Below are positions 1 to 64,000 of a stretch of DNA of 64,000 nt, one piece after another. The stretch comes from Siphonobacter curvatus. Its GTDB lineage: Bacteria; Bacteroidota; Bacteroidia; Cytophagales; Spirosomataceae. The stretch is from NCBI RefSeq assembly GCF_002943425.1, contig NZ_PTRA01000001.1:3224001-3288000 (forward strand), written 5' to 3'. Below the pieces are notes generated by a model that did no database searches, had not been told where the DNA came from, and worked only from the letters and a program-made list of their open reading frames with translations. Made by a program: the position numbers and the translations under genes. Position 1 is the first letter of the stretch, and each line of letters opens with the position of its first letter.

Positions 1-321
1 GGATCAGAAAGAGTAGATAGTTTTTTTTCATGGAGAAGAAGGGAATAGAATAAGGGAGGTAAAACCGAAGAGAGGATGGCTCCTCATAAAAAAAGCCCTC
101 GCAAAACGAAGGCTTTTTTCTAATAACAACGAGCAAAAAAACGATGGAGTGCTTAAGATGAAGCTGTCCCCTAACCATTAGTCCATCTTAGACATTGCAA
201 AGGAAGTAGTTTATTTAGATTTATTCCAAATAATTTTCAAATAATTTTTATTGATTCTAAATAATTTGTTTCTATCACCCTTCTGTCTTTATCTTTGAGG
301 AGATTTTCACGTACCCGTTCC
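1..321. other. Left-edge non-coding stretch
   Basis: No open reading frame worth calling is visible here. The stretch holds one hairpin terminator (88-119), probably belonging to a gene left of the window, followed by AT-rich sequence (about 190-290) that probably carries the promoter of the small gene starting at 322. I see no RNA gene or repeat in it. Confidence 0.5.
88..119. terminator. Intrinsic terminator, possibly bidirectional
   Basis: An A-run plus AGCC (89-97) pairs with GGCT plus a T-run (111-119). The inner bases TCG and CGA extend the stem around a CAAAA loop. The T-tract on both strands fits a terminator for a gene that lies before the window. Confidence 0.7.
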
Positions 322-672
322 ATGAGCCTTAACGTTTCTCTTCACGAGTTGTACCGTACTTCGAAAGGAGTGACTTACCAATGCGATCTAACGAATCGTA
401 TTGTTCTCAATTTTGCTGATCAGGTGATGGCATTCCGAATGGCAGATTTCGTTCTGTTTCGTCGGAAAGCGGAACGAGTGAATCTTCACGAGATGATTTT
501 TAATCTCGACGATGAATACGACTTTGAAGTATTGGAAGCACCCAAGTCTAATCAGAAACTAGTCCTGACACTGTGTGATCTAGTACAATTACGTGACTTG
601 CTGGCGGGTACACAGTTTACGCTGAATCTTAACTCGATGTTACACGAAGTTTTGTATACGTACTCTTACTAA
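322..672 (+). CDS. Small conserved protein of unknown function
   Basis: This is a 116-residue protein with no signal peptide or membrane segment. I place the start at ATG 322 (MSLNVSLHELYRT); the frame could be extended to a TTG at 295, but the extra residues (RRFSRTRS) look like untranslated leader. The sequence alternates short beta-like stretches (GVTYQC, RIVLNF, LVLTLCDLVQLRDLL) with two cysteines. It loosely resembles small Bacteroidota proteins grouped as DUF6686, which I recall only vaguely, so no function is assigned. It stands alone with its own terminator at 697-735, upstream of ferritin and in the same direction. Confidence 0.7.
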   Translation: MSLNVSLHELYRTSKGVTYQCDLTNRIVLNFADQVMAFRMADFVLFRRKAERVNLHEMIFNLDDEYDFEVLEAPKSNQKLVLTLCDLVQLRDLLAGTQFTLNLNSMLHEVLYTYSY

Positions 673-696
673 CGAACGATATTCTTTCCCTAACTG

Positions 697-735
697 AGGG
701 CTCCGCTGGTACGCACACCACGGAGCCCTTATTTA
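697..735 (+). terminator. Terminator of the small gene
   Basis: AGGGCTCCG (697-705) pairs perfectly with CGGAGCCCT (721-729) around a 15-nt loop, followed by the T-rich tail TATTTATTTTG. Confidence 0.75.
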
Positions 736-784
736 TTTTGCTACTGAGATTATTTCTAAATTACTCTTTTTCAATGCGTTAGTA

Positions 785-814
785 TTGCATTCTACGCGAG
801 AGCCTATACTTTTG
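785..814 (+). promoter_or_regulatory. Bacteroidota promoter of the ferritin gene
   Basis: TTG (785-787), a 19-nt spacer and TACTTTTG (807-814) match the Bacteroidota housekeeping consensus TTG-N19-TAnnTTTG. The predicted leader is about 90 nt and contains an inverted repeat, GCGATAG (856-862) and CTATCGC (884-890), which could fold just before the start codon. Confidence 0.65.
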
Positions 815-910
815 TGGTGTAGAAAGTATTGCCCACCAACGATCTAAATTCCCGGGCGATAGCAACGAGCACATTTTTTTGAACTATCGCATTAAAAAAA
901 TAAGATTAAC

Positions 911-1441
911 ATGAAAGATTTGCAACGCCTCCGTACCTCACTGAAAGAGGAAGTTGAATTAGCCTTGAATGCTCAGATTAAAATGGAAGCGGAAGCTTCT
1001 TCTAAATATTTAGCCATGGCTTCCTGGTGCGAAGTGAATGGTTTCCTGTATTCAGCCAAATATTTCTACAAACAATCGGAAGAAGAACGCGAGCACATGC
1101 TCAAAATCTTCCATTACCTGGCAGATCAGGGTGTAATGGCTTATTCACCTGAAGTAGGAGCTGTTCCTCACGAATATCCTACCTTCCGTAGCGTATTCGA
1201 AACGGCTCTGCAAAGTGAAATCAACGTAACGCATTCCATCAACCGTCTGGTAAGTCTTTGCCGTCGCGTAGAGGATTACGCTACCGAAAACTTCCTGCAA
1301 TGGTTTGTAAAAGAGCAAGTTGAAGAAGAAATCAACGCCCGTCGGGCCCTTGAACTCTTCGACGTTATTGGCGAAGAAGGCATCGGTCGTTTCACTATCG
1401 ACCGTAATGTATATAAAATTACGAAGTTGGAAGTCGAATAA
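911..1441 (+). CDS. ftnA: Ferritin (non-heme iron storage)
   Basis: The 176-residue protein is a bacterial ferritin that oxidises Fe(II) and stores it as a ferric mineral in a 24-subunit cytoplasmic shell. The diiron ferroxidase ligands of the family are all in place: Glu26, Glu59 and His62 (within SEEEREH), Glu103, Gln136 and Glu139 (within EQVEEE). Tyr33 matches the conserved tyrosine near the site. The heme-binding methionine expected of a bacterioferritin was not looked for separately, but the order of motifs is that of FtnA. Length is normal (about 165-180). It is monocistronic, with a clear promoter at 785-814 and a terminator at 1464-1492. A leader hairpin could bear on expression, but no Fur box was recognised. 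Confidence 0.95.
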   Translation: MKDLQRLRTSLKEEVELALNAQIKMEAEASSKYLAMASWCEVNGFLYSAKYFYKQSEEEREHMLKIFHYLADQGVMAYSPEVGAVPHEYPTFRSVFETALQSEINVTHSINRLVSLCRRVEDYATENFLQWFVKEQVEEEINARRALELFDVIGEEGIGRFTIDRNVYKITKLEVE

Positions 1442-1463
1442 TTATTCATTTCCCCTTCTTTGT

Positions 1464-1492
1464 AAAGCCCGCAATTGCGGGCTTTTTTTGTG
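1464..1492 (+). terminator. Terminator after ferritin
   Basis: AAAGCCCGC (1464-1472) pairs with GCGGGCTTT (1477-1485) around an AATT loop, and the T-run continues to 1489. Confidence 0.9.
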
Positions 1493-1590
1493 CCCTTTTT
1501 ACTAAAGCCAGGGTATTTTCATTTCAGATGTCGGCTTTTCCCGGCTTTTGCAGAACTTAGTACCCGCATTGTCAATTTTTGTAGCCTAGT

Positions 1591-2823
1591 ATGCTCTACT
1601 ATCTTTTCGATTATCTGGATAAAACCTTCAATTTTCCCGGAGCCGGGGTTTTTCAGTTTCTTACCTTTCGGACGGCGGCGGCTACAGTGACGTCCTTGAT
1701 TATCGGTATTGTTTTTGGTAAACGCATCATCTGGTATTTGCAACGCCTGCAAATTGGCGAAACCATTCGTGATCTGGGCCTGGAAGGACAGATGCAGAAG
1801 AAAGGCACCCCTACGATGGGTGGTTTCATTATCTTACTGGCCATTGTCATTCCAGTACTCTTATTTGCCAAGCTGGATAATATTTACGTAGTACTCTTGC
1901 TGATTTCGGCGGTATGGACCTGTTTGATCGGTTTCGTGGATGACTACATTAAAGTTTTTCGAAAAAATAAGGAGGGCTTACCCGGTCGCTTCAAGATTGT
2001 CGGACAAATCGGACTAGGCCTGCTCATTGGACTGACGATGCACTATTCGCCAGACATCAAAATCCGGGTGTACGAAGAAGCTCGCATCAATACCCCAACG
2101 GGCTTCGCTGAACTACGGAAATTTACGGATACCAAAGATTTTCTAACGAACGTCCCTTTCTTCAAAAACAACGAGATTGATTATTCGGAGATTCTTCCGG
2201 ATTCCATTCTGCCCGATGAATACACCTGGATTCTATACACCGTTATTGTCATCTTCATTATTACGGCCGTATCCAATGGAGCCAACATCACGGATGGGAT
2301 TGATGGGCTAGCCGCAGGTTCGTCCATCATCATCGGCCTCACGCTGGGTATTCTGGCTTACCTTTCAGGAAATAAAGTCTTTTCCCAGTACCTCAACATC
2401 TACTACATTCCTTTATCCGGCGAGCTAGTGGTCTTCTGTGGGGCCTTTGTCGGAGCCTGCGTCGGCTTTCTCTGGTACAACACGTACCCCGCTCAGGTTT
2501 TTATGGGCGATACGGGTAGTTTGATGCTGGGTAGCGTCATCGCAACGCTAGCCATTGTGTTACGTAAAGAATTGCTAATTCCGATTTTGTGCGGGGTTTT
2601 CCTCATCGAATCCATTTCTGTCATTCTCCAAGTCAGTTATTTCAAGTACCAGAAAAAACGACGAGGACTCGAATACGCCCAGTTGCACCGGCTTTTCAAG
2701 ATGTCTCCCCTACATCACCACTACCAGAAATCCAATATACCAGAGCCGAAGATTGTCATGCGTTTCTTCATCATCGGTATCCTGCTTGCGGTATTTACCC
2801 TGGTTACGCTGAAGCTACGTTAA
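1591..2823 (+). CDS. mraY: Phospho-N-acetylmuramoyl-pentapeptide-transferase (MraY)
   Basis: MraY transfers phospho-MurNAc-pentapeptide from UDP to undecaprenyl phosphate, making lipid I, at the inner face of the cytoplasmic membrane. The 410-residue product is polytopic and has the family motifs: KKGTPTMGG (70-78), the catalytic Asp pair in GFVDDYIK (Asp117, Asp118), the [12 protein letters not shown] block near residues 230-245, MGDTGS, and the terminal HHHYQK. It is longer than the E. coli enzyme (360). The excess is a hydrophilic insert around residues 155-205 of the kind I associate with Bacteroidota MraY. The gene is usually embedded between murF or murE and murD in the dcw cluster; here it stands alone between ferritin and a sugar-locus regulator. 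The start is ATG 1591. Confidence 0.96.
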
Positions 2824-2824
2824 C

Positions 2825-2857
2825 AAAAAGACCCGGCTCGAAAGGCCGGGTCTTTTT
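2825..2857. terminator. Bidirectional terminator between mraY and the regulator
   Basis: AAAAAGACCCGGC (2825-2837) pairs with the complementary arm ending in GGGTCTTTTT (2848-2857), with a short CGAAA loop. A and T runs flank the stem on both sides, so it can end both convergent transcripts. Its right end touches the stop codon of the minus-strand gene. Confidence 0.9.
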
Positions 2858-5699
2858 ACAGTTTAATCAGAAATTCATTGAGGTTCTGTTCCGTTTGCAA
2901 GTTGAGTTTGGTACGTAAGCGGTACCGCTTCAACTCGACACTGCGAACCGTAATATTTAGTAACTGAGCAATTTCTTTGCTGGATAAATTCATTCGCAGA
3001 TACGCAGCCAACTTCAAATCACCAGGCGTTAGATTGGGAAACGATTCGAGCAGCTTTTTGAAAAAGTAATCATGCACGTCGTTGAAATTGGATTCAAAAA
3101 TATCCCAGCTGTGTTCGTCGGCCAGATTGCGATTAATGAGTTGTACCAGCGAGCGGTACTGCGTAGCAGCGGTTTCCGGACCAATTTCTTTCCGTAACTT
3201 CTCCAGCTCTCCCTTAATCGTTTCCAGCAATTCGTTTTTTTGCAGCAGGTTCATGGCCGAATTCGCCAGTTCTTCCGATTTACGTTCGACGTCTTTCCGT
3301 AATTGCTCATTCCGTAATTCTGCCAATACCTGAGCGTTTCGGAGTTGCTCTTCTTCCAGTTGTAGCTGCATTTTTCGTTGAATCCGGCTTTGGTGCATCC
3401 GAATACGACGCCGATAGAACTGATACGCCAGCCAGATACTAACAACCAGCACCACCAGGTATAGAAACTGACTCCAGCGATTCCAGTACCAGGGTGGACG
3501 TATTTCAAAGGACAGCGTGGTTTCTTCGCTGGAAACGGATGAACGTAAATGCAACACATACGTACCTGGGTCTAGTGGCCCCGTCGTCAGGGTGTGCGTT
3601 TTCGATAACGTTGTCCAACCCGGCATTTTTCCTTCCAGCCAGTACTCGTACGTTACATCGGCCTCGTACTGGGTAGACGTAAAATCAATGGTCAGGTTGT
3701 TCTGCCAGTATCGAAATTGCAACTCAGGTTGAGGCTGACCGGGATAAAGCGTTTGATCGAAGTTTTCAGTACTGATCTGACGGATTAGCGGGTGGGCCTG
3801 CGTCTCCGTCGTTCCCTGTCGCAAGTAAGAAACCGGTACTACTGAAAACCCATCATCTCCGCAGACCAGCAGCGTCTGCTCATCGAGCCGTACGACATTC
3901 TCGTACCCTTCCACCCATTGCACATGTTTGATATTCAACGGCCTGATCGATTGATTTCCCCGCCAGTACGCCAGCGTTCCGTTGATCCGTAATACCAGAT
4001 AATCCTGGGAGTTGATGGGAAAAATGTTTCTTACGCCCTGTTTACCAAGGGCTGGAATGGCTTTCAAGGTTGTTCCTTCCAGAAAATACGATTGCTGATC
4101 GGTACACACCAATGGTTTTTCCTGGACCCGAATCAGGTTAGCTCCCTGCAGACCATTGAGTGGTGTGGTATGCTGAATGGTCCGCAAATCGTCCGCGAGT
4201 CGAATCTGGGTGATCCCCCGGTACTTTCGTCGCAGTAAAAGCGTACCGGTACTTTGCTCGATAATTTGATCGGTTAGTGAAAAATCGCCCGCCAGTGAGT
4301 GACTCAACTGCCAGCGACCGTTGACCTGTTTATACAATGCCAGATCCGTATAAGTGCCCTGAATGAGTATATCCGGATGCTTTTGGAGTTTGTGAAGTAC
4401 GAGTCCTCCGGTCAGCTTCGAAATTTGCCGAAAGCCCGAACCTTCCAGTACGAAAGTGCCTTCATTATGTCCGCAAAACAGGGTTCCGTCAATCACTTCC
4501 AGATCCCAAACCTGACCCTGACTACCGGGCACCAGTTGTAGGCTGGTTTTTTCACCCGTTTCGTTGACCTGAAAAACGCCATGGTTCGTTCCTACGTACA
4601 GTTTCCCCTGATAGAGCGTAGCATCGTACACACTTCCGAGCACGCCGTCCTTATCCCGAAAATGGCGAACGGGTGAACTCAGCAAGACGGCATCAATTCC
4701 ATTATCTGTGCCTACCCACACGTTTTTGTCCGCGTCGGCGTGCAAAGCCAGTACGGTATTATTCTGCAAGCCTGATTTTTGATTGAGGTGGTAGCGAATC
4801 CGGCCCCACTCATCGGTGATGATCATCCCATTTTGTACCGAACCATACGCATACGTCCGCTCATCTACCCGAATGGCTTTGTTAAGCTGGTTATCCGCCA
4901 GAAAACGACTCGCCGGGGTATTTAAAACGGTGAAGCCTTTGCCATCAAAAGTAAAAAGCATCCGATCGGTACCAATCTGTAATTGATTAGGTCCGGATCG
5001 CAATACACAGCGTACTCGTTCATGAGCGAGACGGTCACTGCCCGGCAAGTACACAAATTGTTCGTCTACCCACTCGTAAATACCCTTATCCATAATCTGC
5101 ACGAACAGCCGATTATCGACCTGGTAGGCAAAAAATACGTTTCCCGGCGTGGGCAAAGTGGTTATCTGATTATGCTGATAACGGAACAGATAGGCAAAGG
5201 AATGGAAATAGACTGACTCGCCTAAAGTAATAATGTTCCAGATTTCTTCCTGTTTAAATCGAGGGTCCTTATTTAATGAATTCAGCGAATGGTACGTAAG
5301 AACGCCCTTACTATTCGCTTGCCAATAGCCAAATTCCTGTAAAGCTCCCGTATAGATGCGATCGCCAGCCGTAGCAACGGAACGAATGATCTGACGGTGC
5401 GGCAAAATGAAGTTTTTCCAGGTTTGTCCATCGTATTCCAGCAGACCTTTCGAATTCCCAACGTAGATGAATCGGGTGTTTTTATTCTGGCTAATGCTCC
5501 AGTTCTGTCGCTGGGCTTGATAGTCCTGTATGGTGAACGACCTTACTTCTGGCAGGCATAGCTTTTGTAGCTGATCGGTGTACGTTTGAGCTTTCGCAAA
5601 ATTATTGACAAGCACTAAAACTATTACGAATACGAACCTTATACGAGTATCGATTCTTGTGCTTCTTCCGATCCTGTTCTGGGTACTCACTTTCTTCAC
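2856..5699 (-). CDS. Membrane-anchored Y_Y_Y/LuxR-type transcriptional regulator (sugar sensor)
   Basis: A one-component regulator of about 947 residues. Order: a basic N-terminus with a hydrophobic export segment (FVFVIVLVLV), a long periplasmic region with repeats typical of reg_prop beta-propeller sensors (VWVGTDNGIDAV, LYVGTNHGVFQV), a Y_Y_Y-type domain (YEYWLEGKMPGW), one membrane span (LYLVVLVVSIWLAYQFY, about residue 750), a coiled coil, and a C-terminal LuxR-type helix-turn-helix (LSSKEIAQLLNITVRSVELKRYRLRTKL). It has no histidine kinase or receiver domain, so it differs from hybrid two-component systems. It is divergent from susC and presumably senses oligosaccharide in the periplasm. 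The frame extends to ATG 5768, but that reading would swallow the first operator-like repeat at 5751. I prefer GTG 5699, which leaves a plausible signal anchor. The start is uncertain. Confidence 0.85.
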   Translation of the reverse strand: MKKVSTQNRIGRSTRIDTRIRFVFVIVLVLVNNFAKAQTYTDQLQKLCLPEVRSFTIQDYQAQRQNWSISQNKNTRFIYVGNSKGLLEYDGQTWKNFILPHRQIIRSVATAGDRIYTGALQEFGYWQANSKGVLTYHSLNSLNKDPRFKQEEIWNIITLGESVYFHSFAYLFRYQHNQITTLPTPGNVFFAYQVDNRLFVQIMDKGIYEWVDEQFVYLPGSDRLAHERVRCVLRSGPNQLQIGTDRMLFTFDGKGFTVLNTPASRFLADNQLNKAIRVDERTYAYGSVQNGMIITDEWGRIRYHLNQKSGLQNNTVLALHADADKNVWVGTDNGIDAVLLSSPVRHFRDKDGVLGSVYDATLYQGKLYVGTNHGVFQVNETGEKTSLQLVPGSQGQVWDLEVIDGTLFCGHNEGTFVLEGSGFRQISKLTGGLVLHKLQKHPDILIQGTYTDLALYKQVNGRWQLSHSLAGDFSLTDQIIEQSTGTLLLRRKYRGITQIRLADDLRTIQHTTPLNGLQGANLIRVQEKPLVCTDQQSYFLEGTTLKAIPALGKQGVRNIFPINSQDYLVLRINGTLAYWRGNQSIRPLNIKHVQWVEGYENVVRLDEQTLLVCGDDGFSVVPVSYLRQGTTETQAHPLIRQISTENFDQTLYPGQPQPELQFRYWQNNLTIDFTSTQYEADVTYEYWLEGKMPGWTTLSKTHTLTTGPLDPGTYVLHLRSSVSSEETTLSFEIRPPWYWNRWSQFLYLVVLVVSIWLAYQFYRRRIRMHQSRIQRKMQLQLEEEQLRNAQVLAELRNEQLRKDVERKSEELANSAMNLLQKNELLETIKGELEKLRKEIGPETAATQYRSLVQLINRNLADEHSWDIFESNFNDVHDYFFKKLLESFPNLTPGDLKLAAYLRMNLSSKEIAQLLNITVRSVELKRYRLRTKLNLQTEQNLNEFLIKL

Positions 5700-5750
5700 C
5701 GTTAAAATCAATCCCACAATTTTTTCAACAATTAATACAAATATGTAGGA

Positions 5751-5802
5751 ATGATGTAGTACACACAAGCCTTAGACTGTAAATGATGTGGTAATGATGT
5801 AG
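5751..5802. promoter_or_regulatory. Three phased ATGATGT(A/G)G repeats, candidate operator
   Basis: Direct repeats begin at 5751 (ATGATGTAG), 5783 (ATGATGTGG) and 5794 (ATGATGTAG). The spacings of 32 and 11 bp are close to three and one helical turns, so all three copies face the same side. They lie just upstream of the susC -33 element (5810). They are likely the binding site of the adjacent LuxR-type regulator; this assignment is inference. Confidence 0.55.
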
Positions 5803-5809
5803 TGGTTTT

Positions 5810-5842
5810 TTTGTCTACACCTACTTAGATATTTTAATTTTG
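5810..5842 (+). promoter_or_regulatory. susC promoter
   Basis: TTTG (5810-5813), a 21-nt spacer and TAATTTTG (5835-5842) match the Bacteroidota -33/-7 consensus. The start codon is at 5869, giving a leader of about 20 nt. Confidence 0.65.
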
Positions 5843-5868
5843 TCCACCAAATAATACAATTTCTTATC

Positions 5869-8865
5869 ATGAAGAAAGCTTATCTGCTGTGTCTATGGTT
5901 GTTTTCACTGATCGTCACTCAAGTGTATGCTCAGGAGGGACGCCGCGTCACTGGACGAGTAACCAGTGCGGACGATAACCAACCGTTGCCCGGAGCAACG
6001 ATTGCCATAAAGGGTACCACACGTGGTACAAACACGGACGCTGAGGGGCGATTCTCTCTTGCGGCGAATACAGGCGATGTACTTTCCGTAACGTTCGTGG
6101 GAATGAAGCCGCAGGAAGTAACAGTATCTGCGGCGGCTACAGAGCTTACCATTACGCTGGAATCGGATGCTTCTACGTTAAACGAAGTCGTTGCGATTGG
6201 CTACGGAACGGCCCGCAAGAAAGACTTGACGGGAGCGGTAGCTACCTTAAAAACGGCGGACATCGTTAATCAACCCGTTGTATCGGCTACGCAAGCCATG
6301 CAGGGTAAATTAGCTGGGGTACAAATTACGGCTTCGGGTGAACCGGGTAGCGTACCGACGGTACGGATTCGCGGTACGGGTACATTGTTGGCCGGTGCAG
6401 ATCCTTTGTACGTCGTAGACGGCGTTATTACGGATGATATTCGAAACATCAATCCGCAGGATATTACCTCGATGGACGTCCTGAAAGATGCTTCAGCTAC
6501 GGCTATTTATGGGATGCGGGCTGCCAATGGCGTTATTCTGGTAACGACGAAACGTGGACAAAGCGGAGCTGTTAAAGTAACCTACGATGGTTACGTAGGT
6601 TTCCGCCAGGCTTCACGCCGGGTGAAAATGGCCGATTCGCAGCAGTACATCGACTTCTCAAACGAAGCTTTAGTACGGGCGGGTCAGCAACCTGTTTTCA
6701 CCGCGGGCGACATCAAGGCAAATACGAATTGGTTCAACGCCATTACCCGTAATGCTCTGGTTCATAATCATAACATTTCCTTGAGTGGTGGTTCTGAGAA
6801 AAGTACGTATTTTCTAAGTGGTGGTTATATGTTCGACGACGGTATTCTAAAAGGCAATGGCTATCGTCGTTTGAGCTTGCGGGCTAGCAATGATTATCAG
6901 GTCAGTAAGTCTTTCAAAGTGGGAGCCTCATTAAACCTGGCTCAGGAAGATAATGAAAACAAACCTTACTCCGCCTTTACCAGTGCCTACAAGCAGGCTC
7001 CAATCGTGCCCGTATACAATGAGGACGGCAGCTATGGATACACCCTTCGCAACAACGTAGCCAACCCGCTAGCTCAGATCAACTATACGAACGATCATAC
7101 GAAAAGTCTGCGTCTGCAAGGTGTACTGTTTGCGGAATGGAACATCACCAGTGATTTGCGATTCCGCTCGAACTTTGCCGTGGAAAACCGTTCGTTCAAT
7201 AATCGCAAGTACAACCCGATCTACGTGGTTTCTGGAAACCAGCAAAACAATACCAGTCAGCTGACACTTCGCGATGACAATGCTTCTCGCTGGGTGTGGG
7301 ATAATACCTTGACGTATACCAAAACGTTCGGTGAAAAACATAGTCTGAATGCTTTGGTTGGGGTTACCGGTGAACGCTACAAAACGAGCTTCCTCGGAGG
7401 TTCCCGTTTGAATGTACCGAACAATCCGGACTACTGGACGCTGAATCTGGGTACGCAGGCCACCGCTACCAACGAAAGCAGCATGGGTCTGGAGCGACGC
7501 CTCTCCTACTACAGTCGGGTAAACTATAACTACGATGACCGGTACCTGTTGACGGCTACCGTACGTCAGGATGGATCCAGCAAGTTTCCTTCCTCCAACC
7601 GTTCCAGCATATTCCCATCGGTGGGTGCGGCTTGGCAGATTGCGAACGAGAATTTCATGAAGGGTCAGAACCTCTTCTCTGCACTGAAACTCCGGGCGAG
7701 CTGGGGTCAGGTAGGAAACGATCGGATTGTACCGAACGCGTTCCTCTATACGCTGTCTTCAAACCTGGATTATCAGATTGACGGTCAACTGGCTCCGGGA
7801 TACACGATTCAGGATATTAAGGATTTGAATCTACGGTGGGAAGTAACGACGGAGAAAGATTTAGGTTTGGAATTTGGTTTACTAAACAACCGTCTCTCTG
7901 GGGAAGTCAACTACTACGACAAACTCACGAAAGACGCGTTGATCTACAAACCTATCGACGCTATCTTCGGTGATAACGATTCCCAGTATCTGACCAACGC
8001 CGCCGACATTCGTAACCGCGGTATTGAGTTTGGTTTGAACTGGAATGAGAAGAAAGGTGACTTCCGTTACAATGTAGGCGTGAACTTCACGATTAACAAT
8101 AATAAAATTGAGCGAGTGAACGGTGGTCTGCCTATTCAGGCTGGTAGCTTAGGTAACGGTCAAATCACCACGCAGACGGCAGAAGGACAACCCATCGGTA
8201 GCTTCTACGTGTACCAGACGAACGGTATTTTCAAAACACAGGCTGAGCTGGATGCGTATCCGCACATTTCCGGAGCAAAAGTGGGCGATCTGCGTTACGT
8301 GGACACGGATGGCAACGGCATCATCAACGGAAACGACCGCGTATATAAAGGTTCGTATCAGCCTAAGTACTTCTTTGGTCTGACGGGGGGCATCAGCTAC
8401 CGCAACTTCGATTTGAGCGTTACGGCAGCGGGTAACCTGGGCAACCAGATTTACAACGGTAAGAAAGCTCAACGATTTGGTAACGAGAATATCGAAGCTT
8501 CCGTCACCAACTGGTGGTCACCCAGTAATACGACGAGCAACAATCCCCGTCCGTCGAATGACGTAGCTCTGGCTTCTGATTACTACATCGAATCAGGCTC
8601 GTACCTGCGGATTAACAACGTTTCGCTGGGTTACAACTTACCCAAAACGCTGACGGATTCCTGGAAAATGCAAGGCATTCGCGTGTACGTGACGGCTCAA
8701 AACCTGGTGACGTTCCAGAAGTTCTCGGGCTTTACCCCTGAGCTTCCCGGTCGTACGCTCGTGAATAGCACCGACCAAACCGCGGGTACGCTGTCTTCGG
8801 GTATTGAACTGGATGCGTATCCCACGCCTCGTACATTCCTGATGGGAGTAACGGTTAATTTCTAA
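5869..8865 (+). CDS. SusC/RagA-family TonB-linked outer membrane transporter
   Basis: The 998-residue protein is the outer-membrane barrel that imports glycan pieces using energy passed through TonB. It starts with a signal peptide (MKKAYLLCLWLFSL, cleavage near VYAQ), then a carboxypeptidase-regulatory-like beta-sandwich (about 25-100, with PLPGATIAIKGTTRGTNTD), then the TonB plug with the SusC signature (VVAIGYGTARKKDLTGAV; LYVVDGVI; DVLKDASATAIYG; GVILVTTKRG). The rest is the barrel, ending in an aromatic residue (MGVTVNF), the usual recognition signal for barrel assembly. It lies 59 bp upstream of susD, downstream of a recognised promoter and candidate operator. Linked enzymes (GH144, GH3) predict beta-1,2-gluco-oligosaccharides as cargo. 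Confidence 0.95.
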   Translation: MKKAYLLCLWLFSLIVTQVYAQEGRRVTGRVTSADDNQPLPGATIAIKGTTRGTNTDAEGRFSLAANTGDVLSVTFVGMKPQEVTVSAAATELTITLESDASTLNEVVAIGYGTARKKDLTGAVATLKTADIVNQPVVSATQAMQGKLAGVQITASGEPGSVPTVRIRGTGTLLAGADPLYVVDGVITDDIRNINPQDITSMDVLKDASATAIYGMRAANGVILVTTKRGQSGAVKVTYDGYVGFRQASRRVKMADSQQYIDFSNEALVRAGQQPVFTAGDIKANTNWFNAITRNALVHNHNISLSGGSEKSTYFLSGGYMFDDGILKGNGYRRLSLRASNDYQVSKSFKVGASLNLAQEDNENKPYSAFTSAYKQAPIVPVYNEDGSYGYTLRNNVANPLAQINYTNDHTKSLRLQGVLFAEWNITSDLRFRSNFAVENRSFNNRKYNPIYVVSGNQQNNTSQLTLRDDNASRWVWDNTLTYTKTFGEKHSLNALVGVTGERYKTSFLGGSRLNVPNNPDYWTLNLGTQATATNESSMGLERRLSYYSRVNYNYDDRYLLTATVRQDGSSKFPSSNRSSIFPSVGAAWQIANENFMKGQNLFSALKLRASWGQVGNDRIVPNAFLYTLSSNLDYQIDGQLAPGYTIQDIKDLNLRWEVTTEKDLGLEFGLLNNRLSGEVNYYDKLTKDALIYKPIDAIFGDNDSQYLTNAADIRNRGIEFGLNWNEKKGDFRYNVGVNFTINNNKIERVNGGLPIQAGSLGNGQITTQTAEGQPIGSFYVYQTNGIFKTQAELDAYPHISGAKVGDLRYVDTDGNGIINGNDRVYKGSYQPKYFFGLTGGISYRNFDLSVTAAGNLGNQIYNGKKAQRFGNENIEASVTNWWSPSNTTSNNPRPSNDVALASDYYIESGSYLRINNVSLGYNLPKTLTDSWKMQGIRVYVTAQNLVTFQKFSGFTPELPGRTLVNSTDQTAGTLSSGIELDAYPTPRTFLMGVTVNF

Positions 8866-8924
8866 TTCGACAAGATCAGGGTCAGGCGGTAACGACTGGC
8901 CCCATCTCAAAACATATATTTCCA

Positions 8925-10388
8925 ATGAAAGTCAACAAATATATCCTGAGAGCTGGCCTCTTTACGGGTCTTGCTTTGAGCGGAGTCGCCTGTAAGGATT
9001 ACCTGGATGTAGCTCCTCAGGGCGAGCTTACCCCGGATTATTTATCCAGCGATCCAAAATCGGCTGAAGGTATTGTTACGGCCATTTACAACAAAATGCT
9101 CGACTGGAATATTCACTCCTTTTCCTGGATCGGTATCACCAGTATTGCTTCCGATGACGCCGATAAAGGTAGTGATCCGGGGGACTCAGGTTCAGATAAA
9201 AATGAATTGGACGGCTTTACGTTCTCGGCAACTAGTGGTTCCTTTAATGACATCTGGCAAGGCAATTATCAGGGCATCGCACGGGCTAACCAAGCTCTGA
9301 CGTATTTGCCTACGCTGACGATTGACGAAGCCTCCAAAAATCGTCTGATTGGTGAAGCCACCTTCCTGCGGGCGTATTTTTACTTCAATCTGGTTCGTAC
9401 GTTCGGTGGTGTCCCGTTGATTACGACGGTTCCTAATCCAACGAACGAAGCCGATTTACAGGCGGGTCGTACGCGGACTACGGCGGAAGCCATTTACGCT
9501 CAAATCGAGGCTGACCTCAACACGGCAGTAACCAATCTGCCAGAAAAAGGTAGCATTGCTACGGGCCGGGCTACGAAAGGAGCAGCTCAGGCTCTGCTAG
9601 CGAAAGTTTCGATGTACCAGAAGAAATGGGACAAAGTACTGGAACTTACCAATGCGGTAATCACCGGTGGCAAATATTCCCTGGTAGACGATTACTCAAC
9701 GATCTGGCGGGAAGTTGGTGAAAACAACGCCGAATCCATTTTTGAAGTACAAGCTCAGGGTACTACGCCCAACAAAGGCATCAATAATTACTCGGCAACC
9801 CAAGGCGTACGCGGTCAGTGGGGCTGGGGCTTCAATACGCCTTCAGCGGATCTGGAAAAAGCGTACGAACCCGGTGACAAACGCAAAGCAGCGACCATCA
9901 TGTACCCTGGTGAAGTGCTTTGGGATGGTCAGCAGGTGTTAGCTACGGCTCCCAACCCCCGTTACAACAAGAAAGCGTACGTAAGCCGCGTAGCTGAAAC
10001 GTATAACGGTAACGATGAGCAAACGAACAAAAACATGCGGATTTTACGCTTCGCGGAAGTATTGCTGATGCACGCGGAAGCCTCTAACGAACTGGGTCAA
10101 TCGGGTAATGCTCTGATTTCTTTGAATAAAGTTCGGGTACGGGCCGGACTGCAAGCGGCACAAGCAGGCTCTCAAAGTGACTTACGCCTGAAAATCTGGA
10201 ATGAACGCCGCGTCGAACTAGCGATGGAGCACGACCGGATGTTCGACCTACGTCGGCAGGGACGGGCCGCAACAGTACTGCGGGCTCTGGGTCTGCCTTA
10301 CGTGAGTCCCAAACATGATTTATTCCCCATTCCGCAAACGCAAATCGACTTAAGCGGTGGCCAGCTGAAACAAAACCCTGGCTACTAA
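8925..10388 (+). CDS. SusD/RagB-family surface glycan-binding lipoprotein
   Basis: The 487-residue SusD homologue forms the lid of the SusC channel and binds glycan at the cell surface. The signal peptide ends in a lipobox (LSGVAC, Cys23) followed by KDYLDVAPQGEL, the standard SusD N-terminus. Other family stretches are ANQALTYLPTL, EATFLRAYFYFNLVRTFGGVPL, GAAQALLAKVSMYQ and, near the end, ERRVELAMEHDRMFDLRRQGRA with a terminal QNPGY. It is co-transcribed with susC. A perfect 14-bp hairpin follows its stop codon, which may lower expression of the enzymes downstream. Confidence 0.95.
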   Translation: MKVNKYILRAGLFTGLALSGVACKDYLDVAPQGELTPDYLSSDPKSAEGIVTAIYNKMLDWNIHSFSWIGITSIASDDADKGSDPGDSGSDKNELDGFTFSATSGSFNDIWQGNYQGIARANQALTYLPTLTIDEASKNRLIGEATFLRAYFYFNLVRTFGGVPLITTVPNPTNEADLQAGRTRTTAEAIYAQIEADLNTAVTNLPEKGSIATGRATKGAAQALLAKVSMYQKKWDKVLELTNAVITGGKYSLVDDYSTIWREVGENNAESIFEVQAQGTTPNKGINNYSATQGVRGQWGWGFNTPSADLEKAYEPGDKRKAATIMYPGEVLWDGQQVLATAPNPRYNKKAYVSRVAETYNGNDEQTNKNMRILRFAEVLLMHAEASNELGQSGNALISLNKVRVRAGLQAAQAGSQSDLRLKIWNERRVELAMEHDRMFDLRRQGRAATVLRALGLPYVSPKHDLFPIPQTQIDLSGGQLKQNPGY

Positions 10389-10397
10389 ATGAAGGCG

Positions 10398-10440
10398 AGA
10401 GGTAATCAGAAAGAATGGTTCTTCTGATTACCTCTTTCGC
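10398..10440 (+). terminator. Strong hairpin between susD and the GH144 gene
   Basis: AGAGGTAATCAGAA (10398-10411) pairs perfectly over 14 bp with 10422-10435, around a 10-nt loop. The tail TTTCGCTTC is only moderately T-rich, so it may be a partial terminator or an RNA stabiliser that separates abundant susCD mRNA from the enzyme genes. Confidence 0.65.
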
Positions 10441-10447
10441 TTCAAAG

Positions 10448-10455
10448 TATATTTG
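10448..10455 (+). promoter_or_regulatory. Possible internal promoter of the GH144 gene (-7 box)
   Basis: TATATTTG matches TAnnTTTG and lies just after the hairpin, 32 nt before the chosen ATG at 10487. No convincing -33 element is visible, so confidence is modest. Confidence 0.35.
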
Positions 10456-10486
10456 GTATTCTTTTCCGCCCTACTCTTTCTGCTTT

Positions 10487-12091
10487 ATGAGAATATACTC
10501 CACGCTTCTGACGGGCGTCATGGCTTGTACATTGACGTTTGTTTCGTGTACCAAGTCCGTCCCGACTACCCATTCTAAAACTACAGATACAGAAACGCTG
10601 CCTTCCGAGAAGAGCGAATACATGGACGTCGTACAAAAAGCTACGTTCCGTTACTTCTGGGATTTCGGGCATCCCATTTCGGGCATGGCTGCCGAACGTA
10701 CAGCCACGCCCAATATCGTCACGACGGGCGGTACGGGTTTTGGCTTGATGGGAATGGTCGTAGCCGCCGAGCGGCAGTGGATTACCCGCGAGGCCGCCGT
10801 AGCCCGCGTACAAAAAATTGCCGATTTTCTGGAAAAAGCCGACCGCTTTCACGGAGCCTGGTCGCACTGGATTGATGGCAACACGGGCCGGGTCGTTCCT
10901 TTTGGACAAAAAGATAACGGCGGTGATCTGGTAGAAACCGCTTTTCTAACCAACGGTCTACTTGTGGCCCGAGAATACTTCAACGGCAATACTGCCGCCG
11001 AAAAGAAACTTCGTAACCAGATTACCAAACTCTGGGAAGGCATCGAGTGGGACTGGTACGTGCACGATGGCAAACTTCGCTGGCACTGGTCGAAGCAATA
11101 CAACTGGGACATGAATATGCCGATCGAAGGCTATAATGAATGTCTGATTACGTATGTGCTGGCTCTGGGCTCACCCACGCACGCCATTACGCCGCAGGTC
11201 TACGAAAATACCTGGAAACAGTCGAATCACTTTACCAATGGAAATAAGTACATGGGTTATAAGCTCGACATTGGTTTCCCCTACGGCGGTCCACTCTTCT
11301 TCAGCCATTACTCGTATCTGAGTATGGACCCACGACGCATGCAGGATCAGCACACGAACTACTGGCAAATGAATCAGGCCCATACGTTGATTAACTGGGT
11401 GTACTGTGCCGAAAAAGCTCCTAAAGCATACGGGTATTCCGAAGAAAACTGGGGTCTAACCGCCAGCGACGATTACAATTTCTACGACGCTCACTCGCCC
11501 ACCAACGATAACGGTACGATTACGCCCACGGCGGCTTTGTCGGCTTTCCCGTATACGCCTTATGAATCCTGGCAGGCACTGCGGTATTTATATCTGAAAC
11601 ACGGCAATCGTCTGTTTAGTGAATATGGTTTTTATGATGCCTACAATGCGTCGAAAAACTGGTACTCCAATCAGTATCTGGCGATTGATCAGGGGCCGAT
11701 TGTCGTGATGATGGAAAACTACCGGACAGGCCTGATTTGGAAAGTGGGCGAACGCATTACTGAAATTCAAACGGGACTGAAGAAAATGGGTATTGAGAAC
11801 CCCTCCTACCCGACGGGCTTCTACGCCTACCAACCACACCCGACTACCGGCGAATGGAGTCTGATGCGACACAGCGACACGGGTAAATACCCGCTGGAAT
11901 TTGCCGTGGCCGGTACACAACCCGTTACCATTGAACTCACGGGTACTAGTGGTACAACCATTAAAGTGGTAGATAATAAAACGCTAACGCCCGGTACACA
12001 TACTCAATCCTTCGACGCTGCCGGAGGAAAATATATAGCAACGATTACGCAGGGTTCGGTGAAGAAGGTGATGAAGTTGGTATTGCGGTAA
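10487..12091 (+). CDS. GH144-type endo-beta-1,2-glucanase lipoprotein (glycoamylase family)
   Basis: I start this 534-residue protein at ATG 10487, which gives a lipoprotein signal (MRIYSTLLTGVMACTLTFVSC, lipobox Cys21). The frame upstream to 10415 begins inside the loop of the intergenic hairpin and is unlikely to be translated. The body has the glycoamylase-family (Pfam PF10091) signature: VVQKATFRYFWDF, GGTGFGLMGMVVAAERQW, AWSHWIDG, GGDLVETAFL, NWDMNMPIEGYNECLITYVLALGSPTH, GGPLFFSHYSY, and DQGPIVVMMENYRTGLIWK. This is the fold of GH144, whose founding member from Chitinophaga pinensis cuts beta-1,2-glucan. It probably sits on the cell surface or in the periplasm and feeds oligosaccharides to SusCD and the GH3 enzyme. 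Substrate is inferred from family and neighbours. Confidence 0.88.
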   Translation: MRIYSTLLTGVMACTLTFVSCTKSVPTTHSKTTDTETLPSEKSEYMDVVQKATFRYFWDFGHPISGMAAERTATPNIVTTGGTGFGLMGMVVAAERQWITREAAVARVQKIADFLEKADRFHGAWSHWIDGNTGRVVPFGQKDNGGDLVETAFLTNGLLVAREYFNGNTAAEKKLRNQITKLWEGIEWDWYVHDGKLRWHWSKQYNWDMNMPIEGYNECLITYVLALGSPTHAITPQVYENTWKQSNHFTNGNKYMGYKLDIGFPYGGPLFFSHYSYLSMDPRRMQDQHTNYWQMNQAHTLINWVYCAEKAPKAYGYSEENWGLTASDDYNFYDAHSPTNDNGTITPTAALSAFPYTPYESWQALRYLYLKHGNRLFSEYGFYDAYNASKNWYSNQYLAIDQGPIVVMMENYRTGLIWKVGERITEIQTGLKKMGIENPSYPTGFYAYQPHPTTGEWSLMRHSDTGKYPLEFAVAGTQPVTIELTGTSGTTIKVVDNKTLTPGTHTQSFDAAGGKYIATITQGSVKKVMKLVLR

Positions 12092-12120
12092 TTATTGGTT
12101 ATTGGTAGCATATCTGCAGT

Positions 12121-12531
12121 TTTCGTCCCATTGAGTTGGCTGCTCTTTTAGTCCATATCGCAAACTCCGCTTTTTTCACTCTGCTTTAGGCCACCACATT
12201 GCGGATGAAACCATTCCATGCCGGCCGGCATGGAATGCGATAGGACGGAGCCCGGGTTTATGCCGTCCATGTAGGCTTCAAGTTGTCTTTTAACAACTAG
12301 CAACTATTGACGAACAACTAAATGAAAGGCTGGGAGATGAAAACCTCTCCCGCCCGGAAGCAACAGAACGACCTACGATAGCCGCAATGCGGTGGGTTTG
12401 AGCGGGCTGTCGCCGCCATGGAATGGTCAGTCGTGGAGAGGTCCAGCCTGGAAGGCTTACGGGCTACCGAATAGCCGTGCTTAAGGGCCCAGACTCGGTC
12501 TAGGTGAATAACGAAGTTCTAAAAGAGCAAA
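12121..12531 (+). repeat. Dispersed intergenic element, copy A (about 411 bp)
   Basis: This non-coding block is homologous to copy B at 17126-17540. Three blocks align in the same order: the left end (12121-12158), a core (12366-12462) and the right end (12495-12531). Within the core, 33 consecutive bases (12430-12462) are identical to 17440-17472. The ends carry an 11-bp perfect inverted repeat, TGCTCTTTTAG (12141-12151) and CTAAAAGAGCA (12519-12529). The core can fold: ACGAC/GTCGT outside CGATAGCC/GGCTGTCG, with an inner CCGC/GCGG. It has no open reading frame of note. It could be a MITE-like element, or a structured RNA closed by the terminal helix. Confidence 0.7.
12212..12237. repeat. 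26-bp perfect palindrome inside copy A
   Basis: CATTCCATGCCGG (12212-12224) is followed directly by its reverse complement (12225-12237). Copy B has only degenerate versions of this motif (around 17164-17194). Related half-sites (CCATGGAATGG) occur at other places in both copies. Confidence 0.8.
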
Positions 12532-12618
12532 GCTTTCTCGCCATGGATTGGCCCCAAGCCATACTAACGTAACCTAACTCCGTTTGACTCTGCAAGAAAT
12601 CAATAAATGATTTATTCC

Positions 12619-14898
12619 ATGAAAAAGACTTCTCTTCTGCTTCTGGCGGGTCTGTTCCAACTTCAGGTACAGGCTCAGACGCCGGAGGCTAAAATGAATA
12701 CCTTCGTCACCAAGCTCATGGGGCAGATGACGATTGATGAAAAAATCGGTCAGCTCAATCTGGTAACGCCAGGCGGATTTACGGCGACGGGAGCTACGGT
12801 TTCCCAAAACGTAGAAGCCAACATTAAAGCGGGTAAAGTCGGCGGTTTATTCGGCATTTATGATCCGACGCTGGTACGCAAACCTCAGGAACTGGCCGTA
12901 AAAAATTCCCGGCTGCACATTCCTCTGCTGTTCGGACTCGACGTCATTCACGGACACAAAACCAGCTTTCCCATTCCCCTCGGCATTTCGTCTACCTGGG
13001 ATCTCGAACGCATTGAGAAAAGTGCCCGCATTGCTGCGACCGAAGCTACCGCGGATGGGCTGAACTGGGTGTTCTCACCCATGGTCGATATTGCCCGTGA
13101 TCCTCGCTGGGGCCGGATTTCCGAAAGTTCCGGGGAAGACCCCTACCTCGGTTCGCTCATTGCCAAAGCCATGATTCGCGGGTATCAGGGCACCAGCTTT
13201 AAGGAAACGAATACGGTTCTCGCCTGCGTCAAACACTTTGCTCTGTACGGAGCGGCTGAAGCGGGCCGTGATTACAATACGGTGGATATGAGCCGTATCA
13301 AAATGTTTGAATACTACTTGCCGCCGTACAAAGCCGCTATCGACGCGGGTGTAGGTAGTGTGATGACTTCCTTCAACGAAATCGACGCGGTACCAGCGAC
13401 GGCCAATAAATGGCTCGTAACCGATTTGTTACGCAAACAATGGGGCTTTAAAGGCTTGGTGGTAACCGACTACACCGCTATTAACGAAATGATTGCCCAC
13501 GGTCTGGGGGATTTGAAACAGGTTTCGGCTCTGGCTTTAAAAGCTGGTACCGACATGGATATGGTGGGCGAAGGCTTTTTAACAACGCTCAAACAATCGC
13601 TGAACGAAGGCAAGATCACCCAAAAAGAAATCGATCAGGCCTGCCGCCGGATTCTAGAAGCTAAGTACAAATTAGGCTTGTTTGACGATCCATACCGGTA
13701 CCTGGACGAGTCGCGTCCGGCTAAAGAAATTTTGACGCCCGAGAACCGGGCCTTTGCCCGCGACCTGGCTGCCCGTAGTCATGTCCTACTCAAGAATGCG
13801 AATCAGACGTTACCCCTGAAAAAAAGCGGCAGTATTGCTCTGATTGGCCCTCTGGCGGATGATCGCAAGAACATGCTGGGTACCTGGAATATTGCTGGAG
13901 ACTGGAAAAAAGCCGTGACCGTGGCGGAAGGCATTAAGAATGTAGCGGGTAATAGTGTAAAAATCAATTACGCCAAAGGAGCCAACTTCACCACGGATAC
14001 ACTGCTAATTCAGCGATTGAACGCTCAGAATGGACTCGTAGACGTAGACCCCCGTTCGCCCGAAGCGATGATCGAGGAAGCCGTAAAGGTGGCTCGGCAG
14101 TCGGACGTCATTATAGCCGTTGTAGGCGAAGCTCAGGAAATGTCGGGCGAAGCTTCGAGTCGGTCCGATATTGGCATTCCCGAAAATCAGAAAGACTTAC
14201 TGAAAGCACTGAAAAAAACGGGCAAACCGCTGGTACTCGTGCTGATGAGCGGTCGTCCGCTGACGCTTACCTGGGAAAACGACAACGCCGATGCCATGCT
14301 CGAAGCCTGGTTTGGCGGTAGTGAATCGGGCAATGCTATCGCAGACGTTTTGTTTGGCAACTATAATCCTGCCGGAAAACTAACGGCTACGTTCCCCCGC
14401 AACGTTGGTCAGATTCCCATTTATTACAACCACAAGAACACAGGTCGCCCGTACGAAGGAGTTTTGCTGGATAAATTCAAATCTCGTTACCTCGATGTAC
14501 CCAACGATCCGTTATTTCCCTTTGGGTACGGTTTAAGTTATACTACATTCAGTTACAGCGAAGTCAAACTCAGCCAGACCACCCTAAAGGGCAATCAGAC
14601 ATTACAGGCAAGTGTGACTGTAAAAAACACGGGCAAGTACACGGGTGAAGAAGTTGTTCAGCTCTACATCAGCGATCCGGTGGCGAGTGTAACGCGTTCG
14701 GTGAAAGACCTGAAAGGCTTTCAGAAGATCAGTCTGAAACCCGGCGAGAGTAAGGAAGTCACCTTCCGTATCACACCCGAACAGCTCAAATTCTATACTA
14801 CGGATTTGAAATACGACTGGGAAGGGGGCGAATTTGGTATTCAGATCGGTACCAATTCCAGCGAAGTAAAAACGGCGAACGTGCAGTGGACTAAATAA
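12619..14898 (+). CDS. bglX: Glycoside hydrolase family 3 beta-glucosidase (BglX type)
   Basis: A 759-residue secreted enzyme that removes terminal beta-linked glucose, probably from sophoro-oligosaccharides made by the upstream GH144. ATG 12619 gives a clean signal peptide (MKKTSLLLLAGLFQLQVQAQ); the in-frame ATG at 12607 adds only four residues. The GH3 N-terminal barrel has KIGQLNLV, GLDVIHGHKTSFPIPLG, PRWGRISESSGEDPYLG, KHFALYGAAEAGRDY and the nucleophile Asp284 in VVTDYTA. The second domain holds the likely acid/base Glu511 in SGEASSRSD. A fibronectin-III-like domain ends the protein (EVVQLYISD onward), as in E. coli BglX. A strong terminator (14914-14945) closes the locus. Confidence 0.95.
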   Translation: MKKTSLLLLAGLFQLQVQAQTPEAKMNTFVTKLMGQMTIDEKIGQLNLVTPGGFTATGATVSQNVEANIKAGKVGGLFGIYDPTLVRKPQELAVKNSRLHIPLLFGLDVIHGHKTSFPIPLGISSTWDLERIEKSARIAATEATADGLNWVFSPMVDIARDPRWGRISESSGEDPYLGSLIAKAMIRGYQGTSFKETNTVLACVKHFALYGAAEAGRDYNTVDMSRIKMFEYYLPPYKAAIDAGVGSVMTSFNEIDAVPATANKWLVTDLLRKQWGFKGLVVTDYTAINEMIAHGLGDLKQVSALALKAGTDMDMVGEGFLTTLKQSLNEGKITQKEIDQACRRILEAKYKLGLFDDPYRYLDESRPAKEILTPENRAFARDLAARSHVLLKNANQTLPLKKSGSIALIGPLADDRKNMLGTWNIAGDWKKAVTVAEGIKNVAGNSVKINYAKGANFTTDTLLIQRLNAQNGLVDVDPRSPEAMIEEAVKVARQSDVIIAVVGEAQEMSGEASSRSDIGIPENQKDLLKALKKTGKPLVLVLMSGRPLTLTWENDNADAMLEAWFGGSESGNAIADVLFGNYNPAGKLTATFPRNVGQIPIYYNHKNTGRPYEGVLLDKFKSRYLDVPNDPLFPFGYGLSYTTFSYSEVKLSQTTLKGNQTLQASVTVKNTGKYTGEEVVQLYISDPVASVTRSVKDLKGFQKISLKPGESKEVTFRITPEQLKFYTTDLKYDWEGGEFGIQIGTNSSEVKTANVQWTK

Positions 14899-14913
14899 AA
14901 CCTGCCGCCGTAT

Positions 14914-14945
14914 AAAAAAGGTCAGCTGAAATGCTGGCCTTTTTT
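14914..14945 (+). terminator. Terminator of the beta-glucan locus
   Basis: AAAAAAGG plus CAGC (14914-14926) pairs with GCTG plus CCTTTTTT (14933-14945), with a short TGAAAT loop and a T-run. Confidence 0.9.
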
Positions 14946-15299
14946 ATGCTACTATTCTTTCCTCTGCCTCCGCAATTGCCCTGCCCATTTCAGGCTAAAA
15001 AACTTTTGGGAAAAGCCTACAACTTTATCATTCGTTTTTCTGATCATTAAGTCAATTCCTACCCATTTGTGGGTATTGCTTGTTTCTCCATTTTCTTTGA
15101 CATTTGTCAATGTCGCAGCCTAGACAACTAGCAACTACTAGTTCGCCTTCAACCTATTATTTTTTAATCTCCTGAACGAGAACCTGTCCGCTTTCTCGAA
15201 ATTCCATTAAACTACAGGTTTTGCAGTTGACGTTTACTCCTTGTTCTAGCTCTTAGCCTTCTTTTATCATTTCCTAACTATCAATTATTTACAAAACAA

Positions 15300-15330
15300 A
15301 AGCCCTGTTTACCAGTGGTAAACAGGGCTT
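15300..15330 (-). terminator. Terminator of the M28 peptidase gene
   Basis: AAGCCCTGTTTACC (15300-15313) pairs perfectly with 15317-15330 around a 3-nt loop. On the minus strand the stem is followed by T-rich sequence (TTTGTTTTGTAAAT). Confidence 0.85.
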
Positions 15331-15348
15331 CTTGGTGCTTCTAAAATC

Positions 15349-16842
15349 TTAAGGTTTATTGGAATCAACGACAATACGCTTGTCCCGATTCACCAATTCC
15401 CAGGCGGTATAGAAGACCAGACGGGCCGTTTTCTCAGCCTTGTCGAATTGGATTTTTTCCACGTCATCCGTTGGGCGGTGGTAATCATCGTGCACACCGT
15501 TGAAGTAGAAAATGATGGGGATTTTCTTAGCCGCAAAGTTGTAGTGGTCCGAGCGGTAATAGAAACGGTTTACATCGTTAGGGTCGTTGAACGTATAGTC
15601 CAGATCCATCTTGATGTACTTTTTGTTCGCTTCTTCATTGATCGCGTGCAGTTCCGAAGAAAGTTTATCCGAGCCAATCACGTAGATGTAATCCGGTTTC
15701 CCTTCGTGGGCTTTGTCCACCCGGCCAATCATGTCAATGTTCAAATCGGCAATGGTGTTTTCCAGCGGAATTAGTGGGTGGTTTACGTAGTATTCCGAAC
15801 CTAGCAGCCCTTTTTCTTCACCCGTTACGGTCATGAACAAGATGCTGCGACGCGGACGATTACCAGCTTTGGCCGCTTTGGAGAAAGCCTCCGCCAATTC
15901 CATCACGCCAACCGTACCCGAACCGTCGTCATTGGCTCCGTTGTTGATCTGTCCATCGGGCGAGATACCGATGTGATCGTAGTGAGCCGTTACCACCAGT
16001 ACTTCGTTTTTCTTATCCGTACCTTCCAGGAAACCAACGACGTTTGACGTTTCGATAGGCGTCTGTTTCTCTTCAGCTTTCAGCGTCAGGGTTTTCTTGA
16101 GATCAGTAGGTTTCGTCTTCCCCGCCATCAGATCCGCCAGTTGCGTATCATCAAGACCCAGCATTTCCTTTGCCAATCCCTGTTTTATCTGCACGGATAA
16201 CAAGGTAGATTCTGGACGTTTTTCATCCTTGAACGTCAGGCGATTCATCCGGGGTGAGTATGCCCGCATCCGACCGTAAAGTTTATCGGTTTGTTCATCG
16301 GCTCCCGGAGCAATGGTCAGCACACAACGCACTCCTTTTTCCTTCAACACGGCCATTTTCTTGCGGGTGGCTTCGGCGTTACGGGGTTCGGCGGCAAGTA
16401 ACAACGCAGCTTTCCCATCCAGGTTTAGCCCGTTCAGATCTTCATCCGTTCCGTAACCGACCAGTACGATATCCAGGGTCTCTTCTTTGGAGAAATTTCC
16501 CGACCCCGTTACGTAGAAATCTTTCAGTAATTCTTTCGTACCGCTGGGGGTCTTCAGGTACACATCGCCCCAACCCAGCTCAACCAGCTCAACGGGTTGC
16601 AGGTAGCTCCCACCGGGACCAATGCCCTTTAAACCCAGACTTTTGAAATGGTTGGCAATGTATTCAGCCGCTTTGTGCTGGCCGGGCGTTCCGGTACCGC
16701 GACCTTCCAGTGCATCGGAAGCCAGGTACGAGAGGTGTTTTTTAAGATCTTCCGCCTTGATGGTCTCGGCGAATTTCGTTGGATTCTGAGCCTGAGCGAA
16801 AGCCAGCGGACTCAAAGCCAACAACGTAAGCAGTTTTTTCAT
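15349..16842 (-). CDS. Secreted M28-family zinc metallopeptidase
   Basis: A 497-residue exported aminopeptidase-like enzyme. The signal peptide is MKKLLTLLALSPLAFAQAQ. A PA-type insert (about 120-270) lies between the N-terminal part and the catalytic domain. The co-catalytic zinc ligands of family M28 are visible: His287 (TAHYDHIG), Asp305 (NGANDDGSG), Glu342 and Glu343 (TGEEKGLLGSE), Asp370 (NIDMIGR) and His433 (RSDHYNF). It is probably a periplasmic or outer-membrane-associated peptidase that trims peptides for uptake. It is transcribed alone; the upstream region carries GCGATA and GCGATC motifs also found before the M19 dipeptidase gene. Confidence 0.94.
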   Translation of the reverse strand: MKKLLTLLALSPLAFAQAQNPTKFAETIKAEDLKKHLSYLASDALEGRGTGTPGQHKAAEYIANHFKSLGLKGIGPGGSYLQPVELVELGWGDVYLKTPSGTKELLKDFYVTGSGNFSKEETLDIVLVGYGTDEDLNGLNLDGKAALLLAAEPRNAEATRKKMAVLKEKGVRCVLTIAPGADEQTDKLYGRMRAYSPRMNRLTFKDEKRPESTLLSVQIKQGLAKEMLGLDDTQLADLMAGKTKPTDLKKTLTLKAEEKQTPIETSNVVGFLEGTDKKNEVLVVTAHYDHIGISPDGQINNGANDDGSGTVGVMELAEAFSKAAKAGNRPRRSILFMTVTGEEKGLLGSEYYVNHPLIPLENTIADLNIDMIGRVDKAHEGKPDYIYVIGSDKLSSELHAINEEANKKYIKMDLDYTFNDPNDVNRFYYRSDHYNFAAKKIPIIFYFNGVHDDYHRPTDDVEKIQFDKAEKTARLVFYTAWELVNRDKRIVVDSNKP

Positions 16843-17125
16843 GAAGTGAATAGAATGGAAATCAAACCCTTAAAGTAAGCGATAAAACATAGGTTTTTAT
16901 TGCAAAAAGCGATCAAAGGTTAAAATGAAGTGCTGGCAAGGCACTTATGATTTGTTTTACCTGATTTTGCTGTGATTGAAAAGACTATTTTTCGAAAAAA
17001 GCCCGAAAACTTCTGAATGGCAGAGTTTTTTAATCTGTATGAATAGGGATTTGAATAAAGTATTGATTTAATAAGAAGAGCCTTTTCGTTTTGTGATTGG
17101 AAGTATTGCATTAAATGAAGACCTG
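16843..17125. other. Upstream region of the M28 gene
   Basis: No gene is visible. The part next to the M28 start codon carries a putative minus-strand promoter (16884-16917); the rest is AT-rich with no feature I recognise, up to the left end of element copy B. Confidence 0.5.
16884..16917 (-). promoter_or_regulatory. Putative promoter of the M28 gene
   Basis: On the minus strand TTTG (16917-16914), 22 nt and TATGTTTT (16891-16884) resemble the Bacteroidota promoter, with the last base of the -7 box off consensus. GCGATC (16909-16914) and GCGATA (16879-16884) overlap the -33 and -7 elements. Confidence 0.4.
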
Positions 17126-17540
17126 TTTCGTCCCGCTGAGAAGGCTGGTCATTTAGTCCGTATGCATTCCATGCCGGGCATCGCATGCCGGCACGCCCAC
17201 CGCTGACTTCATCCTGCTCAGGGCCACCATGAAATGGTATGCGGCTTTTCGTGATAAGATGGGGTTCGGTTTTATGCCCTCCATGCAGGTATTTAACTGT
17301 CTTCTAACAACCACCAACAACTATTGATAAAAGCTAAAAATCCCTCCCCCCGTAAGCCATTCTATGGGGGCCACCATGGAATGGCAACGGAACGACCTAC
17401 GACAGCAGCCATGCGGTGGCTCAGAGCAAGCTGTCGTTAGTCGTGGAGAGGTCCAGCCTGGAAGGCTTACGGCCTACTAGCCAGTCAGTATAGAGAACCG
17501 AATTCGGTCTAGGTGGCTAACGAAGCTTTAAAAGAGCAAA
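17126..17540 (+). repeat. Dispersed intergenic element, copy B (about 415 bp)
   Basis: Homologous to copy A at 12121-12531 and in the same orientation relative to the downstream gene. The left block (17126-17163) matches at about 31 of 38 positions. The core (17390-17476) folds as ACGAC/GTCGT outside CGACAGC/GCTGTCG, with AGCC/GGCT inside. Copy A has CGATAGC in the same arm, so that pair becomes G-U and the stem is kept. The right block (17504-17540) ends in TTAAAAGAGCA. The terminal inverted repeat is imperfect here (TGGTCATTTAG at 17146-17156). A CCATGGAATGG module sits before the core (17375-17385) but lies inside the core in copy A. Confidence 0.7.
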
Positions 17541-17660
17541 ATTTTTGATAAGCAGTTCACAGGATTGCTTATAGTCTACCAATCAGCCGTGCTTATGGGG
17601 CAAAACCCGATTTAAATAAATAGAGCACCTCTAAAAAGCACACTTCATTTTTAGAACTTT
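17541..17660. other. Leader region of the molybdenum oxidoreductase operon
   Basis: No gene is visible. It contains CAGCCGTGCTTATGGGGC (17584-17601), a near copy of a segment that in copy A lies inside the element (12473-12489), so the two copies differ by a displaced block. The operon promoter is presumably here, but I could not pick it out. Confidence 0.45.
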
Positions 17661-18275
17661 ATGAAAACGAGCAAAAAGACTATTGAAAACGAAGCCCGCC
17701 GCGATTTTTTGAAGCAATCGTCGGTGTTGTCGGCTCTGGTGCTGTCTCCCGAAAAGGCAATCAAGGACCCGAATTGGGATGAAAAAATTGCGGCTCCTTT
17801 TGAAAAAGTGCCGTTGAAACTGGAAATTAATGGGGTCAAGCATACCCTGAGCGTAGAACCGCGTACGACCCTACTCGACCTTTTACGCGAACAACTGCAC
17901 CTGACGGGTACCAAAAAAGGTTGCGATTACGGCCAATGCGGAGCCTGCACCGTACATTCCGACGGCCAGCGAATTAATTCCTGCCTGACCCTGGCAGTAA
18001 CCGAAGAAGGAAAGAAAATCACGACCATTGAAGGACTGGCTAAGGGCGATACCCTGCATCCCATGCAGGAGGCTTTCGTCAAACACGACGGTTTTCAATG
18101 CGGTTACTGCACGCCCGGTCAGATTATGTCGGCGGTGGCGTGTATCCGCGAAGGACACGCCAATTCCGAGGACGAAATCCGGGAATACATGAGTGGGAAC
18201 ATCTGCCGCTGTGGAGCCTATCCCAATATTGTTGATGCCATTATGGACGTGAAGAAAGGAGGACAAACGGTATGA
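17661..18275 (+). CDS. paoA: Aldehyde oxidoreductase [2Fe-2S] subunit (PaoA-like)
   Basis: The 204-residue small subunit carries electrons from the molybdenum site to FAD in a xanthine-oxidase-family aldehyde oxidoreductase. Eight cysteines bind two [2Fe-2S] clusters: Cys88, Cys93, Cys96 and Cys108 (plant-ferredoxin type, GCDYGQCGAC) and Cys147, Cys150, Cys182 and Cys184 (GFQCGYC, ICRCGAYPNI). The N-terminus has a twin-arginine-like motif (ARRDFLKQS, Arg13-Arg14) followed by a short hydrophobic stretch, as in E. coli PaoA (YagT), so the complex may be exported folded by Tat. Its stop overlaps the next start by 4 bases (ATGA at 18272), showing tight translational coupling. Confidence 0.93.
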   Translation: MKTSKKTIENEARRDFLKQSSVLSALVLSPEKAIKDPNWDEKIAAPFEKVPLKLEINGVKHTLSVEPRTTLLDLLREQLHLTGTKKGCDYGQCGACTVHSDGQRINSCLTLAVTEEGKKITTIEGLAKGDTLHPMQEAFVKHDGFQCGYCTPGQIMSAVACIREGHANSEDEIREYMSGNICRCGAYPNIVDAIMDVKKGGQTV

Positions 18276-19258
18276 AAGCCTTTCAATACGTCCGGGCTAA
18301 TACGGCTAAGTCGGCTCTCGAAGCATTAGTCAAAGACCCTTCCGCTCAGTTCATCGCCGGAGGTACCAATCTGGTGGATTTGATGAAACGGGGGGTAACG
18401 GCTCCGGATAAACTCATCGACATCAGTCGTTTACCGCTGAACAGAATTGAAAAAGAAGCCACGGGTGTTCGCATCGGAGCCATGGCCCTCAACAGCCAAG
18501 TAGCCGACGATAAACTGATTTTGGACAAGTGGCCTCTGCTGGCTCAAGCTCTCAATGCAGGGGCTTCGGCTCAGTTACGGAACAAGGCTACGGTAGGTGG
18601 TAATATGCTCCAGCGTACACGTTGTGGCTATTTCTACGATACCGAGATGCCCTGCAATAAACGGCAGCCGGGAACGGGTTGCGGAGCCAAAGAAGGCTAC
18701 AATCGCATGCACGCCATCTTCGGCACGAGCGAACACTGCATCGCCGTCCACCCCAGTGATATGTGCGTAGCGTTGGTAGCCCTCGACGCTACGGTAGTCG
18801 TACAAGGTCCCAAAGGCGAACGAACCATTCCTTTCACCGAATTTCATCGCTTGCCCGGCGATCGTCCCGAAAAAGACAATACGCTGGAAAAAGATGAATT
18901 GATCGTAGCCGTAACGCTACCGGATTCGCCCTATACGCAACACGCTCATTACCTGAAAGTACGCGATCGGGCTTCGTACGCTTTTGCGTTGGTCTCCGTA
19001 GCGGCGGCGTTGGAGCTGGAGGGTAAAACTATCAAGTCAGCCCGACTGGCAATGGGCGGAGTGGCCCACAAACCCTGGCGTTTGCAGGAAGTGGAAAAGG
19101 CTTTGGTAGGCAAAACCGTGTCCGAAGCTACGTTTCAACAGGCTGCTCAGCAGGCGATGGCCGGAGCCCGGGCGTATGAGTACAATGCCTTCAAACTCAA
19201 GCTTGCCCCTAATACGATTGTAGAAGCTTTGAAAATGGCCGCAGGCCTAACCGCATAA
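18272..19258 (+). CDS. paoB: Aldehyde oxidoreductase FAD-binding subunit (PaoB-like)
   Basis: The 328-residue medium subunit binds FAD (IAGGTNL, residues 28-34; ATVGGNML near 107-113) and passes electrons out of the complex. It carries a cysteine-rich insert, Cys118, Cys128, Cys137, Cys156 and Cys165 (RCGYFYDTEMPCNK, GTGCGAK), that corresponds to the extra [4Fe-4S] cluster known in E. coli PaoB (YagS) but absent from ordinary xanthine dehydrogenase FAD subunits. This supports the PaoABC assignment over XdhA/B or CoxM. It is the middle gene of a three-gene operon, overlapping the previous one and 4 bp before the next. Confidence 0.93.
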   Translation: MKAFQYVRANTAKSALEALVKDPSAQFIAGGTNLVDLMKRGVTAPDKLIDISRLPLNRIEKEATGVRIGAMALNSQVADDKLILDKWPLLAQALNAGASAQLRNKATVGGNMLQRTRCGYFYDTEMPCNKRQPGTGCGAKEGYNRMHAIFGTSEHCIAVHPSDMCVALVALDATVVVQGPKGERTIPFTEFHRLPGDRPEKDNTLEKDELIVAVTLPDSPYTQHAHYLKVRDRASYAFALVSVAAALELEGKTIKSARLAMGGVAHKPWRLQEVEKALVGKTVSEATFQQAAQQAMAGARAYEYNAFKLKLAPNTIVEALKMAAGLTA

Positions 19259-19262
19259 GCCC

Positions 19263-21473
19263 ATGAAAAATAAAGATGAACGAATTGGCGGACGCATGAG
19301 TCGCGTCGATGCTCAGTTAAAAGTGACGGGGGCCGCCAAATATTTCGCCGAATTTGAAGTACCTAATCTGGTCTACGGGGTACTGGTTCCGAGCACGATT
19401 ACGAAAGGAACGATAAAGAGTCTGGATACGAAAAAGGCCGAAAGTGCTCCGGGCGTACTGGCGGTTATTTCCCACCTGAACGCTCCGAAAACACCTGCTT
19501 ACCAAACGGAAGAACCGAGCAAAACGTCTTCCGGACGCGGTCCCGGCATGAAAGCCTTCCACGATAACAACATCTACTTCAACGGTCAACCCATCGCGAT
19601 GGTCGTAGCAGATACCTTTGAACGGGCTACCTACGCGGCTTCACTCGTGACTGCTCAGTACGAAAAGTCTTCGCATCAGACAGAGCTCAAAAGCAACTTA
19701 GATAAAGGAATTACGCCCAAAAGCAAGTCCCTGCAGGATTATCAACGGGGTCAGAAAGACGCCTATCAAACGGCACCAATTAAGATTGAAGCCGAGTACA
19801 TTCAGCCCACGGAGGTACACAATCCGATGGAATTACACGGCATTCTGGCTCAGTGGGAAGGTCCGGACAAAATCACCGTGTACGCGAAGACGCAGGGCGT
19901 AAAGATGACCCAGCAGGTCATTGCCGATACCTTTAAAATTCCCAAAGAAAACGTATCCGTTCACTCACAGTTTGTGGGGGGAGCCTTCGGAATGTCGCTG
20001 CGAGTATGGCCGCACGAAATTGCCACGATACTGGCGGCTCAGAAAGTACAGCGTCCGGTCAAGCTGGTAATTACGCGGGATCAGATGTTTACCATCGCGG
20101 GTTACCGACCGCATACGCATCAAAAAGTAGGCATTGGAGCCAATAAAGACGGAAAGTTTGTCGGCATTTCCCACTGGGCAAATGTTCAGAACAGTAACTA
20201 CGAAGAGTTTACCGAGGCGACGGTGGGCATGACGCGGTTTCTGTATCGTTCGCCCAACGTTAACACGACCTATCGGGTTGTACCGCTTGACATTTGTACG
20301 CCCATTCCGATGCGTGGACCCGGCGAAGCGACGGGAGCTTTTGCTTTGGAATCAGCAATTGATGAATTGTCGTATGCCCTGAACATGGACCCGATTGACT
20401 TACGAATTAAAAACTATCCCGAAAAAGACCCCGAGCAGGATTTACCCTGGTCGAGTAACCACGTTCGGGAGGCCTATCAGTTGGGAGCCGATAAAATCGG
20501 CTGGTCGAACCGCCCGAAAGAACCCCGCAGTAAAAAAGAAAACGGCATGTGGGTGGGGTACGGCATGGCAACGGGTACGTTCGGAGCCCACCGACGCGAG
20601 GCGACGGCCCGGGCTCAGATTAAAGCGGATGGTACCTTGCTCATCCAAAGTGCAGCCAGTGATATTGGTCCGGGAACGGGTACGGCCATGGTGCAAATTG
20701 CCGCTGAAGTCATGGGTATGCCCGCTGAACGAATCAAGTTCGAATTAGGCGAAACAGCTTTTCCTTACGCTCCTATTCAGGGTGGTTCGGCAACGGTGGC
20801 TTCGGTAGGTTCGGCGGTACACGAAGCCTGTATGGCTTTGCGTCAGCAACTGGTGGAACTTTCGGGCAATGCTCTGAAAAAAGCCAAAGTGGATACGCTG
20901 GTTTACGAAGAGGGCCGCGTTCGTTCCCCTAACGATCGCTCGGCCAGTATTGCCTACACGGAAATTCTAAAGCGGAATAATCTGCCGATGCTGGAAGTAA
21001 CTAAAGAGGCGAAACCGGGCGAAGAAGGGAAGAAATTTGCCATGTATTCCTTCTCCGTGCATTTTGTGAAAGTTCACGTACACCCCACAACGGGCGTAGT
21101 CCGGGTCAAACACGCCGTGGCCGTAGCGGATGCGGGTACAATTGTGAATCACAAAACGGCCAGCAGCCAGATGATGGGCGGAGCCGTGGGTGGTATCGGC
21201 ATGGCTTTACAGGAAGAAGCCGTCATTGACCACCGCTACGGACGGTATATCAACAACGATCTGGCTAATTATCACGTACCCGTCAATGCCGACATACCCG
21301 ATATTGATGTCTTGTTTGTCGATAAAAAAGACACCTACATTAATCCCATGGGAGCCAAAGGACTGGGCGAAATCGCCATTATTGGGATGGCTCCAGCCAT
21401 TGCCAATGCGGTGTACAACGCCACTGGAAAACGGATTCGGGAATTACCGATTACGCCGGATAAGTTGATTTAG
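19263..21473 (+). CDS. paoC: Aldehyde oxidoreductase molybdenum cofactor-binding subunit (PaoC-like)
   Basis: The 736-residue large subunit holds the molybdopterin cofactor and oxidises aldehydes to acids. Family blocks are visible: GGRMSRVDAQLKVTGAAKY at the N-terminus, FVGGAFGMSLRVWPHE, MRGPGEATGAFALESAIDELSYAL, GSATVASVGSAVHEA, and the C-terminal GAKGLGEIAIIG containing the catalytic glutamate conserved in the xanthine oxidase family. Length fits PaoC (YagR, about 730). No paoD/xdhC-like cofactor maturation gene lies next to it in the window, although such a gene normally accompanies the operon. The true aldehyde substrate is unknown; E. coli PaoABC acts on aromatic aldehydes. Confidence 0.93.
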   Translation: MKNKDERIGGRMSRVDAQLKVTGAAKYFAEFEVPNLVYGVLVPSTITKGTIKSLDTKKAESAPGVLAVISHLNAPKTPAYQTEEPSKTSSGRGPGMKAFHDNNIYFNGQPIAMVVADTFERATYAASLVTAQYEKSSHQTELKSNLDKGITPKSKSLQDYQRGQKDAYQTAPIKIEAEYIQPTEVHNPMELHGILAQWEGPDKITVYAKTQGVKMTQQVIADTFKIPKENVSVHSQFVGGAFGMSLRVWPHEIATILAAQKVQRPVKLVITRDQMFTIAGYRPHTHQKVGIGANKDGKFVGISHWANVQNSNYEEFTEATVGMTRFLYRSPNVNTTYRVVPLDICTPIPMRGPGEATGAFALESAIDELSYALNMDPIDLRIKNYPEKDPEQDLPWSSNHVREAYQLGADKIGWSNRPKEPRSKKENGMWVGYGMATGTFGAHRREATARAQIKADGTLLIQSAASDIGPGTGTAMVQIAAEVMGMPAERIKFELGETAFPYAPIQGGSATVASVGSAVHEACMALRQQLVELSGNALKKAKVDTLVYEEGRVRSPNDRSASIAYTEILKRNNLPMLEVTKEAKPGEEGKKFAMYSFSVHFVKVHVHPTTGVVRVKHAVAVADAGTIVNHKTASSQMMGGAVGGIGMALQEEAVIDHRYGRYINNDLANYHVPVNADIPDIDVLFVDKKDTYINPMGAKGLGEIAIIGMAPAIANAVYNATGKRIRELPITPDKLI

Positions 21474-21623
21474 GCTTAATTAGTGGTTGTTATAGTTGTT
21501 GGTTGTTAGTACCTCATTGGCTATGAAGTTATAGATAAGTCACTAGGTAATAAACAATGAGATTAGGGAGCGAACCTATTATTTGTAGCGTCAACGATTA
21601 GGATATACTTGCCTTTAATAAAG

Positions 21624-21652
21624 ACGTCCCTGACTGTACAAGTCAGGGACGT
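21624..21652. terminator. Terminator between paoC and the M19 gene
   Basis: ACGTCCCTGACT (21624-21635) pairs perfectly with AGTCAGGGACGT (21641-21652) around GTACA. On the plus strand TCTATTTTTTG follows; on the minus strand CTTTATTAAA follows, so it can serve both genes. Confidence 0.8.
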
Positions 21653-21682
21653 TCTATTTTTTGTGGGTTGAAATCCTCGGTT

Positions 21683-22945
21683 TTATCGCATAGCCATGTC
21701 GCCGCTCCGGATTTTCTCGCCTACTCTCTTAACATCCTTCATCACCCGGAAAAAGTTATCACCCCAGATTTTTTTCAGGTCCTTTTCGCTGTAGCCACGA
21801 CGAACCATTTCAATCGTCAGGTTTTCGTATTCAGAAATGTCGAAACAATCAGCCAGGTAACCACCGCCGTCATAATCACCGCCGATGCCCACATGATCCA
21901 CGCCCATGATTTTCACAAAATGGTCGAGGTGATTGATTGCATCTTTCACTGTAGCCAACGGTACAGGGTATTTCTTGTTCAGTTCCCGCATTTCCGTCCG
22001 CATGGCTTTCATTTGTTCGTCCGACATGGCCCCACCCGTCGTATACTTCTTACGGATTTCAGCCGTTGCTGCCTCGCGTTCGGGATTTTTGGGAGCTTCT
22101 TTAATATAGCTACTTAGTAAATTCAACTGCACCACGCCGCCTTTTTTGGCAATGGCTCGTAGTAAATCATCATTCAGGTTTCGGGGATGGTTGAGTACGG
22201 CCCAGGCATCGGAGTGCGTGGCGACGATGGGTGCTTTCGACAATTTGATTAAATCCCACACCGTACTGTCGGATACGTGCGAAATATCAATAATCATGCC
22301 GAGCCGGTTCATTTCCGCTACTACTTTTTCACCAAATGGACTCAGGCCGTTGAATTCCGGCCCTTTGGGATCGGTCGATGAGTCGCAGATATCGTTATTT
22401 GCCGAGTGAGAAAGCGTCATGTAGCGTACGCCGCGATCATAAAACTTTTGAAGCAGCGACAGATCGTTCCCGATCTGATAGCCATTTTCCATGCCAATAA
22501 AAATCGACCGTTTGCCCGCTTTTTCCTGAGCCATCGCCTCTTCCTGGGTCGTTACAATTTTGCCCATTTCCGGATGTCGGTTGATCTGAGCGTACATCGA
22601 GTCCAGAATCGTCATCGCCATTTTTTGTACTTTGGCATTGGCCTCGGGGGTACGGGGGCCCTGTCCCTGGTACACGGCGAAGAAAATGCCATCCACGCCG
22701 CCTTTTTTCATGCGGGGAAAGTCAATCTTCGAATCAAAACCCGTAACCGCTCCGGGTGTGGGCGTATTATCCTTCGAAATGTCAAAGCCTTTTCCGACCA
22801 TCCGCATCGGCGTATCGGCGTGGGTATCCAGCGTAAACACCTTGGCGTGAATTTTCTTGGCTTTTTCAATCAGCTTGGCCTCCTGCTGTGCCGATACCAG
22901 TTGGCTTAAACCAATCAGGGGTAAAGCAAGGAAAATTTTTTTCAT
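21683..22945 (-). CDS. Membrane dipeptidase, peptidase family M19 (renal dipeptidase type)
   Basis: A 420-residue secreted zinc dipeptidase. The signal peptide is MKKIFLALPLIGLSQLVSAQ. The binuclear-zinc motifs of family M19 are present: His42 and Asp44 in DTHADTP, the bridging Glu in GMENGYQIG, the histidine in LSHSANNDICDS, DISHVSD, and GVDHVGIGGDYDGGG near the C-terminus. The enzyme hydrolyses dipeptides, some members acting on D-amino-acid dipeptides. It is periplasmic or lipid-free secreted, since no lipobox is visible. It is divergent from the carotenoid desaturase gene, with a 201-bp gap containing phased GCGAT repeats. Confidence 0.94.
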   Translation of the reverse strand: MKKIFLALPLIGLSQLVSAQQEAKLIEKAKKIHAKVFTLDTHADTPMRMVGKGFDISKDNTPTPGAVTGFDSKIDFPRMKKGGVDGIFFAVYQGQGPRTPEANAKVQKMAMTILDSMYAQINRHPEMGKIVTTQEEAMAQEKAGKRSIFIGMENGYQIGNDLSLLQKFYDRGVRYMTLSHSANNDICDSSTDPKGPEFNGLSPFGEKVVAEMNRLGMIIDISHVSDSTVWDLIKLSKAPIVATHSDAWAVLNHPRNLNDDLLRAIAKKGGVVQLNLLSSYIKEAPKNPEREAATAEIRKKYTTGGAMSDEQMKAMRTEMRELNKKYPVPLATVKDAINHLDHFVKIMGVDHVGIGGDYDGGGYLADCFDISEYENLTIEMVRRGYSEKDLKKIWGDNFFRVMKDVKRVGEKIRSGDMAMR

Positions 22946-23025
22946 ATCCGTCGATAAAAAGGTTTACCAAAATTGGGAAGTATAGTCCACTAAAGGTATA
23001 AATATTTCGTTAAATACACATATCA

Positions 23026-23087
23026 CGATATAAACGATAGCGATCACAAGAAAAACAATAGCGATAAGTTTGCGAAGAGTCGCGATC
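23026..23087. promoter_or_regulatory. Phased GCGAT(A/C) repeats upstream of the M19 gene
   Basis: GCGATC (23040-23045), GCGATA (23061-23066) and GCGATC (23082-23087) are exactly 21 bp apart, two helical turns. CGATA also occurs at 23026 and 23035. The same hexamers precede the M28 peptidase gene at 16879 and 16909. A shared regulator is a guess. Confidence 0.4.
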
Positions 23088-23146
23088 ATTCTTTTTTAAA
23101 CATTCCCCCTGTTTTCTGCTTACGTATTCAAAAACAGTAGGAATTC

Positions 23147-24622
23147 ATGAACCAAACGGCAGCCGTTATCGGAGCGGGCATAGGCGGTATTGCCACCGCT
23201 ATACGTTTAGCCGTGAAGGGCTATCCCGTTACCGTATTTGAGGCGAATACGTATCCCGGCGGCAAGTTGTCGGCTTTTGAAGAAAAAGGGTATCGCTTCG
23301 ATGCGGGGCCTTCGCTGTTCACCATGCCTCAACTAGTCGAGGAACTTTTTATACTGGCAGGCGAAGATCCCAGGGAGCATTTTACCTACGAACGCCTGCC
23401 CGACATCTGTCATTACTTCTGGGATGATGGTACGTGGCTGACGGCTTCGGCGAATCCGGACCAGTTTGCTCAGGAAGTGGAACAAACCCTCGGCGAACCA
23501 GCGGCTCACGTTCGTAACTTCCTTCAACACAGTGCCTTTCAATACGACATTACCGAACAGCTTTTCCTGAAAGATTCCCTGCATAAAGCGTCCACTTGGC
23601 TCAGTCGGAAAGCCCTGCGAGGCTACCTGAATTTTCCACGACTGGGGGTTTTAGGTACCATGAATCAGGCGAACGAACAACGTTTCCAGCAGACGAAAGT
23701 CGTACAACTCTTCAACCGTTACGCAACGTATAACGGCTCCGATCCGTATCAGACGCCCGCGTTGCTCAACATGATTCCGCATCTGGAGTACAACATCGGA
23801 GCGTATTTTCCGAAAAAAGGGATGGTCAGTATCACCGAAAGTCTGATCGCTCTGGCCGAGCGAAAAGGGGTTCAGTTTCGGTACCAGTCCAAAGTGGAAC
23901 GCATTCAGGTACGCGATGGCAAAGCTGTCGGTGTGGTAGTGCAGGGTCAGGAAATTCCCTGTAGTATAGTTGTCTCAAACATGGACATTACGCCCACGTA
24001 CCGAAAATTGCTTCCCACCGAGAAAGCCCCGGAGCGTACGTTACAACAACCCCGTTCGGGTTCAGGTCTGATTTTCTACTGGGGCGTACGGCGGGAATTT
24101 GCGGAACTGGGCGTACACAATATTTTCTTTTCGAACGATTACAAGGCCGAGTTCGAACACCAGTTTCAGTATAAAACTATTTACTACGACCCCACGGTAT
24201 ACCTGCACATCAGTTCCAAAATCAAGAAGGACGATGCCCCCGCAGGCGGTGAAAACTGGTTTGTACTCATTAACGCTCCCGCCAACGAGGGGCAAGATTG
24301 GGACACCATCATTGCCCAAACCCGGCAAGCTATCCTGGCAAAAGTCAGCCGGAGCCTAGGCGTGGACATAGAACCATTCATTGAGAGTGAATCGATATTA
24401 GACCCCCGAAGTATTGAACTTCGTACCTCTTCCTATCAGGGAGCCCTCTACGGAACTTCGTCTAATAATCGGTTTGCGGCCTTTTTACGGCATCCCAATT
24501 TTTCGTCCCGCATCAAAAATCTGTATTTCGTGGGCGGTAGTGTACACCCAGGCGGCGGAATTCCGTTGTGTTTATTTTCAGCCCGTATTGTCGCCGGAAT
24601 GGTTCCCGAAACCAGTAGCTAG
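23147..24622 (+). CDS. Carotenoid desaturase, CrtI/CrtD family
   Basis: A 491-residue FAD-dependent phytoene-desaturase-like oxidoreductase. The N-terminal dinucleotide fold is VIGAGIGGIATAIRLA (Gly9, Gly11, Gly14), followed by EANTYPGGKLSAFEEKGYRFDAGPS. The C-terminal FAD block is YFVGGSVHPGGGIPLCLFSARIVA. It could be phytoene desaturase (CrtI) or the 1-hydroxycarotenoid 3,4-desaturase (CrtD) found in carotenoid-producing Bacteroidota. The absence of crtB, crtZ or crtY nearby makes the isolated CrtD role plausible, but I cannot tell the two apart by eye. It is transcribed alone and followed by the sucA upstream region. Confidence 0.85.
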   Translation: MNQTAAVIGAGIGGIATAIRLAVKGYPVTVFEANTYPGGKLSAFEEKGYRFDAGPSLFTMPQLVEELFILAGEDPREHFTYERLPDICHYFWDDGTWLTASANPDQFAQEVEQTLGEPAAHVRNFLQHSAFQYDITEQLFLKDSLHKASTWLSRKALRGYLNFPRLGVLGTMNQANEQRFQQTKVVQLFNRYATYNGSDPYQTPALLNMIPHLEYNIGAYFPKKGMVSITESLIALAERKGVQFRYQSKVERIQVRDGKAVGVVVQGQEIPCSIVVSNMDITPTYRKLLPTEKAPERTLQQPRSGSGLIFYWGVRREFAELGVHNIFFSNDYKAEFEHQFQYKTIYYDPTVYLHISSKIKKDDAPAGGENWFVLINAPANEGQDWDTIIAQTRQAILAKVSRSLGVDIEPFIESESILDPRSIELRTSSYQGALYGTSSNNRFAAFLRHPNFSSRIKNLYFVGGSVHPGGGIPLCLFSARIVAGMVPETSS

Positions 24623-24958
24623 AAAGTACTGGGGCTTATTCAACAATTATTGAACAAAATCATTTGTATAACGTTACAGAACCAAAAGCTTTTCCCAAGG
24701 AGAATTTCTTATTAACGAAAGGCTTTTACTTCTTAACCAATGCTTTGGCTTCATTGAATCATCAAACTACCAACCCATGCAACCTTATCCTTAGCCCGTC
24801 GTTCAAAGCCGCTGAAGCTTGCTTTGGAGCTCGCGACAAATGTGTGTTTTTTCAAGCTATACCTTTTTGGCGGAAATTTTAAGGAAATTTGAGAATATTT
24901 TCCTTCTCAGTCTTTTGCATCCCCTACCTTTGCCCAATTATTCGAGCAGTTTTCAGAT
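24623..24958. other. Non-coding gap before sucA
   Basis: A 336-bp stretch without a convincing gene; the short frames in it have no family resemblance. The right end carries a sucA -7 box. The hairpin-capable AT-rich pieces look unremarkable. Confidence 0.45.
24925..24932 (+). promoter_or_regulatory. sucA promoter -7 box
   Basis: TACCTTTG matches TAnnTTTG and lies 26 nt before the sucA start codon. A -33 TTG at the right distance is not obvious. Confidence 0.45.
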
Positions 24959-27742
24959 ATGGACCAATATTCATATATCGCCAATGCGGACGTGGATTAC
25001 ATTTCCGACTTGTACGATAAATACCAACAGGACCCTTCCAGCGTCGATACGAGCTGGCAAAACTTCTTTAAAGGCTACGATTTTTCCGTCATTTACGGTG
25101 AAAAAGGAGCCACCAATGGCGTTTCTTCTAACGGAACTTCTAATGGTCAGGCTAAACCAGCCGATGCGGGCCTTATCGCCAAAGAAGGCTCTGTACTGAG
25201 TTTGATTAAAGCGTACCGTTCCCGCGGTCACTTGCTGGCGAAAACGAATCCGCTGGGTTACGATCGTAACGTAGAGGCCCGCCTGACGTTGGAAGATTAC
25301 AAACTTTCCGAGAAAGATCTGGATACGGTTTTCGAAGCCGGTCATTTCTTGCTGGGTCGTTCGGCTACGCTACGCGAAATCATGGCCGCTCTGGAGAAAA
25401 TCTACGCGGGCAATATTGGTTTCGAGTACATGTACGTACGGAACATGGAAGAAAAAGAGTGGCTGCGGAATCAGATTGAGAAAGCCGCTCTGGTATTCGA
25501 TCCGACGAAAGAAGAAAAAGAACGCATTCTAAAGAAGCTCAACGAAGCCGTTACGTTCGAGCAATTCCTGCACACTAAATTCCTGGGTCAGAAACGCTTC
25601 TCGCTCGAAGGTGGCGAAGCAACAATTTCTTCTTTGGATACGATCATCAATACGTCCGCCGATATGGGCGTGAAGGAAGTGATGATCGGGATGGCTCACC
25701 GGGGCCGTCTGAACGTGCTGGTAAACATCATGCACAAATCCTACGATGAAATCATCAGCGGTTTCGTAGGACAGGTACCTGAACTGGAAGACAACCTCCC
25801 CAACGATATTAACTTTGGTGGAGACGTAAAATATCACCTAGGTTATTCAAGCACCCACGTAACGCCCAAAGGAACGGAAGTAAGTCTGAAACTGGCTCCG
25901 AACCCTTCGCACCTGGAAACGGTAAACCCCGTGGTGGAAGGTTTTGTACGCAGCCGGGCCGATGGAATTTTCGAAGGCGATTACGACAAGGTTATGCCCA
26001 TCTTGATTCACGGCGATGCCGCCGTAGCGGGTCAGGGTATTGTGTATGAAGTGACGCAAATGGCGAAACTTCCTGCCTATAAAACGGGGGGTACCATTCA
26101 CTTCGTCATCAACAACCAGATTGGTTTTACGACGGATGCGGCGGAAGGCCGTTCGGCGATTTACTGTACGGACATTGCCAAAATCATCGACGCTCCCGTA
26201 TTCCACGTGAACGGGGACGATCCGGAAGCCGTAATGTTTGTATCGAAAATGGCCGTTGAATACCGTCAGGAATTCAATCAGGACGTATTCATCAATATGC
26301 TTTGCTACCGTCGCTGGGGGCACAACGAGTCGGATGAACCGGCGTTCACCCAACCGACGATGTACTCGCAGATCAAGCTGCACAAGAACGTACTCGAACT
26401 CTATAACGAGCAACTGGTCAGCCGTGGTAAAGTAGATGCCAAGCTGGCCAAGGGCATGGAAGCTGAATTCAAGCAATTCCTACAGGATCGTCTGGATGGC
26501 GTGAAGCAGGCCGAAGCTCCGGTATTCCACCCGCTCAAACTCGACGAAGACTGGAAAGCCCTGCGGTACGGGTCAGCGGAGGATTTCGAGCAATCACCCG
26601 ACACGAGCGTTTCCCGCGAGAATCTGGATAAAATTTTCAAAGCCCTGACGACGTTGCCTGAAGGTTTTAAACCGCTCAAGCAGATCGATAAACTGATTTC
26701 TGACCGGAAGAAATTACTGGAAGAAAACGGTCAGGTGAACTGGGCGACGGCCGAGCTGATGGCCTACGGTTCCTTGCTAATGGAAGGCAAAACGGTACGG
26801 ATGACGGGTCAGGACGTACAACGGGGCACCTTTAGCCACCGTCACGCAGTTCTGCACGACGCCGAGAATAACAAGACCTATACGCAGATCGACCACATTG
26901 AAGAAGGTCAGGAGCAGATGCAAATCTTCAACTCCCTCCTTTCGGAATACGGTGTACTCGGCTTTGAGTTTGGTTACTCAATGGCCAACGCTCACGCCCT
27001 GGTGATCTGGGAAGCTCAGTTTGGTGACTTCGCCAACGGTGCTCAAATCATTATTGACCAGTTTGTCAGCTCCTGCGAATCGAAATGGGGTCTGCAAAAC
27101 GGTCTGGTGATGTTACTGCCCCACGGCTACGAAGGTCAGGGTCCGGAGCACTCGAATGCCCGCCCCGAACGCTTCCTGCAGTTATGCGGTGACTATAACA
27201 TGGTGGTAGCCAACGTGACGACACCAGCTAACATTTTCCACCTCATGCGGCGTCAGCTGACCTGGGATTTCCGGAAACCGCTGGTCATCATGTCTCCCAA
27301 ATCCATGCTGCGTCATCCGCTTAACGTATCCCCGCTTGAAGATTTGACGAAAGGTGGCTTCCGGGAAGTGATTGGCGATTCGTACGTGAATCCGAAAGAG
27401 GTCAAGAAAGTCCTGTTGTGTACGGGTAAAGTATATTACGACTTACTCGACAAACAGCAGAAAGATCAGCGGAAAGACGTAGCGATTGTTCGGGTTGAAC
27501 AGTTGCATCCGCTACCCCTGAAACAGATTCAACAGGAACTGGGTAAATACGCCAAAGCGAAAGTGTACTGGGTACAGGAAGAACCCAAAAACATGGGCTA
27601 CTGGTCGTTTATCTTACGTGAATTTGGTTGTGGCGTTGGTATGGAAGTAATTTCGCGTAAAACGTCCGCTTCACCGGCCACTGGGTTCCTCAAAACACAT
27701 AGTGAAGAACAGGCAGCCCTCATTCAGGAAGCCTTTGCTTAA
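24959..27742 (+). CDS. sucA: 2-oxoglutarate dehydrogenase E1 component
   Basis: The 927-residue thiamine-diphosphate enzyme decarboxylates 2-oxoglutarate and loads the succinyl group onto the E2 lipoyl arm in the TCA cycle. It has the N-terminal E2-interaction region (NADVDYISDLYDKYQQDPSSVDTSWQNFFKGYDF), HRGRLNVLVN, the diphosphate-binding block GDAAVAGQGIVYE through NNQIGFTT and VNGDDPEAV, RRWGHNESDEPAFTQP, and the C-terminal HGYEGQGPEHSNARPERFLQL. Length is normal for SucA/OdhA (about 900-950). sucB follows after 94 bp that contain a perfect hairpin, so the two genes probably share a transcript with altered stoichiometry. Confidence 0.97.
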   Translation: MDQYSYIANADVDYISDLYDKYQQDPSSVDTSWQNFFKGYDFSVIYGEKGATNGVSSNGTSNGQAKPADAGLIAKEGSVLSLIKAYRSRGHLLAKTNPLGYDRNVEARLTLEDYKLSEKDLDTVFEAGHFLLGRSATLREIMAALEKIYAGNIGFEYMYVRNMEEKEWLRNQIEKAALVFDPTKEEKERILKKLNEAVTFEQFLHTKFLGQKRFSLEGGEATISSLDTIINTSADMGVKEVMIGMAHRGRLNVLVNIMHKSYDEIISGFVGQVPELEDNLPNDINFGGDVKYHLGYSSTHVTPKGTEVSLKLAPNPSHLETVNPVVEGFVRSRADGIFEGDYDKVMPILIHGDAAVAGQGIVYEVTQMAKLPAYKTGGTIHFVINNQIGFTTDAAEGRSAIYCTDIAKIIDAPVFHVNGDDPEAVMFVSKMAVEYRQEFNQDVFINMLCYRRWGHNESDEPAFTQPTMYSQIKLHKNVLELYNEQLVSRGKVDAKLAKGMEAEFKQFLQDRLDGVKQAEAPVFHPLKLDEDWKALRYGSAEDFEQSPDTSVSRENLDKIFKALTTLPEGFKPLKQIDKLISDRKKLLEENGQVNWATAELMAYGSLLMEGKTVRMTGQDVQRGTFSHRHAVLHDAENNKTYTQIDHIEEGQEQMQIFNSLLSEYGVLGFEFGYSMANAHALVIWEAQFGDFANGAQIIIDQFVSSCESKWGLQNGLVMLLPHGYEGQGPEHSNARPERFLQLCGDYNMVVANVTTPANIFHLMRRQLTWDFRKPLVIMSPKSMLRHPLNVSPLEDLTKGGFREVIGDSYVNPKEVKKVLLCTGKVYYDLLDKQQKDQRKDVAIVRVEQLHPLPLKQIQQELGKYAKAKVYWVQEEPKNMGYWSFILREFGCGVGMEVISRKTSASPATGFLKTHSEEQAALIQEAFA

Positions 27743-27752
27743 CCAATAAAAA

Positions 27753-27786
27753 GCCGAATTCAGGTGGCGTTTAGCCTGAATTCGGC
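27753..27786 (+). terminator. Hairpin between sucA and sucB
   Basis: GCCGAATTCAGG (27753-27764) pairs perfectly with 27775-27786 around a 10-nt loop. There is no T-run after it, so it looks more like an mRNA-processing or stabilising stem, or a leaky terminator, than a full stop. Confidence 0.5.
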
Positions 27787-27836
27787 CATTTGATTATAAA
27801 ACCGAACGAATCCTCCCTCCTGGGAAGTACCCAATC

Positions 27837-29405
27837 ATGGCAATCATCGAAATGAAAGTCCCCGTCGTGGGGGAATCCGTCACCGAGGTTACCATCGCCA
27901 CCTGGAATAAAAAAGATGGCGATACGGTAAAGATGGATGAGGTATTATGCGAGTTAGAGTCTGACAAGGCTACTTTCGAGCTACCCGCTGAAGCGGCGGG
28001 TGTGCTGCGTATCCTGGCGAAAGAAGGTGATACGCTCGCCATCGGAGCACCCATCTGCTCGATCTCAACGGACGGTGCAGCTCCCGAAGCTCCTCAAGAA
28101 GAAGCTCCGGCGGCGACCCCCAGCAACGGTCAGGCTCCCGAAGCCGCTCCGGCTCCTGCCCCTGAAGCAAAGGCGGAAGAGACCAAAACCATTGAAGTGA
28201 AAATTCCGGTAATGGGCGAATCGGTTACCGAGGCTACCATTGCCAACTGGAATAAAAAAGAAGGCGATTTCGTGAAAATGGACGAAATCCTCTGTGAACT
28301 GGAATCTGATAAAGCTACGTTCGAACTGCCCGCGGAAGCGGCTGGTACGCTGCACATTATCGCCGAACCCGGCTCTACGCTTGAAATCGGTGCAGTGGTA
28401 GCTACCATTACAGTAGGTGCAGGTGCTCCCGCGGCGGCTCCTTCGGCTCCAGCAGCAGCTCCGGCTTCAGGTGGCTCTTCGGCCCCGGTAGCGGATAAAG
28501 CCAGTGGCGTAACGCCCGTAGCGGCGGCTATTCTGGCGGACAAAGGCATCAATCCGAAAGACATTCAGGGTTCCGGCGAAGGTGGAAAAATCACCAAAGC
28601 GGATGCTCTGAAAGCTACTTCAGCCCCGGCTCCTGCGGCGAAAGCCGAAGCTCCCAAGGCCGCTCCGGCTCCCCAGCCTGCGGCGGCCCCTGCCACTACG
28701 AGTGGACGGGCGGAACGTCGTCAACGCATGACTTCGCTGCGGAAAACCATCGCTCGCCGACTGGTAGCCGTGAAGAACGAAACAGCCATGCTGACTACGT
28801 TCAACGAAGTGGACATGCAGCCGATCATGGAACTGCGTTCGAAGTTCAAGGACAAATTCAAAGAAAAACACGGCGTTGGTTTGGGCTTCATGTCCTTCTT
28901 TGCGAAAGCCGTTTGCGTAGCCCTGAAAGAATTCCAGGCCGTAAACGCTTCCATCGATGGCGATGAAATCGTTTACCATGACTACGTGGATATTTCCGTA
29001 GCCGTATCAACCGAGCGTGGTCTGGTGGTTCCGATTCTGCGTAACGCGGATCAACTTAGCTTCGCTGGTATCGAAAAAGGCATTATTGAGCTGGCGGTAA
29101 AAGCCCGTGACAATAAGCTGACGATCGAAGATATGTCAGGCGGTACGTTTACGATCACCAACGGTGGTGTATTCGGTTCCATGATGTCTACGCCGATCAT
29201 CAACGCTCCGCAGGTAGCGATTCTCGGGATGCACAACATCATTGAGCGTCCGGTAGTGGTGAACAAAGAAATCGTAATTCGTCCGATGATGTACATCGCC
29301 CTGAGCTACGATCACCGCATCATCGACGGTAAAGAATCCGTAAGCTTCCTAGTACGCGTGAAACAACTGCTGGAAGATCCCGCTCGTCTGTTACTCGACG
29401 TTTAG
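27837..29405 (+). CDS. sucB: Dihydrolipoyllysine-residue succinyltransferase E2 with two lipoyl domains
   Basis: The 522-residue E2 core of 2-oxoglutarate dehydrogenase. It has two N-terminal lipoyl domains, near residues 1-77 and 119-197, each with the lipoylated lysine in [17 protein letters not shown]. Alanine/proline-rich linkers follow each. A peripheral-subunit-binding domain lies near 225-260 ([34 protein letters not shown]). The catalytic domain from about 290 ends with [16 protein letters not shown], which carries the catalytic His and Asp. E. coli SucB has one lipoyl domain; two are seen in some Bacteroidota. The two domains differ at many synonymous sites, so the duplication is old. 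The gene ends in a terminator at 29428-29468. Confidence 0.95.
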
Positions 29406-29427
29406 GACGCTATGCTACTTAGTACTC

Positions 29428-29468
29428 AATCCCCGCTTTCAGCTTACCTGAGGCGGGGATTTCAGTTT
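29428..29468 (+). terminator. Terminator after sucB
   Basis: AATCCCCGC (29428-29436) pairs with GCGGGGATT (29453-29461), followed by TCAGTTTT. Confidence 0.75.
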
Positions 29469-29592
29469 TGGGTTTAGCGTTTGGGGTTTATAGTTATCTC
29501 TACAGTAACTGTATTACCTGAAGTAGTCTATAGACACCTGGTTTTCTACGACCAAATCCTAACTCAAAACCGTAAACCCTAAACTCAAAACC
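29466..29592. repeat. Telomere-like inverted repeat upstream of the GDPD gene
   Basis: GGGTTTAG and GGGGTTTA units (29470-29490) face CGTAAACCCTAAACTCAAAACCC (29571-29593). The two arms are imperfect reverse complements over roughly 28 bases, separated by about 70 bases. It is a simple-sequence palindrome of unknown role that fills nearly the whole intergenic gap. Confidence 0.55.
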
Positions 29593-29598
29593 CTTCCC

Positions 29599-30465
29599 AT
29601 GCTTACCCGTTTTGGCCTGCTGGCCTTTTGCCTGGCTTTTTTGCTGGGCTGTACTCCTAAAACGTACCTTCGCGTACCCAAACAGGGGCTTTCCGAGTAC
29701 CTGAAACCCGAAGCCGGCAAACCTACGCTCATCAGTGCTCACCGGGGCGGTGGCGACTACGCGGGTTACCCCGAAAACTGCCTTGAATCGTTTGCGTATC
29801 TGGCGAAACAGGCAGCCATGATTATCGAATGTGACATTGGATTGACGCAGGACAGCGTACTCGTGATGCTGCACGACGACGCACTGGATCGTACGACGAC
29901 CGGAAAAGGAAAACTTAACGCAGTTTCGTACGCCTATACCCAAAGTCTACATCTGAAAGATAACGCCGGTACTACGACCAAATTCCGGATGCCTACGCTG
30001 GAGCAGGTATTGAACTGGGGGAAAGGCAAAGTGATTTATACGCTGGACGTGAAACGCACGGTACCTTTTGAAAAAGTGGTAGACCTGATTCACCGCACCC
30101 ATACGGAAGACAACTGCGTCGTCATTACGTATAATGCCCAGGATGCCGCAAAAGTCTACAGATTAGATCCCAGTCTGATGATTTCCGTAACCATCCGGAA
30201 CGAAGCCGAATACAATCGTCACCACGATCTGGGGATTCCTGACAATCGGATGGTAGCCTTCGTGGGAACCCGAGAGCCGTCTGCCGAGCATTACGCTTTT
30301 CTGCACAAAAAAGGTATTTCCTGCATTTTAGGAACGCTGGGTAACCTCGATAAAATGGCCCAGGCCAAAGGCGATCAGGTATACGTCAATTTTGCCAAAA
30401 ACGGAGCGGATATTATGTCCACCGACCGTCCCCTGGAAATGGCGAAGGCTTTACAAAAGAAATAG
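29599..30465 (+). CDS. Glycerophosphodiester phosphodiesterase family lipoprotein
   Basis: A 288-residue GDPD-family enzyme that hydrolyses glycerophosphodiesters to glycerol 3-phosphate and an alcohol. The N-terminus is a lipoprotein signal (MLTRFGLLAFCLAFLLGCTPK, lipobox LLGC), so it is predicted to sit in the envelope. The catalytic set is visible: ISAHRGGG (His-Arg), YPENCLESF, IIECDIGLTQDSVLVMLHDDALDRTTTGKG (metal-binding Glu/Asp and the second His). It stands alone with a terminator at 30487-30519. The upstream gap holds a telomere-like inverted repeat. Confidence 0.92.
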   Translation: MLTRFGLLAFCLAFLLGCTPKTYLRVPKQGLSEYLKPEAGKPTLISAHRGGGDYAGYPENCLESFAYLAKQAAMIIECDIGLTQDSVLVMLHDDALDRTTTGKGKLNAVSYAYTQSLHLKDNAGTTTKFRMPTLEQVLNWGKGKVIYTLDVKRTVPFEKVVDLIHRTHTEDNCVVITYNAQDAAKVYRLDPSLMISVTIRNEAEYNRHHDLGIPDNRMVAFVGTREPSAEHYAFLHKKGISCILGTLGNLDKMAQAKGDQVYVNFAKNGADIMSTDRPLEMAKALQKK

Positions 30466-30486
30466 TAGACTGAAAATCAGCTTCTC

Positions 30487-30519
30487 AAAATAGCCCGCCG
30501 CGTGCGGGCTATTTTATTT
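30487..30519 (+). terminator. Terminator after the GDPD gene
   Basis: AAAATAGCCCGC (30487-30498) pairs with GCGGGCTATTTT (30504-30515) around CGCGT, and the T-rich tail continues. Confidence 0.9.
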
Positions 30520-30574
30520 AGGGCTATTTCATTGGTATGGCTTTTTCAGGATAGCTGCCCTAAAAAACCAACCT

Positions 30575-31531
30575 ATGGAAAAGGAACTGCTGGAAGAAAA
30601 AACCCAAACGCACGGATCGGAATACGATGTAGCCGATGACGTAGCGGGTATTAAGGTAGTGTTTGTCAACGTGTACATGATTGGCAAACCGGGGGAAGGC
30701 AACCCCTGGGTACTGGTCGATGCCGCGATTCCAAACTCAGCCAGTCGTCTCATCAAAGAGGCGGAAACGCGTTTTGGTAAAGACAATCCGCCGCAGGCTA
30801 TTGTGCTTACCCACGGTCACTTCGATCATACCGGAGCACTGGAAGACTTGTTAAAAACTTGGGGAAATATCCCGGTGTATGCTCATCCGCTGGAAATGCC
30901 ATTCCTGACGGGAAAATCACATTACCCACCACCAGATCCAACGGCGGGTAATGGTGCGATGGCAGCCCTCTCGTTTTTATTTCCAACGCGTCCGCTCGAC
31001 ATTTCAGGTCGGGTGCAGCCTATCCCGCACGATGGTTTTATCGAGGAACTGCCTGACTGGCGGTTCATCCATACGCCCGGTCACGCTCCCGGACACGTAT
31101 CGTTATTCCGGGATAAAGATAAAGTTCTGATTGCCGGAGATGCTTTTGTAACCACCAATCAGAATTCAGTATTCTCCGTAGCTACCCAGAAGCTGGAACT
31201 ACACGGACCACCGAGCTACTTTACCTGCGATTGGCGGGCAGCGAAGAAGTCCGTCCGCCGACTAGCTCAGCTTAAACCCAGTGCCGTAGGTACGGGTCAC
31301 GGCAAAGCCCTGCGGGGTAAAGAGTGGCGGTCGCAGTTACAGGAGCTTTCCGACGAATTTGATACCCGAGCTCTACCTGGCTCCAGTCGCTATATCAATC
31401 ACCCGGCTCATACGGATGAAAATGGTATTGTGTCTATGCCAACACCGATCTCGTACTGGGTAGCCAAAGGTCTGGCCATCGGGGCGGTAGCGGGCCTAAG
31501 CTTATTGGCCTGGAATCGCTTACGAAAATAG
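30575..31531 (+). CDS. MBL-fold metallo-hydrolase with C-terminal membrane anchor
   Basis: A 318-residue metallo-beta-lactamase-fold hydrolase. The di-metal signature THGHFDHTG is present, with HTPGHAPGHVSLF as the next metal histidine, IAGDAFV and GTGHGKAL as later ligands. No signal peptide is seen; a hydrophobic segment near the C-terminus (AKGLAIGAVAGLSLLAW) may tether it to the membrane. The substrate is not predictable; the fold covers glyoxalase II, lactonases and others. It is a single gene that ends at a bidirectional terminator shared with mutS. Confidence 0.88.
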   Translation: MEKELLEEKTQTHGSEYDVADDVAGIKVVFVNVYMIGKPGEGNPWVLVDAAIPNSASRLIKEAETRFGKDNPPQAIVLTHGHFDHTGALEDLLKTWGNIPVYAHPLEMPFLTGKSHYPPPDPTAGNGAMAALSFLFPTRPLDISGRVQPIPHDGFIEELPDWRFIHTPGHAPGHVSLFRDKDKVLIAGDAFVTTNQNSVFSVATQKLELHGPPSYFTCDWRAAKKSVRRLAQLKPSAVGTGHGKALRGKEWRSQLQELSDEFDTRALPGSSRYINHPAHTDENGIVSMPTPISYWVAKGLAIGAVAGLSLLAWNRLRK

Positions 31532-31545
31532 CTTGATCTAACATC

Positions 31546-31580
31546 AAAAAGCCCGACGAATGTTCTTCGTCGGGCTTTTT
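31546..31580. terminator. Bidirectional terminator between the MBL gene and mutS
   Basis: AAAAAGCCCGACGAA (31546-31560) pairs perfectly over 15 bp with 31566-31580, around a 5-nt loop. Confidence 0.92.
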
Positions 31581-31621
31581 GATTTCCTGAGAAAACGAAT
31601 CTCGAACTTCGTTTCCAGACT

Positions 31622-34261
31622 TTATTCCATCAATCGCTTGATCTCATTTAGCTTCAACAGGGCTTCAATCGGCGTCAGCGTGTTGACGTCGATCCGCGAC
31701 AGCAGCTCTTCCACTTTTTCAAAACGCGGATCTTTTTCTGCCCCGAATAAACTCATCTGAAAGGCTGGCGTGGCTTTGGGTACTTCCCGCATGCGTTCGG
31801 TATGGTTTTCCTTGATGTGATCCTGTTCAAGGTGAGCCAGAATTTCGTTCGCCCGATTAACTACGGCTCCCGGCATACCTGCCATCTGGGCTACGTGGAT
31901 ACCAAAACTATGCTCTGACCCACCGGGTTTCAGCTTCCGCAGGAAAATCACCTTGTTCCCCGATTCCTTCACGGAAACGTTGAAGTTTTTGATTCGGGGG
32001 AAATCCTCCGCCAATTGGTTGAGTTCGTGGTAGTGCGTAGCGAAAAGCGTTTTCGGGCGTGCATTCGGCAGGCTATGCAGATACTCGGTAATTCCCCAGG
32101 CAATACTTACGCCGTCGTAGGTACTTGTACCCCGTCCAATCTCATCCATCAGGACCAGACTACGGTCGCTGAGGTTATTGAGAATACTCGCCGTTTCGGT
32201 CATTTCCACCATGAATGTGCTCTCCCCGCGGCTCAAATTATCGGAAGCCCCTACCCGCGTGAAGACCTTATCGACCAATCCAATATCGGCGGCAGTGGCC
32301 GGAACGAAACTACCGATTTGAGCCATCAGCACGATCAGGGCCGTTTGTCGTAGTAAAGCCGATTTCCCCGCCATGTTGGGACCCGTAATCATGATGATTT
32401 GCTGCTCTTCGTCGTCCAGCGTTAAATCGTTCGGTACGTAGCTTTCGCCCATGGGTAACTGCTGTTCGATCACCGGGTGTCGACCCGCTGTAATCCGAAT
32501 CGCTTTGCCCTCGTTTACTTCCGGTTTGGCGTACTTATTCTTTTGAGCAATTTTCGCGAAACTTAGTAAAGCATCCAGCACCGCCAGTACTCGGGCATTT
32601 TGCTGAATGGGACTTACGTACTCACTGGCTGTTTGGATCAGTTCGTTGAAGATGCGTTGTTCAATGACGAAGATTTTATCCTCGGCATTCAAAATCTGAT
32701 CCTCGTATTCTTTCAGTTCAGGCGTAATATAGCGTTCCGCATTGACGAGCGTTTGCTTACGAATCCACTCGGCAGGTACGCGATTCTTGTGAGCATTCGT
32801 CACTTCCAGATAATACCCAAACACTTTATTATACGCGATTTTCAGCGAGGTGATGCCCGTATTCGTGATCTCCCGGTTCTGAATATTCACCAGAAAATCC
32901 TTTCCTGCATAGGCAATCTGATGCAACTGATCCAACTCGTTATCCACGCCCGATTTGATCATGTTACCCAGGTTGGTCACCAGCGGCGGATCTTCGCGTA
33001 ATTCCGTTTCAATCTTTTCGAGCAACGATTCGCAGGTATTTAGTTGTTCGGCGTACTTCCGCAGTAAGGGCTGGGTGGCACTGTGCTGCAGCAGAAAATT
33101 CCGAATCGGTCCGACGTGCGACAAGGCCCGTTTAAGAGCCAGCATTTCCCGGGGATTGATCCGGCGAACGGCTACTTTGGAAATCAAACGCTCCAGATCG
33201 CCGATTTGCCGAAGGTGCGTATCCAGCGTTTCAGCCAGTTCGGTATCCTGCAACAGTAGATCGACCGTATTGAGTCGCTCATGAATGGGTTTTAGTTCCT
33301 TCAGCGGTAGTACCAGCCACTTCCGCAGCATGCGGGCTCCCATTGGCGTCAGCGTCTGATCGAGAATCTGAATAAGCGGTACACCGTTCTCCTGCTGAGC
33401 CGTTACCAGTTCCAGGTTGCGAATCGTGAAACGATCCAGCCAGACGTACTTATCTTCTTCCAGACGTGTCAATCGGGTAATATGCCCGACATCGCGGTGC
33501 TCAGTTTCGGCTAGGTAGTGCAAAATAACCCCCGCTGCAACGATCCCCTCGGTGAGGTTTTCCACCCCAAAGCCTTTGAGCGTCGTAGTATTAAAATGAG
33601 CCGTCAGTAAGGGATACGCAAAATCGTGCGTAAAAGCCCAGTCTTCCAGTTGATACGTATTGAATTGCTCTCCGAAAAAGCCCTGAAACTCCGAGCGATT
33701 TTTCTTACAAAAGAGTATTTCCGCCGGACTAAAACTTTGCAGTAATTTTTCGACATAAGCCGCATTGCCCTGCGTAGTCAGAAATTCACCCGTCGAAACG
33801 TCCAGAAAGGAAATGCCGATTACGTCTTTTTGAAAATGCACGGCTGCCAGGTAATTGTTCCGCCGAACGTCGAGTACGTTGTCGTTAAAAGAAACACCCG
33901 GTGTCACCAGCTCCGTAACGCCCCGCCGTACGATGCCTTTGGCCGTAGCCGGATCTTCAAGCTGGTCGCAGATGGCGACGCGTTCGCCCGCCCGTACCAG
34001 CTTGGGCAGGTAATTATCCAGTGAGTGATGGGGAAAACCGGCCAGGGGCGTTTCGCCCGAGGTACCGTTGTTTCGTTTGGTGAGCGTAATTCCCAGAATC
34101 TTACTGGCCCTTACGGCATCTTCCCCAAACGTTTCGTAAAAATCGCCCACCCGGAACAAGAGAATAGCTCCCGGGTATTGCGTTTTGATTTGATTATACT
34201 GCCGATTCAGAGGGGTTTCCTTCTCCTGCTTCCCTGCACCTTCCTTGGATGGACGAGCCAT
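31622..34261 (-). CDS. mutS: DNA mismatch repair protein MutS
   Basis: MutS recognises base mismatches and small loops and starts repair. I choose the start MARPSKEGAGKQEKETPLNRQYN at 34261 (879 residues). The frame reaches an earlier ATG at 34342, but the 27 extra residues are not family-like and would overlap the predicted promoter. The mismatch-wedge motif is RVGDFYETFGEDA. The C-terminal ATPase has Walker A GPNMAGKSALLRQ, the Walker B region LVLMDEIGRGTSTYDG and the His-containing FATHYHEL. The full domain set is present and length is normal. mutL is not nearby. It is transcribed alone, ending at a shared terminator. Confidence 0.97.
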   Translation of the reverse strand: MARPSKEGAGKQEKETPLNRQYNQIKTQYPGAILLFRVGDFYETFGEDAVRASKILGITLTKRNNGTSGETPLAGFPHHSLDNYLPKLVRAGERVAICDQLEDPATAKGIVRRGVTELVTPGVSFNDNVLDVRRNNYLAAVHFQKDVIGISFLDVSTGEFLTTQGNAAYVEKLLQSFSPAEILFCKKNRSEFQGFFGEQFNTYQLEDWAFTHDFAYPLLTAHFNTTTLKGFGVENLTEGIVAAGVILHYLAETEHRDVGHITRLTRLEEDKYVWLDRFTIRNLELVTAQQENGVPLIQILDQTLTPMGARMLRKWLVLPLKELKPIHERLNTVDLLLQDTELAETLDTHLRQIGDLERLISKVAVRRINPREMLALKRALSHVGPIRNFLLQHSATQPLLRKYAEQLNTCESLLEKIETELREDPPLVTNLGNMIKSGVDNELDQLHQIAYAGKDFLVNIQNREITNTGITSLKIAYNKVFGYYLEVTNAHKNRVPAEWIRKQTLVNAERYITPELKEYEDQILNAEDKIFVIEQRIFNELIQTASEYVSPIQQNARVLAVLDALLSFAKIAQKNKYAKPEVNEGKAIRITAGRHPVIEQQLPMGESYVPNDLTLDDEEQQIIMITGPNMAGKSALLRQTALIVLMAQIGSFVPATAADIGLVDKVFTRVGASDNLSRGESTFMVEMTETASILNNLSDRSLVLMDEIGRGTSTYDGVSIAWGITEYLHSLPNARPKTLFATHYHELNQLAEDFPRIKNFNVSVKESGNKVIFLRKLKPGGSEHSFGIHVAQMAGMPGAVVNRANEILAHLEQDHIKENHTERMREVPKATPAFQMSLFGAEKDPRFEKVEELLSRIDVNTLTPIEALLKLNEIKRLME

Positions 34262-34339
34262 AGTCACTTCAGTCGTTGGGTCAGTGAAAAGCTCCGTAAA
34301 CGAGCCTTTTTCCTGACCAAATAAACAATGGATAGAAGA

Positions 34340-34371
34340 CAAAGATACGGCCGGAAGAGGTCGCTTGACAA
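34340..34371 (-). promoter_or_regulatory. Putative mutS promoter
   Basis: On the minus strand TTG (34371-34369), a 21-nt spacer and TATCTTTG (34347-34340) match the Bacteroidota consensus. The leader before ATG 34261 would be about 70 nt. The position favours the downstream start codon. Confidence 0.55.
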
Positions 34372-34461
34372 GGCCAACGGGCAGACCTGCTGAAATAATC
34401 CTCCCTGTGAATCAGGTCACACCTTAAAGGGTCGTCTGATTTTTTTAGGATAAATCGGAAC

Positions 34462-34501
34462 TTGTTCGCCGAGAAAATTGTAATTTTGCAACCAAGTTGC
34501 A
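34462..34501 (+). promoter_or_regulatory. Promoter overlapped by a TGCAAC-CAA-GTTGCA palindrome (candidate metal-responsive operator)
   Basis: TTG (34462-34464), 16 nt and TAATTTTG (34481-34488) form a promoter. The perfect inverted repeat TGCAAC (34487-34492) and GTTGCA (34496-34501), separated by CAA, overlaps the end of the -7 box and the predicted start site, the usual place for a repressor. Arm length and symmetry suit a Fur/Zur-type or ArsR-type metalloregulator. The transcript leader would be only about 10-15 nt. Confidence 0.55.
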
Positions 34502-34508
34502 GAAAGCT

Positions 34509-35066
34509 ATGAAATCGATCGTATATGCATCCACTTCCGTACTCACGGTGATTGCTCACTGGCTTTGCTGCCTGTTGCCTTTGCTGGCAGCAGTACTGGG
34601 CCTGAGCGGTTCTTCGTCGGTACTGAGTTGGGTATTGGATTACCGCTGGTACTTAGTTGGTTTTCAGGTACTCTTAATGAGTTGGTCTTTTTATCATTTA
34701 TACGTACAGCATCAGCCTAGTCCGCGTTTACGTTACGAACGGGCGATTTTCTGGTTCTTATTAGTGTTCTCGGTAGTGGCCTGGAGCATTCCGCACGAAT
34801 GGCTGATGTCCAATGATCAGAAAATGGCTACGGCTCAGGTACAGCGGGTATTTAATGCTCGTAAAGTAACACTGGCCTTGTCGGACGATACAACGCCACA
34901 AATGCTGGAAAAAAGCCTGGAAAATGTGGATGGTGTTTTGCAGTTGAAGTCCGTACAGGCAGGGATAGTTTCCGTACGCTACGATTTTCGAAAAATCAAT
35001 AAAGACCAGTTGCTTCAGGACCTTCGTAATCAGGGTCTAGAACTGACGGAAGTCAGCTATCAGTAA
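34509..35066 (+). CDS. Putative metal-transport membrane protein with HMA-like C-terminal domain
   Basis: A 185-residue protein starting at ATG 34509; the frame extends to TTG 34497, which lies inside the palindrome and is rejected. Three predicted membrane spans (about 8-30, 47-65, 78-93) are followed by a soluble domain (about 117-185) with the beta-alpha-beta-beta-alpha-beta pattern of HMA metal-binding domains (KVTLALSDDTTPQMLEKSLENVDGVLQLKSV), but without the CxxC metal motif. The first span has AHWLCCLLP (His17, Cys20-Cys21), reminiscent of MerT/MerC-type mercury or zinc transport proteins. It is followed by a His-rich lipoprotein 55 bp downstream. Metal specificity is unknown. Confidence 0.6.
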   Translation: MKSIVYASTSVLTVIAHWLCCLLPLLAAVLGLSGSSSVLSWVLDYRWYLVGFQVLLMSWSFYHLYVQHQPSPRLRYERAIFWFLLVFSVVAWSIPHEWLMSNDQKMATAQVQRVFNARKVTLALSDDTTPQMLEKSLENVDGVLQLKSVQAGIVSVRYDFRKINKDQLLQDLRNQGLELTEVSYQ

Positions 35067-35121
35067 CGAATGGTTTTCTCCTGCTTTTGTCCTAACATTG
35101 CGAAGCTAATTAATCCCTGCT

Positions 35122-35607
35122 ATGATCAAACGTTTTCTCCCTCTGTCGGCTCTCTTCGTCGGTTTACTGTTATTTTCCTGTCAGGAAAAGGAAAATCCCC
35201 AGCTGAAAGAAGCGGCGGCCATTCATAACGAAGCTCATGAAATCATGGAAAGTATTGAGCCCGAAGTAGAATCATTGGATAGCTTACAATCCGCTCTGGC
35301 CAATAAACAGATCGCCGCGAAAGACACGGCAGCATTTGCTTCGGCTGTAGCTGCTCTGGATAAAGTGAAAACGGACTTCAAAGCCTGGGAAGAAAACTTG
35401 GTGACGGTTCCGGGCATGGAACATAAGCACGAGCATGAACACGAAGGCCACGGCGAAGGCGAGCACCACCACCATGAGCACAAAAAAGCTCCCGATGTAA
35501 CGCCCGAGCAGCACGTCGAAATTCAGAAAGAAATCAAGAAAAGTATCGAGCAGATTCAAATAGAACTGAAGGCCGCGAAAACGCAAGCCGAAGCTCTACT
35601 GAAATAA
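35122..35607 (+). CDS. Histidine-rich lipoprotein, putative metal binder
   Basis: A 161-residue protein with a lipoprotein signal (MIKRFLPLSALFVGLLLFSC, Cys20). The middle holds a dense His/Glu cluster (about residues 97-123: HKHEHEHEGHGEGEHHHHEH), typical of zinc or nickel buffering in the periplasm or at the outer membrane. The flanks are helical and coiled-coil-like (ESLDSLQSALANKQ; KKSIEQIQIELKAAKTQAEALL). It probably shares the regulated transcript of the preceding membrane protein, so the two may form a metal capture and transport unit. No enzymatic motif is present. Confidence 0.7.
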   Translation: MIKRFLPLSALFVGLLLFSCQEKENPQLKEAAAIHNEAHEIMESIEPEVESLDSLQSALANKQIAAKDTAAFASAVAALDKVKTDFKAWEENLVTVPGMEHKHEHEHEGHGEGEHHHHEHKKAPDVTPEQHVEIQKEIKKSIEQIQIELKAAKTQAEALLK

Positions 35608-35715
35608 GAAACAAGTCAGTATTTAGAAAAGACGCTGGTGAAACGAACTCGTTTGATCAGCGTCTTTTGCGTATGATCGTATATTCGCTTTTTGACTAGT
35701 CAAAGACACGCATTG

Positions 35716-36732
35716 ATGGATGAACTTTTCATGCAACGGGCTCTGGAACTGGCCCAGTTAGGTCAGGGTACCGTGGCACCGAACCCGATGGTAGGCTGCG
35801 TGATTGTGCACGAAAACCGCATTATCGGCGAAGGCTGGCACCGTCAGTATGGACAGGCTCACGCGGAAGTCAATGCTCTGAATGACGTTACCGAACGGGA
35901 CTTGCTCCCGCAAGCGACCGTGTACGTAACGCTCGAACCTTGTTCACACTACGGCAAAACGCCGCCCTGTGCTGACCGCCTTGTCAGTGAAGGCGTGCGA
36001 CGGGTAGTGATTTGTAATGATGATCCAAATCCGCTGGTGGCGGGTCGGGGTATCCGGAAATTACGGGAAGCGGGTATCGAAGTCGAAACGGGGGTTTTAG
36101 CCGCTGAGGGTCGTCGCATCAACCGCCGTTTCCTTACGTATTTTGAAGAAAATCGCCCCTTTTTAATTCTGAAATGGGCTGAAACGGCGGACGGCTATCT
36201 GGCCGGACGCGAAGGCCAGCCGCTACAGATTTCCAATGCCGTTTCGCGGCGATTACTGCATAAATGGCGAACGGAAGAAGACGCTTTTCTGGTCGGAACG
36301 CGTACCCTTCAGGCCGATAATCCGCAATTGAACGCCCGCCTCTGGCCGGGCCGCAATCCCGTTCGGATTGGTCTGGATCGGGCCCTGAACCTACCGGATA
36401 CGTTTCATTTTCTGGATGATTCGCAGGTAACGCTGGTGTATAATCAAAGCGAAACTCGTCAGACGGAACGTACGCAGTGGGTGGTAACAGATTCCTGGGA
36501 TTTGCCCACTCTGATCCAGGACTTACGGCAGCGGTCCATTCAAAGTGTGGTCATCGAGGGCGGCCCTACGCTGCTGCAATCCTTCATCGAACAGAATCTG
36601 TGGGATGAAATTCGAATTTTCCGCAGTTCGGTTCGTCTCGGTTCCGGTCTGGCCGCCCCGGATTTCTGCGGCACCCTGCTCCAGAAAGATCGTCTGCTCA
36701 CAGACGAGCTCAGTATCTGGGCACCGCTGTAA
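35716..36732 (+). CDS. ribD: Bifunctional riboflavin deaminase/reductase RibD
   Basis: RibD deaminates the pyrimidine intermediate and then reduces its ribosyl side chain, two steps of riboflavin synthesis. The start is ATG 35716 (MDELFMQRALELAQLG), 338 residues; the frame begins earlier at TTG 35692. The deaminase zinc motif is HAE (His49-Glu51) with EPCSHYGKTPPC (Cys76, Cys85). The reductase half starts near residue 145 (RPFLILKWAETADGYLAG) and ends with VVIEGGPTLLQSFIEQNLWDEIRIF. No other rib genes are adjacent. Its stop codon is 1 bp from the stop of convergent aroE, with no terminator between. Confidence 0.96.
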   Translation: MDELFMQRALELAQLGQGTVAPNPMVGCVIVHENRIIGEGWHRQYGQAHAEVNALNDVTERDLLPQATVYVTLEPCSHYGKTPPCADRLVSEGVRRVVICNDDPNPLVAGRGIRKLREAGIEVETGVLAAEGRRINRRFLTYFEENRPFLILKWAETADGYLAGREGQPLQISNAVSRRLLHKWRTEEDAFLVGTRTLQADNPQLNARLWPGRNPVRIGLDRALNLPDTFHFLDDSQVTLVYNQSETRQTERTQWVVTDSWDLPTLIQDLRQRSIQSVVIEGGPTLLQSFIEQNLWDEIRIFRSSVRLGSGLAAPDFCGTLLQKDRLLTDELSIWAPL

Positions 36733-36733
36733 G

Positions 36734-37480
36734 TTATTCATTCCAGATTTCCCAGGACTTCTCAGCCTGTAATTCCAGCATGCGGTATCCGTTGTGCGTG
36801 GCAGCTCCGTGTTCAGCTCCACGTTTCATAAAGAGCGTTTCTTCCGGATTATAGACCAGATCGTACAGGAGGTTCTGTTCGGTCAGTGACGCGTACGGCA
36901 GGTCCGGACAGGCGTCGACGTTAGGGTACGTGCCCAGCGGCGTGGCGTTAATGATGAGCGAATATTCGGCCAGTACATCCGCGTTTAAATCCGAGTAATT
37001 CAGAAACGAATCGGACTCTTTCCGTGATACCGTTTTGTACGTAATGCCCAGATCTTCCAGAGCGATACGAACGGCTTTGGTGGCTCCCCCATCCCCCAGA
37101 ATCAGGGCTTTTTTCGGTTGTAATTGTTGAAAAGGCTCCCAGCGTTCTAGCGACCAGCGAAAACCCCAGTAGTCGGAGTTATAACCTTTCAGCGTACCAT
37201 CGGATTGTACTTTAATGACGTTGACAGCACCGATTCGCTCGGCCAGCGAGTCTAGTTCGGTCAGGAAGGGCAGTACGGCTTTTTTGTGCGGAATGGTTAC
37301 GTTCAGCCCTTTTAGTTCCGGCCACTGAGCTACTAAAGCCGGTAATTCGTTTGCTTCGGGTAATTCGAATAGTTCGTAAACGTGTGTTTCGGCTAAGCCT
37401 TCCCGTTGAAATTTCTCAGTGAAATACCGTTTGGAGAAGGAATGTCCGAGCGGAAAGCCGATCAAGGCGTAGAGGTTCAT
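36734..37480 (-). CDS. aroE: Shikimate dehydrogenase
   Basis: AroE reduces 3-dehydroshikimate to shikimate with NADPH in aromatic amino acid synthesis. The 248-residue protein has the substrate motif (GFPLGHSFSKRYF) and NVTIPHKKAV with the catalytic lysine, the NADP-binding LILGDGGATKAVRIAL, and the C-terminal NGYRMLELQAEKSWEIW. It is slightly shorter than the E. coli enzyme (272), as is common in Bacteroidota. It lies downstream of dedA on the same strand, separated by a hairpin (37495-37557), and meets ribD tail to tail. Confidence 0.95.
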   Translation of the reverse strand: MNLYALIGFPLGHSFSKRYFTEKFQREGLAETHVYELFELPEANELPALVAQWPELKGLNVTIPHKKAVLPFLTELDSLAERIGAVNVIKVQSDGTLKGYNSDYWGFRWSLERWEPFQQLQPKKALILGDGGATKAVRIALEDLGITYKTVSRKESDSFLNYSDLNADVLAEYSLIINATPLGTYPNVDACPDLPYASLTEQNLLYDLVYNPEETLFMKRGAEHGAATHNGYRMLELQAEKSWEIWNE

Positions 37481-37494
37481 AGGTTATCAGTAAA

Positions 37495-37557
37495 AAAGCG
37501 TAAAGAATCGTAACGGCTTTGACACCTCTACTGATTCTTTACGCTTTGATTTGAAAA
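37495..37557 (-). terminator. Hairpin between dedA and aroE
   Basis: AAAGCGTAAAGAATC (37495-37509) pairs perfectly over 15 bp with 37543-37557 around a 33-nt loop. On the minus strand the 3' arm is followed by TTTTACTGATAACC, so it probably ends the dedA transcript. It starts 15 bp upstream of the aroE start codon. Confidence 0.65.
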
Positions 37558-37561
37558 GGTT

Positions 37562-38218
37562 TTATACCGTTTTCTTCGTCATAAATTTCTCTTTCAAGAT
37601 TCCCCAAATGATAGGTAATACTGAAAGACCGATGATTCCAAAAACAACAATCTCGAAATTTTTCTTCACAAATTCCAGGTTACCAAAGAAGTAGCCCAGT
37701 AGCGAAATACTCGTTACCCAAAGTACGGCTCCCGCTACGCAGAAGAAAATGTACCGTCCGTAAGTCATACTACCGGCTCCAGCAACGAAGGGAGCAATCG
37801 TCCGAACGATCGGTACGAAACGGGCGATAATCACCGTTTGTCCGCCGTATTTGGCGTAGTATTCTTCGGTTTTGTACAGGTATTCCCGTTTGAAAAACAG
37901 AATCCGTTCTCTCGATCGAATGAAATTGGAGAAGTACTTGCCAACAAAGTAATTGAGGTTGTCGCCCATCAAAGCCGCGACAATCAACAAGGGAATAATT
38001 ATCCCTACCGAAAGCTCATTGGTATCGCGGGCCGCCAGTGCTCCGGCAGCAAACAATAGCGAATCGCCGGGCAACAGAGGCATGACAATGAAGCCGGTTT
38101 CCACGAAAACGATTAGAAAAAGAATGCCGTAGGTCAGCAATCCGTACTCATTTACCCACACGTCCAGATAACGATCCAGGTGCATGAGGAAATCCAACAA
38201 TCCTTTAATAATTTCCAT
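37562..38218 (-). CDS. DedA-family (VTT domain) membrane protein
   Basis: A 218-residue polytopic protein of the DedA family, whose members act in undecaprenyl phosphate or phospholipid flipping and membrane homeostasis. Family features: FVETGFIVMPLLPGDSLLFAAGALA, GDNLNYFVGKYF, and the re-entrant-loop signature RFVPIVRTIAPFVAGAGSM with the key arginine. It begins 34 bp after the comA-like gene on the same strand, so the two probably form an operon. The real substrate is unknown. Confidence 0.9.
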   Translation of the reverse strand: MEIIKGLLDFLMHLDRYLDVWVNEYGLLTYGILFLIVFVETGFIVMPLLPGDSLLFAAGALAARDTNELSVGIIIPLLIVAALMGDNLNYFVGKYFSNFIRSRERILFFKREYLYKTEEYYAKYGGQTVIIARFVPIVRTIAPFVAGAGSMTYGRYIFFCVAGAVLWVTSISLLGYFFGNLEFVKKNFEIVVFGIIGLSVLPIIWGILKEKFMTKKTV

Positions 38219-38252
38219 AAAAAGAAGAGACAGATAGAATTTGGGTGGGAAG

Positions 38253-39026
38253 TTAACAGTCTTTTTCCATATTCAGAAAATGCGAGAAGGTATCCCCCCG
38301 GAGGCCTAAGCGAATGGTTTCCACCGAAATAACCTCATTTGGAGCAATGTTTCCGAGGTTCACATTGGCACCCAAAAGTTGTACAAACCACACCTGTTGA
38401 GCCTTCTGGGGAGCTTCCCAGATGATGTGTTCGGCGGGAACCTGCGTGAGAATTTCTTCCACTAGGCCTTGACGAACCTCTCCCGAAGAGCGGAATAAAC
38501 CAACGTTACCGCCTTCGCGGGCTTCGCCGATCACTTTCCAGGCACCAGCCGCCAGTTCGGCGTTCATGAGTTGAATCCACTTATACGGCGGAATAATCTT
38601 CGCCTCATCCTTCGATCCTACTTCTGAAAGTACGGTTACCTGTTTTGATAAGGTACTGATGTACTGTAGTTTCTCATCTTGAGGCATATCAATCGAGCCG
38701 TCAGAGACTTCCGCGTGCGTCAAGCCAAATTCGTCGATTACGCGTCGGTAATCATCAAACTGACCCCGAATAACGAACGCTTCAAAAAGAGTACCGCCGA
38801 AGTAAACCGGGATGCCAGCTTCCTTGTAAACTTTCAATTTTTCTTTCAGCTTAGGCGTTACGAAAGACGTCGCCCAGCCCAGCTTTACAATGTCTACATG
38901 ATCGGCAGCAATATCCAGAAAGTCTTCTGCTTGTCTGATACTTAGCCCTTTGTCCATAGCCATGGTTAATCCAGACTGCCGGGGCTTCTCGGTACGCTCG
39001 GGAATTTGATTTAAATGGTAATTCAT
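38253..39026 (-). CDS. comA: Phosphosulfolactate synthase (ComA-like)
   Basis: ComA adds sulfite to phosphoenolpyruvate, giving (2R)-phospho-3-sulfolactate, the first step of coenzyme M synthesis in methanogens. The 257-residue protein has the family blocks GLTMAMDKGL, DIVKLGWATSF, PVYFGGTLFEAF, HAEVSDGSIDM, LSEVGSKDE, GEAREGGNVGLFR and EAPQKAQQVWFVQLLGANVNLGNI. Bacteroidota do not make coenzyme M, so the product may feed another sulfonate such as sulfolactate or a sulfonolipid precursor; this is inference. comB/comC-like genes are not nearby; dedA follows. The promoter at 39056-39085 fits the consensus exactly. Confidence 0.9.
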   Translation of the reverse strand: MNYHLNQIPERTEKPRQSGLTMAMDKGLSIRQAEDFLDIAADHVDIVKLGWATSFVTPKLKEKLKVYKEAGIPVYFGGTLFEAFVIRGQFDDYRRVIDEFGLTHAEVSDGSIDMPQDEKLQYISTLSKQVTVLSEVGSKDEAKIIPPYKWIQLMNAELAAGAWKVIGEAREGGNVGLFRSSGEVRQGLVEEILTQVPAEHIIWEAPQKAQQVWFVQLLGANVNLGNIAPNEVISVETIRLGLRGDTFSHFLNMEKDC

Positions 39027-39055
39027 ACGGCAATGATTGCTTTCACGAGAAAGTG

Positions 39056-39085
39056 CAAAAGTAGCCTAGTCCAACCGTTAGACAA
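39056..39085 (-). promoter_or_regulatory. comA promoter
   Basis: On the minus strand TTG (39085-39083), a 19-nt spacer and TACTTTTG (39063-39056) exactly match the Bacteroidota consensus. The leader is about 20 nt. Confidence 0.65.
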
Positions 39086-39291
39086 GGAATCCGGAATAAA
39101 TCTCTGGAAAAAGGGGGATTTCCGGGGGTCCGAGAAGGAAACCCTTCGGACTGCTCAAAGTTTAGAATTATTTTCCGTTTCCCGGCTGATTGTCTTCAAG
39201 ATCAAAGATTTTGTTTTCTACTAAAATTCCTAATTTATTATTAATCAGATCGTTAGTAGGAAAACTAATCAATGAATTAAAAAATGTATCC

Positions 39292-39321
39292 AAACATGTT
39301 TCATATACTAAACAGTGTTCA
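39292..39321. promoter_or_regulatory. Candidate TetR operator pair
   Basis: AAACATGTTTCA (39292-39303) and AAACAGTGTTCA (39310-39321) are related near-palindromes 18 bp apart, 27 bp upstream of the TetR start codon. AAACATGTTT is a perfect palindrome. Autoregulation is a reasonable guess. Confidence 0.4.
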
Positions 39322-39347
39322 TTAAGTTTACATCAAAATAAGTTTAC

Positions 39348-39968
39348 ATGGGTATACAGGAACGGAAAGAGCGGGAGAAGCAGGAAATGCGGGAATTGAT
39401 TCTGCGAACGGCCAAGCAGGTGTTTATTGAAGAAGGGTACGAGAAGACGTCCATTCGTACCATTGCGGACCGGATTGAATACAGTCCTGCCACCATTTAT
39501 CTATACTATAAGGATAAAGATCAATTATTATTTGCGATTCATGAACTAGGTTTCGACGCTTTGATTGAATCCTTTCGGAGCTTACAGGAAATCGTTGATC
39601 CATTGGAGCGGTTCCGGCAATTAGGCTATCAATATGTACAGTTTGCGATTGACAACCCAGAGATGTATGACTTGATGTTTATTTCTTACTCTCCCATGAA
39701 TGCTCTGGAAAAGGCTCCGCAAGGAAGTACCTGGGATTGCGGACATGAGTCCTTCCGTACACTTTGCGTGATTATTCAGGAAAATATGGAGCAAGGGCTG
39801 ATTCGAACTAACGACTTGTATGTGACAGCTTTGTCGGTCTGGTCGTTTGTACATGGGTTGGCGTCCTTACATATTCGAAATCGATTGAAGTTATTTCCGG
39901 AAAGTTTGAATACCCAGTATCTGATTAACCAATCCCTTGACCTGTTGATCACCTCATTGAAAGTCTAA
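39348..39968 (+). CDS. TetR-family transcriptional regulator
   Basis: A 206-residue regulator. The N-terminal helix-turn-helix is clear (LRTAKQVFIEEGYEKTSIRTIADRIEYSPATIYLYYKDKDQLLFAI, about residues 20-65). The C-terminal ligand-binding part is all helical (LGYQYVQFAIDNPEMYDLMF; VWSFVHGLASLHI) and resembles the WHG-type TetR C-terminal family. The ligand is unknown. It is followed after 42 bp by an NAD-dependent epimerase-like gene in the same direction, a likely partner. The upstream region has a pair of palindromic candidate operators. Confidence 0.92.
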   Translation: MGIQERKEREKQEMRELILRTAKQVFIEEGYEKTSIRTIADRIEYSPATIYLYYKDKDQLLFAIHELGFDALIESFRSLQEIVDPLERFRQLGYQYVQFAIDNPEMYDLMFISYSPMNALEKAPQGSTWDCGHESFRTLCVIIQENMEQGLIRTNDLYVTALSVWSFVHGLASLHIRNRLKLFPESLNTQYLINQSLDLLITSLKV

Positions 39969-40010
39969 GGTATTTTTTAATTGTTCCTCAACCGTTTTTC
40001 CCTTCAAGCC

Positions 40011-40925
40011 ATGCAAACGATTCTTGGTTCTGGCGGAGCTGTGTCCATTCCACTCGCCCAACACCTGCGTACCTACACCGACGAAATTCGTCTGGTAAGC
40101 CGAACACCCCAGCGGGTCAATCCCACGGATATGCTTGTTCCGGCCAATCTACTTAATGCCGCTGAGGTTGATGCGGCAGTTGCTGGCTCATCCATTGTTT
40201 ATCTGACGGCGGGCCTATCCTATCGAACCAAACTCTGGCAGGAACAATGGCCCATCGTCATCCAAAACGTACTTCAGGCTTGTCGTAACCATCAGGCTCG
40301 ACTGGTCTTTTTAGATAATATTTATGCACTGGGATACGTACAGGGACCCATGACTGAAGATACGCCCCTAAATCCCGTCAGTAAAAAAGGGGAAGTTCGG
40401 GCCAAGATTGCCCGGCAGCTACAGGGGGAAAATCAGGCGGGCAACGTCGAGATTCTGATTGCCCGGGCTCCAGACTTTTACGGTCCCAATGTCAAAACCA
40501 GCGTGATTGACATTACCGTTATTCAGAATCTTAAAAAAGGGAAGAAAGCTCAGTGGCTGGTGAATAGCGAAGTAAAGCATTCCTTCATTTTTACACCCGA
40601 TGCGGGTCACGCGATGGCTTTGCTGGGCAATACCCCTGAAGCCTTTGGTCAAATCTGGCATTTGCCGACGGCGGCACCCGCTCTTACCGGAGCTGAATTC
40701 ATTGCGGCTTGTGCTCAGGAACTCGGCGTTTCTTCCAAATTTACTACGCTTCCTAAATGGATGGTTCAACTGGGCGGTCTCTTCGTGCCCGACTTGAAAG
40801 AGAGCGTTGAAATGCTGTATCAATATGAGCACGAGTACCTGTTTGACAGCAGTAAGTTTGAAAAACACTTCGATTTTCAACCGACCTCTTATCAGGAAGG
40901 TATACGTATATCCACTCGGGCTTAA
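40011..40925 (+). CDS. NAD-dependent epimerase/dehydratase family protein
   Basis: A 304-residue extended-SDR-type protein starting at ATG 40011; the frame extends to TTG 39981. The nucleotide-binding loop is at the very N-terminus (MQTILGSGGAVSIPLAQHL), an atypical variant of GxxGxxG. Later motifs are SSIVYLTAGLSYRT, VFLDNIYALGYV and IARAPDFYGPNV, as in nucleoside-diphosphate-sugar epimerases. The YxxxK catalytic pair is not evident, so it may be an NmrA-like or atypical family member rather than a true epimerase. It is likely co-transcribed with the TetR gene and ends at a hairpin at 40963-40985. Confidence 0.8.
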   Translation: MQTILGSGGAVSIPLAQHLRTYTDEIRLVSRTPQRVNPTDMLVPANLLNAAEVDAAVAGSSIVYLTAGLSYRTKLWQEQWPIVIQNVLQACRNHQARLVFLDNIYALGYVQGPMTEDTPLNPVSKKGEVRAKIARQLQGENQAGNVEILIARAPDFYGPNVKTSVIDITVIQNLKKGKKAQWLVNSEVKHSFIFTPDAGHAMALLGNTPEAFGQIWHLPTAAPALTGAEFIAACAQELGVSSKFTTLPKWMVQLGGLFVPDLKESVEMLYQYEHEYLFDSSKFEKHFDFQPTSYQEGIRISTRA

Positions 40926-40962
40926 GCAAATTTTGAGCTAATATCCATACAAACGATTACTC

Positions 40963-40994
40963 AAGCGATTGGTTTCCAGTCGCTTTACTTTTGC
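40963..40994 (+). terminator. Terminator after the epimerase-like gene
   Basis: AAGCGATT (40963-40970) pairs with AGTCGCTT (40978-40985), with one G-U pair and a 7-nt loop, followed by TACTTTTG. Confidence 0.5.
40986..40993 (+). promoter_or_regulatory. Possible promoter (-7 box) of the low-complexity lipoprotein gene
   Basis: TACTTTTG fits TAnnTTTG but overlaps the tail of the preceding terminator and lies about 110 nt before the ATG. No -33 TTG at 17-23 nt was found. Confidence 0.3.
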
Positions 40995-41104
40995 AATCCC
41001 TACTCAAAGTTCCTCAAATCGTTCCTCAATACTCCCCAATCTTTTCTTTGGAATGTTCTTTTCTTCACTAGAGTTAAACAGAAGTTACAACCAACGTTAA
41101 AGCC

Positions 41105-42094
41105 ATGAAAAAGAACATCATCGTACTCTCAGCGGCCCTGGCCGTCATCGGTATAAGTTCCTGTCAAAGTACACGTTCAACTCCTTCCGGCGACAGCCGC
41201 ACGGATTCTCTCTCAACGGCTAGCGTTCGAATGAACGACGCCAGTAATTCAAGTACCGTACCGGGTTCTAATACACCTGCTACCAACAATACGGGTATGG
41301 TCGAACAGGGCGGTATGGTTCCTAATAACTCCTACGCTCGCTCAGATAACCGCGACCGGACCAATCGAGATAACTCGGCTACCAATAACAATCAGACGAA
41401 TATCTCGAATCAATCCGTGGTAAATCCCGGAGCGATGAGCAATGCGGCAAATCCCTCAGCAACGGACCCAACGGTTACTTCCGGCACTGGAAATCCAGCT
41501 ACTAGTTCAACGATGAGTAACGGTTCCAACAACTCACTCATGCGGGGAAATACAACTACCAATTCAAACAATACGAATTCAAACTCAACTACTACCAACA
41601 CAGCGGGCGTACGCCCCGATATGAGTCGCGAGACGGGGGTATCGAAAGAATCTTCGCCGACCGTGAACAGTTACCTGAGTAAGTCTTCTCGTTCAGGAAA
41701 TACTTCCGGCAAAGAATTGCCAAACAATCCCGAAAACATGGTAGCTCCGCCATCCGCTGATACGGCACAACGGACGCAGGCCATGACTACGCCGGGTCAA
41801 CGGAACGGCGTGAACGCTACTGAATCAATGACGGCTACGTCAACGAATGTGGAGAAAGCCATGGCTAATCCAACCAGTGGTACAAGCGGAATGACCTCAT
41901 CGAAAGATTTGATGAGTCAGGTTAATAAGCATCTTGAAGCTGTCGATCAGGAGCTAAAAGCGTCTCCATCAGCAGCTCGTCGGACTGAACTCAATCAGAA
42001 ACGTCAAAAATTAGTAGGAGCACTTAATAAGTTGCAAGAAGTGGAAATGACACTTTCCCAGCTGGATAAAAATTCGGCTATGCCTAAAAAATAG
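41105..42094 (+). CDS. Low-complexity Ser/Thr/Asn-rich lipoprotein
   Basis: A 329-residue protein with a lipoprotein signal (MKKNIIVLSAALAVIGISSC, Cys20). The long middle region (about 22-265) is low in hydrophobic residues and dominated by Ser, Thr, Asn and Gly (GNTTTNSNNTNSNSTTTNT), so it is probably disordered and might be O-glycosylated. The C-terminal 60 residues (SSKDLMSQVNKHLEAVDQELKASPSAARRTELNQKRQKLVGALNKLQEVEMTLSQL) form a predicted coiled coil. I do not recognise the family. It is transcribed alone and ends at a terminator near 42114-42154. Confidence 0.8.
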   Translation: MKKNIIVLSAALAVIGISSCQSTRSTPSGDSRTDSLSTASVRMNDASNSSTVPGSNTPATNNTGMVEQGGMVPNNSYARSDNRDRTNRDNSATNNNQTNISNQSVVNPGAMSNAANPSATDPTVTSGTGNPATSSTMSNGSNNSLMRGNTTTNSNNTNSNSTTTNTAGVRPDMSRETGVSKESSPTVNSYLSKSSRSGNTSGKELPNNPENMVAPPSADTAQRTQAMTTPGQRNGVNATESMTATSTNVEKAMANPTSGTSGMTSSKDLMSQVNKHLEAVDQELKASPSAARRTELNQKRQKLVGALNKLQEVEMTLSQLDKNSAMPKK

Positions 42095-42113
42095 TAATTC
42101 TTGCCGACAGTTT

Positions 42114-42160
42114 AAGGACTTTCGTAGGCAGACTCCGCTCTGGCGAAAGTCCTTATTTAT
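42114..42160 (+). terminator. Terminator after the low-complexity lipoprotein gene
   Basis: AAGGACTTTCG (42114-42124) pairs with CGAAAGTCCTT (42144-42154) around a 19-nt loop; ATTTATT follows. Confidence 0.7.
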
Positions 42161-42360
42161 TCAAATTTTCTATAAATCAGGAAAAGTCGTCAAGGATAAT
42201 ACTTACAGAATTTTAGCAATCATTACAATGCTAATCATAAAATTACATTGATACATTAATCATAATTACGTATACTTTATTCCGAATAGTTTATACCTAT
42301 CATAATAAAATATAATGTTCACTGATATCTACTAAAAAATAGTATTTAACAAAATTTATC

Positions 42361-42368
42361 TATTTTTG
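42361..42368 (+). promoter_or_regulatory. -7 box of the candidate small RNA
   Basis: TATTTTTG matches TAnnTTTG perfectly. It places the predicted start of transcription near 42375. No clear -33 TTG lies at the usual distance; the upstream bases are A/T-only. Confidence 0.45.
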
Positions 42369-42374
42369 TATTGT

Positions 42375-42499
42375 TCGGGCGTTTAACGACGTCTGAATGT
42401 CTGGTTGGATCTGGGAGTGATCCCAATTCAATCCAAAACAGACAAAGGTTGAAGGTTGAACGTTATTGGGCAGTGGCTTTGCAACTGCCCAATTTTTTT
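42375..42499 (+). ncRNA. Candidate small RNA with nested hairpin and intrinsic terminator
   Basis: Downstream of a -7 box the RNA can form three stacked helices. GTCTG (42399-42403) pairs with CAGAC (42439-42443). TTGGAT (42405-42410) pairs with ATCCAA (42431-42436). TGGGA (42412-42416) pairs with TCCCA (42421-42425), closing a GTGA tetraloop of the stable GNRA class. An unpaired stretch with tandem AAGGTTG repeats (42445-42458) follows. The end is a strong terminator, ATTGGGCAGT (42465-42474) with ACTGCCCAAT (42484-42493) and a run of T. Such order (folded head, single-stranded seed, terminator) is typical of small regulatory RNAs. It could instead be a leader of the DUF2141 gene at 42534, but the terminator lies before that gene. 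I recognise no known family. Confidence 0.55.
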
Positions 42500-42533
42500 A
42501 GTCAATTGTTGATAGTCTTTTTTACGTTCGCTT

Positions 42534-42950
42534 ATGAAAACGTTGTTCATTATTAGTCATTTAGTACTCAATTTTATATTTCCCGCCAAACAGGAGCCCC
42601 TGGCCATTACTTTCACCAATGTTCGTAACACCCGAGCTCCCTTAGTGGTAGGCGTATTTCGTAAAAGTGACCCTTTCACAAAGGTGCCTTTCAAAAACTA
42701 CAAACTTGAACCCAATGGCGGGTCATCACCTACCCTGTTCATTGACGATCTCCCCTACGGAGAATATGCAGTAGCTGTTTTTCAGGATGAAAACGGCGAT
42801 GGCAAGCTCAATACCAACATTGTAGGCATTCCGAAAGAACCGTATTGCTTTTCCAATAATTACCGTCCGCGGGTGAAATCTCCCAAGTACGACCAGTGTA
42901 AGTTTGTGTATTCGCAGAAGAACAATCACATGTATCTTCAGCTTTTGTAG
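42534..42950 (+). CDS. DUF2141 domain-containing secreted protein
   Basis: A 138-residue exported protein with a short signal peptide (MKTLFIISHLVLNFIFPAKQ). The body is the DUF2141 domain (Pfam PF09912), a beta-sandwich with the typical run LPYGEYAVAVFQDENGDGKLNTNIVGIPKEPYCFSNN. Its function is unknown; the Asp/Asn-rich DENGDGKLN loop could bind calcium. It is followed 34 bp later by prmA in the same direction and may share its transcript. It sits right behind the small-RNA candidate, whose terminator separates the two. Confidence 0.88.
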   Translation: MKTLFIISHLVLNFIFPAKQEPLAITFTNVRNTRAPLVVGVFRKSDPFTKVPFKNYKLEPNGGSSPTLFIDDLPYGEYAVAVFQDENGDGKLNTNIVGIPKEPYCFSNNYRPRVKSPKYDQCKFVYSQKNNHMYLQLL

Positions 42951-42984
42951 GCCTTCTCCGTAGCTTTTGCCGTACCTTCGTATT

Positions 42985-43824
42985 ATGAACTACTACGAAC
43001 TAAAACTCTGCGTTTCGCCCGGGGTACACGACATCTTCGTGGCGGAACTGGCCGAAATTGGTTTCGAATCTTTTGTTGAAGAAGACACCTGTTTGCTCGG
43101 GTACATCCCGGAAACGGGTTTCAATGGGGATGCGTTGCAGCACATCATGCAACAATACGAGTCCATTACTGGAACCGTCGATTATAGCATTAAATACCTG
43201 GAGAAAGAAAACTGGAACGCGGAATGGGAACGTAACTACCCCCCCATCGACGTGGAGGGCCGCGTCTTGGTGCGGGCCAGTTTCCACGACATGGACGCTT
43301 CCAGTTACGAATACATCATTGAAATTAATCCTAAAATGTCCTTTGGTACAGGTCACCACGAAACGACCTGGATGATGCTGGCTCATCAGCTGGAAATTGA
43401 CCAAAGTGGCAAACAGGTACTGGATGTGGGCTCGGGTACGGGCATTTTAGCCATTATGGCTGCTCTCCGCGGAGCCACCTACGTATCTGCCTTCGATATT
43501 GAAGACTGGGCAACGGAAAATGCCATTGAAAACGTTCAGCTAAATCACCTGGAAGACGTCGTGCACGTTCGCCAGGGAACCATCGAGGACGAGCCCGCTG
43601 CCCAATATGACGTAGTACTGGCTAACATCAACCGGAACATTCTGCTTCGTGAAATTCCGACGTATGTCGAGTACATGACGCCCGTCGGAACGCTGGTCAT
43701 CAGCGGTTTTTACGAACACGATTTGCCAGAAATCGAAGCCGTCGCACAATCCGTAGGTTTACAGCTGACTTCGTTGAAAACCAGAAATGGCTGGGCTGCG
43801 GCCCGTTTCACTCGCCAACTGTAA
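42985..43824 (+). CDS. prmA: Ribosomal protein L11 methyltransferase
   Basis: PrmA trimethylates ribosomal protein L11 with S-adenosylmethionine. I choose ATG 42985 (MNYYELKLCVSPGVHDIF; 279 residues); the frame extends six residues further. The N-terminal substrate domain is followed by the class I methyltransferase fold: MSFGTGHHETTWMML, motif I LDVGSGTGILAIMAALRGA, DIEDWATENAIENVQLN and motif IV-like VVLANINRNIL. Length matches the Bacteroidota enzymes. It ends at a terminator at 43846-43876. Confidence 0.95.
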   Translation: MNYYELKLCVSPGVHDIFVAELAEIGFESFVEEDTCLLGYIPETGFNGDALQHIMQQYESITGTVDYSIKYLEKENWNAEWERNYPPIDVEGRVLVRASFHDMDASSYEYIIEINPKMSFGTGHHETTWMMLAHQLEIDQSGKQVLDVGSGTGILAIMAALRGATYVSAFDIEDWATENAIENVQLNHLEDVVHVRQGTIEDEPAAQYDVVLANINRNILLREIPTYVEYMTPVGTLVISGFYEHDLPEIEAVAQSVGLQLTSLKTRNGWAAARFTRQL

Positions 43825-43845
43825 GGGCCATTCGCCTGCTAGCAG

Positions 43846-43876
43846 AAGCCTCAGCGTAGAGTTGAGGCTTTTTTTG
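43846..43876 (+). terminator. Terminator after prmA
   Basis: AAGCCTCA (43846-43853) pairs with TGAGGCTT (43863-43870), followed by seven T. Confidence 0.8.
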
Positions 43877-43989
43877 TTGCGACTTTGGCGAAAAGCAGGC
43901 AGTTTCGCGTTTAAAGAAAAACGAAATGCCGGAACGTTTTCTGTTCCCTAAACGATACTTCTACCAACCCGCTACTAAATATTTGTTGT

Positions 43990-46900
43990 ATGAGGTTTTT
44001 ACTACTTTTTGCCCTCCTACTGACGTTCCAATTATCGTACGCTCAGCAGGTTAAATTTTCGGATCAGCCGGATCAGTTTGTGCAGGATGTTCAAACGGTA
44101 ACGACCGCTTTTGGTCAGAAACAGGTAGGTATCGACTTCGCGACGGCCTGGACCGGATTCAACGCAACCCAGCAGTCGCAGATCATCGCCATCACCCGAG
44201 CCATGTTTGCCAAAAACATGAAGCAACCGCCGTACCTGCTTCCCTGGTTTCAAGCTCTTCATGGAACTACGCAACAGCAACTTGGCGGGGCAGAACTCAG
44301 TAATTTTTTGAGTGTAACGGAAAAAACCTTTAAGTCCAGCGACAGCAAGGCGTACCTGAATTATCTGAATTTTGTCCGGCTGTTTCTGACTTCGCGTCAG
44401 TTGTACGCTACGAACTTCCATAAACTTCCTACCACTGGAGGTACTTTTAAATTCCGCTTCATTGATCAACCGCTGGATGTACGGACTGATAAAACGACTT
44501 CACCCGCAACAACCCCAAAACCAGCGGATGAAGAACCCAAATCTACGGAACCTACCGACGACGGCTGGGGCAATGGTTGGGACGATTCGGGCTGGGATAC
44601 GCCCGTTTCAGCGACCAATGAACCCATAAAGGCTCTGCCTCAACCGAAGTTACTGGCGGCGGGCCCCCTGCTTGATTTACAGGGCGTATCATTAGCCATT
44701 GTTACAGCTCAGGATTCTTTTGTGGTAGATCAGGCGACTCTGACCCTGGGCATCAAGGAAGGTTTGCTGTACGGACAGTCGGGTAAGTACACCTGGCCGA
44801 TGGGTGATTTGAAACAGGCCAACGTGGATTTGAAGTCGTACAAGATGCTGCTCAAGACGCCGCGAATTTTAGCCGATGAAGCCGTACTAACTTACGGCGA
44901 ACGGCTGAAAGAGCCCGTACCCGGAACCTTCCGATTTGAAAGCCGGAAACGTGCTCCGAACGCTGTAGTTACGCAGCCCCAGTTTGAATCCGCTAAGGCA
45001 GACGTAGAACTGAAAAATCTGGGCAAGGACGTCGAGTACCGGGGTGGTTTTGCTGTGATTGGAACAAAAGTATACGGAGCGGCTGCCAATGGTCATCGAG
45101 CTACGCTAACCGTTAAACAGAATGACAAAATTGCTTTTCGGGCCCAAAGCAAGGGTTTTGAACTAAGTGATTCCCTGATTTATAGTCCGAATGCTCAGTT
45201 CAGCGGCTACTTCCCCACGGGCGACTCCCTCACCCACCCAGCCCTGCGACTTACGTACAACGCCCAGACTAAAAATCTGCGGCTGGCTCGCCTCGAACGC
45301 GGCGGCTATCGCAGTGCTTCGTTCAGTGACAGCTACCATGGCTTTGCCATTCGGGCGGATGCGGCCAAGTGGAGTTTACCGAGTCAGCACCTGGAGTTTG
45401 ACATCATTGGCGGCCAAACCGCTGTACCGGCCCGTTTTGAGTCCGTGGATTATTATGAGTCGACGCAATATGACCGCCTAACCAGTCCGCAGGGCTTTCA
45501 CCCGGTGACGCTACTCGCGAACTGTCTCAAGCAGAAGGGCGTATCGGCCATTACGGTGGACGAACTGGCGGCTCATTATCGCCGCGAGGGTAAACTCATG
45601 CGGGACGCGTTGATTCTACCCATCGAACAGGGCTTCATTGATTACAACCCCGATACCGATCAGGTAAAACTCAGCTCCAAAGGTCTGCATTACTTACAGG
45701 TAGCTCTGGCGAAAAAGGATTTTGACAACTTGGCGATTCTTTCCACCCAGGCCGGTTCAGATCGGGATAGTCTGGCCAATGCTTCCATCAACTTTAAAGA
45801 TAACTACCTGACCATCCGCGGTGTAGCTCCGTTTAAAGTCAGCGATTCGCTCAAAATCTATATTCGCCCTTCGGATAAAGTAGTACGGGTGGGCAAAAAC
45901 CGTTCATTTGTTTTCAACGGCGAAATGAAGCTTGATAACTTCCGCTTCAAAGGCCGCGACCTGAATTTCAATTACGAGCAGTTCTACGTCAATCTTGATA
46001 AACTCGATACGGTAACCTTCATTCCCCAACAGATGAAGGGGAAGAAAAACTCGAAGGAAATCGGTCAGGATTTGAAGTACGGCTCGGGCAAATTATACCT
46101 GGGTAAACCGAATAATAAATCCGGGAAGAAGCCCAGTGTACCACGACTCGTTGTACAGGATGGCGTCAATATTTACTTCGATGATACCACGCGGCTGGCG
46201 GGTGCGTACAACCGCAAGGTATACTTCAAGATCCCGAAAATTGATCAGGACAGTCTGACCAGTAAGGATATTGAATTTGCGGGGACGTTTTACTCAGATG
46301 GCGTGCTTCCTCCTATTCAGACCAAGCTCGTTACCATGCCTGATAACTCGCTGGGCTTTACCCACAAGGTTCCCGAAGCTGGACTGAAGTTGTACGAAGG
46401 CAAGGGGAATCTGAAAGTGACGGGTACGCTAACCATGGATAACGAAGGCTTACGGGCCGACGGCGTACTAACTACACTGACTACCTCTCTCGAAGCAAAA
46501 AATCTGGTACTGACGCCGGACTCTGTCATCAGTACGGGCGGTACTTCGGGCCGGATTAAGGAAGGTATGGTAGGCAAGACCTATTTCCCCGAAGTAGCTC
46601 TGAAATCCTACGAAGTAAAATGGTTGCCGAAGCAGGATAGTCTGATTATCAAAGACAAAGAAAGTTCACTCGACTTTTACAACGGCACCTCGCACCTGAC
46701 GGGCAGTTTGCTGGTCCGCTCAACCGGCCTGTACGGAGAGGGCATTATGAAACGGAAAGACTCCGAAATCAGCTCCGAATCCTTTTCTTTCAAGAAAGAT
46801 CAGTTCGTCGCCGAACGGGCTCAGATTCAGGTGGGTACGGCTGAAAAACCGGCTTTATTAGGGCGTGCAGTAGACGTTACGTTCAATACGGTGGCTCAGA

Positions 46901-49128
46901 ATGCGGTAATTCAAACCCCTAAAAACGCGACGCTGGAGGATTCTTCGAGTCTGTATTTCCCTTACGCGGCTTATACGACGACGATCAACCGGGCGGACTG
47001 GGACATTGCCAAGAAAACGATTTCCATGAAGGGCAATGTCAAGACGTCTACGTTTATTTCCATGAATCCGACGCAGGAAGGGCTAGCCTTCAATGGAGCG
47101 GAAGCCTTGTACGAAATGGACAAAATGACGCTGAATATCAAAGGTGTACCGTACATCAAGTCAGCGGATGCCAAGATTATTCCGGCGAACGGCTTGGTTT
47201 CGATCAAACAGGATGCGGAGATCTTACCGCTCAAAAAGGCTCGCGTCATTGCGGATACGGTCAATGAGTTTCACCACCTGTCCGACGGAACGATTCAGAT
47301 TTTATCGGCCAAGAAATTCGAAGGAAATGCTACCTATCAGTACGTTCGCTCCAAAGGTGATACGACAAATCTGAAAATGGATGCGTTTGAGTTCCGGGAG
47401 ACTACCAGTACCTCCGCCGTAGCATCGAAATCCAGTCGGCGTAACAAGACGGAAACGGTTTCCAATGTGAGTTATGGTACCGTGGCCAAATCAGGGATCA
47501 GCGAAGAAAATCGCTTTTTGCTCACGCCCCGTTTGTTGTATAAAGGTGACATTACGATGGTAGCGGCGGATCCGGGACTCAAGTTCAAGGGAGCGATTCA
47601 AACCAACCTGAAAAGCAAAATTGCCGAACCCGCCTGGATTCCCTTCGAAGGCAGCAATGGCGATAGTTTGAGTCTGCACGTGGATGGACTGAAGGGCGAA
47701 GACGGCACAACGCCTTTGTATACTGGCTTGCATTTCGGCGGCGAGGGGCTGTACCTGACTTTCCTGTCACCCAAGTACAATGCTCAGGATACGGATATTT
47801 TCACGGCCAGCGGCAGTCTGCGGGACGATGCTAAAACCAATCAGCTCACCATTGCCAGCGATGCTCGGGCTAACGATGAAACGCTGGAAGGAAAAAAATA
47901 CGTGCTGGACGACTCCAAGAAAGTCATCACGTTTGAAGGACCGATGACGCTGTTTTCGCCTGCCACTACAGTACAAGCGGCGGGATTCGCCCGACTCGTT
48001 CCCGATTCGGCCAAGTATCTGTTCAATACAATGCTGGTCTTCAACACCAGTATTCCCGCTCCTGTCATGGCGGTTGCCGCGGATAAAATTGTGAAGACGA
48101 ATCTGGATGAAAAAATTAGCGAAGAGGCTGCCGAAGGAGACTTTGATCGCCTCTTATTGAAAATTGCGAACATTGCCGGTGGCAAAGTGGCCGAGCAATT
48201 CAGCCAAAAATCGACCAATGGAGCCAGCGTCGCCTTACCTACGGTTTCGCCCAAATTTGCTGCAACGGCAGTACTTTCGAACCTGAGCTTACGGTATAAT
48301 CCCGAGAATCAGGCTTTCTATAGCGTAGGGCGAATTGGCGTGGCTAACGTAGGTGCAACGGATATCAATGCCCAGTTCGATGGAGCCGTAGAAATTCGTA
48401 AAAACCCAACGGGTATTGATGATCTGTTCCTGTATCTGGAACTCAATCCTGACGTCTGGTACTACTTTGCTTCGGTTCAGGGTACGACGGAAGTGTTCAG
48501 CTCCGATCAGGATTTTAACGCTCAGCTTCAGGCCAAAACGGGTAAGGACAATAAAATTCTCCTGGTTTCCGAAGAAGACAAAAACAACTTCGTCGATCGC
48601 TTTAGTACGATGTATCGGGCTGGTTCTTCCAACAAACCCCGTGCCCCCCGCCCCCGTCCGGTGGTAGCTCAGCAGAAATCGGAAGCGGAACCAGCGAAAG
48701 AAGAAACGGTAGGTACCGAGGAAACGGCCGCTACGGAGCAAGCGGAAGAAAAAGTAGCGGCTACTAAAACGAAACCTACCAAGAAATCGAAGAAAAAGAC
48801 CCAGGAACCGGTAGTGGAAGAAACCTTCCCGGCGGAAGAAGTTAGGGATGAAGAACCAGTAGTGGAAGAAACCGCGAAGTCCTCGAAGAAAACCAAGAAA
48901 AAAGCTCAGGAAGCAGTTATCGAAGAAACGGCCGTTATGCCTGGCGACTCGGTGGCAACCGATAGTACGGACCTGAAAAAAGTGAAAGACAAAAAAGCAC
49001 TTGTACAGGCTCCGGCTAAGAAAACGACGCTTTCTGATTCGACCAAGACGAAAAAAATCACGTCGCTTTCCGAAACGCAGGAAGCCGCTCCGGTGAAAAA
49101 GCCCGCCGAAAAGAAAACCGGGTTTTAA
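43990..49128 (+). CDS. Very large exported protein of unknown function (1712 residues)
   Basis: The signal peptide is MRFLLLFALLLTFQLSYAQ. The N-terminal part (20-165) is helical, then comes an acidic low-complexity linker near 175-215 (DDGWGNGWDDSGWD). Residues of about 215-1540 alternate short beta strands and turns with Ser/Thr/Asp, without a catalytic motif, suggesting a long beta-rich or solenoid structure; a winged-helix-like patch lies at about 500-570 (VDELAAHYRREGKLMRDALILPIEQGF). The last 165 residues are lysine/glutamate-rich and repetitive (EPVVEET twice, then EAVIEET, between Lys-rich blocks), likely disordered. I recognise no family, though similar long hypothetical proteins occur in Cytophagales. 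It is monocistronic with a terminator at 49148-49174. Envelope or cell-surface location is likely. Confidence 0.85.
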   Translation: MRFLLLFALLLTFQLSYAQQVKFSDQPDQFVQDVQTVTTAFGQKQVGIDFATAWTGFNATQQSQIIAITRAMFAKNMKQPPYLLPWFQALHGTTQQQLGGAELSNFLSVTEKTFKSSDSKAYLNYLNFVRLFLTSRQLYATNFHKLPTTGGTFKFRFIDQPLDVRTDKTTSPATTPKPADEEPKSTEPTDDGWGNGWDDSGWDTPVSATNEPIKALPQPKLLAAGPLLDLQGVSLAIVTAQDSFVVDQATLTLGIKEGLLYGQSGKYTWPMGDLKQANVDLKSYKMLLKTPRILADEAVLTYGERLKEPVPGTFRFESRKRAPNAVVTQPQFESAKADVELKNLGKDVEYRGGFAVIGTKVYGAAANGHRATLTVKQNDKIAFRAQSKGFELSDSLIYSPNAQFSGYFPTGDSLTHPALRLTYNAQTKNLRLARLERGGYRSASFSDSYHGFAIRADAAKWSLPSQHLEFDIIGGQTAVPARFESVDYYESTQYDRLTSPQGFHPVTLLANCLKQKGVSAITVDELAAHYRREGKLMRDALILPIEQGFIDYNPDTDQVKLSSKGLHYLQVALAKKDFDNLAILSTQAGSDRDSLANASINFKDNYLTIRGVAPFKVSDSLKIYIRPSDKVVRVGKNRSFVFNGEMKLDNFRFKGRDLNFNYEQFYVNLDKLDTVTFIPQQMKGKKNSKEIGQDLKYGSGKLYLGKPNNKSGKKPSVPRLVVQDGVNIYFDDTTRLAGAYNRKVYFKIPKIDQDSLTSKDIEFAGTFYSDGVLPPIQTKLVTMPDNSLGFTHKVPEAGLKLYEGKGNLKVTGTLTMDNEGLRADGVLTTLTTSLEAKNLVLTPDSVISTGGTSGRIKEGMVGKTYFPEVALKSYEVKWLPKQDSLIIKDKESSLDFYNGTSHLTGSLLVRSTGLYGEGIMKRKDSEISSESFSFKKDQFVAERAQIQVGTAEKPALLGRAVDVTFNTVAQNAVIQTPKNATLEDSSSLYFPYAAYTTTINRADWDIAKKTISMKGNVKTSTFISMNPTQEGLAFNGAEALYEMDKMTLNIKGVPYIKSADAKIIPANGLVSIKQDAEILPLKKARVIADTVNEFHHLSDGTIQILSAKKFEGNATYQYVRSKGDTTNLKMDAFEFRETTSTSAVASKSSRRNKTETVSNVSYGTVAKSGISEENRFLLTPRLLYKGDITMVAADPGLKFKGAIQTNLKSKIAEPAWIPFEGSNGDSLSLHVDGLKGEDGTTPLYTGLHFGGEGLYLTFLSPKYNAQDTDIFTASGSLRDDAKTNQLTIASDARANDETLEGKKYVLDDSKKVITFEGPMTLFSPATTVQAAGFARLVPDSAKYLFNTMLVFNTSIPAPVMAVAADKIVKTNLDEKISEEAAEGDFDRLLLKIANIAGGKVAEQFSQKSTNGASVALPTVSPKFAATAVLSNLSLRYNPENQAFYSVGRIGVANVGATDINAQFDGAVEIRKNPTGIDDLFLYLELNPDVWYYFASVQGTTEVFSSDQDFNAQLQAKTGKDNKILLVSEEDKNNFVDRFSTMYRAGSSNKPRAPRPRPVVAQQKSEAEPAKEETVGTEETAATEQAEEKVAATKTKPTKKSKKKTQEPVVEETFPAEEVRDEEPVVEETAKSSKKTKKKAQEAVIEETAVMPGDSVATDSTDLKKVKDKKALVQAPAKKTTLSDSTKTKKITSLSETQEAAPVKKPAEKKTGF

Positions 49129-49147
49129 TCCATACAGTAGCTCACAC

Positions 49148-49174
49148 AAAAGGCCGGGACTTCCCGGCCTTTTT
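49148..49174. terminator. Bidirectional terminator after the 1712-residue gene
   Basis: AGGCCGGGA (49151-49159) pairs with TCCCGGCCT (49162-49170), flanked by AAA and TTTT. It serves both the plus-strand gene and the convergent gene at 49192. Confidence 0.8.
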
Positions 49175-49191
49175 CATTGACGTACGTTGAA

Positions 49192-50358
49192 TTACAATCG
49201 TCCCTGCGGTACACGCCCCTGCTTCAAAGTCTGTACCTCTAGGGCTGTGAAAGGAGCCTCCAGCAATTCAACGGATTCCTGATAACACCGAAAAAAATCG
49301 GCAATGAAGTGCAGCCGTTCGGGAAGATTAGCCCAGTCGAGAGCCCCACTTTCGCGTACACTGTCCAGTGTTGGATCGATCTGGGCTAACAAAATTCGTA
49401 ACCGTTCGTTGGAAAGGCTACGCAGGTTTTCAGGAAAAAGGCTGGTTAAATCCTGACCCAGCCGCAGACGTACGTTCGGCGGCACCATCAGGGTAAGCAG
49501 GTGACTGGTAATCAGCAAGCGGATTTCTCCAACCACCCGTTGCATTACATCGTCGAGGGTTTGTTCAACTGCGGCTTTACGGCCCAACATTTTCTGAACT
49601 AGCATGCGGAAATAACTGGTTAAGCTTCCCGCCGGAAAAAGAATTTCCTGGATACGTTGCTTTACACCTTCGGTATCCAATAACAATACAGATTCGAGCG
49701 AGGCCTGAATTTCGGGCTGCAAACGGGTTTGCTCATGAAAACCAATTTCCAGATTCGCCAGCAATTGCAGTTCAGCCTTTTTCTGAAAATCGGTTTCAAA
49801 AAAAGATTCGTAATAATGCGTAAACGCCTGCTGCAAGTACTGCTGCCCTTCGGGTGGAAGACCGATTCGCAATTTCTGGCAGAACGTCTCAATAGATTCC
49901 GGCTTGTAGATCAGGTCGTTCAAACAGGTTCCTTCAAAACGAGCAAATTCGTACCCGATTTCCTCGAAAACCTTCTGATTACCGCGGGCTACGGCCTCAC
50001 TGGATCGTTCAATACTTTGAGTGATAATTTTTTTCCAGAGTAGGTGTTCCAGCTCCTCGGTTTTGATATGGGTACCCATCTCTTTCAGCAAAGAGGTGAG
50101 CAGAACTAAGGTCGAGTCATTGCGTAAGCGAGCGGACAATTCCGCTTCCAGGGTACGCTTCAAATCTTCTTTGCGGATGGTTTGTCCGGCCTGCCTGGAA
50201 GCCCAGGTAGCAAAGGTACACCAGTTGGCCAACGGACCGGTGCGTTCCAGAAAAGCGGCGGAAAGCTCGTGATAACACTGCGTAATTTGCAAGTTTCGAA
50301 GTACCGGATCGTTTTCGCTGGCAATGGTTTCTACTTCATCGAGGGTGGGTAAATGCAT
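49192..50358 (-). CDS. Helical protein of unknown function
   Basis: A 388-residue protein without signal peptide or membrane spans. It is rich in Leu, Glu and Gln and predicted almost entirely alpha-helical ([78 protein letters not shown]). I do not recognise a family and see no catalytic motif. It is transcribed alone, convergent with the large exported protein and divergent from the SDR gene. The start is ATG 50358. Confidence 0.8.
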
Positions 50359-50636
50359 GACGATACGCCTAAGAGATCGGTTGAGGGACAGGGGCCAATT
50401 TTGAAGAATGAGTCGAAAAGTACAAAAAGAAACTGGTTTGGGTTTCTAGCCTTACGTTTTTTTATCCATTGATAGTCAAAGCTTTGCACGAAACGACCAA
50501 ATCGTATGATTCTATAAAAATCTGCGGTAGGCTGCGAGCATTTTTCAAGGTCATTTGACAGCTATATACCTGCTCAGTCGTAAAGTCGAGCCATTGCGGA
50601 AACGTTTTTGCACAAAACAATCCCCTTCGCTGGCCC

Positions 50637-50665
50637 TTTGGAACGCTAAACAATGTCTATCTTTA
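50637..50665 (+). promoter_or_regulatory. Putative SDR gene promoter
   Basis: TTTG (50637-50640), a 17-nt spacer and TATCTTTA (50658-50665) resemble the Bacteroidota promoter with the last base of the -7 box off consensus. The start codon is at 50690. Confidence 0.4.
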
Positions 50666-50689
50666 CCCCGCCTCTTTTCGCTATACTTG

Positions 50690-51433
50690 ATGAACGCTAT
50701 TGTTACGGGAGCTGCCCAGGGAATTGGATTTGAAATCTGTCGACAGCTGGCCCTTCGGGGAGCCTCAGTTGTACTCAACGATGTGGATGAAACGCTGGCG
50801 GAAGAAGCCGCTGGAAAAATACAGGCCGAAGGCGGCCATTGTCTGGCCGTTCCCGGCGATGCCTCGGATGTTTCTTTCATTCAATACCTGGTCTCGAAAA
50901 CCGTAGCATCTTTCGGTTCAGTAGACATTCTGGTCGCAAATGCGGGCATTACTACGTTTGGCGATTTTTTTGAGTATCAGCCCGAATCCCTTCAAAAATT
51001 ATTGGATCTAAACATTCGCGGCAACTTTTTTCTGACCCAGCAGGCGGCTCGTCAGATGCGAGCTCAGGGGCAGGGCGGACGTATTCTGCTCATGTCTTCC
51101 GTTACGGGTCAGCAGGCCCACGCTTATCTGGCGGCCTACGGAATGACCAAAGCGGCCCTACAAATGCTAGCGAAATCGCTGGTAGCCGAGCTTTCTCCCT
51201 ACGGGATTACCATCAACTGCGTAGCTCCGGGAGCCACCCTGACCGAACGCACGCTCGACGATCCCGAATACATCCCGACCTGGTCTCGCATTACACCCCT
51301 GGGTAAACCCGCCCGTGTTGCCGACATTGCGGCCGCCGTAATCTTTCTGACTTCGCCCGAAGCAGGTCATATCACGGGGCAAACACTGGTAGTGGATGGC
51401 GGCTGGTCGAGCGTCAGTCCTTCCCCCTACTGA
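50690..51433 (+). CDS. Short-chain dehydrogenase/reductase (FabG-like)
   Basis: A 247-residue classical SDR starting at ATG 50690; the frame extends 45 residues upstream to 50555, but the canonical N-terminal fold begins here. The nucleotide loop is TGAAQGIG (6-13), then NAG, the catalytic Ser in LMSSVTG and YGMTK (Tyr-Lys pair). The C-terminal block is TSPEAGHITGQTLVVDGGWS. The motif set is that of 3-oxoacyl-ACP reductase or sugar/alcohol dehydrogenases; substrate is unknown. It is followed 69 bp downstream by an acetyltransferase gene. Confidence 0.93.
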   Translation: MNAIVTGAAQGIGFEICRQLALRGASVVLNDVDETLAEEAAGKIQAEGGHCLAVPGDASDVSFIQYLVSKTVASFGSVDILVANAGITTFGDFFEYQPESLQKLLDLNIRGNFFLTQQAARQMRAQGQGGRILLMSSVTGQQAHAYLAAYGMTKAALQMLAKSLVAELSPYGITINCVAPGATLTERTLDDPEYIPTWSRITPLGKPARVADIAAAVIFLTSPEAGHITGQTLVVDGGWSSVSPSPY

Positions 51434-51502
51434 TTGTACAGGCATACGTTTTTTTCATATTGGTTTGCGATCGACTTATCTCTTCATTTCATTAAGCTTT
51501 TT

Positions 51503-51970
51503 ATGCAGTTTGTACTCAAGCAATTTCACGAACTTACGCCTCAGGAACTATACGATATTCTAGCTCTACGTGCCGAAGTTTTCATTGTTGAACAAAAGTG
51601 TCCGTATCAGGATATTGACGGCAACGATCAGAAAGCCTGGCATTGCATGGGCAAGGATGATACGACGGGCAAACTCATTGCATACACACGACTCTTTGCG
51701 AAGGACGTCTGCTACCAGGGCTATACGGCCATTGGTCGGGTTGTTACGGCACCCGATGTTCGCAGTACGGGTTTAGGAAAAAGGCTGATGGATGCCTCCA
51801 TTGCCTACTGCCGCCGGTTGTTCGGCCCTCATTCCATTAAAATTGGTGCACAGACGTACCTGCTCTCGTTTTATAAATCGCTCGGGTTTGTTTCAACGGG
51901 TCAGGAATACGTGGAAGATGGTATTCCGCATACGTACATGACGTATGAGCACCATTCGAAAATTTCCTAA
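51503..51970 (+). CDS. GNAT-family acetyltransferase (ElaA type)
   Basis: A 155-residue GNAT enzyme resembling E. coli ElaA. I start at ATG 51503 (MQFVLKQFHELTPQELYDILALR) since the extra 23 residues upstream are not family-like. Signature stretches are RAEVFIVEQKCPYQDIDGNDQKAWH, the acetyl-CoA loop VVTAPDVRSTGLGKRLMDASI (the R/QxxG/A region) and FYKSLGFVSTGQEYVEDGIPHTYM. The acetyl acceptor is unknown. It shares a direction with the SDR gene; a shared terminator follows at 51976-52009. Confidence 0.92.
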   Translation: MQFVLKQFHELTPQELYDILALRAEVFIVEQKCPYQDIDGNDQKAWHCMGKDDTTGKLIAYTRLFAKDVCYQGYTAIGRVVTAPDVRSTGLGKRLMDASIAYCRRLFGPHSIKIGAQTYLLSFYKSLGFVSTGQEYVEDGIPHTYMTYEHHSKIS

Positions 51971-51975
51971 TACTC

Positions 51976-52009
51976 AAAAGCGTCCATCGTAGAAACGATG
52001 GACGCTTTT
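51976..52009 (+). terminator. Terminator after the acetyltransferase gene
   Basis: AAAAGCGTCCATCG (51976-51989) pairs perfectly with 51996-52009 around TAGAAA. Confidence 0.9.
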
Positions 52010-52038
52010 GCTTGCTGGTTCGTGTTTCCTGAAACAGA

Positions 52039-52071
52039 AAAGCCGAAGAAAGCAGGGCTTCCTTCGGCTTT
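52039..52071 (-). terminator. Terminator of the phosphoesterase gene
   Basis: AAAGCCGAAG (52039-52048) pairs with CTTCGGCTTT (52062-52071). On the minus strand T-rich sequence follows, ending the gene at 52093. Confidence 0.75.
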
Positions 52072-52092
52072 GTTATGATCAACGGCAATTGG

Positions 52093-53667
52093 TTAATTAT
52101 TCTCCGCTGCATTAATGACTTTCAAAGCGTGCGTCCCGATGAAAGTCCGGCCGTAGGCATCCTTCGCTCGTACTTCCAGCTTGTGTTCACCCGCGGGTAG
52201 ATTTCCGGGCAAGGCGGCTTTCCACAAGTGCGTACAAGGCACCGGATTCGACGGACGTGTACCTTGCAGCGGCTCGGCGGCTTCGTCCCAACGCAAACGT
52301 GTACTGACCATGATCGGATCGGGTTCTTCGGTGTAGGTCATGGCTTTCCATTCGCTATTATCCACCCGATACTCGAGCTGATCATTTTTGCTACCCTGGA
52401 AAAAGTTAGCGTACACTTCCCCTTTTCCGGATTGACGACGGGCAATTACTTTCGGAGCGTGAATGCCGATTTTGTACGTCTCAGGCTGACCCGCCACGCG
52501 GTAATCAAAGGCGTACTGGTTGCCATTGAAGGAAAGGAACATGTACCCTTTCGGCGTACCATCCCGCATCATCGAAACGGGTACGCCCTGAGCGTTCATT
52601 TCACCGGAATACCAGTCACCCGAAGTCGTTCCTACGTTGTACTCGTGGTGCGGTGTTTCGCGGGCAAAACCTTCTTCCTTGCCAAAGAAATGGTGTAGCT
52701 GAAAGTGCGTATGAGCCGACAGGGATAAGGTATGGGGGAAATCTTTGAGGGCGTTGAACATCCGTTGCCGATCTTCCTTACGGAATTCTTCGAAGGGCGG
52801 GATGTGGTAGCAGAATACAATCAGGTAGTCTTTCGGTACGAGTTTCAGATCGTTTTCGATAAAATCCAGCTGATCCGGACGTAAACCACCCTGATAACCT
52901 TTGCCATCGCGGGGATCGGGATAGAGAATATTGTCGAGTACAACGAAATGGACTTTCCCACTGTTAAACGCGTAGTTGTTCGGGCCAAAGGCGGCTTCGA
53001 AACTTTCGTCGGAAAGGCTGTCCGTCTGAGCGTCGTAGTTCATGTCGTGGTTACCCATGACATGGAACCAGGGTACGCCCAATTTCTGAATGGCCTGTTT
53101 GTAGGGGCCGTACAGGTTCGGGTTATCCCCTACTTCATCGCCCATGCTGATGCCGAAACGCACGTCCTGGGTTTTGGTTTTTACCTCATCGATGATCCCT
53201 TTTTCAAAGAACGTCACCTGTTCCTGCGTATACACCTGAGGGTCTCCGAAAACGAGCATTTTGTAAGTCTCGGGCTCGTCCTGTTTAATCAGGGCAAAAT
53301 CTACGGATTTGGGTAATTCACCCGTAGCGGCTACGCCCGCAAACTTGGTTTTGGGCGATCCCTGAGGTTTATGGTGGCGGTAAAACTGCGGTAAGTTGTA
53401 TTCATTTACCGGCAGGCGATACCCCGTTGGCTTGATGACAAAAATCGTATTATCCTGTCCTACGGGTAGGCTATACGCTCCTTTTTCGTCGGTCAGTACG
53501 ACTTCACGACCATTGGATACGGCCACTTTCGCCAGTCCGACTTCTTTTTTATCCTTTTTGCCGTTTCCGTTTTGATCGTCGTACACGTAGCCTTTCACCT
53601 GACTCTGGGCGAAAGCGGCACTGCACAAAAGGGTACTTAGCCCGCAGGCCAGCCATTGCTGTTTCAT
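52093..53667 (-). CDS. Calcineurin-like phosphoesterase, secreted
   Basis: A 524-residue protein starting at ATG 53667 (MKQQWLACGLSTLLCSAAFAQ, a signal peptide); an in-frame ATG at 53691 overlaps the upstream gene and is less likely. After a small beta-sandwich N-terminal domain (VKGYVYDDQNGNGKKDKKEVGLAKV), the metallophosphoesterase domain has the metal motifs VFGDPQ, SMGDEVGDN, MGNHDMNYD, FCYHIPPF and SAHTHFQLHHF. A C-terminal domain follows (about 380-520). This three-domain order matches the calcineurin-like N/core/C families common in Bacteroidota. The substrate is unknown. It lies 11 bp downstream of a small gene and is probably co-transcribed with it. Confidence 0.92.
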   Translation of the reverse strand: MKQQWLACGLSTLLCSAAFAQSQVKGYVYDDQNGNGKKDKKEVGLAKVAVSNGREVVLTDEKGAYSLPVGQDNTIFVIKPTGYRLPVNEYNLPQFYRHHKPQGSPKTKFAGVAATGELPKSVDFALIKQDEPETYKMLVFGDPQVYTQEQVTFFEKGIIDEVKTKTQDVRFGISMGDEVGDNPNLYGPYKQAIQKLGVPWFHVMGNHDMNYDAQTDSLSDESFEAAFGPNNYAFNSGKVHFVVLDNILYPDPRDGKGYQGGLRPDQLDFIENDLKLVPKDYLIVFCYHIPPFEEFRKEDRQRMFNALKDFPHTLSLSAHTHFQLHHFFGKEEGFARETPHHEYNVGTTSGDWYSGEMNAQGVPVSMMRDGTPKGYMFLSFNGNQYAFDYRVAGQPETYKIGIHAPKVIARRQSGKGEVYANFFQGSKNDQLEYRVDNSEWKAMTYTEEPDPIMVSTRLRWDEAAEPLQGTRPSNPVPCTHLWKAALPGNLPAGEHKLEVRAKDAYGRTFIGTHALKVINAAENN

Positions 53668-53678
53668 GGTTCTGGTGA

Positions 53679-53951
53679 TTAGTCGTTCCACTCCTCTTCG
53701 TCTGAAATAAAGTCGTATTCTTCCAATAGGAACTCCGTCATCTCCTCGAAAATGGCATCCAAAATACCCGACTGCGTAGGTTCGGCGTCGTACCAGCGAA
53801 TGATCGAGCTTTTCGATAAAACGGGCTGGTCTTCATCGTTTCGGTCGACGCGAATCAGAAAAGAAGGTTGGTCCGTATGGAGTACATAATCAACGTCCGT
53901 TTCGTTGGGCATTGATAGCAGAAACTTGGGAAGCATGGCGATGTGATGCAT
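53679..53951 (-). CDS. Small acidic protein of unknown function
   Basis: A 90-residue protein from ATG 53951 (MHHIAMLPKFLLSMPNETDVDYVLHTDQPSFLIRV); the frame reaches 53996, but its 15 extra residues look like leader. The C-terminus is very acidic (EEMTEFLLEEYDFISDEEEWND). No signal peptide, membrane span or catalytic motif is seen, and I do not recognise a family. It ends 11 bp before the phosphoesterase start, so they probably share an operon. Confidence 0.65.
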   Translation of the reverse strand: MHHIAMLPKFLLSMPNETDVDYVLHTDQPSFLIRVDRNDEDQPVLSKSSIIRWYDAEPTQSGILDAIFEEMTEFLLEEYDFISDEEEWND

Positions 53952-54115
53952 GTGTTTTACGCCGCAAAATTGTAGCGAAGTCCTAGGTTTCACCAAGTTA
54001 TATTTTCGTTAAGCGGCTTCACAAAAAGTTAATGCAATCCCGTTAATGTCTGTTCCAGACGCTATTAACGTACCATAACCACTTAGCCTATACGTAACAT
54101 TTATACAAAAAGTAA

Positions 54116-54150
54116 ATGCCGACACGGGGATAAACGAACCGTATCGGCAT
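54116..54150 (-). terminator. Terminator of the outer-membrane barrel gene
   Basis: ATGCCGACACGG (54116-54127) pairs with CCGTATCGGCAT (54139-54150) with one mismatch. On the minus strand TTTACTTTTTGTATAAATG follows. Confidence 0.7.
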
Positions 54151-54178
54151 GCATCGCACGTAGGAAATTGGGGAGTAA

Positions 54179-54919
54179 TTAGAATTCCACCACCAGACCT
54201 ACGGAAGCGTAATTGATCCAGTTGAAGGTGTACACGCGATCTACGTCGGCTCCCCCTTCCACAACCCGATAGCCCAGTTTGACAAAGGCCTGCTCGCCCA
54301 GAGCATAGGTAGCTCCCGCGAAAATATCCTCGGCCCGACCTTGTTTGGAACCTAAGGCATCACCCTCTACCAGGACGCCCCAGCGTTTACCGGGTTGCCA
54401 GGACGCGTAGAAATTAATCAGCGGTACAAAACCGAAGTTATCAAAATTGGTATCCTTCGTATCATTTTTATAGCGAACCTTAGCATCCCGGATTTTTGCC
54501 GTCACACCCGCTCCTACCCGCCAATGCTCGTTAGCCACGAAATCGTATCGATAGGTTAGCCGATAGGAGTTGAATTTGTAATTTACCTCCACGGGTTTTC
54601 CGGCTTCGAATACCACCGCGTTAAAAGAAACGTTTTCCCGAAAAGCTCCGTCATAGCGAACGGTTAGTGGAGCGTACAGAGCAGAAATCGTGTGCCGATT
54701 ATTGATGGTATAGCCCGCCCGTAAACGGAAAAAGACCTTAGGTTTAACATCCAATTCTTTGCCAATGTCCACCAGCGTACCACCCTGATTGGGAATACGG
54801 ATTCGGTTGTAAGGCGTCCCGAACACCAGGCCTGACTCCAAGTCCAGCCGAATTTGAGCCCGAGCGGCACTGGCAGAAATCAAGCCCAGTAGAAGTAAGA
54901 ATAAAGATTTTGCTTTCAT
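54179..54919 (-). CDS. Predicted outer-membrane beta-barrel protein
   Basis: A 246-residue protein with a signal peptide (MKAKSLFLLLLGLISASAARA). The mature part is a series of amphipathic strands, ending in the aromatic residue typical of outer-membrane barrels (INYASVGLVVEF). Strand-like stretches include RLDLESGLVFGTPYN, TISALYAPLTVRYDG, YRLTYRYDFV and RVGAGVTAKI. The size fits an 8- to 10-stranded barrel. I do not recognise a specific family. It is monocistronic. Confidence 0.8.
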   Translation of the reverse strand: MKAKSLFLLLLGLISASAARAQIRLDLESGLVFGTPYNRIRIPNQGGTLVDIGKELDVKPKVFFRLRAGYTINNRHTISALYAPLTVRYDGAFRENVSFNAVVFEAGKPVEVNYKFNSYRLTYRYDFVANEHWRVGAGVTAKIRDAKVRYKNDTKDTNFDNFGFVPLINFYASWQPGKRWGVLVEGDALGSKQGRAEDIFAGATYALGEQAFVKLGYRVVEGGADVDRVYTFNWINYASVGLVVEF

Positions 54920-55098
54920 GGGTTGTGAAATTTTTCAAAACTAACCTTCAGTATTAATTATTTGTTTGAAACTTTGTCTGGTATACATAGTCCTTAGAAA
55001 GGGGTTTGTTCTTCCAGAAGCGAGGTTTGATAAAAACTTCAGACCATTGGTTTTACGTACATGCCCGGTAGGTGGTGCTGTTAATTGCTAGTTGAGAT

Positions 55099-55983
55099 AT
55101 GTTGTATTCCGATATACTGTATGGTTCGCATGAGATTACGGGAGTCTTTGAAACGTTGATTCAGAGTTCGCTTTTCCAACGCTTACAATTCATTCACCAG
55201 GGCGGAGCCATCTTCCTGGTTAATCCCCAGATACGGCATACCCGTTTTGAGCATTCCGTGGGGGTGATGTTGCTCATCCGGCAACTCGGTGGTTCGGAAA
55301 AAGAGCAGGTGGCGGGCCTACTGCATGATCTTTCGCATACGGCTTTCTCGCACGTCATTGATTACGTGCTGAGTCATCAGGAAGAAGATTTTCACGAAAA
55401 GTGGTTTGCGTACTTTCTTCGGCAGCCCGAAATTTCTTCTATTCTGGAGGCCTATGGTTATACAGCGGATGAGATTCTGACGGGTTCGTTTCCGATTCTG
55501 GAACAACCCCTGCCCCACTTGTGTGCCGATCGTCTGGATTATACGCTGCGGGATTTGTACTGGGCGGGACTCCTGACATTCAAGGAAATTCACACGTTTC
55601 TGGAAAACGTAATGGTATACAAAAACCGAATGGTAGTGACTTCCCTAGCCGCCGCCCGCTGGATTAAGGAAAAGTATACGGTTCTTAATCAGGAGTATTT
55701 TCAGAAGAAGGAGCACCTGTACGCCAATCAGAAACTGGCGGAATTATTACGCGAATTACTGGAACATAACTTCTTACTGGAAGACGACTTTTTCCAGAAC
55801 GATACGCACGTAATCAACCTGATTGAATTCAGCCTGCACGCTCGGATGAAACTGGATAAGATTCGAAGCATGAGCGATTTTAATCCGATTGTTCCAAGCA
55901 ATATCATTTTGAAGAAACGGGAAATTGATCCCGAAATTCTGGAGCACGGCCGGGTGTACCGCCTGAGTGAACGGCAGGGTTAA
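55099..55983 (+). CDS. HD-domain phosphohydrolase
   Basis: A 294-residue cytoplasmic HD-superfamily protein, similar to YwfO- or dGTPase-like hydrolases. The metal-binding histidine/aspartate motifs are RHTRFEHSVGV, GLLHDLSHTAFSHVID (the HD pair) and later DRLDYTLRDLYWAG. Length is normal for the short bacterial group. The substrate, a nucleotide or cyclic nucleotide, cannot be told from sequence. It is transcribed alone, toward the convergent SusD gene, and ends at the bidirectional terminator at 56029-56073. Confidence 0.92.
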   Translation: MLYSDILYGSHEITGVFETLIQSSLFQRLQFIHQGGAIFLVNPQIRHTRFEHSVGVMLLIRQLGGSEKEQVAGLLHDLSHTAFSHVIDYVLSHQEEDFHEKWFAYFLRQPEISSILEAYGYTADEILTGSFPILEQPLPHLCADRLDYTLRDLYWAGLLTFKEIHTFLENVMVYKNRMVVTSLAAARWIKEKYTVLNQEYFQKKEHLYANQKLAELLRELLEHNFLLEDDFFQNDTHVINLIEFSLHARMKLDKIRSMSDFNPIVPSNIILKKREIDPEILEHGRVYRLSERQG

Positions 55984-56028
55984 TCCAGGGACTGCATAGA
56001 GAATAATGCTTTTTTTATCCTAAGGGCT

Positions 56029-56073
56029 AAATAAAACAACCCGAAAGCTCAACACTTTCGGGTTGTTTTATTT
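56029..56073. terminator. Bidirectional terminator between HD and susD genes
   Basis: The left arm 56029-56047 pairs perfectly over 19 bp with 56055-56073, around a CTCAACA loop. Confidence 0.95.
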
Positions 56074-56087
56074 AAGTACTTTCAAAC

Positions 56088-57593
56088 TTACCAGCCCTGA
56101 TTCTGAGCCAGCGTACCTTTACTATTCTGAATTTCCATCGGAGGGATCGGCCAGACGTGGTGAATAGCCGGATTGAACATCCGGGCGGCGTAAATGACCC
56201 GACCATCCGCGTGGTGTAGCGGCTGAGCGTACACGGCCTGAGCATCGCCCCAGCGAACCAGATCAAAGTGACGATCAGTCCATTCGCCCGCCAGTTCGCA
56301 CCGACGTTCGCGTTTCAAATCAGATAGCGTGGCATTGGTCAGATTAACCAGTCCCGCCCGTTTACGAATCAGGTTCAGTTCCGCATCCGCGTTTTTATTC
56401 TGCATCAGTTTGGCTTCCGCTTTGATCAGCAGTACATCCGCGTACCGCAGCAAAGGAACGTTCAGCGACGTAGAAGGCTTATCGCCGTTCGGATTCACGT
56501 ACGTACCAATCGGATTGGCATAGCCGTACGGTTCCATGTACTTGCGGAACTGATACCCCGTCCGGTTGCTTGAACTTACTTTAAAGTTATCCTGGTTATA
56601 GGTACGCTCCTCACCGAAGTACATGAACTTGTCACCTGTTTTCAGAATCGTAGCTTCGCGGCGTTTGTCTCCCGCCGGGTACGTATCGTATAGTTCTTTC
56701 GTCGGATAGAAGTTACCCCAGCCATTGTACAGTCCCCAGCCTTTATCATCCAGGCATACACCGGGAAAAATACAACCAAACCGCGTATCAGATGCACTCG
56801 AGGTTACTGACCAGATATACTCTTTCGACCAGTTATTAGCCGTTTTAAAAACGTCTTCAAAATTATCCAGCAGGGCGTGCTGACCGCTCGTAACAACCAG
56901 ATCCGCGTATTTCTCGGCGTTCGCCCAATCTTTGGCGTACAGATACGTCCGGGCCAAATACGCCCAGGCTGCCGTTTTATGAGCCCGTCCGTAATCCGCG
57001 TTTTTATACGTGGAAAAGAGAGGTAACAGATCCGCCGCCTTTTTCAGATCTTCGGCGATGTAGGCGTAGTTCTCCGCCACGCTTTTCGTCCGGGTTACGT
57101 AAATATTTTCCGGGTTTTCGCGATCCTGAATGGGAATCCCCGCCCGGTTATCACCGTATCGATAGGCCAGTTCTAGGTGCATAACGGCATGGTTGAAGTA
57201 CGCTTCGCCGAGGTACTGGTTCTTCAGCTTTTCATCCATCGTAATTTTCGGCACATTTCGCAGTACATCATTGGCCCGTTTCATGACCATGTAATGCTTA
57301 GCCCAGATGTTCCGCGTATCGGATTCGTCGCCCGTTACCTGAAAATTCTTGATCCGTTCGGCATTGTCGCGGGGTTTGGTACCAATGTCGTCGCTGGCGT
57401 TATTGAGCCAGAAGAAACCCCGACCGTACATGTCGTCGTCGCTGTACAGTTCGTAGATGCTGTTCACACCCGCCAGAGCGTCGCTGGAGGTTTTCCAGAA
57501 GTTACCCGTGGTGGGGGCTCCCTGCGGGGTCATGTCGAGATTTTTGTCGCAGGCCATTAATCCTAGAGCCAGCAGAAGAATATATTTTTTCAT
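56088..57593 (-). CDS. SusD/RagB-family surface glycan-binding lipoprotein, second pair
   Basis: A 501-residue SusD homologue. The lipoprotein signal is MKKYILLLALGLMAC (Cys15), followed by DKNLDMTPQGAPTTGNFW, the common SusD start. Family blocks are LGEAYFNHAVMHLELAYRYG, KTAAWAYLARTYLYAK, ADVLLIKAEAKLMQ and RKRAGLVNLTNATLSDLKRERRCELAGEWTDRHFDLVRWG. It starts 9 bp after susC on the minus strand, so translation is probably coupled. No glycoside hydrolase is next to it in this window, so the cargo cannot be predicted. Confidence 0.95.
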   Translation of the reverse strand: MKKYILLLALGLMACDKNLDMTPQGAPTTGNFWKTSSDALAGVNSIYELYSDDDMYGRGFFWLNNASDDIGTKPRDNAERIKNFQVTGDESDTRNIWAKHYMVMKRANDVLRNVPKITMDEKLKNQYLGEAYFNHAVMHLELAYRYGDNRAGIPIQDRENPENIYVTRTKSVAENYAYIAEDLKKAADLLPLFSTYKNADYGRAHKTAAWAYLARTYLYAKDWANAEKYADLVVTSGQHALLDNFEDVFKTANNWSKEYIWSVTSSASDTRFGCIFPGVCLDDKGWGLYNGWGNFYPTKELYDTYPAGDKRREATILKTGDKFMYFGEERTYNQDNFKVSSSNRTGYQFRKYMEPYGYANPIGTYVNPNGDKPSTSLNVPLLRYADVLLIKAEAKLMQNKNADAELNLIRKRAGLVNLTNATLSDLKRERRCELAGEWTDRHFDLVRWGDAQAVYAQPLHHADGRVIYAARMFNPAIHHVWPIPPMEIQNSKGTLAQNQGW

Positions 57594-57602
57594 GACGGAT
57601 GA

Positions 57603-60600
57603 TTAGAAAGAAAGGTTTACGCCAAACATGAATACGCGGGACAAGGGATACTTGGCTACGTCCTGACCAAAGCTACTGATCCCTACTTCGGGATCCATGC
57701 CGCTGTATTTGGTGATGGTAAACAGGTTCTGTCCGGTCAGGTATACGCGTGCTTTTACGGCTTTGGTAACCGTAGCAGGTACGGTATAGCCCAGCGTCAG
57801 GCTTTTCAGTCGGAGGTAGCTTCCGTCTTCGAGGTAGAAGTCTGAAATACGGCTGAAGTTACTGTTGGGATCCGAACCCGCCCGCAGCCGGGGAATCGTG
57901 CCACCGGGGTTGCTCGGGCTCCAGGCGTCTTTTACTTCTTCCAGCATGTTGTAACCCGGATAGGTACCGGGATTCAGGGCCAGATTTCGCAGGGAATTGA
58001 AGATTTTATTACCCGCGGATCCCTGGAAGAATACGTTCAGATCGAAGCCCCGGAAGGAGGCATTTCCGTTCAAACTATAGGTTTTGGTCGGTAATACGTT
58101 GCCGAGTACCACGCGGTCTTTATCGTTGATTACGCCGTCGCCGTTGGTATCAAGAAATTTAAAATCACCCGCTTTAGCGTTAGCCTGGTAACGAGCACCA
58201 CTGCTGTTTACATATTCCGCAGCTGCCACATCGGTTTGAAAGATACCCGCCGTCTGGTACCCATAGAAGGCTCCGAAAGGCTGTCCGACCATGTGAAAAT
58301 TGGAGTTGGGCAGATTCCGTACCCGCGATCCGATGGGCAGTAATTCCTGACCCGACGGCAATGATTTTACTTCATTTTTCAGGAACGAAACGTTAGCACT
58401 CAGATCGTACTTGAAGTCGCCTAAGCTTTGCTGATACGTCAATCCAATTTCGATTCCCCGGTTTTCGGTTTCGCCAGCATTGATGGTACGGCCATCGGGC
58501 GTACCGGCTACGCCTGGGAGTTGCTCCTGAAACAACATGTTCTGGTTACGTTTCGAGAACACGTCAATCGAGCCAAACAGGCGGTTTTGCAGGAAGCCAA
58601 AATCCAGACCTACGTTTGTTTGCTGGGAGGTTTCCCATCGCAAATTGGGGTTAGATAAGGCCCGCTCAGCGTATCCGTAGTTGATGACGGGCGTTGATCC
58701 CAGCATAGCCATCGACTGGGCCAGCGGCAAACTATACGCATAATCCGACAGACCAGCCAGGTTACCAATCTTACCCCAGCTGGCCCGCAGTTTCAGGTTA
58801 CTAATCCAGTTGGTACGGCTCAGGAAGGCTTCGTCCGAAATGTTCCAACCCGCTGACAACGACGGGTACCACTCCCAGCGACTGGCGTTCAGCAGTTTAG
58901 ACGTACCATCGCGACGAATGATCGCCGAAAACAGATATTTCTCGCCAAAATTATAGTTGGCCCGTCCAACATAAGACTCCAAACCACGCTCGAATACATT
59001 CGAGCGGTCGTACTGAATCAGCTTGGCATTTTTCAGGTACCGCAGGGAAGGGTCTTCATTATCAAAACCCGTTCCTTTCACCCCAAAATCTTCGGCTTTG
59101 GTATGCTGATACGTATGACCGACGAGCAGATCGAGGTTATGTTTTCCGGCGAAGGTCCGGTTGAAATTCAGGGTCTGTTCGTTCAGTACATCCGTGGAGC
59201 TGTAGCTGCTTTGGTACAGTTCGTTGAAATCGAAAATCTTACCGGGCTCGGTTACGCGTACCGTAAATTGCTTGTAATCGTTTTTGATTTGCGTAATCCC
59301 CCAGTTACTTCGGAAGTTCAAGCCTTTGATAATTTCCCATTCCAAATACGGGTTGATGAATACATTCGTGACGGGATTGCGGTTGTCCAGACGCTTCAAA
59401 TACGCCACTGGGTTGACCAGATCCCCGTACGAACCCGCGTACTGCTCGGGTACACCCCCGAATCGACCAGAACCGTCGTTGCGGTAGACCGTGGCATTGG
59501 GCGGATAGAAAATGGCCGTTACGATGGCTCCGGTATAGGCACTCGTTGTGTTTCCGGTTTGTCCATTATTAACGGTATACGACAGGTTTTCACCAATTTT
59601 TACGCCCTTGGCAATCTGATGCACGGAGTTGAGCCGCAACGTGTACCGATCCGAGTACGTATTCAGCAGAATCCCTTCGTTTTTACGGTAGCCGCCCGAG
59701 AAAAAGAAGTTCGATTTTTCCGTACCGCCGCTCACCGAGGCATCAATGTTGTAGATTTTCCCGGCTTGGAACAGCTCGTCCATCCAGTTGGTTTTCGTCA
59801 CGCGGGAATCCGGATTGATGGTCGCATCAAAGGCCGGGATTCGGGGCAAACCGGTGTTATCGGTTGCCGTATTCATGGCGTCAGCAAAATCAGCGGCGTT
59901 CAGGGGTTTAAGTTTTTTAGCTACCTGCTGAAAACCCTGCTGGTAGTTCAGATTCACCTTCATCTGACCGCTGGTACCGCGTTTGGTCGTTACCAGAATA
60001 ACCCCCGCCGAAGCCCGTGCTCCGTAGATAGCAGCCGACGCATCTTTTAGTACACTCACCGACTGAATATCATTCGGATTGATCGAGCTAAACGTTCCCG
60101 GATAAATAACGCCATCCACAACCAGCAGAGGACTCTCATCGTTCAGCGAACCAATCCCGCGTACCTTAATGGTAGGCGAAGCGGTAGGATCCCCCCCTTC
60201 GTTGACCACCGTCACACCCGCTACGGTTCCCTGGAGTACTTCCGACGCATTGTTATAATTCCGGCTACTGATTTCCTTAGTCGGAATGGTGGCTACGGCT
60301 CCGAGTACTTCTTTTTTCTGCTGAGCACCGTATCCAACGACGACCATTTCCGTCAGTTGTTTCGAAGAAGGCGTCAGGGCAATATCCAGACTGGTTTGTG
60401 ATTTTACGGCTACCTCTACGTTGGTGTACCCTACGTATGAAATCACCAGCGTTACGTCACCGTCGGGCAGTTGCAGACTATACCGTCCATCGGCACCCGT
60501 CGTTACACCGATTTGTGTGCCTTTGATCGCTACCGTTGCTCCAGCCAGAGCTTCGCCCGTTTCCTGATCGGTCACGCGGCCCGTAATACGTCCGGCCTGA

Positions 60601-60737
60601 AATACGCTCGCTTCCAGCCGATCGCGAACCATCCGCAGATGTACCAGATCAGATTGTGGCTCGGCGGCCAAACTACCCAATCCTAGAAAACAGCCCATCA
60701 GCGTAATCCAGGGGGTCTTTGAATAGATTTTTTCCAT
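57603..60737 (-). CDS. SusC/RagA-family TonB-linked outer membrane transporter, second pair
   Basis: A 1044-residue barrel transporter. The signal peptide is near MEKIYSKTPWITLMGCFLGLGSLAA. The carboxypeptidase-regulatory-like domain (about 50-130: TGEALAGATVAIKGTQIGVTTGADGRYSL) precedes the plug with the SusC signature VVVGYGAQQKKEVLGAV, LLVVDGVIYPGTFSSINPNDIQSVSVLKDASAAIYGARASAGVILVTTKRG. The barrel ends in FMFGVNLSF. Between the signal and the first domain is a short linker (EPQSDLVHLRMVRDRLEASVF) with no recognisable STN domain. It is the first gene of the pair with the SusD lipoprotein and has an unusually long upstream gap. Confidence 0.95.
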   Translation of the reverse strand: MEKIYSKTPWITLMGCFLGLGSLAAEPQSDLVHLRMVRDRLEASVFQAGRITGRVTDQETGEALAGATVAIKGTQIGVTTGADGRYSLQLPDGDVTLVISYVGYTNVEVAVKSQTSLDIALTPSSKQLTEMVVVGYGAQQKKEVLGAVATIPTKEISSRNYNNASEVLQGTVAGVTVVNEGGDPTASPTIKVRGIGSLNDESPLLVVDGVIYPGTFSSINPNDIQSVSVLKDASAAIYGARASAGVILVTTKRGTSGQMKVNLNYQQGFQQVAKKLKPLNAADFADAMNTATDNTGLPRIPAFDATINPDSRVTKTNWMDELFQAGKIYNIDASVSGGTEKSNFFFSGGYRKNEGILLNTYSDRYTLRLNSVHQIAKGVKIGENLSYTVNNGQTGNTTSAYTGAIVTAIFYPPNATVYRNDGSGRFGGVPEQYAGSYGDLVNPVAYLKRLDNRNPVTNVFINPYLEWEIIKGLNFRSNWGITQIKNDYKQFTVRVTEPGKIFDFNELYQSSYSSTDVLNEQTLNFNRTFAGKHNLDLLVGHTYQHTKAEDFGVKGTGFDNEDPSLRYLKNAKLIQYDRSNVFERGLESYVGRANYNFGEKYLFSAIIRRDGTSKLLNASRWEWYPSLSAGWNISDEAFLSRTNWISNLKLRASWGKIGNLAGLSDYAYSLPLAQSMAMLGSTPVINYGYAERALSNPNLRWETSQQTNVGLDFGFLQNRLFGSIDVFSKRNQNMLFQEQLPGVAGTPDGRTINAGETENRGIEIGLTYQQSLGDFKYDLSANVSFLKNEVKSLPSGQELLPIGSRVRNLPNSNFHMVGQPFGAFYGYQTAGIFQTDVAAAEYVNSSGARYQANAKAGDFKFLDTNGDGVINDKDRVVLGNVLPTKTYSLNGNASFRGFDLNVFFQGSAGNKIFNSLRNLALNPGTYPGYNMLEEVKDAWSPSNPGGTIPRLRAGSDPNSNFSRISDFYLEDGSYLRLKSLTLGYTVPATVTKAVKARVYLTGQNLFTITKYSGMDPEVGISSFGQDVAKYPLSRVFMFGVNLSF

Positions 60738-61140
60738 AGGAAATTTGAACGAGTAGATGTTTCAATAGGATTCAGATAATCCGTGGGATTTAACAGGCAA
60801 CACACCTGACCTCAGTTTCCGAAGGTACTGAGTAGGGCGAAGTATTCATCAGGAAAAGAGGAAATTGGAAGCTTGGCGGGACTATAACTTGAAATCAACG
60901 GCGTATTCGTTACGAAACGCTTACTTCGGTCAGATGACCGTTCTGATTTAGGCTTGTATTTATCCGCATCGTTAAATCAGCCGCAAAGAGAGTTCATCCA
61001 AAGACAATCACCGAAGATTGTGAATTATGTATTTATGAATTCTTAATCTGTTTTGTTAAACAAAACTTGATTTCACAAATCCGTATTTACGCTTATTATA
61101 CACGGCTCGCTGCGGGTGAAATGCGGGGTGCGTCCTGCCC

Positions 61141-61188
61141 GGTAGGCACAGCCTACCAACTTTTGCGTCCGTAGCCAATGCTACGGAC
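61141..61188. repeat. Two adjacent perfect hairpins
   Basis: GGTAGGC-ACA-GCCTACC (61141-61157) and GTCCGTAGC-CAAT-GCTACGGAC (61167-61188) are perfect stem-loops. Neither has a T-tail, so they are not typical terminators. Confidence 0.7.
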
Positions 61189-61248
61189 AACCCATCCCGC
61201 TACCTTTACCGGATTTTACCTAAAAAACTGAAAACCCTTGCTATCTCA

Positions 61249-61336
61249 GATTTGCAATCTGGAACCTACCAGTTGCGAATTCTAATTCACTAGGATTGTA
61301 AATCCGTAACAGCCAGCTTTCGGATTGCAAATTCGA
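61249..61336. repeat. REP-like palindromes with an ATTTGCAAT-type core
   Basis: AGATTTGCAATCT (61249-61261), GGATTGTAAATCC (61293-61305) and GGATTGCAAATTC (61322-61334) are variants of one inverted repeat in 90 bp. A weaker fourth copy is near 61273 (TTGCGAATTC). They look like the extragenic palindromes linked to REP-associated tyrosine transposases, but no transposase is in the window. Confidence 0.5.
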
Positions 61337-61386
61337 AAGAGCAAGTTCGTAGATTAGCCGTTCCATTCATTTTTGGTCTTCTTCGC

Positions 61387-62913
61387 ATGAAAAAATACTA
61401 CCTGACCCTCTTGCTGGCGACTTCGCTTTTCTCGTCGAACGCCCAAAGCCTCTACGAACCCGCCGTATTTACCGATGCCCAGCGTTTGGGAAAAATCCGG
61501 CAGGCCCTCCCCGCCGTTGAAAAACTGGTGGAAGAAGAATTCAAGAAAAATAAATTTCCGGGGCTGGCTTACGGCATCATCGTGGACGGGGAACTCCTGC
61601 ATACCAAAAGTTTTGGGTATACCGACATCGCCCGCAAGACGCCCGCCAGCGAAAAATCGCTCTTCCGGATTGCGTCCATGAGCAAGAGTGTAACCGCGAT
61701 GGCGATTCTCAAGCTACGCGATGAAGGCAAACTTCGCCTCGACGATCCCGTGCAACAGTACATTCCGGAACTCAAGAAAACCCCGGCTCTGACGGTTGAT
61801 GCCCCGCTCATTACCATTCGGCATCTGCTGACGCACGCGGCGGGCTTTCCCGAAGACAATCCCTGGGGGGACCGTCAACTCGCCATTTCGGATATGACTT
61901 TTCTGAAAATGCTCAACAAGGGCGTCAGTCTTTCCAATCCGCCGGGTATTGCTTACGAGTACAGCAACATGGGTTTTGCCATGCTGGGTCGCATTATTAC
62001 CGTGGTCAGCAAAATGCCCTATCAAACCTACATTGACCAGAACATTTTCAAGCCGCTGGGCATGACGCAGACCTTCTGGGAATATGCAAAAGTACCAGCT
62101 GACTTACTGGCTCACGGGTACCGCTGGGAAAATGAAAAATGGTCCGAAGAAAAGCTCTTGCACGATGGAGCCTACGGAGCCATGGGCGGTTTGATCACTT
62201 CCATTGAAGATTTCAGTAAGTATATGGCCTTTCATCAGGCTGCCTGGCCGCCTCGTAGTGAAGCAGGCTCTGGCCCAATTAGCCGGAGTTCAGTACGCGA
62301 AATGCACCAGCCCGCTAATTTTGCCAGTCTTGTTACCAATACGAAGGCCGACGGTAAGCCCTACAGCATCGCTACGGCTTACGCGTATGGCTTACGTTGG
62401 ACCAAAGATTCGGACGATATTATGACGGTCGGACACAGCGGAGGCCTACCCGGCTTCGGCAGTAACTGGCGGATTTTGCCCGAGTATGGCATTGGTGTGG
62501 TGAGTTACATGAACCTCACGTATGCCAACGCCAACGCCCTCAACACGAAGATCATTGACCTGCTTCGGGTACAGGCCGATTTTCACAAGCGACAACTGCC
62601 CGTATCGAAAGTACTGGCTCAACGTAAAGAGGAAATCATCAAGGTTTTGCGGGACTGGAATCGGGCCAATCAATACCCCATTTTTGCGGAGAATTTCTTC
62701 CCCGATCATTCACAGGCCATCCGCAAGAAAGCCTCGGATGAACTCTTTGCCCGAATCGGCAAGATTGTAAGGGTGGGCGAACTGGTTCCAGAAAACCAGC
62801 TGCGGGGAGCTTTTATCATGGAAGGTGAAAAAGGAAAAGTACAGGTCTATTTCACACTTTCGCCGGAGAAACCCGCCCTGATTCAACAACTGGATCTGCG
62901 GGAAATACAGTAA
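61387..62913 (+). CDS. Secreted serine hydrolase, class C beta-lactamase/DD-peptidase fold
   Basis: A 508-residue exported protein. The signal peptide is MKKYYLTLLLATSLFSSNAQ. The penicillin-recognising fold has Ser97-Met-Ser-Lys100 (SxxK), then YSN in YEYSNMGFAMLG as the second motif, and GHSGGLPGFG as the third (HxG variant). The His-Ser-Gly variant is typical of esterase- and D-aminopeptidase-like members of family S12 rather than true resistance enzymes. The C-terminal extension (about 400-508) is helical, then beta. It is likely a periplasmic or secreted esterase, peptidase or amidase of unknown substrate, divergent from the second susCD pair. An operon partner is not obvious; the aldo/keto reductase follows after 110 bp. 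Confidence 0.9.
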   Translation: MKKYYLTLLLATSLFSSNAQSLYEPAVFTDAQRLGKIRQALPAVEKLVEEEFKKNKFPGLAYGIIVDGELLHTKSFGYTDIARKTPASEKSLFRIASMSKSVTAMAILKLRDEGKLRLDDPVQQYIPELKKTPALTVDAPLITIRHLLTHAAGFPEDNPWGDRQLAISDMTFLKMLNKGVSLSNPPGIAYEYSNMGFAMLGRIITVVSKMPYQTYIDQNIFKPLGMTQTFWEYAKVPADLLAHGYRWENEKWSEEKLLHDGAYGAMGGLITSIEDFSKYMAFHQAAWPPRSEAGSGPISRSSVREMHQPANFASLVTNTKADGKPYSIATAYAYGLRWTKDSDDIMTVGHSGGLPGFGSNWRILPEYGIGVVSYMNLTYANANALNTKIIDLLRVQADFHKRQLPVSKVLAQRKEEIIKVLRDWNRANQYPIFAENFFPDHSQAIRKKASDELFARIGKIVRVGELVPENQLRGAFIMEGEKGKVQVYFTLSPEKPALIQQLDLREIQ

Positions 62914-63023
62914 ACGCAGCTAAACCGATGCCGGGCTTGCTTAGTTCTAGTACTCGAATCGCCAGGAAGTAATTCCAGGCATTATTCTTTGATCAATTCC
63001 TTATTTTAACACTTGTACGAATC

Positions 63024-64000
63024 ATGGAATATAGAGCATTAGGTGAATCAGGAGTAAAAGCTTCCGCCATTACGTTTGGAGCCTGGGCCATTGGCGGCTG
63101 GATGTGGGGCGGAGCCGACCGCAAAGAAGCCGTTGAAGCCATTCGAGCCTCCATTGGCGAGGGCGTTTCTTCGATTGATACGGCACCCATTTACGGTCAA
63201 GGCGTTAGTGAAGACATTGTGGGCGAAGCTCTGGCGGGCATTTCCCGTGATCAAGTACAGATCCTGACCAAGTTTGGAATGCGTTGGGATGTGCAGAAAG
63301 GCGATTTTGCCTTCCATACCAAAGACAACGACGGGCAGGAACTGGACATTTACAAATACGCTTCCCGCGATAGTATCATTGAAGAATGTGAAAATAGTCT
63401 GCGTCGCCTGCGTACCGACTATATTGATCTGTACCAAATCCATTGGCCCGACATCACTACACCGATAGACGAGACTATGGAAGCGTTGCAAACGCTGCTC
63501 CAGCAAGGTAAAATCCGGGCGGCGGGGGTTTGTAATTATTCGCTGGACCAGATGAAAGAAGCGAATCAAACGCTTAAGCTGGCTTCCAATCAGGTACCGT
63601 ACAGCATGGTAGAGCGGACGATTGAAAAAGACGTTGTTCCGTACGCCATCGAAACGCAGACGGCCATCATTGCGTATAGTCCTTTGCAACGGGGTATTCT
63701 GACGGGGAAAATCAAACCCGGTCATACCTTTGCCGAAGGAGATCACCGCCCCACTACGAAGTTCTATAAGCCAGAAAATATTGAACGAATCAATGCTTTT
63801 CTGGATAAAATTCGTCCAATAGCCGATGAAAAACAGGCGACACTCTCGCAACTAGTCATTCGCTGGACGATTGATCAGCCCGGTATCACCGTAGCCCTTG
63901 TGGGAGCCCGGAACGCGGAACAGGCCGTTCAGAACGCTCGAGCCGCTCAGATTCAACTTTCGAGCGAGGAAATGAATCAAATTAATACGTCGCTTTCCGA
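63024..64000 (+). CDS. Aldo/keto reductase, cut by the window edge
   Basis: The frame opens at ATG 63024 (MEYRALGESGVKASAITFG) and runs to the end of the window without a stop, so the 3' end is missing; about 325 residues are visible. The TIM-barrel AKR motifs are present: SSIDTAPIYGQG (catalytic Asp and Tyr), LTKFGMRW (Lys), YQIHWPD (His), GVCNYS, YSPLQRGILTGK and the cofactor-binding VALVGARNAEQAVQNA. The full enzyme is normally about 330 residues, so only a few codons are lost. The substrate is unknown. It is in the same direction as the serine hydrolase. Confidence 0.93.
   Translation, partial: MEYRALGESGVKASAITFGAWAIGGWMWGGADRKEAVEAIRASIGEGVSSIDTAPIYGQGVSEDIVGEALAGISRDQVQILTKFGMRWDVQKGDFAFHTKDNDGQELDIYKYASRDSIIEECENSLRRLRTDYIDLYQIHWPDITTPIDETMEALQTLLQQGKIRAAGVCNYSLDQMKEANQTLKLASNQVPYSMVERTIEKDVVPYAIETQTAIIAYSPLQRGILTGKIKPGHTFAEGDHRPTTKFYKPENIERINAFLDKIRPIADEKQATLSQLVIRWTIDQPGITVALVGARNAEQAVQNARAAQIQLSSEEMNQINTSLS

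Follow-up and report, generated by a model that had tools for sequence, protein, structure and literature searches.

A palindromic, MITE-like intergenic repeat family of Siphonobacter with two head-to-head hairpin units, and its inversion and interior exchange at fixed sites

The window analysed here is a stretch of 64,000 nucleotides from the genome of Siphonobacter curvatus. Between positions 5869 and 14898 it carries a SusC/SusD-like pair and, after it, genes for a 558-aa protein and for a glycoside hydrolase family 3-like protein (named by eye from the sequence), and this run of genes is interrupted by a non-coding element, copy A. A related element, copy B, lies further downstream. A sequence-only reading of the window had presented A and B as a pair of homologous intergenic elements, perhaps a MITE or an undescribed structured RNA. 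Their homology in collinear blocks is borne out by BLASTN (74% identity over 175 bp, E 1e-29, and a second collinear block with E 1e-8), and the 33 identical consecutive bases that it reported are present; A and B are not a pair, however, but two of about 47 copies. Their features are the following.

12121..12542, plus strand: copy A, full element (profile match of 377 bits at 12115-12542; the element end TTTCGTCCC starts at 12121)
12121..12142, plus strand: left terminal repeat of A, TTTCGTCCCATTGAGTTGGCTG, with family form TTTCGTCCCG-N6-CGGCTG (genome pattern scan and copy alignment)
12121..12271, minus strand: left hairpin unit of A (left-half alignment and pair counts; opposite-strand matches of the right-half model to left halves)
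12212..12237, no strand: perfect palindromic insert CATTCCATGCCGGCCGGCATGGAATG in the left unit of A, found by self-match; the number of such units varies among copies
12340..12515, plus strand: right hairpin unit of A, conserved core (covariance model R1, 139 bits, E 5e-31)
12352..12361, plus strand: 5' arm of the outer, covarying helix H2 of A, GCCCGGAAGC, pairing with 12455-12464
12455..12464, plus strand: 3' arm of helix H2 of A, GCTTACGGGC, pairing with 12352-12361
12368..12383, plus strand: 5' arms of helix H3 of A, ACGAC and TACGATAGCC, pairing with GGCTGTCG (12405-12412) and GTCGT (12430-12434)
12490..12542, plus strand: right end of A, CAGACTCGGTCTAGGTGAATAACGAAGTTCTAAAAGAGCAAAGC, the reverse complement of whose inner part resembles the left end (copy alignment, ends of L137/L183)
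17126..17545, plus strand: copy B, full inner element (profile match of 376 bits at 17112-17550)
17126..17147, plus strand: left terminal repeat of B, TTTCGTCCCGCTGAGAAGGCTG (pattern scan, 1 mismatch)
17337..17524, plus strand: right hairpin unit of B (R1, 110 bits, E 6e-24)
17567..17640, plus strand: second, degenerate right-end module outside B, a nested or duplicated end (nhmmer 27 bits, E 8e-8; BLASTN of A against B, 70.7% over 75 bp)

The two elements are members of a family of dispersed repeats, of which the S. curvatus genome (G000, 6.39 Mb) has at least 47 copies. Searches of this genome returned 72 and 71 pieces matching A and B, respectively, and after profile merging 87 copies were placed in fetched contexts: 47 in G000, 39 in the sister species Siphonobacter sp. 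BAB-5405 (G003, about 40 copies) and one in a third species (G001). About six further diverged relics were detected in G000 by a scan for the terminal motif. Since these counts derive from searches, they are minima. The DNA search of 59 relatives that gave the single copy of G001 found none in three other Siphonobacter or in the remaining genomes, barring a 24-bp chance match in G047. Under stricter filters, the covariance model R1, built on the right half, had matches in G000 and G003 only among 223 family genomes, and in G000 only among 396 genomes across the phylum. An exact 20-base core pattern occurred in the genome collection in BAB-5405, with two lone single matches elsewhere that we take for chance. 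The repeat family was found in a few Siphonobacter only, and 217 further genomes of the family gave none. Viral contigs, plasmids and phages gave no match to the repeat, and a phage or plasmid origin was rejected on this ground. None of the 4227 Rfam families, including the IscB-associated HEARO and the group I and II introns, reached its gathering score in the window, and a permissive scan of copy A gave nothing at E<=5.

All 87 mapped copies are intergenic. The lack of coding capacity claimed for A and B extends to the family, as no consistent ORF was found within the copies, and a protein-coding element was rejected. The earlier claim that the elements end shortly before a gene start is not general: the downstream gene points towards the element in 49 of 87 copies and away from it in 38 of 87. 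Flanking genes, relative to the element, are anti/anti in 29 cases, co/co in 24, co/anti in 20 and anti/co in 14, so that the downstream gene is co-oriented in only 38 of 87 copies, and the neighbouring genes are unrelated. The copies favour no side and no orientation, and a cis-regulatory leader of the riboswitch or attenuator type is excluded by the random orientation and the unrelated flanking genes.

The full element is 350-500 bp long, non-coding, and made of two homologous hairpin units of about 150 nt each, arranged head to head. The left end has the form TTTCGTCCCG-N6-CGGCTG, and the motif recurs on the other strand at the right ends, with an interruption of about 20 nt in most copies (..ACGGGACCAAACTCGGTCTAGGTGAATAACGAA). 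The terminal-motif scan indeed returned paired matches such as 207340+/207662- (L130) and 54318+/54647-. The family's own left ends lie at 12121-12142 in A and at 17126-17147 in B. The 11-bp perfect inverted repeat that the sequence-only reading had reported at the ends of copy A (TGCTCTTTTAG/CTAAAAGAGCA) is peculiar to that copy. The two-unit layout follows from the behaviour of R1: built on the right half alone, it matches the left halves of many copies on the opposite strand, with scores of up to 88 bits (L189) and of 79 bits (L137). In copy A the left unit is likewise homologous to the right unit on the opposite strand, and its helix is broken by the palindrome insert.

In each unit the helices are stacked and the tip, GCAATGCGGTGGCC, is conserved. 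The arms hold palindromic units of about 14 bp (CATTCCATGCCGG and similar sequences), whose number varies among copies. The small palindromes CATTCCATGCCGGCCGGCATGGAATG (12212-12237) and CGCCATGGAATGG (12412-12425) appear as exchangeable inserts in the hairpin arms of copy A, and one hairpin arm may be long and the other short, as in copy B. In several copies, including B, a second degenerate end module lies outside the main one, on the left or on the right; such outer modules could stem from insertion of elements into older ends or from duplication of these ends.

The hairpins are supported by covariation. Half-element alignments were used because module indels made a global RNAalifold structure of 58 full copies unusable. 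In a MAFFT alignment of 25 copies that was not fitted to the structure, 93.0% of the cells of the right unit pair, changes on both sides occur in 13 of 26 pairs, and the covariation score is 0.254, against 0.131 for shuffled alignments and at most 0.065 for slid partners. The left unit scores 0.161 vs 0.068 (12 copies). On a model-fitted alignment of 99 matches the score rises to 0.468 vs 0.165, the fitting itself leaning towards structure. Helix H2 alone occurs with 35 distinct arm pairs, such as GCCCCTGAG/CTCAGGGGC, GCCTGTCAG/CTGATAGGC and GCATGTGGA/ACCACATGC. The compatible change that the sequence-only reading had noticed between A and B (CGATAGC/CGACAGC opposite GCTGTCG) is real and is one instance of this covariation, the pair being CG, UA or UG across the family (columns 67/98). 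That reading had set three grounds on which its finding should fall, namely no further copies, a match to a known transposon or Rfam family, or no significant covariation. Since 47 copies are mapped, neither Rfam nor transposon matches turned up and the covariation is significant, the finding stands: the observation is confirmed, and its interpretation is supported in part.

Strong covariation in both units is an argument for a dispersed family of structured non-coding RNAs, in which each copy would be transcribed into two long hairpins under selection at the RNA level. Stable folding speaks in the same direction for copy B (z-scores of -3.5 on the sense and -2.3 on the antisense strand), but the sense-strand fold of copy A is weak (-1.8, against -3.6 antisense). 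Moreover, covariation by itself does not mean RNA, the gene orientation is random, and, with the unit conserved on opposite strands in the two halves, a single transcript would contain it together with its complement. Mismatch types bear on this point, as a single transcript through the element predicts the opposite G-T/A-C sign in the left half. Counted on the element strand with a Watson-Crick-only criterion, which is neutral between the two mismatches, G-T exceeds A-C in the right unit, as an RNA would have it (16:6 in H2, 11:5 in the inner helix), but not in the left inner helix (13:16). On the model-fitted alignment, which may favour G-U, the G-T excess tracks the unit in both halves (80:35 and 29:7), and the mismatch counts as a whole do not keep to a single strand of the element; the 80:35 excess of the right unit, which by itself would suit an RNA, thus goes with the unit and not with the element strand. 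These unit-following counts tell against a single transcript in a suggestive, not decisive manner. Many orthologous copies are, furthermore, internally deleted. A structured RNA is on these grounds unlikely, and less likely than a MITE-like repeat.

The MITE-like reading is supported by an element that is small, non-coding, dispersed and intergenic with inverted ends; two other defining features of a MITE, a target-site duplication and a parent transposase with the same ends, were looked for and not recovered. A pattern scan for the terminal motif in G000 gave no parent transposase and no longer element with the family ends, only more short copies and relics, and no transposase lies near the one isolated exact end that was examined in full. 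No target-site duplication was readable at the empty sites compared, because the sites are old and the flanks are too diverged even at the cleanest one, the second L139 copy against G001; the empty site L139/L210 could not be aligned at its junction. Y1 transposases (PF01797) are absent from G000 and present in G001-G004; those at L240, L241 and L242, in G001, G002 and G004, belong to Siphonobacter species without the repeat or with a single copy. The account of its first spread is therefore inferred, since the terminal motif led to no parent transposon and the S. curvatus genome has no Y1 transposase.

Movement as a folded single DNA strand, as in REPINs with their RAYT (Y1) transposase or in integron attC sites, would explain why the structure of the folded strand is conserved over its sequence, why the G-T excess follows unit orientation on the model-fitted alignment, and why the element is palindromic and intergenic. 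We consider it a still poorer candidate than the RNA: the window's genome lacks the Y1 transposases that element-free relatives possess, the size of 350-500 bp and the two-unit layout differ from REPINs, and no attC boxes or cassette arrays were seen. A REPIN/RAYT system proper was rejected for the missing Y1 transposase.

The history of the MITE-like repeat can be read from the sites that the sister species share. About 33 insertion sites are common to S. curvatus and BAB-5405, which places the main spread before the split of the two species; no insertion after this split was found among the sites compared. For 26 of the 47 copies of G000, G003 has a copy at the same site and in the same orientation, with flanks mostly 90-97% identical. 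The flanks of 15 of the remaining sites were searched, and most of these are also shared, the inverted or deleted counterparts in G003 being detected only through such flank searches. The element was dispersed before the species split and then persisted at the same intergenic sites. The second L139 copy is shared with G003 (L279) and absent from G001. At the site of copy A (gap 12092-12606), the spacer of G001, G002 and G005 is short and holds just a terminator-like hairpin (ACCGGG..CCCGGT), and G004 has almost no spacer; the hairpin is absent where the element is present.

Local inversion and interior replacement took place after the species split. Read from one assembled orientation per genome (G000 and G003), the element is inverted between collinear flanks at six sites: L147/L203, L137/L183, L157/L192, L143/L193, L144/L189 and L153/L176. 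The inverted segment of L157/L192 is itself 88.6% identical. In L137/L183 the two species have the outer left end in common and in the same direction, and the interior is flipped inside it, which places the breakpoint in the terminal repeat. Four further pairs (L130/L219, L142/L214, L168/L224 and L166/L229) differ by an internal deletion in one species. Inverted ends and six inversions within fixed flanks are also what a site-specific invertible switch with a dedicated invertase, controlling the flanking genes, would leave, but such a switch is highly improbable given flanking genes that are unrelated and in all orientations, breakpoints that vary by site, and interiors that are swapped and deleted as well.

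The interiors of the MITE-like repeat are indeed exchanged between sites. At only 16 of the 33 shared sites is the orthologous element the best match in the other species, and at L155/L200 the orthologue ranks 33rd of 41. There, the left flank, the opening 40 nt of the element and its right end are about 95-100% identical, and the interior belongs to another subtype, with helix H3 of the ACGACC type vs the GTAACC type and both arms changed together. Over the shared sites, terminal segments have median identities of 0.90/0.87 between orthologues vs 0.76/0.77 between non-orthologues, and interiors an identity of 0.63 between orthologues vs a background of 0.55, a much smaller excess than that of the ends. 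These patterns are consistent with recombination at the terminal repeats, which would give an inversion within a copy and a swap between copies. Some of the swaps could alternatively be due to differential loss from nested ancestral copies, since remnants of second ends lie outside several copies.

The best explanation, to which we give a probability of about 0.62, is a palindromic intergenic repeat, MITE-like and non-autonomous, which works at the level of DNA and is no longer demonstrably transposing. An enzyme that recognised the terminal repeats and the hairpin units, a transposase or recombinase since lost or not identified as such, would have brought about the original spread. Recombination by gene conversion or template switching would flip an interior when it joins the two inverted terminal repeats of a single copy, and would swap interiors when it takes place between different copies. 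Part of the covariation would then date from the original need for a hairpin, and part would stem from the block-wise exchange of whole hairpins. We put forward only tentatively a wider view, in which sites and ends are fixed while interiors circulate in either orientation among about 45 dispersed loci, the inverted terminal repeats serving as universal exchange sites; this would amount to a genome-wide cassette shuffling of non-coding palindromes, possibly with a dedicated recombinase.

Several known repeats resemble this family in part. CREE (about 100-155 bp) and ERIC (about 127 bp) are shorter. The CREE/NEMIS of Neisseria are dispersed, intergenic, non-coding MITEs with inverted ends of about 25 bp, a stem-loop and in-place inversion; they differ by their TA target duplication, whereas the Siphonobacter repeat is 350-500 bp long, has two inverted hairpin units, has given no readable duplication and swaps interiors between sites. 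ERIC/IRU of enterobacteria are also palindromic and intergenic, with diverged copies and mobilisation unknown, but are without the two-unit organisation. Inversion in place of Correia elements has been reported by Elbeyioglu 2017, as cited in PMC10969869, and bacterial MITE-like repeats with stem-loops and an intergenic preference are well known in general (PMC2229807, PMC10969869). CIR repeats of Caulobacter and Brucella, with an RNA model of two long hairpin arms and a linker (PMC2229807), share the two arms and the intergenic position, a comparison made by description that claims no sequence relation; their loop contains a GANTC methylation motif, and that of the Siphonobacter repeat the conserved GCAATGCGGTGGCC. 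BOX elements of Streptococcus pneumoniae are modular intergenic repeats with variable internal modules and stem-loop ends (PMC3049150), comparable in their modular variation; their order is A-B-C with tandem B, in contrast to a head-to-head duplicated hairpin with exchangeable 14-bp palindrome units. REPINs are likewise inverted pairs of short palindromes, non-autonomous and intergenic (PMC3116915), but have much smaller units and need a RAYT, which G000 lacks. No earlier description of the Siphonobacter repeat family or of bounded interior exchange was found in the open-licence literature. The Siphonobacter family is a new one, palindromic and MITE-like, unusual in its two-unit layout, and it gives clear evidence of inversion and interior swapping at fixed sites.

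The copying, upkeep and alteration of bacterial palindromic repeats such as ERIC, BOX and CREE are still poorly known. Here, because about 33 sites are shared with flanks mostly 90-97% identical, decay, deletion, inversion and interior swap can be told apart site by site, and the copies form a good natural record of recombination between scattered repeats. The bounded swaps and inversions suggest that terminal-repeat recombination is still at work, and show that entire hairpins can pass between dispersed repeats. This also carries a warning: exchange of blocks can itself produce covariation among dispersed copies, which is then not necessarily the sign of a functional RNA. In one relic (L271:3010-3200), the core has collapsed into a perfect hairpin, GCCTGTCAGCATAAAATGCTGACAGGC, with the outer helix retained and the inner helix lost.
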